From assembly GCA_020055645.1 (NCBI GenBank), contig CM034546.1, forward strand, positions 124,641,875 through 124,705,874: DNA of 64,000 bases. The letters are read 5' to 3'. Positions 1 to 64,000 of this stretch are shown piece after piece. The notes under the pieces are model-generated. The model did not search any database. It was not told where the DNA came from and saw only the letters and a list, made by a program, of their open reading frames with translations. Numbering within the stretch: position 1 is the first letter of the stretch; every line of letters starts with the position of its first letter. The stretch comes from Tomocerus qinae (Eukaryota > Arthropoda > Collembola > Entomobryomorpha > Tomoceridae). The position numbers and the translations under genes are program-made.

Positions 1-802
1 CAACATCCTCCGATTTGCAACTAATATAAAAACAAAACGAGTTTTATTCTCTTCGTCATTTACAACAATAAATCGTCTTACAGATGACGGATTTATTTAT
101 GAAGACTTCCCCGATGACGATAATAATGCTGATGATATTACTTTAGGCTACTCTGTGTCTAAATTTGTTTGTGAGAAATTATTACGGCAGGCTAATGAGC
201 GAGGAATTCCTTGCACTGTAATCCGATATTCGACTCTATTGGGACATAGCGAAACTGGACTATTTTTGGCGCAAACAAATTCAATGGCCAATCAGTTACT
301 TTTATCACTTCGCTTTGGAATGTTGCCGGATGTAGAAAGTTGTTGGTTTGCAATTCCTGTTGACTTGGCTAGTAAATTAACGGTTGAACTGGTTTTCAAC
401 GAAAAGGCACAACAGGGTGTTTTTAATATCATCCAACCTGTGCCAATGTACATTAAGGATTTTATCCTTGTGGCTCAACAAATTGGATACAATTTAGCAT
501 TGGTCAGTTTGAATGAATATGAAGAAAGAGTCAAAATGGAAATGGAGACCAATAGCATTTTAAATGTTTTTAAAGACAATTATGGCTCAGAACTCTCCTA
601 CACAGAATTATCCAAAAATCATCCAAAATTACGAGAATTTTTAGAAAGAGGTATCAATTCCAACAAAATCAGTGATAAGTGCAAAAATATAATTCCAGAT
701 ATAACCGAAAGAATTCCGCATACTAATAATGTTTTCAAAGCGTATTTGGAATATGCTCACAGAACTGGCACATTTGAGAGATTTGGAATAGTAGCTCAGT
801 GA
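1..802 (+). CDS. C-terminal part of an NRPS-like thioester reductase (extended SDR fold)
   Basis: The frame is open from base 2 to a TGA at 800-802, about 266 codons; the 5' part lies outside the window. Visible SDR signs are a strand ending in LFSSS, followed by GYSVSK (bases 146-163), which is the YxxxK active site, and then a segment VIRYSTLLGHSETG typical of the substrate-side loop of terminal reductase domains. Such domains end NRPS-like and alpha-aminoadipate-reductase-like proteins and release a carrier-bound thioester as an aldehyde or alcohol with NADPH. No intron is needed in the part seen. The carrier and adenylation domains expected upstream cannot be seen, so a stand-alone reductase is possible. 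Animal genes of this type are few, so a microbial origin is plausible but not shown. I saw no further domain after the stop. Confidence 0.7.
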   Translation, partial: NILRFATNIKTKRVLFSSSFTTINRLTDDGFIYEDFPDDDNNADDITLGYSVSKFVCEKLLRQANERGIPCTVIRYSTLLGHSETGLFLAQTNSMANQLLLSLRFGMLPDVESCWFAIPVDLASKLTVELVFNEKAQQGVFNIIQPVPMYIKDFILVAQQIGYNLALVSLNEYEERVKMEMETNSILNVFKDNYGSELSYTELSKNHPKLREFLERGINSNKISDKCKNIIPDITERIPHTNNVFKAYLEYAHRTGTFERFGIVAQ

Positions 803-1959
803 TTCTGTTTGGTAAATAGTAAATGTATTCTAATGTAATTTATTTTAGTGGATGATGAAAATGATGATTATTCATTACTTAACTTAATTCATGACGTAAT
901 TCACATAGCTGCTGCAAAATTCAAGAAAAGTGTAACTTTTGTGAGGAACTGCTTAAAAATTGTATAAAAAAGCTCTTTTCTTATAAATTATAACAATTCT
1001 GTACAATGGATTGGCAAACGCCCTCTAAAACTTTAAAATAATTGTCATAAATTGCCATAATTAGATTAAAAAATATTATCTTATTGTCTTACCAAGTATC
1101 CTTATGTAAAAAACCAAAAGTTGTTTTATTACAAAAGTGTACAATACAAAAAAATTAAAAAAGTTAAAAATTGCAAATTATTAGTTTTAATGAATAAAAT
1201 CATGAAATCTGAAAAGTATAGCTATATTATGTGTTACGACCACCCACCACTTAAGACCACTTTTCATCAGTAGCTATTAAATGTAAACAATAAAATAATA
1301 ATGGCCAAAATATTTTAACATGATCAATGGTAATTAAATTAAAATATTAGCTCAAACTAAGTGTCAAGAGCACTAAGCACTTTAATTGTTTCCCGTCGAA
1401 CTTCAATAATCTTACAAAAATGTTTTATTTGTATTTCATTGAGATTTTTGGTTTGTTCTTGATGAAGTTTAAATAAACTATGTTAGTAGATAATTTTAAT
1501 TACAGGTGCAACGCAATAAGACAGCTGAATTGAGATTGAAAACAATTCAGCAAGATTTAATCACAAAGTTATATACAGAAATAACAATACCCTAAAATAT
1601 TATTATTCGATACCCAATAAGTAGTCTTTCGATAGATAACTATTTATAGGTATGTGTGTACATAATACTTTACAATATCTTACTATCAGTTAGCCCTTGT
1701 CCCCACCACATTTTACAACTCAGCTGCACTTACATTGTCTAGACTGTGCAGTAGCTACTTCATCTTTCATCAAACTTGCATGAATTTGTAGATTTATAGT
1801 CATTCTTGCAAGAATATAGGTACCACATACAACTGGTTCATGGTGAAGACTAATAATTGTCGTGTAAAGACAGAGGAACACATACTTTAAATTATTTTGT
1901 GAATTTTAAGTATGATCTGAAACCCAAAACTCTGAAAATCTAAAATCGATAACATCAAA
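803..1959. other. Intergenic; 3' half is a duplicated GMC promoter block
   Basis: No coding signal. From about 1480 to the GMC-A start the sequence is closely similar to 10735-11197 upstream of GMC-B, so the tandem duplication included roughly 480 bp of upstream DNA. The shared block probably holds the promoter and 5' UTR; no clear TATA box was picked out. Confidence 0.6.
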
Positions 1960-4900
1960 ATGGGGAAAGATTTAAAATTAAATATATTTGCAGCCCTGTC
2001 TGTAAAATTTCAGCGAATATTTTTCCTTCCAATTTTGTATACAATGATTGCATCTCTTGGAGTGATTACAAGCGTTTGGAGAAGAGGTACAGGATTTTGT
2101 TCCTTAACTCACATGTACAGATTTGTACAATTTTTTTCTTATTTACAGTATTTCTTTTTATTTTCTCCACAGGTGACATGCATCTGGACGCTAAAGTAGA
2201 CGCAAATCGAGAGAAAGATTTTGAGACGTATGATTTTATAATTGGTAACTACTTTACCTTTCTTCTTTTTTTAGAAATTCATATTTAAACTTTTGTGAAA
2301 TAAATTACTCTGATAGTTATTCTATTTATAATAGCTATAAAATGTTTTTGACTGTATCATAAGCTGAAAGTGAACAGAAGTACGCCAATCTACAAACTAT
2401 TTTTAACCATTAAACATTAAATTCTAATTTTCCTTGCAACTGATGTCCATTAAAATAGGACGAAAGAGACAAAATGTGAATATCATTAAATTTTAATTGC
2501 TATATTTATTATTATGCTATTCCACTTAACTTTCCAACTTGTGTTATTTTTTAAGCGCAATAAATACCTAATACTTTCTAGTGTAATATCTAGATAAATG
2601 CATTGTTATAATTTTATATTTTAAATATAAACACTGTTCTATTTGATCTCAGTGGGAGCTGGCTCTGCTGGATGTCTAGTTGCCAATAGATTGTCATTTA
2701 ACTACAATGTTCTACTACTTGAAGCTGGTGGATCTCCTAACCCGCTCCAGGTATTCGTTGATATCATTTTTCATAATTTTTAACTTATATTTTGAAGAAG
2801 GGTTTTTAGGTTTTTAATTTCTTTCTAAAGGAAAAAAAAAGCTTTTTGTAATAATTATTAACCTATATTTAAAAAGTACCAATGTTATCAAAGTTGGACG
2901 TGTTTTCTATATTTCTTTCTTTTTAGTCGATCCCCGGCCTTGGATTTTTTTTGTTTGGCTACCCAGACATTGATTGGAATCACCGAAGTGTACCTCAAAC
3001 AGGGGGAAGTCTCATGTCCGTCAATCAGGTTTAATAAAATTATGCAACTATCTTAACTTTTTGAAGGATTCACGCCCCTGTGCATCTTATAAGTGAAGTA
3101 GGTATGTATAAATGTATTTAATGGGGCTACAGGGTCACGGTTAGCAATATTATTAGTACAGTTGGCTCTATATATAATGCGGTATGCAAAGGTCTTTTAG
3201 CCTTTTACTGACACTGTATAGTCATTCCTTGTAGATGAGAATTCCTAAACAAACATGAATTTAATAGAACAGAAAACACCGAAACATACCTCAAATTAAA
3301 AGAATCCATATTCAATGGACTATGAGCGTTATATGCTTATTTATGTAGGTACCTTGCACACGAGACCAAATATCCATAAAACAAATACAGGAAAGTAATA
3401 AAATTAAATTACATGCCAATCATATAAGCTTCAAGCGTGTCAAATTGGTTTCATCGTTGAAATATTTATTTATTGCTATGGACTATGCAATAAATCTTTA
3501 CCATCATTTTATTCCTTTCATCCTGTACCTTTAATAATATTATAGAAACATTGTTCTTTGAATGTAATTGTTACACATTATATGTGTCAGATCTGTATCT
3601 CAATGTTAAAATAGAGAGAAACAGAATTTATAGAAACAATATATGTGCACTCAATTTGTACAAGTATCTATATAAAGGTTCCAGGTGTGTTATTTGAATA
3701 GATTTTATTTTTGTAGGTGATTAATATCTAGTTTTATTGTATTAATATAGCAATCAAGTTGGTCAGCAGGGAAAGGATTAGGTAAGTATTATTAATTTCT
3801 AATATTTTTATGTAAACATATTTATGCAAGATAAATGCTTGTGCATAATCATGTAAGATAGCTGCTATTTATGTAAGATACAATAATAGAATGTATCTAT
3901 CAGCATTTACAATCATCTAAAATAATTGTTTATTTTACAGGTGGCTCAGGTAGACGACTTTATTATGATAATTTGCAACTTTTGACGTACGGCTGATGAT
4001 GAGGTAAATTTTACAACTTTTTTTGAAAACCATTTCAGGCAGTTTAAACCTAATGCTGTATTTAAGAGGTAATTGTTCAATGTTAATTTTATTTCCTTAT
4101 TAACTGTTATACTTTCAGCTTGATTTGTAGATGGATAAAATATGTTTTTATTTGAACACAAAAAAATTCATAAAAAATTATAAATATTTTACACATTTAA
4201 TTGGTTTTTAGGCATTTAAAATGTAATATACGGGAACTTCCAATATAATTTTCCTGTTTTCTCCTTCGTAAATCTAAATCTTTAGCTGTCCTAATTTTCC
4301 ACACGAAGGGAACCAAATGGGAAGCTTTGCACTTATATTATGACTTCTTTTTAATTAACCAGTAGTTTAAATGAATGAGCCTTTAAATTAAAATGTAGTA
4401 TACTGCAGAAATATGATACTTTAAATTAAATGATATTTTCAGTAAATCATTTCTTTAAACATATGAATTATCTTTACGTATAAAGGAATCAACCTTTACC
4501 AATAAAACAATTAGCCATTAGTCAATTTTTATTGAATGTAGTAGTATGGCTGACATGTATTCGTAAGTATTGCAGAAATGTATTGGCAGGTAATAATCAG
4601 ATGTCGGAATTTTATTTATATAAACTTTTTTCAGACTTAACTGAGAGTCGATTTTGTATCTCGACATTTCATAAGGATATCAAAGATATAAATATGTTAG
4701 AAATTTTTTTTAATTTGTGACTTCAAAAAATCTAAATTTTTTGTAAACATTTTTAAATAAAAAATTACGCAAAATTTTTCGAGTAAAAAAATCTTTAGAA
4801 AATAAAATAATTTGTCCATTTTCAGATTTCAAATGACTATTATTCTATTTTGTTCGATAAATAAACGTGATCCAACTTTGACTTCTTGGTAATCGTACAT

Positions 4901-6375
4901 TCCTTTTGGGTACAAGCAGCAATTATTTGGCATGGCTTGTTCATTTCTACACTCAGTAGTTCTAAACGGAAATACCGTTGCTCAATATACTGGCTCATTA
5001 CTTTATTGCTTAAGGAACATTCCTTTGTTTCGTAAAGACGAGTCATTAAATTTACCATAAATCTCTATATATAATCGTAGACTTGATAAATTTACCTGTC
5101 TATATATATTTATATATATATATGTATGTACGTGTGGTAGGGAGAACCTAAGGAACCTGCATATATTACGTAAAGCAAAACCCCCTCCCACATGTGTAAC
5201 GCAAGTGTTGACCGCAACACTTTTGAGTACCTCCTCCTCCCATCAACTGCACACGTAATATATGCAGGCTCCTTAAAAGCAAAATGTGCAAGCCCAATCC
5301 CTTTAAACCACCGAAATGAGTCGTTTCATACTATTATTATAACATCTAAATTATAATAGAATTCACATGAGAAGGCTGAATGGTGACTGGGGATCGAATG
5401 GAAATGGTTAGCGAAAGGAAACATTTCGTAATGATCGTAATGTGCGTATTAAATAGCATTTCAAAACTTCTAACCCAAATTGGTTCTGCTATAATATCGA
5501 AAAACTTATTCAACATTTTTTAATAGAGCTGGGTTTACTTTTTACTACCCTCTTAATTCCTTTGTGCCAGTTGGGATATCTTTTTGTAGAATTAAATAAC
5601 AGTACTGGGAGCCACTAATTTATTCTTAAAAAATATTTATTGCAAGTTGTACTCATGGGATTTGTACGTTTTTCCAAAATCCTAGAGGGAATCTTAATTT
5701 TTCGATTTTAAAAAGGAGCTTTTTGGTAACTTTGTGGGAGTTTTTTCGAAAATAGTCTTTCACTGTTCCCTGTATTTGATGCTACGATCTACAGTTATTA
5801 TTTTGGTGTAGGAAATTCCTTTTTATCAGAAAGTTAATTTTTCCTACCACTGTAGAAAATAAAAGTGTATTAATTTAAATATACTTTGTATTTACAAAGT
5901 TAACATAACAACCTAACATAATGGGATGTTTTCGAAATCGTTTTTACTACTGTGATGGGTGTCCGGCTGAATTTCTCTTGAGTGCTAGATTTGCCCTTCA
6001 GCTGGGTTCACTAGTTATTAATAAAGTTAAAGGCATGGTTTTTTATTTTAAAGGCTCATTAATTGCCACCCTTATATTATTTCCTATTATGCTGAAAATT
6101 GCATGCATGGAATGGTGGTGCACGGCTTTGATTAACAAAACACTTTTCAATTTGTATTTCTTTCACTAATGCACATTTCAGTAGTATGGCAAATATGGAA
6201 AGCATTTTAAATATCTATTAATGGAAAAGGAAATCCACGAGATTATGACAATTGGGCAAAAATGGTAGACGATCCTAGCTGGAGTTACGAAGAAATGCTG
6301 CCTTTTTTTAAGAAGCATGAAAACTACAAAGATCGTAGAGCAGATCGTAAGATAAACTAACGATTAGATGAAATA

Positions 6376-7818
6376 CAGTACGGGGAAGCTAAAAGTGACC
6401 ATAGGGATTACACGCCCCTTATGGGAAATTATGAAAAACTATTGCCCATAATCTAATTTTTAGCTCGCCTGAATAAGGCAGCTTATAGAACCACACAGTC
6501 TGTCCGTACGTCCGTCCGTACGTCCGTCCGTCCGTACCCACGATAACTTTCGAAAGCAATGACGGATATTGACCAAACTTGGCAAAAACAATGCCTATGG
6601 ACCACTGACGATCCCTATTGATTTTGGGGCTAATCGGTCCATTGGTTGCTGAGATACCGCGCGCTCACTTTGTCTTCATTTTGATAGTCAAAGTGAAAAA
6701 TGGGCATTAAAAAGTTCAATTGCGTTTCCTATAAATTGTTAGCGTGATAGTATAAAATATTCCACTCCGCTTCTACCGAATTTAAGATTTTATAGTAAAA
6801 GCAAATAAAACCCGAAAGTAACTATAAGAGGACCGAAATAAATCTATTTCGCATTTATATTCAATTTTATAGTCAAACTTGCATTATTCCAATTTCTATT
6901 GATTTTCATTATTAATATTGACCGATTTTGATTCTCTTTAGATTTTCATAGTTAACATTATTCAATTTTAATTTAATGTTGATTTTCATAGTCAAAATTA
7001 TTCAATTTTGAATTTATGTTGATTTTTATGATCAACAATTATCAATTATGAATTTGTGTTTATTTTCATAGTCAACATTAATCAATTTTAGCTCGCCTCT
7101 GAATAAGGCAGCTTATAGAATCGCACAGTCTGTCCGTCGGTCTGTCCCCGTACCCACGATAACTTTCGAATGCAATGACGGATATTAATTAAACTTGGTA
7201 AAAACCATACCTATGGGCTGATGACGATCTCTATTGATTTTCGGGCAAATCGCTCCATTAGTTGCTGAGATGCCGTGCGCTCACATTGTCTTCATTTTGA
7301 TAGTCAAAGTGAAAAATGGGCATTAAAAAGTTAAATTGCGCTTCCTATAAATATAATATAATATAATTATATATAACTCCGTTTCTACCAAATTTATTTT
7401 GAATTTATGTTTCATCGATTTTGATTTTGTATTGATTTTGATAGTAAAGATTAATCAAATTTGATTTACTGTAGATTTTGATATTCAACATTAATCAATT
7501 TTGATTTTCTGTTGATTTTCATAGTCAACAATTATTTATTTTGATTTTCTGTTGATTTTTCAAATGATATAGTTTCGTTTCCTTATAATATCAATGTCTG
7601 AATTTTTAATATGTCGTAGCTACATATATAAAGACTCAATTCTGAAAGCTTGATCAAAATCCATACGTTCGGTTTTGTGTTACGTGCGACTTTTCCTCTA
7701 CCAAAATGTGTACACGGTAACCTTTACTCAGGCGAGCTTCTGTTACGGCTTGCTGTAGGTTTTTCATATCTGCCTACTCATCGTAATCCCTATGGTCACT
7801 TTTAGTGGTCCCGTACTG
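6376..7818. mobile_element. Tc1/mariner-like non-autonomous element with TA duplication
   Basis: It starts CAGTACGGG and ends CCCGTACTG, with about 36 bp of terminal inverted repeat reaching to CCATAGGGATTAC, flanked by TA (6374-6375 and 7819-7820). The same intron of GMC-B (near 14240-14260) is the empty site, which confirms the borders. No transposase is visible. The interior is largely occupied by another repeat family. Confidence 0.8.
6459..7760. repeat. Interspersed repeat with AGCTCGCCTGA ends
   Basis: The left end is TTTTAGCTCGCCTGAATAAG and the right end TCAGGCGAGCTTCTG...GCTTGCTGTAGG; an internal copy of the left end lies near 7088. A (CCGT/ACGT)n-like stretch at about 6500-6535 follows the left end. 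The same family is at 15043-15737. It sits inside the Tc1-like element. No protein is encoded and the class is unknown. Confidence 0.6.
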
Positions 7819-7854
7819 TAGATAGTTTTTATATAAAAAAAATATTAAATGCTA

Positions 7855-8035
7855 CTGTTCATCCAAGGAAATTAGTCAGTCCTGTGTGGCATTTTACGTG
7901 TTAGCGATTTTGAAATTTTAGTTCACTGGTAAATTTTATTTCACTGGAGGCAGAAATACAAATAACCATAGTAACATTTAAATATGCCAAATAACCTTTC
8001 AGATTTTGGACTGACTAATTCTCTTGGATGAACAG
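7855..8035. mobile_element. Short TA-flanked MITE, 181 bp
   Basis: The ends CTGTTCATCCAAGGAAATTA and its complement (GACTGACTAATTCTCTTGGATGAACAG) form about 28 bp of terminal inverted repeat. The flanking TA is at 7853-7854 and 8036-8037. It is absent from the matching intron of GMC-B, so it entered copy A after the duplication. Confidence 0.8.
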
Positions 8036-8623
8036 TAATTTATTTTTTATAGTAAATAATGTGGATTTAATTGTGAATTTTGCTTTGCAATCTGTTTAGC
8101 CCGTTATCACGGTTTCAAAGGCGAACTTGGAATTGAACTTCCAGACTTTACTGGTATAGCTGAAGATTTTGTTCAAGGGGGGTTGGATTTGGGCTATCCA
8201 GCAATAGACGTAAATGCCCATCATAATGAGGGATTTTTCAAATTATATCACAATACAAAACGAGGAGTCAGACATTCTCCATATACAGCATTTATAAAAC
8301 CCATCAGCTACAGAAAACGATTAACAGTTCGAAAATACGCTCAAGTCAATAAGGTAACATCATTTCTTTTATTTCAGGAAAAATTGCAATACTATAACGG
8401 CCTAATTAGAATTTTTTTGTAGATTTTGTTCCGAAAGGGCAATGCGGAAGTTTATGGAGTGGAATACGACAGACACGGAAGAACAATCACAGCTTTATGT
8501 AGCAAAGAAGTAATTGTGTCTGCCGGGACAATAACATCACCAAAATTATTGATGTTATCAGGAATCGGTCCCCGAAAACATCTTGAGGAATTACAGGTAG
8601 AACTGAAAACATTGAATTTCCTG

Positions 8624-8784
8624 CAAGGAACAACAAAGATAGTCCTTTTTTACAAAAAAGTTTTTAAAAAGTACCTTTGTAAAAAAACAGCCATTTTTAC
8701 CTTTTTGCCTTATTTACATGTAAAGTGGAAGTAAATCTACATCAAAAAAGGTGAAACGGCAAAAATGTCCTTTTTTGTTCCCTG
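8624..8784. mobile_element. hAT-like MITE (CAGGGAACAAAAAAGG family), copy in GMC-A intron
   Basis: The degenerate left end is CAAGGAACAA and the right end TTTTTTGTTCCCTG. It is flanked by ATTTCCTG (8616-8623) and ATTTCCTA (8785-8792), an 8-bp target duplication as made by hAT transposases. GMC-B has the same family at the same site, so this insertion is older than the gene duplication. Confidence 0.75.
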
Positions 8785-9982
8785 ATTTCCTAGTTTTAAA
8801 ATTCCAGGGAAAAAAACAACAACAATTGAGTATTTATATTATTAGATCCCCGTTAAACACGATTTGCCCGTAGGCCTTAATCTTGAAGATCATCTTGCAG
8901 TTCATCTTGGCCCCTTCTTTATAAATGAGCCTAAGACGCTAAACCTGGAAAGAGATATCACATCCGATGCTATGGTCCACTGGCTAACCAAAGGCAAAGG
9001 CGTCTTGACATCTTCTCAAGCCCAGGCTTCTGCAGTATTATCATCTAGCTTTGCAAAAGCCCGAGGGGAAGGGGATTGGCCAGATATTCATTTATTTGCA
9101 TTCGGATTCTCTCTTTTTCGCACAATTGAAAATGTATTATACCGCGCTTTGAATTTAAAGATGGATGTCGTGCGGGAATATTACAAAAACGATATCAACA
9201 GGGAATCCTTCCATATTCTCGTAACTGGTTCTAGACCCTTGTCAAACGGTTGGATCAAATTAGGCGGGAAAAGCCCGCATGATAATGTCATCATTCAGCC
9301 CAATTATTTAAATGATCCTGAGTCAATTGACATAAAAGTACTTGTCGAAGGCATCAAAATGTCTCTCGATCTGGTGGAAAATACTCCAACTTTTAGAAAC
9401 CTTGGCGGGCATTTCACAAATGCATCTTTGCCGGGTTGCGAACATCTCCCTTTCAGGAGCGACGATTATTGGGAATGTTATGCCCGGAGGAATTCAGCCA
9501 CTCTCCATCATCCTAGTGGAACAGCTGCGATGGGGAAAAGAGGAGCATCTCATAATTCCGTTGTCGATCCAGAACTCAGAGTACATGGAGTGTCTAACCT
9601 CAGGGTTATTGACACTTCGATAATGCCAAAAGTGGTTAATGTCAACACACAAGCAGGAACAATGGGAATTGCCGAGAAAGGTTCGCATATGATTTTACAA
9701 TATTGGAACAAGCAGCAGAAACAGCAAGAGTACGGAAGTCCAGTGCCACAATCCAAATTGTTCGACTACGTTTTCCAACCTCGGAACCCTTTTGATGTTA
9801 ACTACATTTAAATATTTATGTTTCAACAATCAACTTAACTTGTCCAACATGATGAATACACATTTACGTCTTTTTCCTTACTTACCTAAATACTTAATAC
9901 GTTTTGCAAAGGCCAACTGTGCAAATGTGATTTGTTACATAAATAACCTGCTATTTATAACTATACTTATACTTTGATCAAA

Positions 9983-10193
9983 CAGGGAACAAAAAAGGAC
10001 ATTTTTTGTGCCTTTTTTATAAAAAAGGTAGAAGTAAGTTTTAAAAAAGCAGTCCTTTTTTGCCTTTTTGATGTAGCAGCGTGCCCCATTTACTTCCACT
10101 TTACATTTAAACCATGAAGAAAGGTAAAAAAGACAGGTTTTAAAAAAAACGTAGTACTATTTTGTAAAAAAAGAATAGCTTTTTTGTTCCCTG
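9983..10193. mobile_element. hAT-like MITE downstream of GMC-A
   Basis: The element runs from CAGGGAACAAAAAAGG to TTTTTTGTTCCCTG, 211 bp and largely self-complementary, flanked by GATCAAA on both sides. The corresponding place downstream of GMC-B (about 17025-17035) lacks it, so it is private to copy A. Confidence 0.75.
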
Positions 10194-10429
10194 GATCAAA
10201 GTGATCAATAAAAGCGTTTATCTACTTTAGCTATCCCATTTAATTTCAATTCATTCAAAAAATATTATAGTATGCATTTGAACACTATGTAATATTATAC
10301 TATGCAAAAATTGAACGAAGACGTTTAAGGAAAAGCGGAAACTTAAAATAGATCAATATTATTACTGTTGAGTTAGCTGACAGCATCAGTTTGTTTTATA
10401 AAGAACTACTGACATACAAGTTTTGGCCT

Positions 10430-10502
10430 GGAAGTGCCACAATCTAAGTTGTTCGACTACGTTTTCCAACCTCGGAACCCATTTGATGCAAACTACGTTT
10501 AA
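10430..10502 (+). pseudogene. Fragment of a third GMC gene (last 24 codons)
   Basis: This stretch matches the extreme 3' end of the GMC exon 10 ([14 protein letters not shown] then a TAA) but stands alone between copies A and B. After it comes unrelated sequence, then from about 10735 the upstream block of copy B. The DNA just before it (about 10290-10400, with GAGTTAGCTGACA) resembles DNA downstream of copy B at about 17690-17800. A former third copy, mostly deleted, explains this best. Confidence 0.75.
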
Positions 10503-11197
10503 ATGTGGTAGTACGTCGATTTGGCAAAAGAATTTTTGCCACAATTTCGACCCCTCGGGATAATTTGGCAAAACCGTTTTTGATTGACTTTGGTTGATTT
10601 TGCCCACACACAAACTATATTAGTTCACATTTTCAAATTTCATTAACCTCAGAAAAACCAATGGAAAATATTATGGCAGCAAATATTTTCATATTTTTAT
10701 TAAAAAACTAAATTAAAATCAGTATTTCGATTTGTTAGTAGAAAATTTTAATTACATGTGCAACACAATAAGAGAGCTGAATTGAAATTGAAAACAATTC
10801 AATAAGATCTAGTCACATAAGTTATATTATACAAAAATAACAGTACCCTAAAGTATTATTCAATAAGTATAGTCTTGATAAATAACTAAGTGTAGGTATG
10901 TGTGTACATTATACTTTACAATATTAATATGCAGTTAACCCTTGTCCACACATTATAAAACTCAGTTGCACTTAAACAGTCTAGACTGCAGTAGCTACTT
11001 AATCTTTCATCAAACTTGCATGAATTTGTAGATTTATAGTCATTCTTGCAAGAATATAGGTACCACATACAACTGGTTCATGGCAAAAACTAATTGTAGT
11101 GCTACAGACAGAGGAACACATACTTAAAATTATTTTGTGAATTTTAAGTATGATCTGAAACCCAAAACTCTGAAAACCAAAAATCGATAACATCAAA

Positions 11198-14100
11198 ATG
11201 GGGAAAGATTTAAAATTAAATATATTTGCAGCCTTGTCTGTAAAATTTCAGCGAATATTTTTCCTTCCAATTTTGTATACAATGATTGCATCTCTTGGAG
11301 TGATTACAAGCGTTTGGAGAAGAGGTACAGGATTTTGTTCCTAAACTCATATGCACAGATTTGTACAAATTATTTCTTACTTAAAGTATTTCTTTTTATT
11401 TTCTCTACAGGTGACATGCATCTGGACGCTAAAGTAGACACACATCGAGAAAATGATTTTGAGACGTATGATTTTATAATTGGTAACTACTTTAACTTTT
11501 CTTCTATTCCTAGAAATTCATATTTAAAATGTGATAAAATAGTAAATAATTATTTAGTTGTTTTTTAAATCCAAAATGTTTTTGACTTTTGTATCATAAA
11601 CGAACCAGCCGATTTACAGCAAATCACAATAACAATCTGCAAACCATTTGTAACCATTAAACTAAGTTACAAACATGTTGTCACATACCTATGCATTTTA
11701 ATTGCTTGTGAATGATCTTACTCTCTTAATGATCTCCACTAATCTTGCCAACTTAACATTAACTTATGTTATTTTTTAAATGCGGTAAATACCTAATACT
11801 TTTTGGTGCCGATAGTTGGATTTTAGCATTAAAATTTTATATTCCTTATTACACGGATTGATGGAACATTGTTTGATTTGATCTCAGTGGGAGCAGGCTC
11901 TGCCGGATGTCTAGTTGCCAATAGATTGTCACTTAACTACAATGTCCTACTACTTGAAGCTGGCGGATCTCCTAATCCGCTCCAGGTATTAGATAAACAT
12001 TTTAATTTTTATTTTTAAGTTGGTCTACATCAAATAATAATAATATATTGAAACAGTGTGCATAGTTTAAAAGTTGCACGTGATTTACTTCTTTGCAGTC
12101 GATCCCCGGCCTCGCATTATTTTTGTATGGCTACCCAGACATTGATTGGAATCACCGGAGTGTACCTCAAACAGGGGGAAGTCTCATGTCCATCAATCAG
12201 GTTTACCATAATTTTTATCTCTCTAGTGTAATATAATTACTCAACCAACCACTTGTTGAAGGAATCACGGCTTTTTGCACTTTATAAGTGAAGTGGGTAT
12301 ATATAAATGTTATTTAACATGCAACAGTGTCACGGTTAGCAATAGTATAGTTAGCATCTAATGCCATAAGCAATGGTCTTTTTGCCTTTTACTGAGTCAT
12401 TGCTTATATAGATATATTATGAAAGTTTGAGAATTCCAAAACAAAAATAAACATGAATTTAATAGAACAGAAAACATTGAAACGTACCTCAAATTTAAAA
12501 AATCCATATTACTCAATGGGGCTATGACCACTAAAAATGCATATTTATGTATGTGCCACGCACACGAGATCAATATCCATAAAAAATCAATACAGGACAG
12601 AAGTAATAAAAAATAACATCCCAATTATGAGCTTCAAGCGTGTCAATTTCAAGCGAGTATAAATTCGGCATGCCAAACAGAAACAAAAGACAAATTATTT
12701 TCAGATGCTGCATGCCGTAAAATACATAAGATACGGTATAGACAGTTTAATGGTAATATTCAACTAATTGAAGGACAAAGAATATAATTTCGATCATTTT
12801 ATAATAAATGACAATCTCATAAGTTATAAAATAAATGTTCACTTCTCAAGGCTTTTTATCCACTATAAGTGGCATATTATGATGTTAATACAAAATATTG
12901 ATGTATAAAAGCATTTTAGCGTGTTATTTATTTCTCCCTTCACACATCAATTTATGTATAAAAACACCTAAAAACGTAAAAAATAATTTACGGCATGCCG
13001 CCAAATACCAAATGCCGTAAATTGAATTTACGGCATGCGGCATTTACGGCACACTCGACACCTTGGTGTCAAATTGGTTTCATCGTTGAAATATTTATTT
13101 ATTGCTATGGACTATTAATTATATGTGCATGTGCATATGCATTTGCATGTGCATGTAATAAATCTCTACCATCATTATTTCCTTTCATCCTGTACACAAT
13201 AATGTAGAAACATTGTTTTCTAAATGTAGTTGTTCCACATTATGTTTTAGATCTGTATCTTACAATAGATACAATATATCTGTACTCAATTTTTACTGAT
13301 ACTTATGTAAAGGTTCCAGGTGTGTAATTTTTGTAGGCGATTAATATATAGTTTTATTGTATTAATATAGCAATCAAGTTGGTCAGCAGGGAAAGGATTA
13401 GGTAAGTATTATTAATTCCTACTGTAATGTAACAATCATGCAAGATAAATGCTTTATTGTGCTTAATCATATGGCGCTACTATTAATGTAAGATACAAAA
13501 GTAGAATGATGTCGTAGACACTTTACATTAAACATTTATAATTCTAAAATAATTGCTTAATTTACAGGTGGCTCAGGTAGATGACTTTATTATGATAATT
13601 TGCAACTTTTTACTTACGACTAATGATGAGGTAAATTTTACAACTTATTTTTGAAAAAATTTCAGGCAGTTTAAACCTAATGCTGTATTTAAGAGGTAAT
13701 AATCTTTAGCATTAATTTCCTTTCCTTATTTAGTTGTTTTACTTTCAGATTGATTTCAGGGATGGGAAAAATAAATTGAATGTTTACGAAACAATTTCTA
13801 ACATCATTTTTCTCCTTCATAAAAACATTATTTACAATACTGGATGTCTAAATCTTTAGTTGTCCTAATTTCTCACATGAAGGGAATTAACAAAATGGAA
13901 TGGAAAGCTTTGCTTTTATAATATTTCCTACAGATTACGTACTACTACGTAACGGTATATGTTAAAAATTTCAAGTATGGTCTTGGTGGTGCACAGACAA
14001 CTTTGAAAAGAAAACACTTTTGAATTTGTATTTGTCTTGTGTGTACTCACCAGTATGGCAAATAATTGGCAAATATGGAATGCATTTTTATATTTCTATT

Positions 14101-16839
14101 AATGGAAAAGGAAATCCAAGAGACTATGACAATTGGGCGAATATCGTAGACGATCCTAGCTGGAGTTACGAAGAAATGCTTCCGTTTTTTAAGAAACATG
14201 AGAACTACAAAGATCGAAAAGCAGATCGTAAGATAAACTAACGCTTAGATGAATTAGATACGTTTTTTGTATAAAAAACTATAAATAAGTTTTTCTTTTT
14301 ATAGTAGATAATGTGGATTTATTTATGATTCTTGCTTTGCAATCTGTTTAGCCCGTTATCACGGTTTCACAGGAGAACTTGGAATTGAACTTCCAGACTT
14401 TACTGGTATAGCTGAGGATTTTGTTCAAGGTGGGTTGGAATTGGGCTATCCAGCAATAGATGTAAATGCCCATCATAATGAGGGATTTTTCAAATTGTAT
14501 CACAATACAAAACGAGGAGTCAGACATTCTCCATACACAGCGTTTATAAAACCCATCAGCTACAGAAAACGATTAACAATTCGAAAATACGCTCAAGTTA
14601 ATAAGGTAATAGCACTTCTTTACTGCAAATTTTTTTAAAAATTAACATTGTGAACGATTGCCTAATGAGAATTTTGTTTTGAAGATTTTGTTCCGAAAGG
14701 GCAATGAGGAAGTTTATGGAGTGGAATACGACAGACACGGAAGAACAATCACAGCCTTGTGCACCAAAGAAGTAATTGTGTCTGCAGGGGCAATAACATC
14801 ACCAAAATTATTGATGTTATCAGGAATCGGTCCCCGAAAACATCTTGAGGAATTGCAGGTAGAACTGCAAAATATTGAATTTCCTACAGGGAACAAAAGA
14901 GGTTCTCCTTTTATACAAAATAGTAAAAAAAAAAGTACTACTTTTTTAAAAAAGCAGTCCTTTTTTCCTTTTTTGCCTTATTTATAAGTAAAATGGAAGT
15001 AAATCTGTATCAAAAAAGGTAAAATGGCCAAAAGGACTGGTTTTAGCTCGCCTGAGGAAGCGAGCTTATAGAATTGCACAGTCAGTCCGTCCGTCCGTTC
15101 GCCAACACTGTAACTTTAGAAGTCAAAGACCGAAGTTGACCAAACTTGGCAAAAACAATGCCTATAGATCGGTGACGAACCCTACTCATTTTGGTTCAAA
15201 TCGGAAATTAGGTTGATGAGATGCTGCGCGCTCACTTTGTCTTCATTTTAATAGTCAAAGTAAAAAAGTGGCATAAAATGGACATTAAAAGTTCAATTGC
15301 GTTTCCTATAAATTGTTAGCGGATAGTATATAATATTTAACTCCGCTTCGACCAAATTTAAGATGTTATAATAAATTAAATAATACCGGTAAATAACTAT
15401 TATAAGACGAAAGTAAACCTGTTTCGTAATTATATTCAAATTGATAGTCTAATCATTTTTTGAATTGTTTATCATTATTATAGTCATTATCAACCGGTTT
15501 TGATTTATTTTTATTTTAGATTTTTAGATTTATTGATTAATTTAGATTTTTTAGCTCGCCTGAATAGGCAGCTTATAGAATCGCAAAGTCCGTCCGTCCA
15601 CTTTTAAATAATGATCAATATTGATCTTTTGAATTTCATTTTAGTAATCAAAATAAATTTATTTCTACTTCTACCAAAAATGTGCATACGGTCCCCTTTA
15701 CTCAGGCGAGCTTCTGTTACGGCTTGCTGTAGGTTTTTAAAAACTTAAATCTACCTTTTTATAAAAAAGGCAAAAAAGGTAAAAGGCAAAAATAAACCTT
15801 TTTTGTTCCCTGATTTCCTAGTTTTTAAGTTCCAGGAAAAAAAGAAACGAATATTGAGTATTTGTATTATTAGATCCCCGTGAAACACGATTTGCCCGTG
15901 GGCCTTAAGCTTGAAGATCATCTTGCAGTCCAACTTGGCCCCTTCTTTATAAATAAGCCTAAGACGCTAAACCTGGAAAGAGATATCACATCCGATGCTA
16001 TGGTCCACTGGCTAACCAAGGGCAAAGGCGTCTTGACATCTTCTCAAGCCCAGGCTTCTGCTGTATTATCATCGAGCTTTGCAAAAGCCCGAGGGGAAGG
16101 GAATTGGCCAGATATTCATTTATTTGCTTACGGATCCTCTGTTTTTCGCACATTTCACGATTTACTAAACCACGCTTTGAATTTCAAGTTGGATGAAGCG
16201 CGTGAGTATTACAAAAACGATATCAACAGGGAATCCTTCCATATTCTCGTAACTGGTTCAAGACCTTTTTCAAACGGTTGGATCAAATTAGGCGGGAAAA
16301 GCCCGTATGATAATGTTATCATTCAACCCAATTATTTAAATGATCCTGAGTCAATTGACATAAAAGTACTAGTCGAAGGTATGAAATTGTCTCTCGAGCT
16401 GGCAGAAAATACTCCAACTTTTAGAAACCTTGGCGGGCATTTCACAAATGTATCTTTGCCGGGTTGCGAACATCTCCCTTTCAGGAGCGATGATTATTTG
16501 GAATGTTATGCCCGGAGGAATTCAGCCACTCTCCATCATCCTAGTGGAACAGCTGCGATGGGGAAACGAGGAGCATCTCATAATTCCGTTGTCGATCCAG
16601 AACTCAGAGTCCATGGAGTGTCTAACCTCAGGGTTATTGACACTTCGATAATGCCAAAAGTGGTGAATGTCAACACACAAGCTGGAACAATGGGAATTGC
16701 AGAGAAAGGTTCGCATATGATTTTACAATATTGGAACAAGCAGCAGAAACAGCAAGAATACGGAAGTCCAGTGCCACAATCCAAATTGTTCGACTACGTT
16801 TTTCAACCTCGGAACCCTTTTGATGTTAACTACATTTAA
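11198..16839 (+). CDS. GMC oxidoreductase, tandem copy B (glucose/choline dehydrogenase-like)
   Basis: Ten exons: 11198-11324, 11411-11482, 11888-11985, 12099-12200, 13371-13401, 13568-13576, 14054-14227, 14352-14605, 14685-14858, 15874-16839. Phases agree throughout and give 668 residues, near the usual 600-650 for the family. Order: hydrophobic N-terminal anchor at about residues 17-38; FAD motif [56 protein letters not shown] with SGIGP; C-terminal catalytic [10 protein letters not shown] and [14 protein letters not shown]. The enzyme should oxidise an alcohol or sugar with FAD at the membrane or in the secretory path. Odd points are the 9-bp exon 6 and a longer than usual stretch ([17 protein letters not shown]) between GGS and GNPRDYD, where the family normally has SSxxNxMxYxR. 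Exons 6 and 7 are thus the least certain. AATAAA near 17036 is a likely poly(A) signal. Confidence 0.8.
12647..13065. mobile_element. hAT-like insertion in the fourth GMC-B intron
   Basis: GMC-A has GTGTCAAATTGG uninterrupted (about 3437), while GMC-B has GTGTCAA on both sides of about 419 extra bases (12640-12646 and 13066-13072). The ends begin CAAG near CGAGT and are roughly inverted. The right part repeats TTACGGCATGCCG and TTACGGCATGCGG. No protein is encoded. Confidence 0.65.
14887..15812. mobile_element. hAT-like MITE in GMC-B intron, with a nested second insertion
   Basis: CAGGGAACAAAAGAGG at the left and CCTTTTTTGTTCCCTG at the right, with a perfect 8-bp duplication ATTTCCTA (14879-14886 and 15813-15820). 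It is orthologous to the 161-bp copy in GMC-A, enlarged here by another repeat at 15043-15737. Confidence 0.8.
15043..15737. repeat. AGCTCGCCTGA repeat nested in the hAT-like MITE
   Basis: It starts TTTTAGCTCGCCTGAGG and ends TCAGGCGAGCTTCTG...GCTTGCTGTAGG, with an internal second left end near 15551. It is about half as long as the copy at 6459-7760. It is missing from the same MITE in GMC-A, so it entered copy B after duplication. Confidence 0.6.
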
Positions 16840-19585
16840 ATAATGTCCCACAATTCCAACAATCAATCAAACTTGTCCATTGTCTAACATAATAAATACA
16901 TTTACACCTTTTCCCTTACTTATCTAAATACTAAATACGTTTTGCAAATTTTATGACCATAAGTTTGCCAATGTAATTTATTACATAAATAACCTATGCT
17001 ATTTATAACTATTATAATTTATACTCAAAGTGATCAATAAAAGCGTTTTATCTATTTTAGCTATCCCATTTGATTTCATTCAAGAAATATAGTATGCGCT
17101 TGAACATTATATTATCACTCTATAGTATAATCGTGTTGTTGGAGTTGCGCAGTGAATAATCCCTTAGGTATGTTTGTTTATATCATCGTGTGTTAATATG
17201 CCGTTCTGATAACGCAGCTAAGCACAACGCAATCTTAAACGTTACCTAAATCTGGTAAATCCCAATAAGTCTGCATGCTTCATAACAAAGCAGTTCATGC
17301 GTTGTATTCAAATATTTGGTGTATTCAAATACTTCCAGCTTTCGGTTCGCTTAAGGTTCCTATTATTTCATGTGCGGGAAAATTTCAAATTTGGTCATTT
17401 ACATTGTTGAAATTATGATACAAGACAATACACTTTCCAAGTACCTCCTCTCTGTCCGGAGATACGGACAGTTTTCTAAAACAAAAGTCCCTATGCCCTA
17501 TACCTATTAATGTAAAATCTCTACCTCCGACGCCGACCCACCAAATGAGAAACCATGAAAAGTTCAATTAGAAAAAGCTATGCATCTGAAATACTTTCTT
17601 CTCATCGTACAATATTGCCCCCGTAATACAAACTAGCTATATTTATAACAAGGCCTAGGTCCTGTGATCGGCTAGTAATATATACCATGCAAAATCTGAA
17701 GACGTTGTGACTACAGAAGCAAAAACGAAAACATAAAATATTATTATTATTGAGTTAGCTGACAACAGCAGTTGATGTTATGAAGTGCAGATATACACAC
17801 ATGCATGCTAGCCTGATAGGTACTATGTAGTAGTAGTGTGTATACTGAGCCATTTTTGCAATAATGTGCACAATAAGTAATCTACTACGTATTATGAACT
17901 TAATGCACTAGTGGAAATCCTATTCATATACTCTTTAGATAAAGAAATGGGCACATGAAGATAAACACACAGTGTACGAAAAATACCAATTTTGTGGGGT
18001 TTTTAGCATAGTAGTGGTAAAAATATGGCAACAACCAGTTTTATTGTACAATTTGCCTTAGTGTATTAAATTAATGCAAATGTGAGTTACGTAAGTAGCT
18101 AATATATTCGTACTATTTACACAGTTTAAAATTCATATATCGCAAATAATATCCAAATAGCACTGAGATTTCAAAGATATTATTTTTAGTCAAAAAAGCC
18201 TGCAAATACAGAACACTGTCCTTATCATTTACATTTTTGCTTATTTGCACAAATTTAATTTTTGCACAAAGTAAATCTGAGCAAATCACATACACCAAAC
18301 AATAAACAAGAGCGATAATAGCTACAGCTCAAATCATTTTCAATTTTCCAACAACGTAGCTGACTCTCAAAGGCAGAACAACAGATCAATTAGTTAACCT
18401 GAAAACTGAAAATATAACAGGTAATAAAGAAAATTATTTTATTCGTAAATGAATTAATTAAATGACTATACAGGGTGGGTAAAATCAAATGGCGATTTTT
18501 ATTTTATCTACCTTGTAAATAATCTTTGCCGTCGATTCTGTATAAAATTGAAGTTTAAGAATTAATATTAATATTCTGTTAGTTCAATTCATGAGAAAGA
18601 AGAAAATCGAAAAATTTTTTATTAGTAGGTACTTACAAACAATGCTTGTTTAAATACTTAGTTTACACATGGTTCAATTCAATATTTCACACAGTTCAAG
18701 TACACATCGTCAATTTTACTTTTAATTCTATCTACAGAATAATTTTTACAAAGATAAGATATTGTAACGGATAAGAAATAAAACTCATAGAAAGAGTTAA
18801 ACATTTTGTGAACAATAAAACAGTCGTAGCTTAATTATGACCGTGAACCATTGCCATTACTGATGTGAACGTATGAAACAAAATCTTCAGTGAAAGATGC
18901 TTAACTCTAGATACTTTGATGTAGCATGTGTCAATGATTGAACACAATTTTTTCAGTCTCAAAAATTTTGCTCAAAAAAGAATTTCAATTTATCTTATTA
19001 GTAAATTCAAATAGGTATAAAAACTATATTCGTCGTGTAATGTCACTTTTTTACACACTAGTAGAAAACCATTTTAAGTAGTATATAGATATACAAAATA
19101 TTTAATTTTTAACTTTGCATTGTAAAAGCGAGTAAAATATAGAATTATTGTGTACATCTATTCAATAATTACGAACATTTTTAGTTAAATCTACTGTGTA
19201 TGCAAGTATGGAAGGCAGAAAAGGTAATAAAAATACTGCCGCTGAAGCCGCCCACTCCGACGTCAACGAGATCAGCAAAACTGAAATAATGACACCGTTT
19301 TCAGTCGAAATAAATTTAGAAATCATTCAAGCAGATGAAAAGACTATCCGGTCTTTCAGTAAAGAAATGATTTTTACTTGATTTTTGACAAAATACAAAC
19401 TTTTTATATTTTATAGTTTACCTTATAGTCAACCATTAGAATCTTTTATGTCTAATTTTTATAACTTTTAATAATATTGGGTTTCGGTACAATCGCTTTT
19501 AAATATCTAATGCTTTAAAATGAATGTAGAAACGTATAATAATTAATTATTATTGTATATAATTTGCAGGAATTTATCAAACAAA
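16840..19585. other. Intergenic, no supported gene
   Basis: The first about 220 bp are GMC-B 3' UTR and flank similar to the DNA after copy A. The rest is AT-rich with only short chance frames. A possible 57-codon ATG frame at 19208-19381 has no recognisable family and could be a 5' leader exon region of the next gene. Confidence 0.5.
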
Positions 19586-21274
19586 ATGGCAATGCGATTA
19601 TTGTTTGCTTCGTTCGACTATTTGAGGGCCAAAGATGCCAATGTATCGTTGGCATCTTCTTCTATCTTGGCTAATTTGAAAAATTCATTTGGGCTGACGC
19701 AGAAGGCCCAGACTTATTTCTCTCCCCAACTGGAAGTTCATCATCGCCAGTACGATGTGAGAAAAGCTGATGCAAGGAATGTTACTTCAAAATTTCTGCA
19801 CGATTTTGACAATATCAAACCGGAGGTACAAATACAAAATTCACCTGTCTCTGAGCTGCGTCATTACCTGAATTGCAATATTGCCATTAGTGTACAGTTA
19901 CAGCTTATTAGCAATGATTTATACCGTTATACATTTTAAATAGATTATTTAAAAAAATATTTTCCTACATTTCTGGATTTTTTATAATATTGAACGAAAA
20001 CAGCCACTTCCCTTTGTTATATTACAAAATAATTTTATTTAATGCTAAAATTCTTTATGGTCTAATGGCCAAAGTCTTTGTACGAACTGCCAAATTATTT
20101 TGTTTTACACGCACTTTCAAATTAATCCTTTTAAATTATGTCTTTGTAATTTACTGTTAATTAGTTTTAATTTGAAATGATGAACTAGATTCTAGCAACT
20201 GGAATTTATGTTTGGAATGAGTCTTTTGTTCAGAACGTAATGATGTCGTTGGGACACAAAAGATTAACTACGATTGTCGGAGGACCTCAGATTACATACT
20301 CGCCGAAAGGATCCTTGGAGGAGAGCTACCCTTTTGCTGATATTTTTATTCGAGGTTACGCGGAACAGAGTTTCGAAAAGGTGCTGAAAGTGTTATTACT
20401 TCAGAGGTCATTAGAAGGTCATTCTATCCAAGGAGTACATATTAAAGGAGAAGTGGATCTTAATGGAAGATCGTTATACAATTTGGATTCTTTGCCATCT
20501 CCTCTGCTGAATGGCGTCGTAGATGTCAGCAAAGGCTACACTCGTCTGGAAACTAAACGAGGATGTCCATTTACATGTTCTTTTTGTCAACACAAGGATA
20601 GCTACGAGAAACGTTTGAATTGTTCCCCGGAGCGAATTTCAAATGAGATAAATTGGATCACAACTCAGAAAATTAATGACATTTCAATTGTAGATCCGAT
20701 TTTTAATTCTGGAGGGAATCATTATTTGAATATCTTGGATGGATTTATCAGGAACAAGTACGATGGTCGACTTTCTCTTCAATCGCGATTTGAAATGGTT
20801 AATGACGAATACCTGGACCGTTGTTCCCAATTATTAGAAGGTGGGGCAAATATTGAACTTGAATTCGGCATTCAAACAATTTCAAGCGAAGAGTCAAAAG
20901 TTATTCGGCGAAAAAATAATTTACGCCGACTACTCATCGTGGCAGAAAAACTACGCGAAAGGCAGATACCGTTTGAAGTTTCCTTAATTTACGGACTACC
21001 ACTTCAGACTGTTGATTCCTTTTCCAGAGGGATTGATTGGGTTCAAAATTTCATAAAACCAAATATCATTCATGCATGGCCGCTTATGCTTCTTAAAGGA
21101 ACTGAACTTTTCCATTTAAAAAACAAATTCAATTTGGAAGAACAAATTTTAGATGAGTTTTTGGAACCTGTTGATGGAAATCGAATTTATCAGGGAATTC
21201 CCCATGTCATCAAGAGTTCCAGTTTCACTGAGGGCGATTGGCAGAAAATGAAAGCGGTGGCACAAAATTTGTAA
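19586..21274 (+). CDS. B12-binding-domain radical SAM protein, two exons
   Basis: Exon 1 19586-19825 (80 codons) and exon 2 20189-21274 (361 codons plus stop) join in phase 0 across GAG|GTACAA ... CTAG|ATT. The join recreates KPEILATGIYVWNE, the normal core of the N-terminal cobalamin-binding fold (start MRLLFASFDYLRAKDANVSL; then IVGGPQITYSPKG). The radical SAM domain follows with ETKRGCPFTCSFCQHK, the CxxxCxxC that holds the 4Fe-4S cluster, then YGLPLQTVDSFSRG. The order, and about 440 residues, fit the bacterial B12-binding radical SAM (DUF4080-like) type. No DxHxxG cobalamin loop is evident, so B12 binding itself is uncertain. These proteins are mainly bacterial. A clean spliceosomal intron and lack of damage show it is a resident nuclear gene, so ancient bacterial transfer is likely. 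Its reaction is unknown. A possible alternative 3' exon follows AG at 21796 and stops near 21899, weakly supported. Confidence 0.8.
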
Positions 21275-21994
21275 ACCATTTGTAAATAAAACGATAATAA
21301 CGTTACTATATTATTTTTAAACAGTACTTAGATAAGTTTGGAGGAGAAATTGTAAGGCTTAGAAAAAATTTGAAGATTTTCTACCATATTTTTTTGTTTT
21401 CCATTTTAATTCACATATTTTACAAAATTAATACTGCATACACATATTTTACTCAATAGGCTTTAAAATATTTGTTGGGTAATTGGACGGAGGACTGAAG
21501 ATATTATAAATAATTTTATGGTTTCCTATGTACAATTTTAACTAAAAATGATAATAATTTCAAAAAACAGCAGCTCACTGTTTCTACTTTACAAGGTATA
21601 ATAGGAGGTATAACATACCTTTGGATTCGGTAAGATTTTAAACACTTATACAGATTATTAGAATTAAAATTCTTCATTTAACTTTCAAATGTATATATAA
21701 TGTAATGTATAAATTAATCTGAAATAACAACCATTATCAACTTTTAAAATTACATTTTATGACATAAGTTATTTTTAAACTGTGTCAATATTTCAGGAAC
21801 ATTGTGATTGGCTGCACGAATTCCAGGAAGGAAAAGGAACATATTTACCGACACTGCAAATTAAGCAGGAAGCTTTCCCTGGAATTATTAATACTTGATT
21901 AAATGACTTCAGTCGCAGTAATACTTAAATATATACTTATTATAAATAATCATACAGTGGTCGTGTTTTCACTACGAATGAATATATTATTTAC

Positions 21995-22285
21995 CTTTTT
22001 AAATTTTGCAGAGAATAGTGCAGACCGTTTTTTTCTTTTGAATAAAGGAGTCACATTTGGTCCGCCGATATTGGCTACAGAAATTGTATTCACAGTTCCT
22101 GCGTTTCCGGCTCCTATTGTTCGGATGCCTAAATTAAATGCTCCAATGTTTGCAACGCCTGTGTTGAGGAATCCTTTGTTTCCTACTCCAAAATTCAAAA
22201 ATCCAACATTTCCAATACCGAAATTTCCTAATCCGAAATTGCAGGAGGAATTAAAGTGGACGAGTTGAGCAACAATGACAAAAAT
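21995..22285 (-). CDS. Main exon of a small secreted NxG-repeat protein
   Basis: On the minus strand an acceptor ACAG|ATTTTTG opens 97 codons ending at AAAAAG|GTAAAT. It begins IFVIVAQLVHFNSS, the hydrophobic end of a signal peptide whose first residues would be on an upstream exon, as in many arthropod secreted proteins. Then come N-G repeats every 2-5 residues (NFGLGNFGIGNVGFLNFGVG), about ten units, and finally a basic PLFKRKKRSALFSA that looks like a furin-type cleavage site. A possible short last exon after the AG near 21880 would add GKLPA and a stop. Function unknown. The repeat resembles pentapeptide or NxGxxNxG structural repeats. The opposite frame (21903-22268, plus) is its shadow. 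Confidence 0.5.
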
Positions 22286-23214
22286 CTGTTATATAATGTA
22301 ATGATATTATTATTATACTTAAATATATAAACAGATGGCTTTATTTATTTCAAATTTTGATAAAATGGTCTTAGAAAAAATTATAACGTATGTATTTTTA
22401 ACAACCTACCACAAATAACTTTTTTATACTCGAAAATGTGTTCGGGAGAAACATTTTATAATACTAGTATTTATATCGTTGTACTTTTTGTTTAGATACG
22501 CAGTGTAAATGACTCGTGAACAAACTGATGTGATTGTGTTTATCTTTTTATTAAAGGAGCTAACTGAGGGAAATGGATTCGTCATCTTTTCTGAAGTTCT
22601 CTGTCCTGGTAGAAATCCAAAAAGACAAAAGATTGCTCAATTATGGCACAGTTGAGTAACTCTGTAAGTGCAGGAGATCATCATGAGTAATATTCACTAC
22701 TTATTATCATTGAATCATTATAGAGATGTGAAACGAATAGTAAATGCATGCAACAAGTGCTTTACTTGTTGTACCTAGCCTACAGCGATACTCCTCTTGT
22801 ACTACACTTACATTCACTGCGTGTGTTTATCAGCTATTGCCAATTTCTGTATGAATTCTGCAACAGTTGCTAGATACATTGTGGCATGTAGAGATTTGTA
22901 AGCAAATTGCTTGGCGTATGCCAAGTTGATTGATTGTATTTCACAATGTCTCAATTTACTCATAAACAAAACAAGTACACCTAAATATTATGACTACTAC
23001 ACGGTAATAAGATAATAGAAAAGACAGATATTCTATACACATAGATACTTGCTAGTTCAACTTCAACATGCATCAGGTTTGCGTGTGTGGTAGATGTAAA
23101 AAATTGGCTTTCGTGTAGCGCTGTGCTTTTCTAGTGCAAACAAGAGTTATTATATTGTATTCTATCTGTACAGTAGTACAGGCAAGCACGTGCTGTTATA
23201 GCTATAGGTAGCAA

Positions 23215-23640
23215 ATGAAAATTATTCATAATTACAATTAAATATGCCTATGAAATCTATGTATATAGCATTAGGGAAGCAATTTATTTATCTTAGCCCA
23301 CTTTTTTCCAATTTAGTCCAAATTAGCCTACTTTAGTTCAATTTAGTCCAATTTAGCCCAATATTTTAAGAATAAAAATGAAAAAATGATTTAAAATTTT
23401 TTTTACTATGGAACATTTTACATTCTTGGCTGCCATTATTAAATAATTAGTGAAAATTAGACATAATTACAATTAAATATGTCTAGAAAATCTTTGTAAA
23501 TAGTTTTAGGGAAGCAATTTGTTTATCTTGGCCCTTTTTTCCAATTTACACCAAATTAGCCTACTTTAGTTCAATTTAGTTCAGTTTAGCCCAATATTTT
23601 AAGAATAAAAAAAGAAAAATCATTTCAAACCTAAATAATT
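23215..23640. repeat. Two direct copies of a ~180-bp segment
   Basis: Both begin near ATAATTACAATTAAATATG and contain GGGAAGCAATTTGTTTATCT or a close variant, then CCAATTTAG/ACCAAATTAGCCTACTTTAG. They are separated by about 50 bp. No protein frame. Confidence 0.6.
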
Positions 23641-24424
23641 CGTAAAAATATGTTGTTCAGAGTACAAAGCAAGGTCAGACACTTAATTGTTGTTGAGGAG
23701 TAAATGACTTTTTCTATTATGTTACCAGTTCAATTTCATTTGGCTCCTGGTAGTCCGACTACAATTAATTGTAGATTTCTGCACGAGTTATATATTTCAG
23801 ACAACTATAGTAGAATGAATCCGTCCTGTTCAATCTTTGCATGAATCAAGTGAAGTGAATGACAAACCGGAAACTAAGCAATTCCGTATTAAACTTATGG
23901 GTACTTTTGTCATATATTAGAGTCATCACAGTTCAACTGTTTCATTTCATACGTAGGTGTCTAAACAAAGCAGCATCCAATGGATTATTATAATTATTTA
24001 GTAATACGCATATAAAGTGTATTATATAGTGTAGGAAGGTAGAAGAACTAGTAGAAGAAATCTCTGTAAATAGTAAAGTATATTATGGTAAAAAATTTAC
24101 TACAAAGGTAAAGCTCTATACTATATCATGAATCTATCTACATAATATGTTATAGAGTCATTGCAATAACTAGTATAAAGAAATATAATATTACACTATT
24201 TTAGATTCAAAGGTTGGGTTCAAATGAGGGATATCATAATATTATTTTAATTTTAGCTTTTATATAAACGTTAAGGAATTTCCTAAGGATTAGTAACGTT
24301 ATTTATTTAGGTATACCATTAAGGATTAACGCATAGCGTAGCCACTACTAAGCCACTACTATCCATCATGTAACATTATGTTATGACTTAATATCTGCTT
24401 AATAAACCATCCATGTCAAATACA

Positions 24425-24810
24425 TATAAAAAAGTAGCGGAAATGGTGAGGCTTTGCGACGTTAAATGACGTTTTAGAGTATTTATCTAATGACCTTTGA
24501 CCTTTTGACCCGTATGACTTGACCTTGATCTGAGTTTACAAATAACCTTTCAAACGAGCTATCTCATGACGTTCTACAATGTTGATAACTAAAGTTACAC
24601 CAATTTTTTGAACCACGCCCACAATCAGGGGGTCTGTCTGATGTTACTTACTGATATATTCAAAAATCTCAGTTTTTATCCCTAGATTACGTTCAGAAAG
24701 TGTGAACTGATTATCCCAAACCGCTCTTGGGTTATCGTCTTACCGGGTCGACAGACAGACAGACAGATCGGCTATTCCTATAAAGAAGCTTCGCTACTTA
24801 ATAAGTAATC
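24425..24810 (-). repeat. Interspersed repeat also present inside the large transposon
   Basis: The part CATGACGTTCTACAATGTTG followed by ATAACTAAAGTTACACCAAT is the reverse complement of sequence near 56400-56460. The neighbouring runs of ACCTTTGACCTTTTGACC match GGTCAAAGGTC there. A (CAGA)n run and TTCGCTACTTAATAAG mark its right end. Class unknown. Confidence 0.55.
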
Positions 24811-25401
24811 GCCTTTTCACTATGCTACAAATACATGGTTGAGGATTGCAGAATTAAATGTATGCTTATACAACTTCACTGATCACTGTCACTAGCAAGA
24901 GGACAGATTTCGAAGAATCACATCCGTTCGTGAAAAACTATTTTGCGATAAAAAAAACAATTGCGAACCTACGAACAATAAAGTTGTGGAAGGTACAATT
25001 TTACAATGAAATGCTAAAACAGATAGTTTGGTACAAAAGTGTGGTATAAGTGTGAGTTATATTTATAATACCTTTATATAACCCACGCATTAAAAGCAAA
25101 ACCTAATCGAGCACAGTGTTGATGCGCATCTGTAGTTTCCTATTATGTGATGGATTGTATAATAATGGATGGGGCAGTAAGTACATGATGATGTATTTAT
25201 GTCTACTGTTCCAGCATTTTCTGCCATTATTTTACAGATATATCCGAAATGAAAAAAACATAGCCCTAGGGATGTAATTACCTGTAAGTTAAAGTGTCAA
25301 TGATATTTTTCTATTTCATTCCCAACTGTTGAGTTGTAAGCATCGACCTTCTTTTTAGAACTGTACTATATTTGCAAATTGCAAATATTTTTTAAATCAG
25401 A

Positions 25402-27113
25402 ATGTTTGATCTAGAAACTTTGCAAATAGCTTCTGTTTTAACCTTTGTGTGCTTCAGTTTCGCAAATGGACACACAATGGGACTGGGATCTTGTCCAAAG
25501 GTAGAGCCCATGAAGGATTTCAACATGGATAAGGTAAATCATAATACATTTTTTGACGGTAAGTTAAATAAGCTTAAGAGAAGGATTTTCTTGAAATAGA
25601 ATGAATTTAGTATTAAAATTGGCTAAATTTTAAGTATCCTCATTATTTTATTCAGTTTAAAATTTTTAGAGTGATATAGGCTCTTAGCAATTTGTCGATT
25701 TAAAATTTTGTCAAATACTACTAATATTTAGCGAATTTAATTAAATAATATTGGATGCATTTGGCAAACAAATTCCGAAGTGAAAATGCCTCTTGCATCC
25801 AGTATAACCTTCATGGCTATTGATTTTCTGATATGTTCACAGTTCATGGGTGAGTGGTTTGTTATACAAAAATTTGCCACATCCAGCTCGTGCATGAAAT
25901 ACAACTTTACTAAAGGAGATGACGGGAAAATGCGACTTGTGCAAACTCGCCAGGTAAATGATTTGCAAAATATTTTATTTTGTACAAAAAAATAGTTAAG
26001 TGCTGGAGGTTTGGCTCTTCCGAGAAGAACCACAAGACTACGACTCAAATCCGCAAATAATTTAATTTCTGTAAGAAGTTGCTATCTCAAAAAGTAATAC
26101 TTGGGTGAAAATATTGTATGTATAGCACTTCGTATTGGATTCAGTGGGTGTGGATCACATTTACACATACACAGGAGCACTGACAGTTCCCGACGCCGAG
26201 CGACCTTCCAGAATGCGTGTCAAATTCCCTTTAAGTTAGTTTCCTATTTTTTGTTCCAAGAATATGTTACAGGATGAGAATACGATTAGAAAATAGTACT
26301 AAATCTTTTTCTATGCATGGTTAAAGATATTGCAGGTGAAGCTGACTTTGTTGTGTATGCCACGGACTATGACAGTTACGCAGGAATTTTTACATGTCAA
26401 AAAATCCTATTTGGTCATACCAGATCTGCTACTATTTTGTCACGCAAATCAAGTTTGGATTCCAGCGTTATACATGAAGTGAGTATTTAACATGCATCTG
26501 GAAAGAAATTAATAAATTGTTATTTTAAATTTTGATTTTGGTAGCTCCGCCAAAGGTTAAGTGATGAAGGAGTAGACCCAGAAGATTTTAGTGTCGTAGA
26601 TCAAGGAAGTTGCATTAAACAATCTGATGCTAGCTTCAATGTCAAAATTGACGACAAAACATTCAAGCCTGGAAATGTTGCCAGCACGGTAGCAAAGGTG
26701 AGCTCAATAACAATATAGAAAATACTTTCCCTTGTTGGGTGCCAGCAAAAATGTATTTTCAAAATTGACAGAATTATCCCCGAATGGGGATTAGTTGATT
26801 TTAAATTCCAATATTACATGATTTGGAACTGTTAATCCGGTAGGTCGCATGGGTGGCCTCTGGGTAGAATTATAATCGCTAAAAATGTGTATATTATCTA
26901 TCTGCGGAGGTCCGAGGAGTTGTTGGGTCCGGATTGGAAAAGGCAGGTGATGTCTTGGGTTCTGGAGTTGCTCAAGCTTCAAATGTAGCGGGAGATTTCG
27001 TACAAAAAGTCAAGGACAAGGTGTCATCATCTAAATCTAAAAAGGAAGGGGAATTGGACGATTTACTAGACCATTCACATTCAGAGGATAATGCGGCTGA
27101 ATTTATGCCATAA
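25402..27113 (+). CDS. Lipocalin, apolipoprotein D-like, six exons
   Basis: Exons 25402-25533, 25843-25953, 26126-26234, 26336-26478, 26545-26697, 26910-27113 join in matching phase to 283 residues. Residues about 7-22 form a signal peptide (ASVLTFVCFSFANG). GSCPKVEPMKDFNMDK|FMGEWFVIQKF holds the lipocalin GxW motif. HFVLDSVGVDHIYTYTGAL, FVVYATDYDSY and LRQRLSDEGVDPEDFSVVDQGSC match the later strands, the second conserved region and the C-terminal helix with its Cys. Lipocalins carry small hydrophobic ligands outside the cell. Odd here is a long extra tail after the usual end: about 85 residues, first Gly/Ala/Ser-rich then lysine/acidic (DKVSSSKSKKEGELDDLLDH). It has an exon of its own. AATAAA near 27125 fits a poly(A) signal. 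Ligand unknown. Confidence 0.75.
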
Positions 27114-28602
27114 AATTTCTTACAATAAAAATTGAAATACTTTATTTGCTAAATGTAAAAAATATGAAGAACTGACATCATCTATACAATAATATTACAA
27201 TGCTATGATTGAACATTTTTCTCTGTGAATAAAAAATTCTGTAGTAGTAATTATAATTAGCGATGTTTACTAATTAATTGGCAAATCGAAACATGCATAA
27301 AGCACAATTTATAGTTTAGAATATTTTCGGTTGAAGTAAGGCAGTGGTTACAGGATTGTAATTCTATTATTAATCATTATCCATGCAGGATAATGAATCA
27401 AGTTCCTGAGTAGGATCATTGAGCTGTTTTTATACTTGTGTGTAATGCAAATATTTTGGTAAATTACACAGGAAGTCCTAAAGAAGTTAAGATACAGATT
27501 TTCGTAGGAAAAACATACAGATAGACGTATACGTGACAGATAGGTTTGTATAGACTAAGTAAGCAATTTTCTGGACACATCTCTTATCGTAAGGGCAGTT
27601 GGCCACAGTAGTGTGTCCAGAAAATTGTTTACTTCGATTGAGCTTCGGACAACCTTGGAAATACGGTAGTCGGATTCAGTACGTTAATGTAATCATCAAC
27701 ATAGTAATATTACATCATCCACAACATCTGCAGGTACTGTACAAGTATCCGTTTAGGTACATTAAGTCTAACTACTACATGTATGTACTATTAATGCAGT
27801 TGCAGGTATGTTTAGATTATATCTGTACAGGATCTTCGCATATGAATTACATATATGTAATTATCAAAAGAGATAAAGCTTCATTAAAGCAAGAGGCTTC
27901 TTCTTTTACGCCGTAAATGTTTATTGCCATCATTTAATGTAATTCACAGCAAAAAGTATTTGATGGAATAACAATTCTTTGGAAATTGGGATGGAATAAA
28001 TATTATTAAATATCTATTCAGCAGGCGTTAATGTTCCATTGTTCTAGTATTAATTATTCAGAAAAGTTAAAGACTGAATCAATATGGGTGTAGTTCAAAG
28101 TATACACAATTGTTCACATTCATGTCCATGCACACTTCATAGTATTTACAAGTCTTTATTACGGAAAACAGATGTAAAGATTAGTATGCAAAATGGGCAA
28201 TAAATAAATATGAATTAGGTACTAAGAATTGCTGAAAGTTCAAAAATATGGATTTATTATAGAGATAATTTTATGTAATTAATTATAAGAAATAAAGAAA
28301 AATATGAAATGTGATGATAAATAAAACTATCTGTAATTATTTATCTCAAACTAGGTGTATATACCTACCAAAATAAATGATTAAAAGTTGCAACATTTCC
28401 TATTTGCATAGCTCGTTTCATTCAAAGTACTCATTAACAATAATTAATTTAAAAAAAGGTACCTATATAGTTTTGAATCGAAAATTAAAATAGTACCTTA
28501 CCATTGAATTCACAGAAAAATAGTATATTCACTCTCACTTTTTTACTAAATACTTGAAAAATAAAACCTTTTCAAAACCGCAGGTGCAAATTACACCTGT
28601 AG
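27114..28602. other. Intergenic, nothing recognised
   Basis: AT-rich with only short chance frames. TTCGGTTGAAGTAAGGCAGTGG near 27330 resembles the end of the small MITE at 40211-40352. Confidence 0.5.
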
Positions 28603-29379
28603 TTATTTATAAAGTACGGGAGCAAGTCCAGCTAAGTCAGGAGATCCATAGCCACCAGCATAGCGCGGTGTAGCCCAGCCATTGTTGACTCCATAATGTT
28701 TGAGAAGAGGAACCCCTTGAGCAATTCCGACACTTTTAACAGCTACAAGAGGCACAGGTTGACCCCATCCGCCTTTGCCGTAAGTGCCGTAGCCATAGGC
28801 GGGAGCGTGAGCAGTATTCCAGCCATAGCCATAATTGTGAGTTAATGGTGCGTGTTGTCCCCATCCGTTGTAATTGATAGGCACAGGAGCTGCTTTTCCC
28901 CAGCCAATATTAAGAGCTTTTTGAAGAGGGACTGCTCTTACCCATCCGTTAGTTGGATCAGGTTGACTCCAGCCAGAATTGTAAATTGGAACTGGAGGGG
29001 CTTTCCCCCAACCGTCGTGTAGAATATTGGCGGCTTTTCCCCACCCGGGATTGTATGTTATTGGAACAGGAGCGACCTGACCCCAACCAGCATTGTAAAT
29101 TGGAAGTGGCGCCACTTGTCCCCAACCAGCATTCAGCGCTACAGGAACTTCTTTATAAATTGGAGCAGAACCCCAACCACTTCCAGTAAAGTAAGAATAG
29201 CTGTGACTGGGAAATGAATGACCCCAACCGTTATGTTTGGGTAATGTCAATAGGGCGTTATTCCAACCAAAACCAAGTCCCCCAAAAGTGTGTCCCAAAG
29301 GCAACTGTTCTCCGATGATCACAGCACTATCCGAAGCGCTGGCTACGGCCACAGCCGCAAAGAAACTGACGAATTTTAT
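28603..29379 (-). CDS. Main exon of a secreted GWG-repeat protein
   Basis: The minus-strand exon opens after TTTCAG (29380-29385) with IKFVSFFAAVAVASASDSAV, the core of a signal peptide, and ends VLYK then TAA. The starting Met must lie on a short upstream exon, a layout common in arthropod cuticle and silk-like genes; I could not place it. The 258 residues after the splice carry about twelve repeats of the type YNxGWGQxAPVPI (GWG or GWx with Pro and a valine/leucine pair), spaced 12-25 residues. There are no cysteines in the repeats. It is probably a structural extracellular protein (cuticle, glue or silk-like). No chitin-binding R&R consensus is visible, so cuticle assignment is tentative. 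The open frame on the opposite strand is its shadow. Confidence 0.6.
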   Translation of the reverse strand: MKFVSFFAAVAVASASDSAVIIGEQLPLGHTFGGLGFGWNNALLTLPKHNGWGHSFPSHSYSYFTGSGWGSAPIYKEVPVALNAGWGQVAPLPIYNAGWGQVAPVPITYNPGWGKAANILHDGWGKAPPVPIYNSGWSQPDPTNGWVRAVPLQKALNIGWGKAAPVPINYNGWGQHAPLTHNYGYGWNTAHAPAYGYGTYGKGGWGQPVPLVAVKSVGIAQGVPLLKHYGVNNGWATPRYAGGYGSPDLAGLAPVLYK

Positions 29380-31693
29380 CTGAAATTTCAAAAGGGTTAC
29401 AAAAATTATTTTTATTCCAAGAAGTGACAACCAAGTGATAAAAGGGGTTTATAAACCGATAATTTTCAACATAAATGGGTTTTAACCTTCTACTGCTACT
29501 GCTCGGTAAATGTTTGGACTAACATGAATTAATGTTACTGTAGACACTTTTGCTACTTCTGACTTCAAGTTTCCCTGGGGAGACTACTAGACTTTATTGT
29601 ACATATTTCAAAATGACAAATCGACTTACACGAAGTACTAAGTTCACTATTATACGTTGTAAGCTTGAAATAACATTGAATTTTTTATATTTAATTAGAA
29701 TTTCAAGGCCAAGTGGATTAAAAATTACAAAAAGGTTTTAAAAGTCCTTTTCCTTTTTTTATTCTCTGTGAAAATTATTTTCAGTCTTTGCCACGATTCG
29801 TTCTTTTCAGACATGGCATTAATTTCTTATTTCAAGGAATTTTTCTTGAAAAATGAAATATTTGAAATCAATGAAATATTTCGTGAAATATTTCAAAAAT
29901 TTCACCTATTTATTTCCGAGAAATATTTTAAGTGCCATGTCTGGTTCTATTCATTTTTTGCATTGCTTCGTCAAGTTGGGACCATGTCTTCCCTTTCATT
30001 TTTTTTACTTTTCAACATGGATTTAATTTTACTAAAAACTACTACTAATATTTACATACGTACCGATATACTGATAATTGCTTTTCGATTGTCTCAACTA
30101 AACAAAATGAAATGATGAACCGATTTATTATGATCACGGCTTAAAAATGATAATAAAAGTTAAATAAATATAAAAAATTAAACAAACCATTATTGAATGT
30201 GATGTCGTTCAAGAAATGTTGCACATAATAAGATTCACTGTGAAAATTTGTAGATTGTGTGAAGATAAAATTAGTCCAAACAAAGAAACACTTCGTCTTC
30301 TATTTATTATGATGCTTTATCTTCGCAGTTATGACTATGGCTCGTGGCTTGAAGATAGATAATACTACTGGACATGCATTTGTTTATGTTTGGGTTATTT
30401 ATAAGGTAGAATAGAACTTGGCGTCACAAAGAGCGGCATCATAAGTGGTGAGGTACAATATAGAATGGATAAGATTTGTTTATTAACAAAGTCAGTATTA
30501 AGACGAACAAAGGAAATGTCTACTTACTAAGAGAGTGTTTATTCCATTAGAAAATTAATGTATACATCACATATAATAAATGTTTTAATAGAAATAAAAG
30601 TACATGTTACACATAATATTTATCATAACAAAGATGATCTGACTGTTATTGAGATAACTGCGAAGATATCTTAAGTAGTACGTAATAGCAACAATTACAT
30701 AGAGTTAGTATCGAAAGGATGGGGATATGGTCAAGGATAGAACTGTTAAAACTGCAATATTGCATAGAGATTTAGAGATAACCGTTTGTTATTTACTATC
30801 AAGCTATACTAACCAAATCTCAGCTTCTTTATTCTTTAGAAGCTAGTAAGCTTTCAAACTAGCTTTAGTCGAGATATGATACTCGTTTCTGGATTGCTAC
30901 TTTGTTTTCGATGCTTGGAAGCAAAGATATTTAAACAAAATGAAATTCCTAGTTTCAATTATGCATTCCTATTTGGACGCCTCTGGAGTTTTCATTTATG
31001 GGAATGCTTTTCCTTTTCAGCTGCTACTTTTTTATTTAGGGCTTATAGACATTGTCTAAAAGCCTGTTAGTCATTCAAATAAGCAATAAAAATAAAAATT
31101 GAAATCCCTTTTAATTTCACTATTAACAAATCGATCTTATAGTTATTAATGATTAATGTCTAAAAAATAAATGTTTTTCAATTATCAACTACAATAGTAT
31201 TAATACAACTAAATAGGTAAAGTAAAATATTTTACGCCCTTTGGAAGTCATCAAATAATAAAACAAATTATGTTAGTATATATTACTATTAGTACGTTCC
31301 AGTTCCAAATGTACAAGAAACTGCGGAATAAAGGATTTTATTTTCAATAGTACCTATAACCACTAAACACATACTTTTAACTGATTACCATTAGTTCTGA
31401 TGTATGTTTTTTGTCCTTTATGGAGGACCAGCTAGATTGCTAGCTGAATAAAGTGTGACAATAAAAAGGTTTGAAATTAAATACTATCAAACTATCAATG
31501 ATCATTTACAAGCACGTATCCAAAGGGGGGCGCCCTACTACCTATGTTTCCAGAAAAAGACGACTTTTTTGTCAAAAAAGGTTAAAAACCCTAAAACTTT
31601 TCGCGCCTTGCACCAATATGCCATAACTTTACAAATATTTTGGTGCGCCTCCTTTAGATCAAATTCCTTGATATATGTGCTTCATTATTTACA
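29380..31693. other. Intergenic upstream of the GWG gene
   Basis: It should contain the first exon and promoter of the GWG gene, not resolved. About 29835-29925 is a low-complexity run rich in GAAATATTT. From about 31290 to 31500 the DNA matches that downstream of the second lipocalin copy (34785-34995), so the tandem duplication includes the 3' flank. Confidence 0.45.
31500..31690. mobile_element. MITE of the GCACGTATC family, copy 1
   Basis: Left end ACAAGCACGTATCCAAAGG; the right side (CCTTGATATATGTGCTTC) is roughly inverted. It is related to 42100-42274, sharing GTCAAAAAGGTTAAAAA and TTTCGCGC. It is absent at the matching place after the second lipocalin copy (about 34995), so it is a private insertion. 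Confidence 0.6.
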
Positions 31694-32644
31694 TCATTTT
31701 TGATTGGTGTTGTCACAGTTTTCGTATAGGGAGACGTAATCTTCAGGGTCAAATCCTCTTGATTCGATTTCTTTTAGTGCTCGAGTCCTGTCATCTTCTG
31801 AAAGGGGGTTTCTTATGGAAGGTAGAGACCATCCTACTTTTCCGTTGTTCAAACAGTAAACCACAATGTGAAAGTTATGTTCGTTTTTCGGACCAAAATA
31901 TGTTACATGGACTTTTGCAGTTTCTCCTGAAAGATTTGTATAGCAATGATTATTGTATTTATTGCAGATAATATACCTCTAGAAAAGCAGTTGTTTGTTT
32001 TAAAGCAGTAGCAATTACATTATTGCGTAAAAAATATTAATGCAAAGAAGTTTCAATGTAAAAAATAAATGAACTCACTGTAATCAGGATTTACGTTACT
32101 TGTAAATTCGCAAGTAAGATCTCCTTCAGAAATTAAACAGTTTCTTGTATAGGTGAGGTTTCCGAATCCGTGATAGTAACCTCCAACAGAAGTTTTAGTA
32201 TTCCCAAAGACAGTTTTGGCACAAATGCCTGAGTAATCTTCGTTTTCTGCAACATCCCTCCCTTTCAGAAGTTGGGCGAAATGAGTACGAAATGCTCGGT
32301 TGCCGAGAACAAAGTGCGCTCCTTCTGCAGGATAATTGTCCTGTAACTAAATTGATTTAATTAGAACAAATCATTTAATTATTTATTTATCAAATGCATG
32401 AATTTATTATATAATATGCAGTTAAAATTAAAATATTGGAAATTATTCTCTATTTTACCGAACTCGTTAAAATACGATGACTTACCCAAACAGGATCAAA
32501 TGTTGCATCTTTTTTAGGATTTTTGCAGATCTCTGTATTTTGCTTAAAAACATTACGGGACTCTATTTCTCCAATTAGTGCAAAAATTAACAACAGAAAT
32601 GAAATCTGAATTAAGTGGCTTGCTAATTCAAAATAGATTGCCAT
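31694..32644 (-). CDS. Secreted lipocalin-like protein, tandem copy 1
   Basis: Three minus-strand exons: 32486-32644, 32079-32346, 31694-31926, phases 0 then 1, 219 residues. A signal peptide (LIQISFLLLIFALIGEIES) is followed by six cysteines and two strongly conserved stretches: YSGICAKTVFGNTKTSVGGYYHGFGNLTYTRNC, and after the second intron HNFHIVVYCLNNGKVGWSLPS and ALKEIESRGFDPEDYVSLYENC. The last part resembles the C-terminal strand, helix and Cys of lipocalins, and the ApoD-like gene at 25402 has a comparable LRQRLSDEGVDPEDF...C. The usual N-terminal GxW is not obvious, so membership is probable, not certain. The copy ends NTNQK; its partner ends NPC. Confidence 0.65.
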
Positions 32645-35000
32645 TATTGCAAATTTATAATCTTATTCACAGCAAAATTACTGTAAAATTATCAAGACAA
32701 AGAGCACTAATGGTATATAAACAAATAATAAGTGAGCAGCCTTGAGTTCCACCTTTAATATTTTCCCATTTTCAAGCAAAAAAATTCAAATGCTGCCATG
32801 CAGAACCAAAGTAGCACATTTTAATGCGTAAACAAACAATATTATGCATCCTGGCTATAGAAACTTATGTGAACCTCAATATGAATCAGAAGTCAGAGCG
32901 CAGAGTAGCGATGTGTATTAGTATTATCATAATATTAATAATGATTATTATATTATCAATAAGCTAATTGTGGATCAGTGCATAAAGTCTGAAGTGTTGC
33001 GTGTGGTGGACATCGGGTAAACTGCTTTGGGGTACATTATTAAAAACATTTGTATGTACGAATGAGAATGTCTTCATATAGTGCAAGCCACTAGGCCACT
33101 ACGTTTCAAAACAGAATGGCCACGTTCTGCTTGCTCTTAGACAGTTCAGTTCTGTATTGCTAGGCCGTCGTAGGGTTATTTCAAAATGTATTATTAGCAA
33201 CACAGTTTGGTTTATTTGCTAAATATGCTACACTAGTTGAATCCTAGCACATAAAATGTGCTAGAAAAATGTTGAAATCAGTAAATTTCTAGCGATTGCG
33301 CATTTGCCCGAATTTCATAGACCGTTGGTTATTTATTGCATCAATTTTTGATGCCTAAACGTGTTGAAATGTAGAACAAGCTCAGTAGTGATAGTCTAGT
33401 CTTTACTCATTAATTACAAAATATTACGGATATACAAACTTTTATACAAGAATAGTGAAAGAATTCCATGCGCATGTTCTACTTTACGTTTATGTAGAGT
33501 AAAGATTCCATCCAGATGGAACTTATGAAGAGGATGGAGATGGCTTTTATGCATACACGCTTGCGCGTTTTAACAACAAAGTATGATAAAATTATTAAAT
33601 TAAGTACACTGTTGTGCGACGAGACGTGGTAGTAGAAACTTCTTCCTTCAAATACCGTGTCTTCTTTTATTTGTTTCAATTATTCAAAACAATTTTATCT
33701 GATTGTATATATAGTTTTACTCGTTCTGTCTGTTCGAAAATTCCTGTTCACGATAACTTTCGACCGGTTGAAAATTTAAAGAGTCCCGCTCAAATTGAGC
33801 TAGACTGTTTAAATTTTCAGGGTACTACAATCTACAAGTAAATACGGAGGCCACGTTCGTGAAAGGCCAAAATCGGTGACACCCCCTGAGTGGGGGAAGA
33901 ATTCAAAAATTAAAAATAACTCAAAATCGACGCAACTATTCGATTTTATTCATCCTAAACCATCGTGTAAAAGCTTGTTTTCAATATACTAAAAGCCGTT
34001 ATTGAAATTGTAGATCGCACTAATAATGTATTATATGTCTTATTTCAAAACAACTATAATTAATATTGTAATCGGGTTAGTACGAAGGTGCAGGGAATAC
34101 ATGCAACTTTTATGCTGTTGAAAATGATAATCATCGGTCTGTCCATGAATTTTAGGAAATGTGCAATCGAATCGCTAGAAAATATTCAACGTTATTCTAG
34201 CACTTAGTGCTAGGTTTTCAGCTAGTATTGTATAATTGTACAATATGAAAATTATTTACCTTAAATTCAACTGTTATATAGAGAGACAGAAATATATGTT
34301 TGGCAATTAAAGTTAATTTACTTTACATCTTATATTTCTACTGCACAGATATGATTTAGTTTAGGTTGATTTTATTCCTTTCTCTTCAATGTTTCTTTAA
34401 TACAGTGCATAAATAAAACGAACTTTGCAAACATACATAACAGAAATTGTCTCAAGTCCCTTATATAGAGATTTTCTTCGTAGAGAACGAAGATTTTATT
34501 AAAACATAGAAAATAGAAACTTATTTGTACACACTATCGACTGACTCCACTTCCTTGAAATTAAGAAATTCTTGATATGATTATTCTTTTTCTAAGCCAC
34601 AAATTTCATGTCCATTTTTACTTAATTTTAACAAAGATCAAAATTGCAAATAAAACTTGGAAAAATAATTTAAAAAAGAAAAGTATCTTAAAGAATAAAG
34701 TTTTCTCAGTTATCTACTACTAAGTATTCCATTTTATCCTCTAGAAAGTAACAAGACAGTATAATATAGTAATTTGTTTACATTATTAGTATGTTCCAGT
34801 TCCAAGTGTTCTGTGAGGAAACTGGAATTAGAGGATTTTATTTTGTACACATTAACACTAAGAAGATAATGTTATACTTATCTGTTTATCTGTACCATTA
34901 TTTCTGTTGTATGTTTTGTATTCTTTGTGGAGAACCAGCTAGATTGTTAGCTGAATTAAGTATGACAATAAAAAGGTTTGAAATAAAATACTTTCAATTA
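32645..35000. other. Between the lipocalin copies; mostly repeats
   Basis: The first about 250 bp upstream of copy 1 are similar to the DNA upstream of copy 2 (35969-36180 and 36368-36500), so the promoter is duplicated. A terminal-inverted-repeat element occupies 33233-34225. No gene seen. Confidence 0.55.
33233..34225. mobile_element. CTAG-ended TIR element, ~990 bp
   Basis: About 95 bp at each end are inverted copies: CTAGTTGAATCCTAGCACAT with TTTCTAGCGATTG and CATAGACC, against their complement at 34130-34225. Next to each end is a short hairpin AGCACATAAAATGTGCT or AGCACTTAGTGCT. No open frame of note. Another single end of the family lies at about 38620-38690. Confidence 0.65.
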
Positions 35001-35968
35001 TTAGCATGGGTTGTCACAGTTTTCGTATAGGGAGACGTAATCTTGAGGGTCAAATCCTCGTGATTCGATTTCTTTTAGTGCTTGAGTCTTGTCTTCTTCT
35101 GAAAGGGGGTGTTTTAACGAAGGTACAGACCATCCTACATTTCCGTTGTCCAAACAGTAAACCACAATGTGAAAGTTGTGGTCGTCTTCCGGAGCAAAAT
35201 ATGTTACATGCACTTTTGCAGTTTCTCCTGAAAGATTTGTAGAGCAATAATAATTGTATTTATTTATTGCAGATAATATTACTCTAGAAAAGTTGAAAAT
35301 TTAGTACTATTTCAATTTTTTATTTGTTTTAAAGCAGTTACAAATAATAAGTAAAATAATATTAATACTTGTAAAGTAGTTTCAATGCAAAAAAGAAATA
35401 AACTCACTGTAAGCAGGATTTGCATTACTTGTAAATTCGCAAGTAAGATCTCCATCAGAAACTGAACAGTTTCTTGTATAGGTAAGGTTTCCGAATCCGT
35501 GATAGTAACCTCCAACAGAAGTTTTAGTATTCCCAAAGACAGTTTTGGCACAAATGCCTGAGTAGTCTTCGTCCTCTGCAACATCCCTCCCTTTCAGAAG
35601 TTGGGCGAAATGAGTTCGAAATGCTCGGTTACCGAGAACAAAGGGCGTTCCTTCTTCAGGATAATTGTCGTGTACCTAAATTGATTTAATTAGAACAAAT
35701 CATTAAATTATTTATTTATCGTGAATCGTGAATGAATATAATATAGTTGAAATTAAAATATTGGAAATTATTCTCTACTTTACCGAACTCTTTAAATATG
35801 ATGACTTACCCAAACAGGATCAAATGTTGCATCTTTTTTAGGATTTTTGCAGATCTCTGTATTTTGCTTAAAAACATTCCGGGACTCTATTTCTCCAATT
35901 AGTGCCAAAATTAACAACAGAAATAAAACCTGAATTAGGTGGCCTGCTATTTCAAAATACATTGCCAT
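35001..35968 (-). CDS. Secreted lipocalin-like protein, tandem copy 2
   Basis: Exons 35810-35968, 35408-35675 and 35001-35227, with the same sites and phases as copy 1, 217 residues. The start used is the ATG at 35966-35968, giving MAMYFEIAGHLIQVLFLLLILALIG as signal peptide. The six cysteines and the blocks YSGICAKTVFGNTK and FHIVVYCLDNGNVGWSVPS are kept; it ends ENCDNPC. Introns 1 and 2 are near the sizes seen in copy 1. Both copies look intact, so this is a young functional tandem duplication of about 3.3 kb spacing. The lipocalin assignment rests on the C-terminal half. Confidence 0.65.
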
Positions 35969-36180
35969 TATTCCCAATTTATAATCTTATTCACAACAAA
36001 ATTATTCTACAATGATCAAGACAAAGAGCATCAGCAAATGATATATCAACAAATAAAAGAATAGCCTTGAGTTTTACCTTTAATGTCTTCACATTTTAGA
36101 GCAAAAACAATGTAAATGATGCCATGCAGAACCAAAGTACCGCATTTTATATGTAATACAATATTGTGCATCCTGGCTAT

Positions 36181-36367
36181 CAAAGAATAAAAAAGGCACT
36201 TACTACTTTTTTAAAAGCAGTACCTTTTACCTTATTATGTACAAAGTGGAAGTAAATGGAGCACGTCGATACATCAAAAAAGGTAAAAAGGCAAAAAAGG
36301 ACTGTTTATTAAAAGCTTACTCTTAACTTTTTTATAAAAAAGCAAAAAAGGTCGTTTTTGTTCCCTG
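36181..36367. mobile_element. hAT-like MITE upstream of lipocalin copy 2
   Basis: The left end is degenerate (CAAAGAATAAAAAAGG) and the right end is TTTTTGTTCCCTG. Flanks CTGGCTAT and ATGGATAT look like an 8-bp duplication with two changes. Lipocalin copy 1 has the unoccupied site (CTGGCTATAGAAACTTATG, near 32860). Confidence 0.65.
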
Positions 36368-37192
36368 ATGGATATACACTTATGTGAACCTCAATATCAA
36401 TCAGAAGTCAGAATAGGAAAGTATATTACCTAATTATCATAATATAATGATAATTATTATTATAATATTATCATTAAGTTAATTGCGGATGTTTGTATAA
36501 AGTCTGAAGTTTATGATGTCACTCATAATCATAATAAATAAAGCTGATTGCACCTATATGTCGCATCCGGACACGAACCGACAAAATTTGGACTCAGTTG
36601 GCCTAAACTGGATCATCACTGGTTGGACTTTATGATGAACAAAAGTCTGGTTGGCTTGAACTTTTGAACCTAAAGGTTTAAGTAGATGATCATTAAAATG
36701 ACCACGTGGACCATTTTTTCTTCTTTCATCATTCAATTTCAATTTTCAAAATATTTCCAGGGTGGCTTTTCCAATGTTTTTCAATTGGTTGTACATTTTT
36801 GTTTGACCTACTTTTCACTGTGTTTTAAAACAGACAAGACAATGCATTCTCAAGTCTCAAGTTGGAAATCGGTCAAGAATCTTAAGGATCATGAAATATG
36901 TAAGATAAAATAAGAATGACGAAGTGGTAGTTTGTTTTATGAAAACAGGTAATGTAAATTAAATCAAAAACTTGTCACGTAGTATCGCTTTACTTAGATA
37001 TCAAGGACTGTTAATTCTCCGTTTTCTACCCGCGCACATCCGGTTTAAAACTCAATCAAATCGAAATAAATGTTTTTGTTATGCATCATGAATTATTTGA
37101 TCAGATAATTCACCTATTGAGTCTTGTGTATTTATATAACCCCATCATTGTTTAGTTGGTTAAATTGTCAACCTTTACAAACTATTAAACCA
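36368..37192. other. Intergenic, nothing recognised
   Basis: The first about 130 bp are similar to DNA upstream of lipocalin copy 1. The remainder is AT-rich without coding signal. Confidence 0.45.
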
Positions 37193-37895
37193 CAGGGTCA
37201 TCACTTATATAATTCCCCCCCCCCCACCACAGCCCAACACAGACTGGTTATCAAAATGGTCTATATACCATCTTGTAGAGAATCTTTTTGCGAATCTAAC
37301 CAATTCTAACACAATGCAAATCGGTTAGGAAAAACCGGGTAAAACAATTTTTGAAAATAAAAAGTTGAAAATTTTCAGAAATTCTGCCGGCTTTCCAACT
37401 TTCCGAATTTCTCTGGGTCCCCCAGAATTTTATTTTGAAATTCTGATTCCAGAATCATTATAAGAATCGCATTTGTGATTTTTCCACCCATTTTCATCAA
37501 AATCGGAGGTGGTCGATTTTTTAACTTTTTCGAGAATTTGTCAAAATTAGAGTGGTCCAGAAAAAAGTTAAAAAATCGACCACCTCCGATTTTGATGAAA
37601 ATGGGTGGAAAAATCACAAATGCGATTCTTATAATAATTCTGGAATCAGAATTTCAAAATAAAATTCTGGGGGACCTAGAGAAATTCGGAAAGTTGGAAA
37701 GCCGGCAGAATTTCTGAAAATTTTCAACTTTTTATTTTCAAAAATTGTTTTACCCGGTTTTTCCTAACCGATTTGCATTATGTTAGAATTTTTTAGATTC
37801 GCAAAAAGATTCTCTACAAGATGGTATACAGACCATTTTGATAACCAGTCTGTGCTGGGCTGTGGTGGGGGGGAATTATATAAGTGATGACCCTG
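37193..37895. mobile_element. Foldback element: 703-bp near-perfect palindrome
   Basis: The left arm starts CAGGGTCATCACTTATATAA then a C-run; the right arm ends with its complement. The arms (about 335 bp each) stay almost identical to the centre, where CGATTTTTTAACTTTTT faces its complement across a loop of about 30 nt at 37534-37563. The overlapping plus and minus frames are mirror images, not genes. The CAGGG ends recall hAT-type MITEs, but no clear target duplication was found. Confidence 0.8.
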
Positions 37896-40210
37896 TACAA
37901 AATTATACATTAAAATTAATGCAAAGTTTCAAAATAATATTACCTCAGTATAATAATAATGACTAACGTTTTTTACTACATAATAGATTAAAACAAAAAC
38001 TGAAGAGGCAGTTTGCAACATAATCAATCAAACAAACTATAGGATAAGCGTAGACTGGCTCATGTGCATTGAATGTATTCATGTATGTATCACAAACATC
38101 AAAATTTTAGCAACCTGGTGTGAAAATGGAATTTTGCTAAACCTATTACTAAGCCCCGCTCCCAACATGGGCGGAGTTTGTTGTTTTCAAAGAGGTTCTA
38201 ATAATATTAAGGGAATAGAGTTAAAGTGGAGAATATTTTCTTTATAACATTGATGAATAGCTCCGCCGTTAAACGGCGCGAAAATTTACCGATACCTACT
38301 AATACATCCAACTACTTCCGTCGTGAAAAGGCGCGAAATTTTTACGATACCTACTAATGCATAATCGAAGACAATAGGGATTGATTTTTGTACCATTGAA
38401 AGGCATTACGGTTTTGGCTCTACAGTTTATAATCTCTTTGGTTTTTTGGCCATTTGAGTGTTTTCAATGTGTGTATCAAAAGATATGCATCAATTACCTA
38501 CCTATCTTTATGTATCATACCAATAGTATAAAGCTATAAGGTCAAGGTGGAGTTGCGCAATAAAATAGAGTGATGGATAAAATTCCTGTTAGTAGTAGGC
38601 GCAGGGAATTTATGAACTATCGCTAGAATATTACATGTTTCAACATTTTTCTAGCACATCGTATGTGCTAGGTTTCAACTAGTATTATACTATACCTATA
38701 CAAACTTTTGCATACACACAAGTACTAGTGCAAATATGTTTATTATTGCAGTTTGCTTGCATTGCACTTTTTTGGCAGACAGAAACACATTTTGTTTCTC
38801 AAGTCTATAAAAGTCTTTGTAGACATAAACATGAACATTTAATGAGAAAGAAAAGCCAACTGAGTTGAAGCATCATTAATAAAAAATATAATAATAAATA
38901 TCGTCTCATATTAATATTCAGGGAGAGCATTATTTATTGTTTAAAGAGTATAAGAACTTTAAGAAGCATATAATATCATATTATTGTACATTACTTTACG
39001 AATGTTTTTCTTATCTCTGTCAAATGTGTCATACCGGCAGCGGAAAAGCAATTTTGCATCCTATGCGCACATTTTAGAACACAGTTTTAGATGAAGTGAC
39101 TGTGTTTATATTATTAATATTTTTAATATATTGGAAAGGAAGTTTACTAATGAGTCATCATGGCCAAAGGTGATAATATAAGAATATCAGCCTATATATT
39201 TTTAGCCTATATATAATATTGCATGCTTGTACAAAATAAAAATTATTTACCTTAAACTCACCTGCTAGAGAGACAAAAATATGCTTGGTAATCAAAAGTT
39301 AACTTCCTTTGCATTTCTTATTTCCATTGCACAAACATGATTTAGTTCCAGTTGATTTTATTGCTTACTCTTTAATGTTTCTGACATGTAATGCATAAAT
39401 GCAATACTTACGGACAAAAATTGCAAACATGCATAACACAAATAGTCTCTCAAGTTGTACCTTATATAGACATAGACTTGGTTTTCGAAGAGAACGAAGA
39501 AGCTATAAAGTATAAATGTTGAATCATCTATCTACCTACTCACTCTAGCATGGAGAAGTGTTGATCGTGGTCTGTGTTGTATTAACTTGTATTATCCGTC
39601 ATATACAGTCATAAAACCAAAACTCATTACATATTATCGCTGTCGTGGCTTGATAGAGCTTACGTTTATCCATTTATTTCTAAACGTTTACTGAATGACA
39701 TTTTCCAGAGATAGATCTATGGCCTCTAATGATGGACCATAGCTGGCATAATATTAGAGTTAGATATAAAAATGTCGATTTTCCTGACAAACTAAACGTT
39801 TTCTGGACTCCTGGTCCCGTTTATTGTTGATCTGGTTGTTTTTGGCGTTTGCAATATCCTTATCTTGAGTTAATTGAAGTGCCGGTGCCAGTACCTACCA
39901 CACGTGTGCACATATTATACAATTCACAGATTAGTGATTTACTTAGAATATTTCTATACTTTTCACGGACTGTACATATTAACGATCAAATTTTTATTTG
40001 CTTAAGCTAATAAATATTATGATTGACAAATATTAATGCAGGAGCGTAAAACTTATGTTATGGAACCTGATTTTATGTATGCCCGCTGCTAGCTTCAATT
40101 CTGCAATCTTTATTCAGAAAAGAAAATTGGGGAATAATGAGGTTGTCTATATTATTATCAAGTCACTACTCTATTTTCAAAATGCCTTTACAACATTAAG
40201 GCATTAAAAA
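37896..40210. other. Intergenic, nothing coding
   Basis: It contains a lone CTAG-family end (about 38620-38690), and two similar short stretches with GGCGCGAAA and CGATACCTACTAAT (38265-38365). No gene recognised. Confidence 0.45.
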
Positions 40211-40352
40211 ATTTGGTTGAAGTAAGGCATTGGAATACCTCTCAATGTAATTGTTTTAATTAGGTTAGGTCCTTCGAAAGTCGGTCCTTGTATGTCCTGT
40301 AATTTTAATGGCACAATTTTTAAAATGTGCAATGTCTTACTTCAACCAAAAG
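40211..40352. mobile_element. Small MITE with TTTGGTTGAAGTAAGGCATT ends
   Basis: The left end TTTGGTTGAAGTAAGGCATT is inverted at the right as AATGTCTTACTTCAACCAAA, enclosing about 100 bp. Confidence 0.6.
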
Positions 40353-41441
40353 TTTTGATCATGGACCAATAGTCAAAATTGGGACAGTTCTTAGCCTAAA
40401 CTATTTTACTTAGGTATGCGTATGGTATGATCATTAGTTACATGCTGGATAAAATCGACCCCTGTTCACAACCCTATCTGAAAATTCAATGTTTTAAATA
40501 TCGGAGAGGAGAAATTATTATACTTATATAATTAAAGTTATCACTTTAGCACTACAGAAAATAATTTGTAGGAATATCGTAAAAAATTTATAAATTCAGC
40601 ATGTATAAAAACATTTTCACCACTTTCCTAATAAAACCTTTCACCATACATTTCCATTTCTGTGATAGCAAGCATTGTTTCGGATATCCCCATTTCCCAG
40701 CAAATCTTGTTGGACACCGGGAATTCCCACCAATTTAGGAAATGGGAAATGAGTGTCGCCATCTTGCGGAATTAGGGTCTATTTTCCACTTAATTTTTCT
40801 ATTTTCCATTTTCCCACCCACTTGGCCTTTTTGTTTCCCACTTCTTTCATTTCCCACTCGAAACAATGAAAACAAGGGGATCACGACATAGTCTCATAAA
40901 AGATACGGTTTAGTCACACTGTCACACTATGCAGTATACGCCTCTAGCTCTATAGACAAACAAGCACATTAATGAAGTTTATAGCGAAGGACAAAGACAC
41001 AATTATGTTATTTTTGCACATAGTATTTAAAGTAGTGTAGTATACAACAAGTAGCGGGATATGTACAAAAAATCGTATAAATAGACGTAGAAAGTGAGAC
41101 AATTACTAATAATTGCAGTTGTGTCGTAAGTTCTGACGTTTTGAGTTGTGGTCCTGGTTTAAACCAAGTGATTCATTGGTGAAAAAGTTTTAGCCATGAA
41201 GTCATAATTATTATTTATATAATTTATCAGCTCTCCTATCATCATCCTTCCGAAATTTCAAAGTATTTTCCTTATTCATCTCAAGTCTTGGATTTTTAAG
41301 ATCCTGACTGTGCATTCAACTTTCTTGAAGCATACAAAACATCTTTAATTTTCTGCTCCTTTGCCTTTAGCTACTTGACAAGTTGACAAATAACACGTTA
41401 GCTATTTTTTTACAGTTTTTTGACCTATTTATGTTAATTTG

Positions 41442-41739
41442 GTCATTGGTGCCCGGCGGCTAAACTGCAGTTATCCGGCCAGGTTTTTCTTGCACCCTTC
41501 AGTCTAGTCTTCAGTATATAGCCACCCGTCACTATTTTCGCCTTTTTCTAACCTAACCTAATAAAAATGAATATAATAAATGTTTGGTTGTTTCATTGTT
41601 TCAATTTTATTAGGTTAGGTCAAAAAAGAAGCAAATAGTGACTTGTTTTGAAAATACTTGCTGGGATGCAAGTGTGCTGGGGTGCAAGAAAAACCCGGCC
41701 GGATAACTGCAGTTTAACTGTGCCCGGCCACTAATGACG
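41442..41739. mobile_element. Foldback MITE, ~298 bp
   Basis: CTGCAGTTATCCGGCC near the left is inverted as GGCCGGATAACTGCAG near the right. GTTTTTCTTGCACCC pairs with GGGTGCAAGAAAAAC, and TAACCTAACCTAATAAAA with TTTTATTAGGTTAGG at the centre, so most of the element can fold on itself. Confidence 0.65.
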
Positions 41740-42099
41740 TTTTCACGGTTAGGCCCTTTTGGTGGGCCGATAGTCCACGTATCATTTGTATTATGGGTTT
41801 ATGAGAAACCTCTATTGGGTTGATTTAAATAAAGTACATAATATTGAAGTTATGTGCGTATAATATTAAAACAAATATAAAATACTTTACAAAACTATTT
41901 TTGTCTCTGTATTTTGTGCATAAGGCGTCAAAAATAGGGAAAATCTACTAATAAAAACTAATAACTATTCACTATATCGACTATATGTCTGCCCCGCCCT
42001 TAGAACGGGAGAGTTAGAGTCAAGCAAGGTCAGGAAGACGAATAATGGGCAAAGTCTTTTCCTTTATTCAGTACATTTAAATCATTGAATTATATAGTG

Positions 42100-42274
42100 C
42101 AAGCACGTATCTAGAGGGGGGTCGGGGAGGCCCGAGCCCCCTCCTAGGTATTCAGACAAAGGCAATTATTTGTCAAAAAGGTTAAAAATCCAAAAAATTA
42201 TCGCGCTTAGCGCGAATATGCCTTCATTTTATCAATATATTTTGCCCCAGCTCAAATTCCTAGATACGTGGTTG
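42100..42274. mobile_element. MITE of the GCACGTATC family, copy 2
   Basis: CAAGCACGTATCTAG at the left and CTAGATACGTGGTTG at the right form the inverted ends. The interior shares GTCAAAAAGGTTAAAAATCC with copy 1 at 31500-31690. Confidence 0.65.
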
Positions 42275-43267
42275 ATATAATGGATATACCAAAGAGCAGT
42301 ACCAGTATACTGTTACCGTATTTAGAAGTAAAGGAGAGGGTACATAAAGCTCATATGCAGCAGTGGTATGTTCGCGGGAAGTGTGAAAAGGTTGTCGGGA
42401 TTTCGGGGTGGGTAGCACTCCCCCCTCAATACAGCCTTGCTAAGGTCATTTATCAGCTGATTTTACTTATTTCCAGATTGATTATTTTTAAAACGTTGCT
42501 GCTTTGCGTCTATTTGACCTATACATTTAACAAGAATAGTGAAGTACCCAGAACCGGCACTACTGTAATCGGGACACGTAATTGTTAAGTACAGACAAAG
42601 CCAAAGCACATTGGAGGTAAGTTCTAAAAGTCAAAAAATCTTTTTAATTCTACTTGTTAAGTGGCATAATATATTATTGTGCAGTCCGGGATAATCTCTA
42701 TAAGAGGTAATTACTCCTAAAAGACTTCAAAAGGAATCCTAAGTACTTATTTTGTCCAATATCAGATAATACCTAACTGGCAACTAGAAATTCCCTTCAA
42801 GCACCATGCTGTGAAATGGCAGGATCAATTTACATTGAATTGAGTGCAAATAACAAAGGTTTTCCCCCAAATGTTAACCTCGTGTTTAGGAGGGTCACAA
42901 GTTGCTGAATTTCCATCATTTACTTTTATTTGTTCTAGTCATAAATGTCTAAAGATATCCCACCAAAATTGTTTTTAAAATATTACATGACCTTTACAGG
43001 TCAGAAGTGTAATATTTTAGAAACTTGAGACCCTCCATAATATTGTACTTTCATTTTAAGCCCTCACTATTCCGGATTGTCAAAAAGTTGGTCGAGTATC
43101 CGCAATTTTACGATTTATGAAAATACCACACATTAGAGCAATAAAGCCGTACGCACTTTAATGTTGTATTAGGAGTTTAGGAGTCCATTAGGAAGTACTC
43201 TTATCCTCTTAGGAGTGTGATGTCCCCTTAGGACATCCCCCGTTCCCGTTCCATGCATAGTTCGATT
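42275..43267. other. Intergenic, nothing recognised
   Basis: A 106-codon frame (42268-42588) starts within the MITE end and shows no domain. It is taken as chance. Confidence 0.4.
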
Positions 43268-43480
43268 TGGCTGCCAAATACATGTATGTCATGTAGTTAT
43301 ATAAACAAGTCACTGTTCCCAAATACATGACATACATGTAGTCATATAAACAAGTCACAGTTCCCAAATACATGACATACATGTAGTCACAAAATAAAGT
43401 CCCTGTTCCCAAATACATGACATACATGTAGTCATATAAACAGGTCACAGTTCCCAAATACATGACATAGATGTATTCCT
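43268..43480. repeat. Minisatellite, 45-bp unit, about 4.5 copies
   Basis: The unit contains CCCAAATACATGACATACAT then GTAGTCATATAAACAAGTCA. Copies differ by a few bases. The minus-strand frame through it is a by-product of a unit length divisible by three. Confidence 0.8.
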
Positions 43481-43919
43481 AGATTCTACTATGCCCGAAC
43501 CCGTCAGGCATATTATTATACAAAATTCGGCAATTGTAAGACCTGTAGGCAACCGATAGTACCCCTAAGGTTTGCCTTTCATTTCTTGCTAAAAATAAAT
43601 TTTATTTTAAATTTTTAAATTACATCACAATTTACGGCAATAAATTTTCAAAATTTTGAACAAAAATATTCGGGATCAAAGTGGCATTGGTAAAGAATTT
43701 TGAAATGCATTTGTTTTGTTTTCCTAACAGTGAAACCAATGAGTAAATAAATTCAATTCACTAGCCTATGTTGGTAGATTGCACTTTTCATTACCTCAGT
43801 AACAGGGGATTTGGGGACTAAATATTTCCCAGTTATTTGGTAGCCAAAAGGTTAACGTCTTTTGAAAATATGAGTCATAGTAACATTCTATAATATAAAC
43901 GCGCGTAAATAATTCCGTA

Positions 43920-45318
43920 TGCATATTGTTACATTACGCTAACATGTCCGTACAGAAAGGATAGGAGATTTATACTTGCTATCCTTCTAATGCAAACAAA
44001 GTTTCGATAGGGTTAGAGTTGTCGCCAAGTCAGTCTGTGTTAAAATTGATTTAAACCTGTGAAAGCTATGTCACACCCTACTGCCCCGTACGAAAGTCAT
44101 TTTGGATATGATCTCTAAGCTGTTTCCATAGGGCTGTAAAATACAGATCAAAGGACCCCTTGGGTTAAGAGCCTGAGTTGGGCCTACACAACACAGTTTT
44201 ATGCATTATTTAGGACACAAACTGGGCCTGCCATTTCCAATGACCAAAAGATCAGCTTTGAATTGTCACAGTAACAAAATTCCTATGATAGCATTACGTA
44301 CACTATGCAATTATAGAGCATCAGACGGTCATGACGTCATCAGTTGGACTAAAAGTTACATTTTTGGCTTCGGAGATACACAACTATGAGAACTTAGTCA
44401 AAAGTGTTTAGATTCGCCTTTTTAGCAAACTAGAAAATCTGTATGGATATTAAATATATTATATTATTTTATTTTATTACTGTTATCAAATGATATTGAT
44501 AATTGCCTATTGGACACAGTACTAGTAATTAAAAATATTTAACAAAAATAACGAAAACAAAAGATTAACAATTAGCATGATAAGAGTATCAGTATGAAAT
44601 TATGGATTGTTGTAAAGATATATTAATAAAACTTCTTAGATTGTTGGTCTTCGCTATTTCTATATACCATATAGCCTAAAATGACACCAATCTGGACGAG
44701 TCCCATTACAATTACAACCGTAGTTAAAACACAACTGACTGTCGGGCATCCGCCCAAAGCTCCTGTATTCGGTTGCGAGTGTGCCCGTTGAGAAACAACA
44801 AAATCCCTTTTCAGCCCATTAATACCTTCTCTCAACTCATTGACTATGATCCACTGAAATAAAAGTTTCCGAAACTTCCGGGCTTAGCACCGCCTTGTTC
44901 TTGCTTCGAATTCATTGCCACCAGCAAATTCTTGATTTCTCGTGTAGAAGCAACAAGCTCTCTACTGGCCGCAAGAATGTCGTCAACTTCGTGCCTTTGA
45001 ATGGCGCTTGCTTGTGGAACACCTTGAATTGGAACTTGTCCACCTTGATCAAATTTGTAAACTTAAATGGAGATTGACCAATTTGATCTGTTTTTTTACA
45101 GCCCTATGGAAACAGCTTAGAGATCATATCCAAAGTGACTTTCGTACGGGGCAGTAGGGTGTGACATAGCTTTCACAGGTTAAAACCCATTTTAACACAG
45201 ACTGACTTGGCGACAAATCTAACACTATGGAAACTTTGTTTGCATTAGAAGGATAGCAAGTATAAATCTCCTATCCTTTCTGTACGGACATGTTAGCGTA
45301 ATGTAACAATACCCATGT
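43920..45318. mobile_element. TIR transposon carrying a captured host-gene fragment
   Basis: The arms 43920-44140 and 45092-45318 are inverted copies of about 220 bp (TATTGTTACATTACGC, GTCCGTACAGAAAGGATAGG, CTACTGCCCCGTACGAAAGT and GCTGTTTCCATAGGGCTGTA). Between them is about 950 bp that includes an ERGIC-53-like tail on the minus strand and no transposase. Long inverted repeats plus a captured gene piece recall MULE-type elements, but no target duplication was identified, so the superfamily is open. Confidence 0.7.
44623..45060 (-). pseudogene. Captured C-terminal fragment of an ERGIC-53/LMAN1-like cargo receptor
   Basis: Read on the minus strand, the first frame gives QASAIQRHEVDDILAASREL and VASTREIKNLLVAMNSKQ, like the coiled-coil stalk of LMAN1. 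After a one-base frame shift near 44854 the second frame gives WIIVNELREGINGLKRDF, then CPTVSCVLTTVVIVMGLVQI as a membrane span, then GYMVYRNSEDQQSKKFY and a stop. LMAN1 itself ends in a membrane span followed by YRSQQEAAAKKFF, where KKFF is the ER exit/retrieval signal; here it is KKFY. No intron interrupts the match and there is no lectin domain, so this looks like a processed or captured piece inside the transposon, not a working receptor. Confidence 0.65.
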
Positions 45319-45989
45319 CGGTTTGTATGTATGTATCAGGAAATTTTCGTGCCAATGCCAATACACACGTCACAGTATTGCTATTGAATTTCAAAACGTT
45401 TAGGCATCAACGTTTAGTTTAAATTGCAAAAAATGCTAAATGTAGTCCAGATTTTCTAGATTAGGGTTCATTGTTTTATTTAATCCTAGACTACCACTAC
45501 TACTGCTATTTAATTTCAAAAATTTACGAGTCAACATTTCGGTTGAATTACAAAATGCTCTAATACACTAATTAACTCAGAGCGTAGTTCATTTTTACGC
45601 AATATTATGCTAACTACATGCAAAATCTTATTCCTAACATTCCCAAACTCCCTTCAAATCCAATTTCCTTAAATACTCACTATTTAAAGGCTCTCCATCA
45701 CACATGCATAGATGTAATATGAGAAAAGTAACGAAGTATTCCCATTTAAATAATGTGGTAAACTTTGACTAGAGTTTTAATAAACCCCTACTGGCCCTAA
45801 ACAAAAATGAAAATTAAATTGTAATTAAGGCATTCACAAATTTTTCGTAATTCTCCTTACAAAATTCTATCAAATCATATTACAAACTATCTTCAATTAA
45901 ACCTGGTACCAATATGAAGTATTTTTCTGTGTTTATAATAAAATGTCGGCAATACTGCAAGGTGACTGTTGGGGGGACTATATCGGCTT
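45319..45989. other. Intergenic, nothing recognised
   Basis: AT-rich, no frames of note. Confidence 0.4.
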
Positions 45990-46196
45990 CATTTTTACTT
46001 ATTTTAAAATTTAGCAAACGTACCAGCTAATATTTTTTGGCTACAAATTGTCCTTTGAAAAAATATCAACTATTAAATGTATACAATTTGTATGTATTAT
46101 GTATAAACACATTTGTACTAAAAATAATGGTTAGTATTAAAGTACCGGGTTTGTACTTTTATGAAAATTACCGGGTTTGTACTTTTATGAAAATTA
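45990..46196. repeat. Duplicated segment, left part (interrupted copy)
   Basis: Similar to 47600-47790, sharing CTATTAAATGTATACAA, AACACATTTGT and AATAATGGTTAGTATT, then AAAGTACCGGGTTTGTACTT. Its continuation lies after the inserted element, from 47316. Confidence 0.65.
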
Positions 46197-47315
46197 CCGT
46201 ATTAATCGATTTAGTTCCCCAGGGGAACTCCCATTTGGAGACCATTTTTGGTCAAAAATATTCTTATAGTTTCCCACATGGGGAATTATTATGATATGGG
46301 GAACCATATTTCGAATGGCAAATTAAAAAATTATAATGTCAATTTTTTGTATTATTTGAAAGCAAAATTAAATTGTAAATATAGTGAATGAGCATATATT
46401 TGTAGGAATTTAGATTTAGGATAGACAGATAGACAGAGAGGATATACGAGAGAGATACGTCTATAGATTCGGTAGACCAACATCCATTTCTTCGTTATCA
46501 TCGTCATTCTACTTCACAAACTTTACCACTTTTTTAGCCTTTTTTACCATCAGAGTGATAAAAATGGTAAATTATATTGAATACTTAGCAGAGATACACA
46601 AACGACACATTAAAATAAGTTTTCACGATCTATTTTCTCTAAAATATTTCTAAGATTTATATTTGAATGTTCACTGAAGTACTTTAATGAAACAAGTGTG
46701 ACAGTGAAATACTTTAAGTGAAACAGTCATTTAAACGACATTATTCGGTTGGTATACAGCCAACTGTCATTTAATTAGAAAAAGTACTCATTTAATTAAA
46801 ATTAATTGTTAAATAAGTTAGTAAGGATGATTTTGTCCCAATTAGTTGACCCTTTCTTGGATTAATTAACACACGTTAAGTTGGGCAGTCAATTTAGGAC
46901 AACAATCGTCAGCTGCAACGGTATTTTATGTATTAGTGTCGAATTTTATTCAAAACTATGTACGTAATCTGAATAAAACTATTTTTTACCATTTCTTACC
47001 AATTATATCATTTACCACCAATGTTTAGGTGGTGGTAATAACATTAAATACCTTTAAAAACAACTTACTAATCATAAGTGGTAAATAGTATTTTGTACAC
47101 TGGTTGGCACAAATGCACTGACTGGGTACAGATGCACTGATTTGATTTGTGTAATAATATGGTTCTTATGCCTTTAATTTAGCATTTTAGGGTGGGGAAC
47201 TATTTCGACATGGGGAACTAAACATTTGGAGAGCCATATATTTTCCCAAGTTAATTCATTTAGTTCCCCAACTAGGGAATTATTGCGATATGGGGAACTA
47301 AGTCGATTAATACGG
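46197..47315. mobile_element. TA-flanked TIR element, 1119 bp
   Basis: The ends CCGTATTAATCGATTTAGTT and AACTAAGTCGATTAATACGG are inverted and flanked by TA (46195-46196 and 47316-47317). The unoccupied site is present in the paralogous segment near 47780 (AAATTAATTGGTAACTTACC). Internal CAGTTCCCC/GGGGAACT motifs recur next to both ends. No transposase seen; Tc1/mariner-like by its TA duplication. Confidence 0.75.
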
Positions 47316-48305
47316 TAATAGATAACTTGCCGGTTTTGTCGGTGGGCAATAGATACTTCCAAAGGTTACGTTTCGAGTCGCATATTACCCCAAAAATGCT
47401 CTAAATTATTTTTACTTGTAATAAAATATTAATTAAAAATTTTAATTTGAATGTTCCACCCAAAATCCTTCTACATCTTCTTTAGCGTAAAAATTTGATC
47501 TTCGTAGAAAGTTTTCATGCAATTCTGAGGTGGACGCCTATGAGATAATGCTTATCTTTCATTTCAAAAACACAATTTAATTTCCAAACTCTCAAATCAT
47601 TTTGAAGAATTAGGAAACGTACGAGAGCCAATATTTTCTGAACACAATTGTCTTTGAACAAATTATCAAGAAACTATTAAATGTATACAAATTATAGTAT
47701 GTACAAACACATTTGTAATAAAAAATAATGGTTAGTATTGATTAAAGTACCGAGTTTGAACTTTTATGGAAATTAATTGGTAACTTACCGGTTATTTTGG
47801 TGGGCAATAGATGTCGTAGCCCGTGAGAGGACATGGGCTCTCACAGTGACAGCCTAGGCTACGAGAGTGGTATCTCATAGCCTAGGATTTGAGAGAACGG
47901 TCAATTCCTTTATAAAGGTTATCCTAATACCAACAAAGTGATGTTGATTCGCAAAGAACATTTAGGATGTATTTTACTAGCAATTGTATCTTCACAAAAT
48001 TTTTTTATTAGTCAAAATTTGATATTCATAAATTATATTATGAGTGACATTATTTGAGGGTTTAAATTAACATGATTTCAGGAAGCTATAAAAATAATGA
48101 CAGTAAAGTCGTAAGACTCATAGCAAAAGTTTAAATTGGGAAACAAACAAGCCAACATTTTCCGTCGACAATTGTCATTTGCCTGAATGTCAACTATTGA
48201 ATTACAAAGTATTTAAAAATACATACTTTGTATTACGTGATATATATATTTACTCTGATAGTAAGACCAAGACTATTAAATCTTTAAAATTCAATTTAGG
48301 TAAAA
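47316..48305. other. Second copy of the duplicated segment, then gene leader
   Basis: 47600-47815 is the uninterrupted copy of 45990-46196 plus 47316-47350. At 47815-47900 a palindromic patch (CACTCTCGTAGCCTAGG type) follows. The DNA from about 48000 to the ATG at 48306 has no clear feature and should hold the promoter of the DUF3638-type gene. Confidence 0.5.
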
Positions 48306-49063
48306 ATGGAAGTAGAAGACTCAGGTGGTGGTCCACGTCCAAAAGTAGATGGTTTCGATTCAAGTTTTCGTTGGGTTCCGACAAATATCGACGACTTGCC
48401 TGATAAAATTTCCCTATGCAAAGATGAGATGGGCAGATTGATTAACCACGTGTTTTTACCCCGAAAGCTGCCTCAGTCACAATTGCTAGATCAGACAGCA
48501 TCGGACGAATCCAAACTACTCGCAATGATGACAGAAACTGTAAAAACATTTCAAAAGAATATTCCAGAAATTCTACCGACTTCAACTGTCCGGATGTTTA
48601 ATACTTGGGATTCTTTGCAATGCTATGATCATCTGGATGAAAATGATGTTCAGAAATCGATTGATTTTTTGGAAGCAGGTGATATGCTGGCTTTATACAT
48701 TCGCAAGCAAAACTTTGGCCTTTTACTGTCTTCGTCGAAAGAAATTGGGAATAGTAAAAGAATATTTTTATCGACATTTGCTGCATCTTTGTCTAACGAA
48801 AGAGTCACTAAATCATCGGGAGACTTGGAAGTAACTTTTCCGCACCAGTCAATTCACATTCCAATGTCCCAAATTCTGACCTCTCTTGCCTTTGCAAAAC
48901 AACTAGCTACGCTACACAATACCGATTTTGAAAAGGCCATGGCCGAAACTAGAAAAGCTGGATTGAGTCTTAGCAATTGTCGAGATGTGGCCGATACAAT
49001 TTTTGTTTCAGAATGGCTGGCGGCTACTTTAGCTGATAAGTACTCTGCAAATTGTTCGTTTGA
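48306..49063 (+). pseudogene. N-terminal part of a DUF3638/DUF3645-family giant protein, cut by a transposon
   Basis: 252 codons are open from the ATG to the insertion at 49063; the frame then runs into the element and stops. MGRLINHVFLPRKLPQ, GDMLALYIRKQNFGLLL, FPHQSIHIPMSQILTS and AGLSLSNCRDVADTIFVSEW follow the order and spacing of the N-terminus of very large (about 3000-residue) fungal and oomycete proteins with DUF3638 and DUF3645 further on. Fungal members often carry the name ubiquitin hydrolase without proof. No intron is needed here, unlike neighbouring host genes. Removing the element with one copy of GTTTGA rejoins NCSFEEFPKIVKKVRDEV in frame. Being rare in animals, the gene may have come from a fungus-like donor. 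Confidence 0.65.
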
Positions 49064-49174
49064 TATGAGGGGAGATTAGTCGCAAAAATAAATCCGGGGT
49101 TTCTTTATGAAATCCTTAAAAAACAACGTATTTCATAAACTGTTCAGTTACATTCCTGGCAGGAATTTCAGGCA

Positions 49175-49444
49175 GCAATGCAGGCAGCATTAGCAATGCA
49201 GGCAGCATTAGCAATGCAGGCAGCATTAGCAATGCAGGCAGCATTAGCAATGCAGGCAGCATTAGCAATGCAGGCAGCATTAGCAATGCAGGCAGCATTA
49301 GCAATGCAGGCAGCATTAGCAATGCAGGCAGCATTAGCAATGCAGGCAGCATTAGCAATGCAGGCAGCATTAGCAATGCAGGCAGCATTATCAATGCAGG
49401 CAGCATTATCAATGCAGGCAGCATTAGCAATGCAGGCAGCATTA
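49175..49444. repeat. 18-bp tandem array, 15 copies (left TIR)
   Basis: The unit is GCAATGCAGGCAGCATTA; two units start with T instead of G. Because 18 is divisible by three, long frames of MQAALA and NAACIA type arise on both strands; they are not genes. The right TIR has ten copies. Confidence 0.9.
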
Positions 49445-50025
49445 GGATTCATCCAGCATTAGGATTCATCCAGCATTAGAAAGCTGCCAGCATTAGGATG
49501 CTGCCAGCATTAGGATGCTGCCAGCATTAGGATGCTGCCAGCATTAGGATGCTGCCAGCATTAGGATGCTGCCAGCATTAGAAAGCTGCCAGCATTAGAA
49601 AGCTGCCAGCATTAGGATGCTGCCTGCATTAGGATGCTGCCTGCATTAGGATGCTGCCTGCATTAGAAAGCTGCCAGCATTAGAAAGCTGCCAGCATTAG
49701 GATGCTGCCTGCATTAGGATGCTGCCTGCATTAGAAAGCTGCCAGCATTAGAAAGCTGCCAGCATTAGGATGCTGCCTGCATTAGGATGCTGCCTGCATT
49801 AGAAAGCTGCCAGCATTAGGATGCTGCCAGCATTAGAAAGCTGCCTGCATTAGAAAGCTGCCAGCATTAGGATGACGCCAGCATTAAGAAGCTGCCTGCA
49901 TTAAGATGCTGCCAGCATTAGAAAGCTGCCAGCATTAGGATGCTGCCTGCATTAGGATGCTGCCTGCATTAGGATGCTGCCTGCATTAGGATGCTGCCTG
50001 CATTAGCATTCATACAGCATTACCG
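49445..50025. repeat. 17-bp tandem array, about 33 copies (left TIR)
   Basis: Units AGCATTAGGATGCTGCC and AGCATTAGAAAGCTGCC alternate irregularly. They are related to the neighbouring 18-bp unit through GCAGCATTA. Mirrored at about 58890-59461. Confidence 0.85.
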
Positions 50026-50033
50026 TGTAGGAA

Positions 50034-50103
50034 GGAATAGAGGAGTTTAACAGCGTACCCCATTGCATGTGCATTGGGGTACATTGTTAAACTACTCTAT
50101 TCC
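50034..50103. repeat. 70-bp hairpin in the left TIR
   Basis: GGAATAGAGGAGTTTAACAG at one side pairs with CTGT/TTGTTAAACTACTCTATTCC at the other, with GTACCCCA and TGGGGTAC and a central TGCATGTGCA. Only a few mismatches. The mirror copy in the right TIR is 58803-58872. Confidence 0.85.
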
Positions 50104-50479
50104 TGCCAGCATTGTAAAATCCTGCCAGCATTGTACGAATGCAGGCAGCATTAGCGTGAATGAATACTGTATTATGGCTGGGTACATATGTTTGTCTGTT
50201 TGTCCACCCCTCAAGAAACATTGGAATTTCTATTAACATCTGGGCCAGTGTAATACAGACTAGTAGTTACTCAAAATGTTACGTTAGTTTAGTGGACCAG
50301 CACATATTCAGCAACAGAATGTGACAATAGTTTTAGGAATCAATTCATAGTACTTCTGAATGTATGCACTAAATAAAATTCAATTATTTATTGTCTTACG
50401 TAAGACAGTAACTCTAACAATAATATTTTTAGATTATATACTATACTATTTAACTTATATACTATACCTATACTGTATA

Positions 50480-50765
50480 TATACTCATATACCTATACAC
50501 TTAATATATACTCATATACCTATACACTTAATATATACTCATATACCTATACACTTAATATATACTCATATACCTATACACTTAATATATACTCATATAC
50601 CTATATACTTAATATATACTCATATACCTATATAGTTAATATATACTCATATACCTATATACTTAATATATACTCATATACCTATATACTTAATATATAC
50701 TCATATACCTATATACTTAATATATACTCATGTACCTATATACTTAATATATACTCATATACTCA
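50480..50765. repeat. 27-bp AT-rich tandem array (left TIR)
   Basis: The unit contains TACTCATATACCTATACACT then TAATATA, about ten copies. The mirrored array in the right TIR (about 58010-58405) is longer, with about fourteen copies. Confidence 0.85.
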
Positions 50766-51203
50766 TATAACTATATATATGTGGTATCGATAGGGAGATC
50801 AAACGATATCAGTATCCCTACCCCTAGGTATACAAAAATGACCCTCAAATAGTAGCGGGATGACAGCTAGTATTTATTTGATAATGATGGCTATACTATA
50901 ATATGCCTTTGTACTACAGCAATACCAATTCGCGGGAAGGCGTAAATCTGTGGTCATTATTTATCTTGGTCATCGTCAGTATTCATAGTCATCTCAGAAA
51001 TCTATTTCACCAGTTAAAGGTGATTTATCAATTAGTTTTTTTGAAAAAATATTGGAAATAGCAAATTTTTGATTAATGTGACTTAAGGTTGAAGTAAGTA
51101 GGTAACGTCTATCAGTTTTGAAATTCTCCATTACAGCTTAAATCTATTATTAGTACACAGAATCTAAAACCTATTGAATGACGTCATTCATTCAGTATAT
51201 TAA

Positions 51204-52936
51204 ATGTCACTATATTTTTCTCAAGTCAGCAGAACGATGGAAGCGAATTTTAAAGACGAAGTTCATCAAACCCTTAATAACTGTCAAATGGTATTGCAGC
51301 AAGAGATAACTTGTGATTCGCTTTGCTATACCATTTCCAAACTAGAATTAACTCTGGAGGCGATACACCAATATGCAGATCTGAATGAGATTTCTTGGCT
51401 CAATGTTATTATATTTGTGGAAGAAGCTGTCGAAATATTGAACACGGAAGTTACGTGCTTAGAAGTAAGGAACAGAGGGCGACCAAAGATACAAATTCCT
51501 TGTGAAAACATTGAGTACTTGTTAAGTTTAAACTTTCACGTACCGCAAATCGCAAAACTATTTGGAGTTTCTCGCGACACAATATTTCGACGTCTAAGTG
51601 AAAATGGGATTTCCGTAAGTCGTCGCTAATACAAATATCCATTAATGATTGTTCTGTGAATGACGTCATTCATTTTTCTCTCAGGTTGCTCATTCTTATT
51701 CTGACATTTCTTTTGAGGAATTACAAAATCAAATTTATTCAATACTGTTGCAATTTCCCAACACCGGCTACAAGCGAATGAAAGGATTTCTTCTTAATAG
51801 AGGAATAAAATGCACAGATGAAAGAGTAAGACAGGGAATGCGATCCGTTGACCCTGATAGTGTCATTTTAAGAAGTCAAAACCGTGCTATTGTTCGTCGA
51901 GTATACTTTGTTAGATATAGCAACGAGATGTGGCATTTGGACACAAACATGAAATTAATACGGTATGTTACAATAAAATTGAGTTTGAGTTAAATTCTAT
52001 CAAAAGTCGGAATAAGATTATAATTGAATAAAATGACAGAAACTTTTATTTTTTAAAGGTGGGGAATCGTTATTAGATGTTGCATTGATGGGAAAAGTAG
52101 AACTGTTACTTACTTAGATGCCAGCAATGACAACAAAGCGGACACTAATTTATTATCGTTTATGAGAGGCGTAGAGAAATATGGAATACCGTATAGAACG
52201 AGATCAGACAAAGGGAAGGAGAACATTCTCATAGCAAATTTTATGATTGAGAGGCGAGGAACAATGCGGGGAAGTCACATTTGTGGCCGTTTTAGTGCAC
52301 AATCAAAGGTAGTTAACAAAATTTATTTTATATTTGCTCGACGTCGAGCATAATAAATCAGCTATTGCTTATTATTTCAACAGAATCGAGAGACACTGGA
52401 AAGATGTGACATATGGATGTACCCGATTTTATAAAAATATCTTTAATACATTGGAAGATAACGGAAAATTGAATATTGACAATGAGAAGCATTTGTACAT
52501 ACTTCACAAAGTTTTCTTGCCAAGAATTAATAATCATTTAAAAGTTCTGATGAATGCATGGAACAGTCATCCCATTTCAACCGAAAATAATTTTTCGCCC
52601 CGTCAATTAATGCTTTTACATCTGCCACCTAATGGAATGGTTCTCGATATCACAGATGTATATACTCCTGCGTCATAATTCTGGTATCCACCCATATAAA
52701 TTACATGTTTTAACAGTAACAACTTGTTTTTGTAGGATGATCGGATCAATATTGATTTTCTGTGCAACAACTTGTCGGATCTACAAAACTTTGATGATGA
52801 TGAACTAACAAACCCCCTCCTCCCAGAGCCATCAGTTAATCCTATTTTGCAAAGTTACTTAGCCAACCTCAACCATAACCGAGTATCCAATAATTTTGGT
52901 GTAGATGTGTTTTTGCAAGCCTTACAGCTGTTATAA
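51204..52936 (+). CDS. IS3EU-like DDE integrase/transposase of the large transposon
   Basis: Five exons: 51204-51614, 51685-51962, 52059-52308, about 52383-52657, 52736-52936. Exon 1 is helical and ends in a helix-turn-helix (NIEYLLSLNFHVPQIAKLFG then VSRDTIFRRLSENGIS). The catalytic core has MWHLDTNMKLIRWGIVI (first Asp), RTRSDKGKENILIANFM (second Asp) and VHNQRIERHW (Glu), with CIDGKSRTVTYLDASNDN between. This is the metazoan integrase-core family that resembles bacterial IS3 enzymes. The last exon is acidic (QNFDDDELTNPLLPEPSVNP). In this copy the frame slips once near a T-run at about 52285-52295, between HICGR and VHNQRIE, so it probably gives no active enzyme. Introns 1 and 3 contain the 16-bp palindromes. 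Confidence 0.75.
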
Positions 52937-52965
52937 TAAATATTGATTTTTTGATTTTTATTTAT

Positions 52966-53060
52966 TTCAAATAAATGCTAGACAATTATGAATGACGTCA
53001 TTCAGTGGAAATTATTTTTATTATAATAATGGCGTGGAAAATCTTTTAATCTATGTTTCT
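52966..53060. repeat. Segment duplicated in inverse at the inner end of the right TIR
   Basis: AAATAAATGCTAGACAA, TGAATGACGTCATTCA and TTTTTATTATAATAATGG then GTGGAAAATCTTTTAATCTA recur as reverse complement at about 57428-57524. The right TIR is therefore longer inside than the left, by a copy of the DNA that follows the integrase gene. Confidence 0.75.
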
Positions 53061-53285
53061 ACATAATATGTAGTTAAAGATGAAACCAAATATTGAAATT
53101 CAATAGGAGTGCTAGTTTATTACAATAAATTTAATACTTTTCTTTTCAATTTCCTCTTAATAGTAATTGTAACCTCTCATAACATTTACAAAATTTGATT
53201 TAATTAAGTAATTTATTTTTTCAAGCTATCAGGCAGTATTCAAGCTATGGTAGACATTTTCCTGTTTTGATTCGCTCACTTACTT

Positions 53286-55685
53286 TTACGGAGCTCCAAA
53301 CCCTTCTGAAGCATAAGTTACAGCCATTCTTACTTGTTGTAAAATTTGTTCTTTAGTTAGTAGTGACGGAATAGACAACTGACTGAAGCAAGTTTGAACT
53401 TTTAAAAAACCTTCTCCATTTACGACTGTAACACGTAGTTCTGAGTCCATGAGAAGAGGCCATCCTGTCCAACAGGACAATAAGTTCTTTATTCCATTTA
53501 GTTCTAGGGAAAAAATGTTTTTTGTTATAATATTGCCATGAAAATATGTATATTATGTTTGTTTTACGTAAAACATATTAATGTCCCAAAATTCCCACCT
53601 CCTTCATATCGCTGAACGCTCTCAATTACTGCTTCCAACACATGTTGGTTGACCCCTTCCTCGTCCACAAACTTTATTTTTGAGGCCACTAAATCAGCAC
53701 TTATATTAAAGTCGCTCTCTCTTACAAACACCTCCGTGATTAGATGGATTAGATTCTTTTATCGATGACATTATGGTACATTATTGCCTCCTTGGCAATT
53801 GAAGCATTCACCTTCGTAATGGGAACATTAAACCCAGAGTGACGTGCCAACCGTCGTATTTGCTCTTTCATATCGTCTGAAGGTTCAGTGGTTACCCAGT
53901 CACCCATCTAAAAGAAGTATTATTGCACATAACTGGAGACTGACTGTCTTACGTAAGACAAAATATATAGCAGAATCAGTTTAGACTACTTAAGGCATTT
54001 AAAATTCTTCGCTGGTCATAGTCTGGTATGTCGCTAATTGTCATGGGAAAACTGGTGTCATGAGTTATTTTACTCTCTGTTAAGTACGCAACAACCGCTG
54101 AAGAGAGTCCAATTAACGATATTCCCGAGTGGAGGCAACAATAACCGATAATTTTTCCTATTGTATAGTAAATTCCATCGCGGAGTAAGACAGTATCAGC
54201 GCATGGAACCTTATGATCTGAGGGACCTTCAAATAGCGGAAGACAGTTGTATCGATCGTTAATTATAGAGTTCATTGACTTCCAAAAAACTCCCTTGACA
54301 ATGCTCCATGCTCCTATGTCATTTCCTATAAAATTGATTTACGTAAATCAGTAAAGCTTGCCCTATCAAATTTTAACAAACAGCTGGTAGAATTTATATA
54401 GCAATATTACCAAGTTCTCCAAGGAAGGCAACTTTTGGTTTTTGTAGAAAATTGAAAGTTGGGTTCTTAAACAATTCAAACAGTTGACAAAGCCATTCCT
54501 CTCGCTGCATAACTATTAGTTGCTCTCCTGGATTTTCACGGTACGCTTCGTTTCTCAAATCAGTTATACCAAGTAACACTGTGAAATAGTTCAATATTAG
54601 GATATACATATTTAAGAAGTTTCGTTATAATGATATTAGGATACAATGCTAATTTCTCAGTATGTTTACTTACTCATTTCGTCATTAACCTCCGCCGTTT
54701 CTACTAAACTAGTTTCAGAATTGCCAACCACTGCCATTGTTGTCATTGAAGAATTTTCCAAATAAGGTGGAGAACTAAAGCTAGCATTATCATCGCCATT
54801 GGGGGAGCGTACTTCTACAAGCATGTTTTCTGACTCAACATCTGTCGACTAAAGATTTTATATTAATTTTTTACACATTGTAATACATCATTGATGTTTT
54901 ACGTAAAACAATTACCCCGTCTTCAATTTCTACCAATGGTCGTAAATATATCATTCCCACTCTCATAGCGACAAGTTCCTCCGGACACAAGACCTGACGT
55001 CTGGAACATAATCTGGTTAACGGTTTTCCTTGCCCGCCTCCAATAGCTCTTAACATTTCAAATTGATAGCCGGTTAGACGAGGATATTGTTCCTCTATTG
55101 CTTCTACTACTGACTCTAGTGTAGCATTTCTCCCTTAAAACGACAATTAAATATAATTGGGGTCTTTTAAACATTATAAAGTTCAAAAACTTTCTTACAC
55201 AGTGAGATACTGCCGTCGCCGAGCCCTTGATCATTCAAAATGATTCTATGCACATTTTTAGGCGTCACCAATGACGTTGGTTTTCCTAGGCAAAAAAATC
55301 GGAAAGTCTTCATTGTACTGGCTATCTGTGGTGGCTGCGAATTCTGGCCTTGTCTTCTTGTTCGACGTCGAACATTTGCACGATTCTGATATGGTTCAAA
55401 CGATCGACGTAGTTCTGATAGCACAGTACCTCAGTCATCCCTGCCGTTTCCTGTTAATTTGTTAATAAACAAGCATAATTGTAATTGATAAATGAATGCA
55501 ATAGATTTATGCTGTAAATTGAACATACGGTTAGGACTCATTGCAATGGCCTCTCCAACTGGTACCCTTGACGGCGTAGTATCTTCACCAGTCAGTCGTA
55601 CAGAATTGGAGCTATTGTTGAGAATGTCAGCAGCTTGCACAATTAACTGGACAGCTCTTTGAATACCTGTATCGTTATTTGACAT
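53286..55685 (-). CDS. HECT-type E3 ubiquitin ligase-like gene of the large transposon
   Basis: Eight minus-strand exons: 55529-55685, 55199-55450, 54916-55133, 54674-54848, 54411-54578, 53990-54325, 53599-53907, 53286-53503. The N-terminal part has an Arg-rich ANVRRRTRRQ, then FRFFCLGKPTSL, YPRLTGYQFEMLRAIGG and MRVGMIYLRPLVEIEDG, a pattern I associate with HECT genes of fish and invertebrate repeats. The HECT part follows: KPKVAFLGELG|NDIGAWSIVKGVFW, GKIIGYCCLHSGISLIGLSS, and the C-lobe CWTGWPLL...VQTCFSQLSIPSLLT with the TCF cysteine that would carry ubiquitin, ending EGFGAP. Damage in this copy: an in-frame TGA at 55431-55433 and at least one frame slip in exon 7, whose entry phase also disagrees. 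The family is intact enough to name, but this copy is probably inactive. Confidence 0.65.
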
Positions 55686-57483
55686 AATACTGCCTAATTA
55701 TTCAAATAACAAAAACGATTAGGATCAGTTTAGGCTTCTAAGGCTGAACGTATCACTTGTTAGTGACAAACAACACCTGTATTCCAACTCTATATTATAC
55801 ACTAGCAATCCGCGCATTACTCGTCGGTCGAAGGAGGCAGCGGCAGAGTACAGCACAGATTGTAGAACTATGCAAACCAACAGTACCGTATTTAGAAGTC
55901 GATTTCGGAGGGGGCAATGATGTCATACACTTTTATATGTTTTAGGCATTATCACGCGAAACGCAGAAAGTTTTGGCTTATTTCGTCCAACATGAGTCGA
56001 AAACAGCCTAAAAACACAAAATCGCGCGATTTTTTTTGGTATTTTGAGAAATTTTTTTCCCTTTTCTTGGATTTCGGGGGGGGGGCATTTGCTGTGCTGC
56101 TGCGGGCTGTTAGCACGATAACTTCAAAACGGAGATGTACAATATCATGAGATTAGAAGTTCGCTCGAAAGGTTATTTGTTAGGTCAAGTCAAGGTCAAG
56201 TCACACGTGTAAAATGGTCAAAGGTCATTGGAAAAATTCACTAAAAACGTCGATAGCTCAAAAACGGTTTGAGATAATTAACTCAAACTTACTATGCGTG
56301 ATGTAGGGATGAAAAGCAATGTGGAGTTTGAAAATGAAATAAATCAGACCTACCCCTGCCAAATCTACCCCCTGCCTGTGGGCGTGGTCCAAAAATTAGT
56401 GTAATTTTAGTTATTGACATTGTAGAACGTCATATATAACTCGTTCGAAATTTTTTTTCGTTAGGCCATGTCAAGGTCAAGTCACACGTGTCAAAAGGTC
56501 AAAGTTCATTGAAAAAATTCACTAAAAACGTCATGTAACGTCAGATAATTAGTTCAATCTTTTTATGCCATTCCACACCACCTTTTTACATCCATTTGGA
56601 CATGGTTTATTATTTCGCTAGGCCCCCACAGTACTAATTATGAATTTTAAAATGATTACGCATATATTAAGGTTCAGGGGTGGTTCAAAACACGGGGAAA
56701 TTCAATGAGGGGCAGGTTTTTGGGAAGTATCTATGGTATGGCTACGATTTAAAAATGCAGTCATAGAAATTTACTTTATGATGTTTTTTTGAAAACTTGA
56801 ATCTAGTCCTAGAATATGGTCGTAGAAAGACAAAATTAGTCTCTAAAAACGCAGAAAATGTCAATTTATAACGAATTGCACTTTGATTCCTAATTTTTAC
56901 CTCTGGTTACAGGATATAATTGTTTTCATGGAAAATTTGCAATAACTCGCCATGAAAGACAAAAATTAAGAATCTAAAGTGCAAACTGCTATAAATTGGT
57001 GCAAAAAACGTCAACGTTTTATAACAACTGAAACCGATCACTTTTTTGGAATTTGATTTTTTAACGCATTTAAAGCAACGATATCAAAAATCCATCCGCC
57101 CATGTTTTCCTCGATAGTCCAGGATTCCAAAAATGTAAGTCTCATAAAAGTCGGCCGTAATCTTCGGGAGGAATAAAGCTTTATGTAAAGCATTTTTTAA
57201 CACGCATTTAGATAGGCCCATGCGGTTGCTATGCAGGCGTGATGAGCAACCTTAATCCTTCGGGAGTAATTAGGCCAAAAACTTTAGGCGTACTTGATGT
57301 CTATGAGTGGAAAGAAGACAACAAATTTGTAGTTTTATTTGGTTTCATTTCGAAACATTCTAATATCTCAAAGTGTTGTTTTATGCAATATACATCCCAT
57401 TAGCGTTTGTGAATTTTGACTTTACATACCACATAGATTAAAAGATTTTCCACTCCATTATTATAATAAAAACAATTTCTACT
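55686..57483. other. Non-coding region of the transposon with nested repeats
   Basis: The first part should hold the HECT gene promoter. About 56160-56610 is the repeat family also found at 24425-24810 (GGTCAAGTCAAGGTCAAGTC type). About 56780-57060 is a foldback: AATTTATAACGAATTGCACT and TTCCTAATTTTT recur inverted at 56955-57000. 56030-56090 has T and G runs. No gene seen. Confidence 0.55.
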
Positions 57484-59752
57484 TGAATGACGTCATTCAT
57501 TGTTGTCTAGCATTTATTTACAATTGCAGCTATTTATAGTAAAGGTGTATTAAATAAAAAGTTTTCAATATTTATTATAAGAGATTCTGTGTACTAATAA
57601 TAGTTTTAAGCTGTAATAGTGAATTTCAAAAATCAGATATAAATATAGTTATTACGAATCTAATAAACGTTGGCTACTGACTTCAACCTTAAGTCACATT
57701 AATCAAAAATTTGCTATTTCCAATATTTTTTCAAAAATACTAATTGATAAATCACCTTTAACTGGTAAAATAGATTTCTGAGATGACTATGAATACTGAC
57801 GATGACCAAGATAAATAATGACCACAGATTTACGCCTTCCCGCGAATTGGTATTGCTGTAGTACAAAGGCATATTATAGTATAGCCATCATTATCAAATA
57901 AATACTAGCTGTCATCCCGCTACTATTTGAGGGTCATTTTTGTATACCTAGGGGTAGGGATACTGATATCGTTTGATCTCCCTATCGATACCACATATAT
58001 ATAGTTATATGAGTATATGAGTATATATTAAGTATATAGGTATATGAGTATATATTAAGTATATAGGTATATGAGTATATATTAAGTATATAGGTATATG
58101 AGTTTATATTAACTATATAGGTATATGAGTATATATTAACTATATAGGTATATGAGTATATATTAAGTATATAGGTATATGAGTATATATTAAGTATATA
58201 GGTATATGAGTATATATTAAGTGTATAGATATATGAGTATATATTAAGTGTATAGGTATATGAGTATATATTAAGTGTATAGATATATGAGTATATATTA
58301 AGTGTATAGATATATGAGTATATATTAAGTGTATAGGTATATGAGTATATATTAAGTGTATAGGTATATGAGTATATATTAAGTGTATAGGTATATGAGT
58401 ATATATACAGTAGAAGTAGTAGTAGTTAAATAGTATAGTATATAATCTAAAAATATTATTGTTAGAGTTACAGTCTTACGTAAGACAATAAATAATTGAA
58501 TTTTATTTAGTGCATACATTCAGAAGTACTATGAAATTATGAATTGATTCCTAAAACTATTGTCACATTCCGTTGCTGAATATGTGCTGGTCCACTAAAC
58601 TAACGTAACATTTTGAGTAACTACTAGTCTGTATTACACTGGCCCAGATGTTAATAGAAATTCCAATGTTTCTTGAGGGGTGGACAAACAGACAAACATA
58701 TGTACCCAGCCATAATACAGTATTCATTCACGCTAATGCTGCCTGCATTCGTACAATGCTGGCAGGATTTTACAATGCTGGCAGGATTTTACAATGCTGG
58801 CAGGAATAGAGTAGTTTAACAATGTACCCCAATGCACATGCAATGGGGTACGCTGTTAAACTCCTCTATTCCTTCCTACACGGTAATGCTGTATGAATGC
58901 TAATGCAGGCAGCATCCTAATGCAGGCAGCTTTCTAATGCTGGCAGCTTTCTAATGCAGGCAGCATCCTAATGCAGGCAGCATCCTAATGCAGGCAGCAT
59001 CCTAATGCAGGCAGCATCCTAATGCTGGCAGCTTTCTAATGCTGGCAGCATCTTAATGCTGGCAGCTTCTTAATGCTGGCGTCATCCTAATGCTGGCAGC
59101 TTTCTAATGCAGGCAGCTTTCTAATGCAGGCAGCTTTCTAATGCTGGCAGCATCCTAATGCTGGCAGCTTTCTAATGCAGGCAGCATCCTAATGCAGGCA
59201 GCTTTCTAATGCTGGCAGCTTTCTAATGCAGGCAGCATCCTAATGCAGGCAGCATCCTAATGCAGGCAGCATCCTAATGCAGGCAGCATCCTAATGCTGG
59301 CAGCTTTCTAATGCTGGCAGCTTTCTAATGCTGGCAGCATCCTAATGCTGGCAGCATCCTAATGCTGGCAGCATCCTAATGCTGGCAGCATCCTAATGCT
59401 GGCAGCATCCTAATGCTGGCAGCTTTCTAATGCTGGATGAATCCTAATGCTGGATGAATCCTAATGCTGCCTGCATTGCTAATGCTGCCTGCATTGATAA
59501 TGCTGCCTGCATTGATAATGCTGCCTGCATTGATAATGCTGCCTGCATTGATAATGCTGCCTGCATTGCTAATGCTGCCTGCATTGCTAATGCTGCCTGC
59601 ATTGCTAATGCTGCCTGCATTGCTAATGCTGCCTGCATTGCTGCCTGAAATTCCTGCCAGGAATGTAACTGAACAGTTTATGAAATACGTTGTTTTTTAA
59701 GGATTTCATAAAGAAACCCCGGATTTATTTTTGCGACTAATCTCCCCTCATA
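57484..59752. repeat. Right terminal inverted repeat of the large transposon
   Basis: Mirror of the left repeat: 27-bp array about 58010-58405, hairpin 58803-58872, 17-bp array about 58890-59461, 18-bp array 59462-59641 (ten copies), then the unique outer 110 bp. The unique parts are almost identical to the left arm, while array copy numbers differ. Confidence 0.85.
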
Positions 59753-62700
59753 GTTTGAAGAGTTTCCAAAAATAGTCAAAAAGGTAAGAGACGAAGTTTT
59801 ACTGCAAAAAGTCAAAGGCTCGGACACATTGTTCCCGTTTAGAAGATCTGGATTCTGGATGACGATTAAAGCCGCCCTGCAGTTAAACTTGACTCATGAA
59901 TTAGGACTTCGGGATGGCCTCTTTCTGTTCAAGATGATCATGTCCCAACTGATGGCCACAATTTGCCGGTGTTTATTAACACGCACGTATGGAGAACTAG
60001 ACATTGATTTGACAATTCAAATGTAAGCAAAACTTGCTCGCAGGCTTGAAAAACTTGATATGTTAGCTGGAAAGACTACGCATTCATCTTTGCTGACGAT
60101 TCACCAAATACTACATCGAGAAACAGTGAAAATAATTGATAACATCAGAACGAACATTAACACTCAGTACGATTCGAGGTTGGAGATTGACAAGAAAGAA
60201 TGTCAGTTGCAGGGTTTAGGAAAATTAGATTTTGAAAACGACATTTATCACAAAGCCCCCAATTTAAAGACTTACTTAGCTAGAAAAGAAACAAATAATT
60301 ATTCAGGCAATTCAGCTGCTGTTTTTACACCCAAAATATTTGGACGATGTGGACATCAATTTCCATCTGTAAATATCCTACTAGAAATTAACGAAATTTC
60401 TTTGGGGGTTGCGTTGTATGATGTCGAAAACTGGATATTTCAACATCTGGATAATTTTATCTGGGATGCTACTATAATTCGGGATTTAGCATTTGTATAT
60501 TCTGAAAAGGCTACGGAATACTACAAAAATGATCATGTTGGTTATAGCAGAATGGTACTGACTTTCTTGAAAATCATCAAAGCTTTAGACTCTAAGGCTG
60601 TAGAAAAATATCCTTTGTTAAATGACCACAGAACTGGAGTAAATACAGAAATCATCAGCCATCTGCTTTTACCTAAAAGAAAAGATTTGGAATATGCTCA
60701 TCAATTCGAAGAATATTTTAATACCAGAAACAAAAACAAAATGTACCCTTCTCTGGTAGAAGAAGATCATGTTACGGAAAAATCATTTTCAGGGAGATAT
60801 GCAGAGGGAAATGAAGAAATGTGCAAAAAAAGAGATGAAATTTTGACAATCGCAGCACAAAAAGTCAGAGAAAAAGAAGCGGAAGTGGAGAGACTGCGAG
60901 AAAGAGTTGCTGTTTTGAAACTGGAGCTAATTGGAATGGAATGCGAATACATCTCCAGATATAATCGACGATGGAAGACTTACAAACAAGTTCATTCGTA
61001 CGGTTGTACAAAATGTGCAAAAGAAAAGGAAAAAAATGGTTGCCGGGTTGAAGTCTATGAATATCCCTTGAGAGACGAAAAGTACAATCAAAATGCCGTT
61101 GTTTTTGAATTGCTCATACCGGTTGAAATCGCCTGTCTTCGAGACGTTCTTTACGTATTCTCGGCTGAAATCTGCCAGTCCTCCTTAACTTCCACATATA
61201 GTTGTGCAAATTGGAACGATAATCCTCAGTTGAGTCGTTATCATCGTGGGCAACAGCAAAAAACCTTCCTTGGAAGCTCAAATCGTTCTTTTAGTAGTAC
61301 TCATTTTAGCATGTGCCACGTGGACTCTTCAAATAGCCAAATTATTCTACGGAACAATGGCAGCTGCACCTTTTACGGAAATCATAAAAAGAGTAACACC
61401 AAATTGCAAAGTATTAAAAGATTTTGTACATTGCAAGTAGAATCCGGCTCACAGTACAAAGGACTGCAATGGGCAGTGGACGGTACAAGTCATTCTCAGA
61501 ACAAAGTTCTGACCAGTCAGAACGAGTGTCCGGAATCCTTAACTTTGACCGAATGGATTGAATTTGGTTCTTTGAGGTCGGGAAATAGGCTTCAGATTCG
61601 AAATATTTATATGGCAATAGAAAATGGACGCCTGACCTTCAAAAACGAATCAGTATTAATGCTAATTCTTCAAGCTCTATGGGAAGGAGGCGCCAATTCC
61701 GATTTTGTCTGGTCCCGAGATGCTCATGTAGACTTTGCTGACGATACCAGATTCTGCGAACAATTTAGTAACATCTTGGATAAATTTTTGAACACTCAAA
61801 AGAACAATTGGAAGCAACCGTACAATTTACTGACTATTATTATGATTACCATTCGTGTGTTGGAAATTAATTCAGATAGCTCGATCGTCGAACCTTTCAC
61901 GAATCTGTTGATTAAATGTCGAAATATCGCTGTGGAATGGATATCTTGCATTGAGGATGTGATGAAATTATCCAGTAATTTTGATCATTGCGAGAAGTTA
62001 AGAGACAATCTAGTCAATGTCGGAATCTGTTGCGCTCTTACATTTAATGTCGACCCAAATCTGCCATGCTTTTCCAAGATTCTAAATTACGAAAATGACG
62101 GTCTAAGAATTTGGATTTTGGCCCTGGTGAAAATTGATAACAATATCACTGTAAGCGAGCATAAAGATGTTAAACCTCAGAAACAATCCATTTACGACGA
62201 CGACGACTACATGTATTCACCATTTTCCCAAAAAATTTCCAGAGGATCATCATTTACGAGAAGAAACTTTCTGAGAATGATACGAAACACTGGCATTAAA
62301 ATAGAAGGAAGACTAAAGGAAATAATTAACGCCGAAAGTTTCAAGAGTTTTAATGTTTTGGCCAGGGAATACTTTTCTGCTGATCAGAATGATACGGATC
62401 GTTGGGAAGCACATGGTACAGTATTCTGTAAGCGAACAAAAGACAGAAATCAAATAGACAGACTTATTCAAGTGGATTTACTCCAAGGTAAATTTCTTGT
62501 TGATAATTTACCAGTGTCAAGACTCCCAGGAGCAATCGTCTCCAGTGAAGTCTTTCAAGAGTCTTTGGAAAAACAGTCCTTGAAGTTCAGCCTTTTGGAA
62601 ACGACTCGTTTCGATCTATTAACAAATTTAATGGCTGCAAATATTTATTCCGAGCGACTGATACGGTTATAATAACAGAAGAACGTCCAGACGGTCATTC

Positions 62701-63715
62701 TTATGATCTGGTACCACACACAGTCTTGCAAAATGAAGTTGTGCATCTTCTGGTAGAAAACTATTGTCATTGGTGGTGCCGGGAAAAGAAGGTTATTGAA
62801 TTCAAACCCCTTCCTTTCAATTTAAATGGAGATGACGGCTCTTTGGCCAATGATCACCACTACGCGCTGTCTTTAGAGACATACCAATTAACAGATACAG
62901 AAAGCGGACGAAATATCATCGACGTGAAAAGTGAAAGCTTCATCAGAATTTCTAAATACCTAAGTCGATTTGAGGAGGCTAATTATATCAAAATTTTCCT
63001 CGAATCCAAAGGAGAAAAATATCTAGCAACAGTAGAATTATCGAGGATGCGCTTGAAGTTCAAGGCGGTTGAAATGAATCAGAAAATTCACTTGGAGTCC
63101 AACGAGTATGAAGGGATGCGAGTGAGTTCCCAGCTTAAAATTGACGGATGTTTTACTGGACTGAGAAAAGGCCTTGTCTTGGAAGATATTTCCGGGAGCC
63201 AAGAATCGTTTTTGGTACCACACGGAGAAATTCTTGCGCATGTACAAGAGATTGGACCTCAGAAGGTGTTAATTTCTCTTGAAGAACTTCGAGAACCGAA
63301 ATTTTTTAAATTCGAGGTGAACCACCGATTACGTCAATTCAAAGCTGGAAAAAGTTATTCTGCATGGTTTTATTTGGCTTATTTACACGGACTGACGGCC
63401 CAACCATTGGAAGATCCATTCACTGGAATGACTGGAACTGAACAGGCTTTGGATATACTAAGTTCCCCTCACTGCTGGTCCAATGAACCTTTTGATGATG
63501 CGTCATTACTAATAATGGCCAGCTTATCCGAACTGACTCCCAAACGAGAGTATTATAGTGCTGGTCACAAACTATGCAAACAGTCACATTTCCAACTTTT
63601 CTGCCTTCTACTGCTGCCCACGAGTTGGTATTCGGTAAAAACACCTAAAACGAAAACCCAAATTTACCTATGTGGATTATGCAAATGTCGATGTATATTA
63701 TGCAACGACAGATGA
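59753..63715 (+). pseudogene. DUF3638/DUF3645-family protein, continuation after the transposon
   Basis: Starting at the second GTTTGA the frame reads FEEFPKIVKKVRDEVLLQ, PFRRSGFWMTIKAALQLNLT and AKLARRLEKLDML, matching the family's KxxRDEV...RRSPxWLxxRVALQ...AKIxRRLxKL. An 870-codon intronless frame (60060-62672) continues with LGKLDFENDIYHKAPNLKTY, a coiled-coil (EKEAEVERLRERVAVLKLEL), ECEYIS, a Cys pair YGCTKCAKEK, VYEYPLRD and AVVFELLIP; then 62726-63715 gives CHWWCREKKVIEFKP and LTPKREYYS. Breaks: an in-frame TAA at 60024-60026, a one-base slip near 62655 and another near 63572. Together with the transposon this marks a decaying gene. The DUF3638 domain itself would lie beyond the window. 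Confidence 0.65.
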
Positions 63716-63825
63716 GAAAACGCAACATAAAAGAAGCAACAATGTATATAATGCAACGACACAATGAGATAATGCAAAGACATATGTATATAATGCAAAG
63801 ACATAAGTAGATAATGCAACTGTCT
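63690..63825. repeat. Short tandem repeats of TATATAATGCAA(A/C)GACA type
   Basis: Five to six imperfect units of about 24-32 bp share ATAATGCAACGACA or ATAATGCAAAGACA. The final 175 bp of the window show nothing further. Confidence 0.6.
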
Positions 63826-64000
63826 TTATTTTTTACATTCGGTCATTTTATTTTATTACATTTCCTTAGTCAATGCTTTAATGTTAATGTCAAAATGTTT
63901 GTTTCATTTCAGTCCACTTAAAATGTAGCATGAGCAGTACCACAAATATTTATTCAATAATGTCAATAACGGCAAGCTTTGCTTTAGCTGTGGTTGTTTT

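What the first reader, a model, noticed from the sequence alone, without database searches (positions are those of the whole stretch)
50392..58486. Twelve 16-bp palindromes of one design, TGNNNNACGTNNNNCA, confined to one transposon
Six different arm sequences (AATG, TCTT, TTTT, ATTT, CTCG, TTCG) are each kept self-complementary around a fixed ACGT core with TG and CA outer ends. By a hand estimate at this base composition, about 0.3 perfect 16-bp palindromes of any kind are expected in 10.7 kb. Twelve occur here, two being TIR mirrors, and I saw none of this form elsewhere in the window. Six are in introns of both element genes (integrase introns 1 and 3; HECT introns 3, 5, 6, 7). Varying arms with strict symmetry argue for a selected fold or a dyad-binding protein with a loose arm code, or for tiny palindromic insertions. 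TGACGTCA and TTACGTAA cores could also recruit host bZIP factors.
Basis: partly seen in the sequence, partly recalled or inferred. Interest (0 to 1): 0.9.

Follow-up and report, generated by a model that had tools for sequence, protein, structure and literature searches.

The report
Paired 16-bp sites tiling unrelated transposons
Short mirror-image DNA sites with varying but matched arms are tiled every half kilobase or so through a jumping gene, and the same kind of site tiles an unrelated class of jumping genes in the same animal genome, which points to a shared and so far unidentified reader.

Summary
In detail: 11 perfect 16-bp palindromes TGNNNNACGTNNNNCA, plus one with a broken outer base, lie in a 10,689-bp IS3EU/GingerRoot-type DNA transposon. 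None lies in the other 53 kb of the window; the genome average is one pattern match per 124 kb. The six arm sequences are all self-matched. The ten left-hand sites are evenly spaced (385-783 bp, p about 6e-5). The sites are intact in two near-identical copies and conserved above background in two of three diverged copies.

They are not confined to this transposon. A second IS3EU family carries three such sites. Loci from three BEL/Pao LTR-retrotransposon families carry them too, mostly inside coding sequence; one copy has 10 sites plus a near-site, 467-799 bp apart. Between two BEL families the TG/ACGT/CA letters are kept in 27 of 32 compared positions and arm letters in 16 of 32, with one clearly compensated arm pair.

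Best reading: DNA-level dyad sites read by a factor not specific to one transposon. Neither the factor nor the function is known; anti-silencing or protection is my guess. RNA or ssDNA hairpins are the main rival. Only one genome could be searched, and several listings were truncated.

The parts
49064..59752 (.). IS3EU/GingerRoot-type DNA transposon, 10,689 bp, TATGAGGGGAGATTAG...CTAATCTCCCCTCATA
   Evidence: Mirror ends and 6-bp flanks GTTTGA; two further near-identical copies
49058..49063 (.). left target site duplication GTTTGA
59753..59758 (.). right target site duplication GTTTGA
51237..52936 (+). integrase gene; exons by eye about 51237-51614, 51685-51962, 52059-52308, 52384-52657, 52736-52936 (their sum is not a multiple of 3, see Noticed in passing)
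   Evidence: Pfam rva_4 PF24764 E 3.4e-65 on the spliced reading; closest homologue from Allacma fusca, 52% identity over 76% of the query; splice dinucleotides checked
53286..55697 (-). HECT-domain gene, several exons
   Evidence: Pfam HECT E 3.7e-5 on 53286-53552 and a sub-cut-off match (E 0.02) on 53976-54338
50392..50407 (.). site TGTCTTACGTAAGACA, left TIR
51175..51190 (.). site TGAATGACGTCATTCA, starts 62 bp before the integrase ATG
   Evidence: intact in C1_83M and C7, absent as a unit in C1_19M
51657..51672 (.). site TGAATGACGTCATTCA, integrase intron 1
   Evidence: family 2 has TGCCTAACGTATGGCA in the same intron
52335..52350 (.). site TGCTCGACGTCGAGCA, integrase intron 3
52989..53004 (.). 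site TGAATGACGTCATTCA, between the two genes
53560..53575 (.). site TGTTTTACGTAAAACA, HECT intron
53945..53960 (.). site TGTCTTACGTAAGACA, HECT intron
54335..54350 (.). site TGATTTACGTAAATCA, HECT intron
54895..54910 (.). site TGTTTTACGTAAAACA, HECT intron
55359..55374 (.). site TGTTCGACGTCGAACA, inside a HECT-gene open frame taken as exon
57484..57499 (.). site TGAATGACGTCATTCA, in an inverted copy of 52969-53056
58472..58487 (.). twelfth site, AGTCTTACGTAAGACA: right-TIR mirror of 50392 with its outer T changed to A in this copy
56135..57162 (.). nested abundant repeat that explains about half of the site-free gap
   Evidence: 3,568 candidates in the first look, 40 scored

Best explanation
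The palindromes are cis-acting sites kept at the DNA level. SHOWN: a frame TG ab cd ACGT d'c'b'a' CA in which TG, ACGT and CA are fixed and the outer arm bases a, b vary but are nearly always complementary to their partners. SHOWN: in the window element and in one BEL/Pao copy the sites tile the whole element at about 0.4-0.8 kb, through TIRs, introns and coding sequence. SHOWN: the frame occurs clustered in two IS3EU families and in loci of three BEL/Pao families of this genome. INFERRED: a trans-acting reader that is not specific to one element, most likely host-encoded, binds each site as a symmetric dimer or as a base-paired hairpin/cruciform. INFERRED: the even tiling lets the bound complex act over the whole element, so that most of it lies within about 0.4 kb of a site. 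GUESSED (about 1 in 5): the role is anti-silencing or protective, formally like VANC proteins on VANDAL transposons.
For: Density: 11 in 10.7 kb against 0.086 expected, Poisson 4.5e-20; BEL A copy L052 has 10 in about 6.8 kb; family 2 has 3 in 1.34 kb. The first 15 genome matches listed have no second match in their 3-kb loci and none is a palindrome. Spacing: window left ten CV 0.245, p 6e-5; all 12 with the nested repeat taken out of the arithmetic CV 0.365, p 4e-4; L052 with near-site 3185 CV 0.175, 0 of 400,000 simulations, without it p 0.0015. Arms: six window arm types all self-matched, 2.5e-8 under independent arms. Sites not preselected by a pattern: both outer bases complementary in 3 of 3 family-2 sites, 5 of 5 BEL A sites and 1 of 3 BEL B sites, base a in all 11. 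Background: outer pair symmetric in 4 of 45 distinct matches. Conservation: 0 of 96 and 0 of 33 site letters changed in C1_83M and C7 against 224 of 3,659 and 230 of 1,337 outside, p 0.0025 and 0.0021. BEL A versus B, all four comparable A sites: fixed letters 27 of 32 kept, arm letters 16 of 32, p 0.0035. One compensated C-G/T-A pair in gag; one site lost with another about 40 columns away. No shared protein domain was recognised between IS3EU and BEL beyond DDE integrase-type cores.
Against: No reader protein was found. A plain dsDNA dimer with one specificity does not explain why arms vary freely yet must match. In BEL A (7 of 9) and family 2 (3 of 3) the inner pair is swapped, not palindromic. 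C1_19M decays at near-background rate (7 of 130 letters plus one lost site, against 363 of 4,195, p 0.12). BEL B breaks the b pair in 3 of 4 sites. The BEL A site 2427 is not kept in B (4 of 8 fixed letters). Raw genome counts do not exceed the reversed-pattern control overall (2,696 against 4,561; 75 against 203; 72 against 74) but do (46 against 25; 10 against 3; 74 against 39). Only one genome was searched. L049, L052 and L053 were fetched because they matched patterns. The C1:111.66 Mb cluster lies in no identified element; the nested repeat and the MITE have no exact site.
Confidence: 0.5

Rival explanations
1. Structure-read hairpins in RNA or single-stranded DNA: a TGab stem (plus two further pairs) closes a loop holding ACGT, as in dispersed viral packaging signals. 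The stem may vary because only pairing matters.
For: Free but matched arms and a fixed loop are a classic sign. The swapped inner pair of BEL A and family 2 can be read as a bulged base with an N-N* pair (C-G, T-A, G-C) in offset register (sites). Folding gives 6-bp stems with ACGT loops for perfect sites and mostly bulged or 4-bp stems for the others. Dispersed packaging signals with a shared recognition motif are described (PMC6281560, passages).
Against: The stems are weak (-1.2 to -7.8 kcal/mol with RNA parameters). Asymmetric sites lie in both orientations (BEL A 5 and 2, family 2 2 and 1, by eye). The core ACGT is self-complementary, which a loop need not be. IS3EU sites lie in TIRs and in introns of genes on both strands, and no capsid gene was recognised in it. 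Transition-type mismatches (G-T on one strand, A-C on the other) do occur in BEL B and the C1:111.66 Mb sites, so absence of wobble pairs is no strong argument either way.
Confidence: 0.25
2. Mutational origin: tiny palindromic insertions, or hairpin-templated repair that keeps copying one arm onto the other, without function.
For: One whole site is absent in C1_19M. In family 2 one site abuts the HTH exon as an apparent 15-16 bp insertion, though the sequence upstream of it is too diverged to be sure. Arm letters change at least as fast as background between BEL A and B (16 of 32 kept against 70.7%).
Against: TG, ACGT and CA are kept more than arms (27 against 16 of 32); even spacing; BEL sites lie in coding motifs without evident insertion; conservation above background in two diverged copies.
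Confidence: 0.1
3. Host bZIP recruitment: CRE (TGACGTCA) and PAR-type (TTACGTAA) sites drive transcription of the element.
For: The four AATG sites contain TGACGTCA and the six TT-type window sites (58472 included) contain TTACGTAA (core names recalled).
Against: CTCG/TTCG sites and most BEL and family-2 sites have neither core; the constant outer TG and CA are not part of bZIP sites (recalled); even tiling through coding DNA is unlike promoter sites.
Confidence: 0.08
4. Internal binding sites of the IS3EU transposase itself, used in transposition or self-regulation.
For: The integrase N-terminus has HTH matches below their curated cut-offs and a GRPK tract; sites also occur in the TIRs.
Against: A BEL/Pao element with a zinc-binding integrase domain carries the same site frame; the TIR sites lie 1.3 kb from the tips; long tandem arrays in the TIRs are better transposase-site candidates (inference).
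Confidence: 0.05

Closest known systems
VANC21 targets in VANDAL21 transposons of Arabidopsis (PMC5735166; passages read)
   Same: A short motif highly enriched in one TE family, mainly in non-coding regions and introns; the motif differs between related TEs
   Different: VANC motifs are a 9-mer in same-orientation tandem repeats read by a TE-encoded protein; here they are dispersed arm-variable dyads, evenly spaced, in coding DNA of another TE class too
parS centromere-like sites of ParB (TGTTNCACGTGAAACA; PMC7022226, passages)
   Same: 16-bp palindrome of the same frame: parS itself fits TGNNNNACGTNNNNCA
   Different: parS arms are conserved and the sites bacterial; no ParB-like domain among the element ORFs scanned
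Dispersed RNA packaging signals (PMC6281560, passages)
   Same: Many dispersed sites with a shared recognition motif in stem-loops
   Different: RNA-level and capsid-bound; here sites lie in TIRs and introns of a DNA transposon
IS3EU/GingerRoot DNA transposons (PMC10045372, passages)
   Same: TA..TA ends, 6-bp TSD, integrase-type transposase
   Different: No word beginning with 'palindrom' or 'HECT' occurs in that paper's main text; other IS3EU papers were not checked for it

Membership tests
IS3EU/GingerRoot superfamily | TA..TA termini | tested here: met
   TATGAGGGG...CCCCTCATA; criterion from PMC10045372
IS3EU/GingerRoot superfamily | 6-bp target site duplication | tested here: met
   GTTTGA in the window; CAAATG at the C5 copy; not established for the other copies
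IS3EU/GingerRoot superfamily | transposase clusters with IS3EU in a tree | not tested
   Only the Pfam rva_4 match and homologues; no tree built and no Repbase entry at hand
BEL/Pao LTR retrotransposon (L052) | Pao-type pol: RT, Pao peptidase, H2C2 and rve integrase, flanking LTRs | tested here: met
   Peptidase_A17 5.6e-44, RVT_1 4.5e-7, Integrase_H2C2 5.4e-9; rve 6.1e-6 but below its curated cut-off (26.9 against 32.6 bits); 300-bp identical repeats 6,217 bp apart
BEL/Pao LTR retrotransposon (L049, L053) | Pao-type gag and pol | tested here: inconclusive
   Only the gag-region domain DUF1759 was scanned (1e-38 and 8.8e-40) and nucleotide similarity to L052
ParB/parS | 16-bp palindrome TGTTNCACGTGAAACA | tested here: not met
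   Frame fits, but no window site has these arms
ParB/parS | ParB-like protein encoded by the element | tested here: not met
   Pfam scan of the spliced integrase and six HECT-strand pieces shows none; the host genome was not scanned for it
VANC/VANDAL-type anti-silencing | motif arrayed in tandem, same orientation, non-coding | tested here: not met
   Dispersed palindromes 385-783 bp apart, one in an open frame; BEL sites in coding sequence
VANC/VANDAL-type anti-silencing | bound protein causes loss of DNA methylation | not testable with these tools
   No methylation or binding data
bZIP (CRE/PAR) sites | TGACGTCA or TTACGTAA core | tested here: inconclusive
   Present in 10 of 12 window sites, absent from the CTCG and TTCG sites and most BEL sites
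Dispersed packaging signals | sites in a packaged single-strand genome | tested here: not met
   IS3EU sites in TIRs and introns; only integrase and HECT domains recognised

The most novel reading that the evidence does not exclude
Unrelated transposons of one animal genome (a cut-and-paste IS3EU element and BEL/Pao retrotransposons) share a previously undescribed class of cis-element: 16-bp dyads with a fixed TG-ACGT-CA frame whose arms are free in sequence but coupled by complementarity, tiled every 0.4-0.8 kb over the whole element and maintained by turnover. They are read by a common host system that recognises matched or paired arms rather than one arm sequence.
Probability: 0.4. Interest if true: 0.93.

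Novelty: categorically new. Interest (0 to 1): 0.82.

Why it matters
If true, transposons of different classes depend on one shared DNA landmark, spaced like a tiling path. Its reader could be a host factor that TEs exploit to avoid silencing or self-damage, or one that the host uses to mark them. Arm coupling with free arm sequence is an unusual recognition logic in duplex DNA and can be tested directly with oligonucleotides. It would also give a sequence handle for finding such TEs and their control factor. No precedent was seen in the listings of three searches aimed at internal, shared or evenly spaced palindromic TE sites; six other searches served other questions. The library holds open-licence papers only, and listings, not papers, were read for this.

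Tried and rejected
Confined to one transposon: rejected. Compensation between copies of the window's family: not seen; the old copy loses sites by plain decay. Exact periodicity: not tested formally; spacings vary from 385 to 783 bp. The decayed-looking GCAATGATGTCATACA at 55914 sits near the middle of the site-free gap, but a 12-of-16 match is not significant by my own rough estimate and is not counted. The C1:111.66 Mb cluster (L046) shows no similarity to the element, L050, L051 or the C7 copy at its sites and stays unassigned. A viral-contig scan with an alignment of 10 integrases found no relative. The HECT homologue search gave nothing at E <= 1e-3 among the 7,997 candidates scored. Foldseek of the Allacma homologue only confirmed a retroviral-integrase/IstA-type core. 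The pattern TGNNNAACGTNTNNCA gave 334 forward-strand places, listed only for C1 0-56 Mb, with no new cluster of outer-symmetric sites seen by eye. Listings were truncated (50 of 2,696 places, 50 of 75, 50 of 74, 50 of 72), so genome-wide statements beyond searches are limited to the listed parts. My first count of kept letters between BEL A and B (23 of 24 fixed, 11 of 24 arm) used only the three places where both families have a site-like stretch; the count with the lost site 2427 included is the one to use.
Full report
OBSERVATION. A direct scan finds 11 matches of TGNNNNACGTNNNNCA in 64 kb, all 11 perfect palindromes and all inside 50392-57499. The twelfth (58472) has its outermost T changed to A. 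100 shuffled windows give a mean of 0.59 matches, maximum 4. 100 shuffled elements give a mean of 0.37 perfect 16-bp palindromes of any kind, maximum 2, against 12 observed; the twelfth there is AAAATCGCGCGATTTT at 56018, of another design.

THE CARRIER. The element spans 49064-59752 (10,689 bp), with ends TATGAGGGGAGATTAG...CTAATCTCCCCTCATA and flanks GTTTGA on both sides. The two flanks continue one open frame, so it interrupted an ORF (by eye). It carries an integrase matching Pfam rva_4 at 3.4e-65 (spliced by eye) and a HECT-domain gene on the other strand. TA..TA termini and a usual 6-bp TSD are what PMC10045372 gives for IS3EU (passages). The closest integrase homologue is from the springtail Allacma fusca (52% over 76%), so the host is probably a springtail (inference). 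Two further copies differ from the window outside tandem arrays and sites at 6 of 7,886 and 4 of 7,952 aligned positions, so the family moved recently; the C5 copy is flanked by CAAATG on both sides.

COPIES. The two near-identical copies have all 12 sites intact. In the diverged copy C1_83M the 7 of 7 sites found in the alignments are intact (0 of 96 letters changed against 224 of 3,659 outside, p 0.0025). In C7 both sites are intact (0 of 33 against 230 of 1,337, p 0.0021). In C1_19M, of nine alignable positions four are intact, three have one change, one has four changes and one is missing as a unit (7 of 130 letters against 363 of 4,195, p 0.12). No compensating arm change is seen between copies of this family. 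TGAATGACGTCATTCA occurs 19 times in the genome, all inside the six copies (full listing). Of 10 TGNNCGACGTCGNNCA places 8 are in copies (full listing). Of 50 listed of 75 TGNNTTACGTAANNCA places, 17 are palindromes and 15 of these are in copies. Overall the genome has fewer matches than the reversed-pattern control (2,696 against 4,561), so the excess is local, not genome-wide.

SPACING. The ten left-hand sites are 385-783 bp apart, CV 0.245; uniform placement reaches this in 6e-5 of simulations. With all twelve the CV is unremarkable (p 0.11; the minimum spacing gives p 6e-4) because of a 2.1-kb gap, but 56135-57162 in that gap is a nested abundant repeat. Taking its length out gives CV 0.365, p 4e-4. 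This correction was made after seeing the gap.

NOT ONLY THIS TRANSPOSON. A second IS3EU family (two copies, L050/L051, fetched for their integrase exon, not for sites) has three pattern matches each in 1.34 kb, 0.011 expected, all with a symmetric outer pair. One, TGCCTAACGTATGGCA, lies in the same integrase intron as window site 51657, about 35 and 42 bp after the donor (by eye, since the aligner did not align the two sites). L052, fetched because one search listed five clustered hits there, is a BEL/Pao retrotransposon with long open gag and pol frames (Peptidase_A17 5.6e-44, RVT_1, Integrase_H2C2) and 10 matches, two of them LTR copies of one site. Its five sites not preselected by the search pattern are all outer-symmetric, 10 of 10 base pairs, where chance is 0.26 per pair. 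With the near-site 3185 the spacings are 467-799 bp, CV 0.175, reached in 0 of 400,000 simulations; without 3185, p 0.0015. At two other listed places 3185's counterpart reads as a perfect palindrome TGCCAAACGTTTGGCA (C2:47920533, C1:101699499; those loci were not fetched). BEL family B (L049, fetched for one palindrome-like hit) has four matches, and two of its sites recur 594-615 bp apart at ten listed places. BEL family C (L053) has two, and the same pair is listed at five places.

ARM LOGIC. Between BEL A and B (70.7% identical over the main 2.2-kb HSP) four A sites can be compared. Fixed letters are kept in 27 of 32 positions and arm letters in 16 of 32 (p 0.0035); one of the four (2427) is not a site in B. 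The pairing of 4771 follows from a constant offset just past an HSP end. The gag site reads TGCCAAACGTAGGGCA, TGTCCAACGTTGGACA and TGCCAAACGTTGGGCA in families A, B and C: the outer pair C-G in A and C is T-A in B. A B site stands 42 alignment columns from the A site that B lacks. Over 29 sites from five groups (one unassigned), some of them preselected, base a is complementary in 29 and b in 26; the six flanking positions give 4 to 12 of 29. In 45 distinct background matches the outer pair is symmetric in 4, the inner pair palindromic in 2 and swapped in 5, and none is perfect. The inner pair follows a family rule: palindromic in 10 of 10 window contexts (five TT-type ones also fit the swapped rule) and in 3 of 4 BEL B sites, but swapped (NA...N*T or its complement) and not palindromic in 7 of 9 BEL A and 3 of 3 family-2 sites. 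The eight BEL A coding sites tested fall in all three codon phases and overlap conserved motifs, such as CATCH in the integrase zinc-binding region and SDAS of RNase H (motif names recalled), which points to selection on nucleotides.

MECHANISM. Shown: dense, evenly spaced, arm-matched sites with fixed TG/ACGT/CA in two TE classes. Inferred: a shared reader. No domain common to IS3EU and BEL was recognised beyond integrase-type DDE cores, so a host factor is the simpler guess. A duplex dimer explains the self-complementary core and strand indifference but not why arms may vary if matched. A hairpin explains matched free arms and the swapped inner pair (a bulge), but stems are weak, orientations are mixed and IS3EU sites lie in TIRs and introns. 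I put the duplex reading first at 0.5 and the hairpin at 0.25. Even tiling suggests an effect spreading a few hundred bp per site, as VANC-induced hypomethylation spreads over VANDAL21 (PMC5735166, passages); that role is a guess.

LIMITS. The paper library holds only open-licence papers.

Noticed in passing
window 56135-57162: About 1,028 bp of a very abundant repeat (3,568 candidates in the first look) nested between the HECT gene and the right TIR in all three near-identical copies.
   Followed up: partly
window 52969-53056 and 57431-57519: A 90-bp inverted repeat (93%) brackets the HECT cassette, as if the second gene was acquired with its own ends; the C7 copy aligns both repeat copies to one stretch.
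   Followed up: no
window about 52290-52384: My by-eye integrase exons do not add up to a whole number of codons, and the end of exon 3 reads differently from homologues such as P0001, so this copy's integrase may be frame-shifted or the splice sites misjudged.
   Followed up: no
window 49120-50030 and 58870-59660; 50460-50790 and 57990-58430: Long TIRs with 17-, 18- and 27-bp tandem arrays, likely subterminal transposase sites.
   Followed up: no
window 49058-49063 / 59753-59758: The insertion interrupts an open reading frame that continues across the two flanks (NCSF to EEFPK); the 881-aa ORF downstream (60027-62672) has no Pfam match above cut-off.
   Followed up: no
L050, about 2145-2170 and 3490-3510: Family 2 shows an IS3EU-like tip TATGAGGGGATAATGG facing outward into tandem arrays on both sides, an inside-out layout (by eye).
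   Followed up: no
L046 9318-9610: Five sites in 300 bp (TGTATGACGTCATACA twice, TGACCAACGTATGTCA three times), partly in a 154-bp tandem duplication beside a tRNA-like sequence (recognised by eye); element unknown.
   Followed up: partly
C1:83554332: TGTCTGACGTAAGACA, one letter off the TIR palindrome, near the rearranged copy C1_83M and possibly its other TIR.
   Followed up: no
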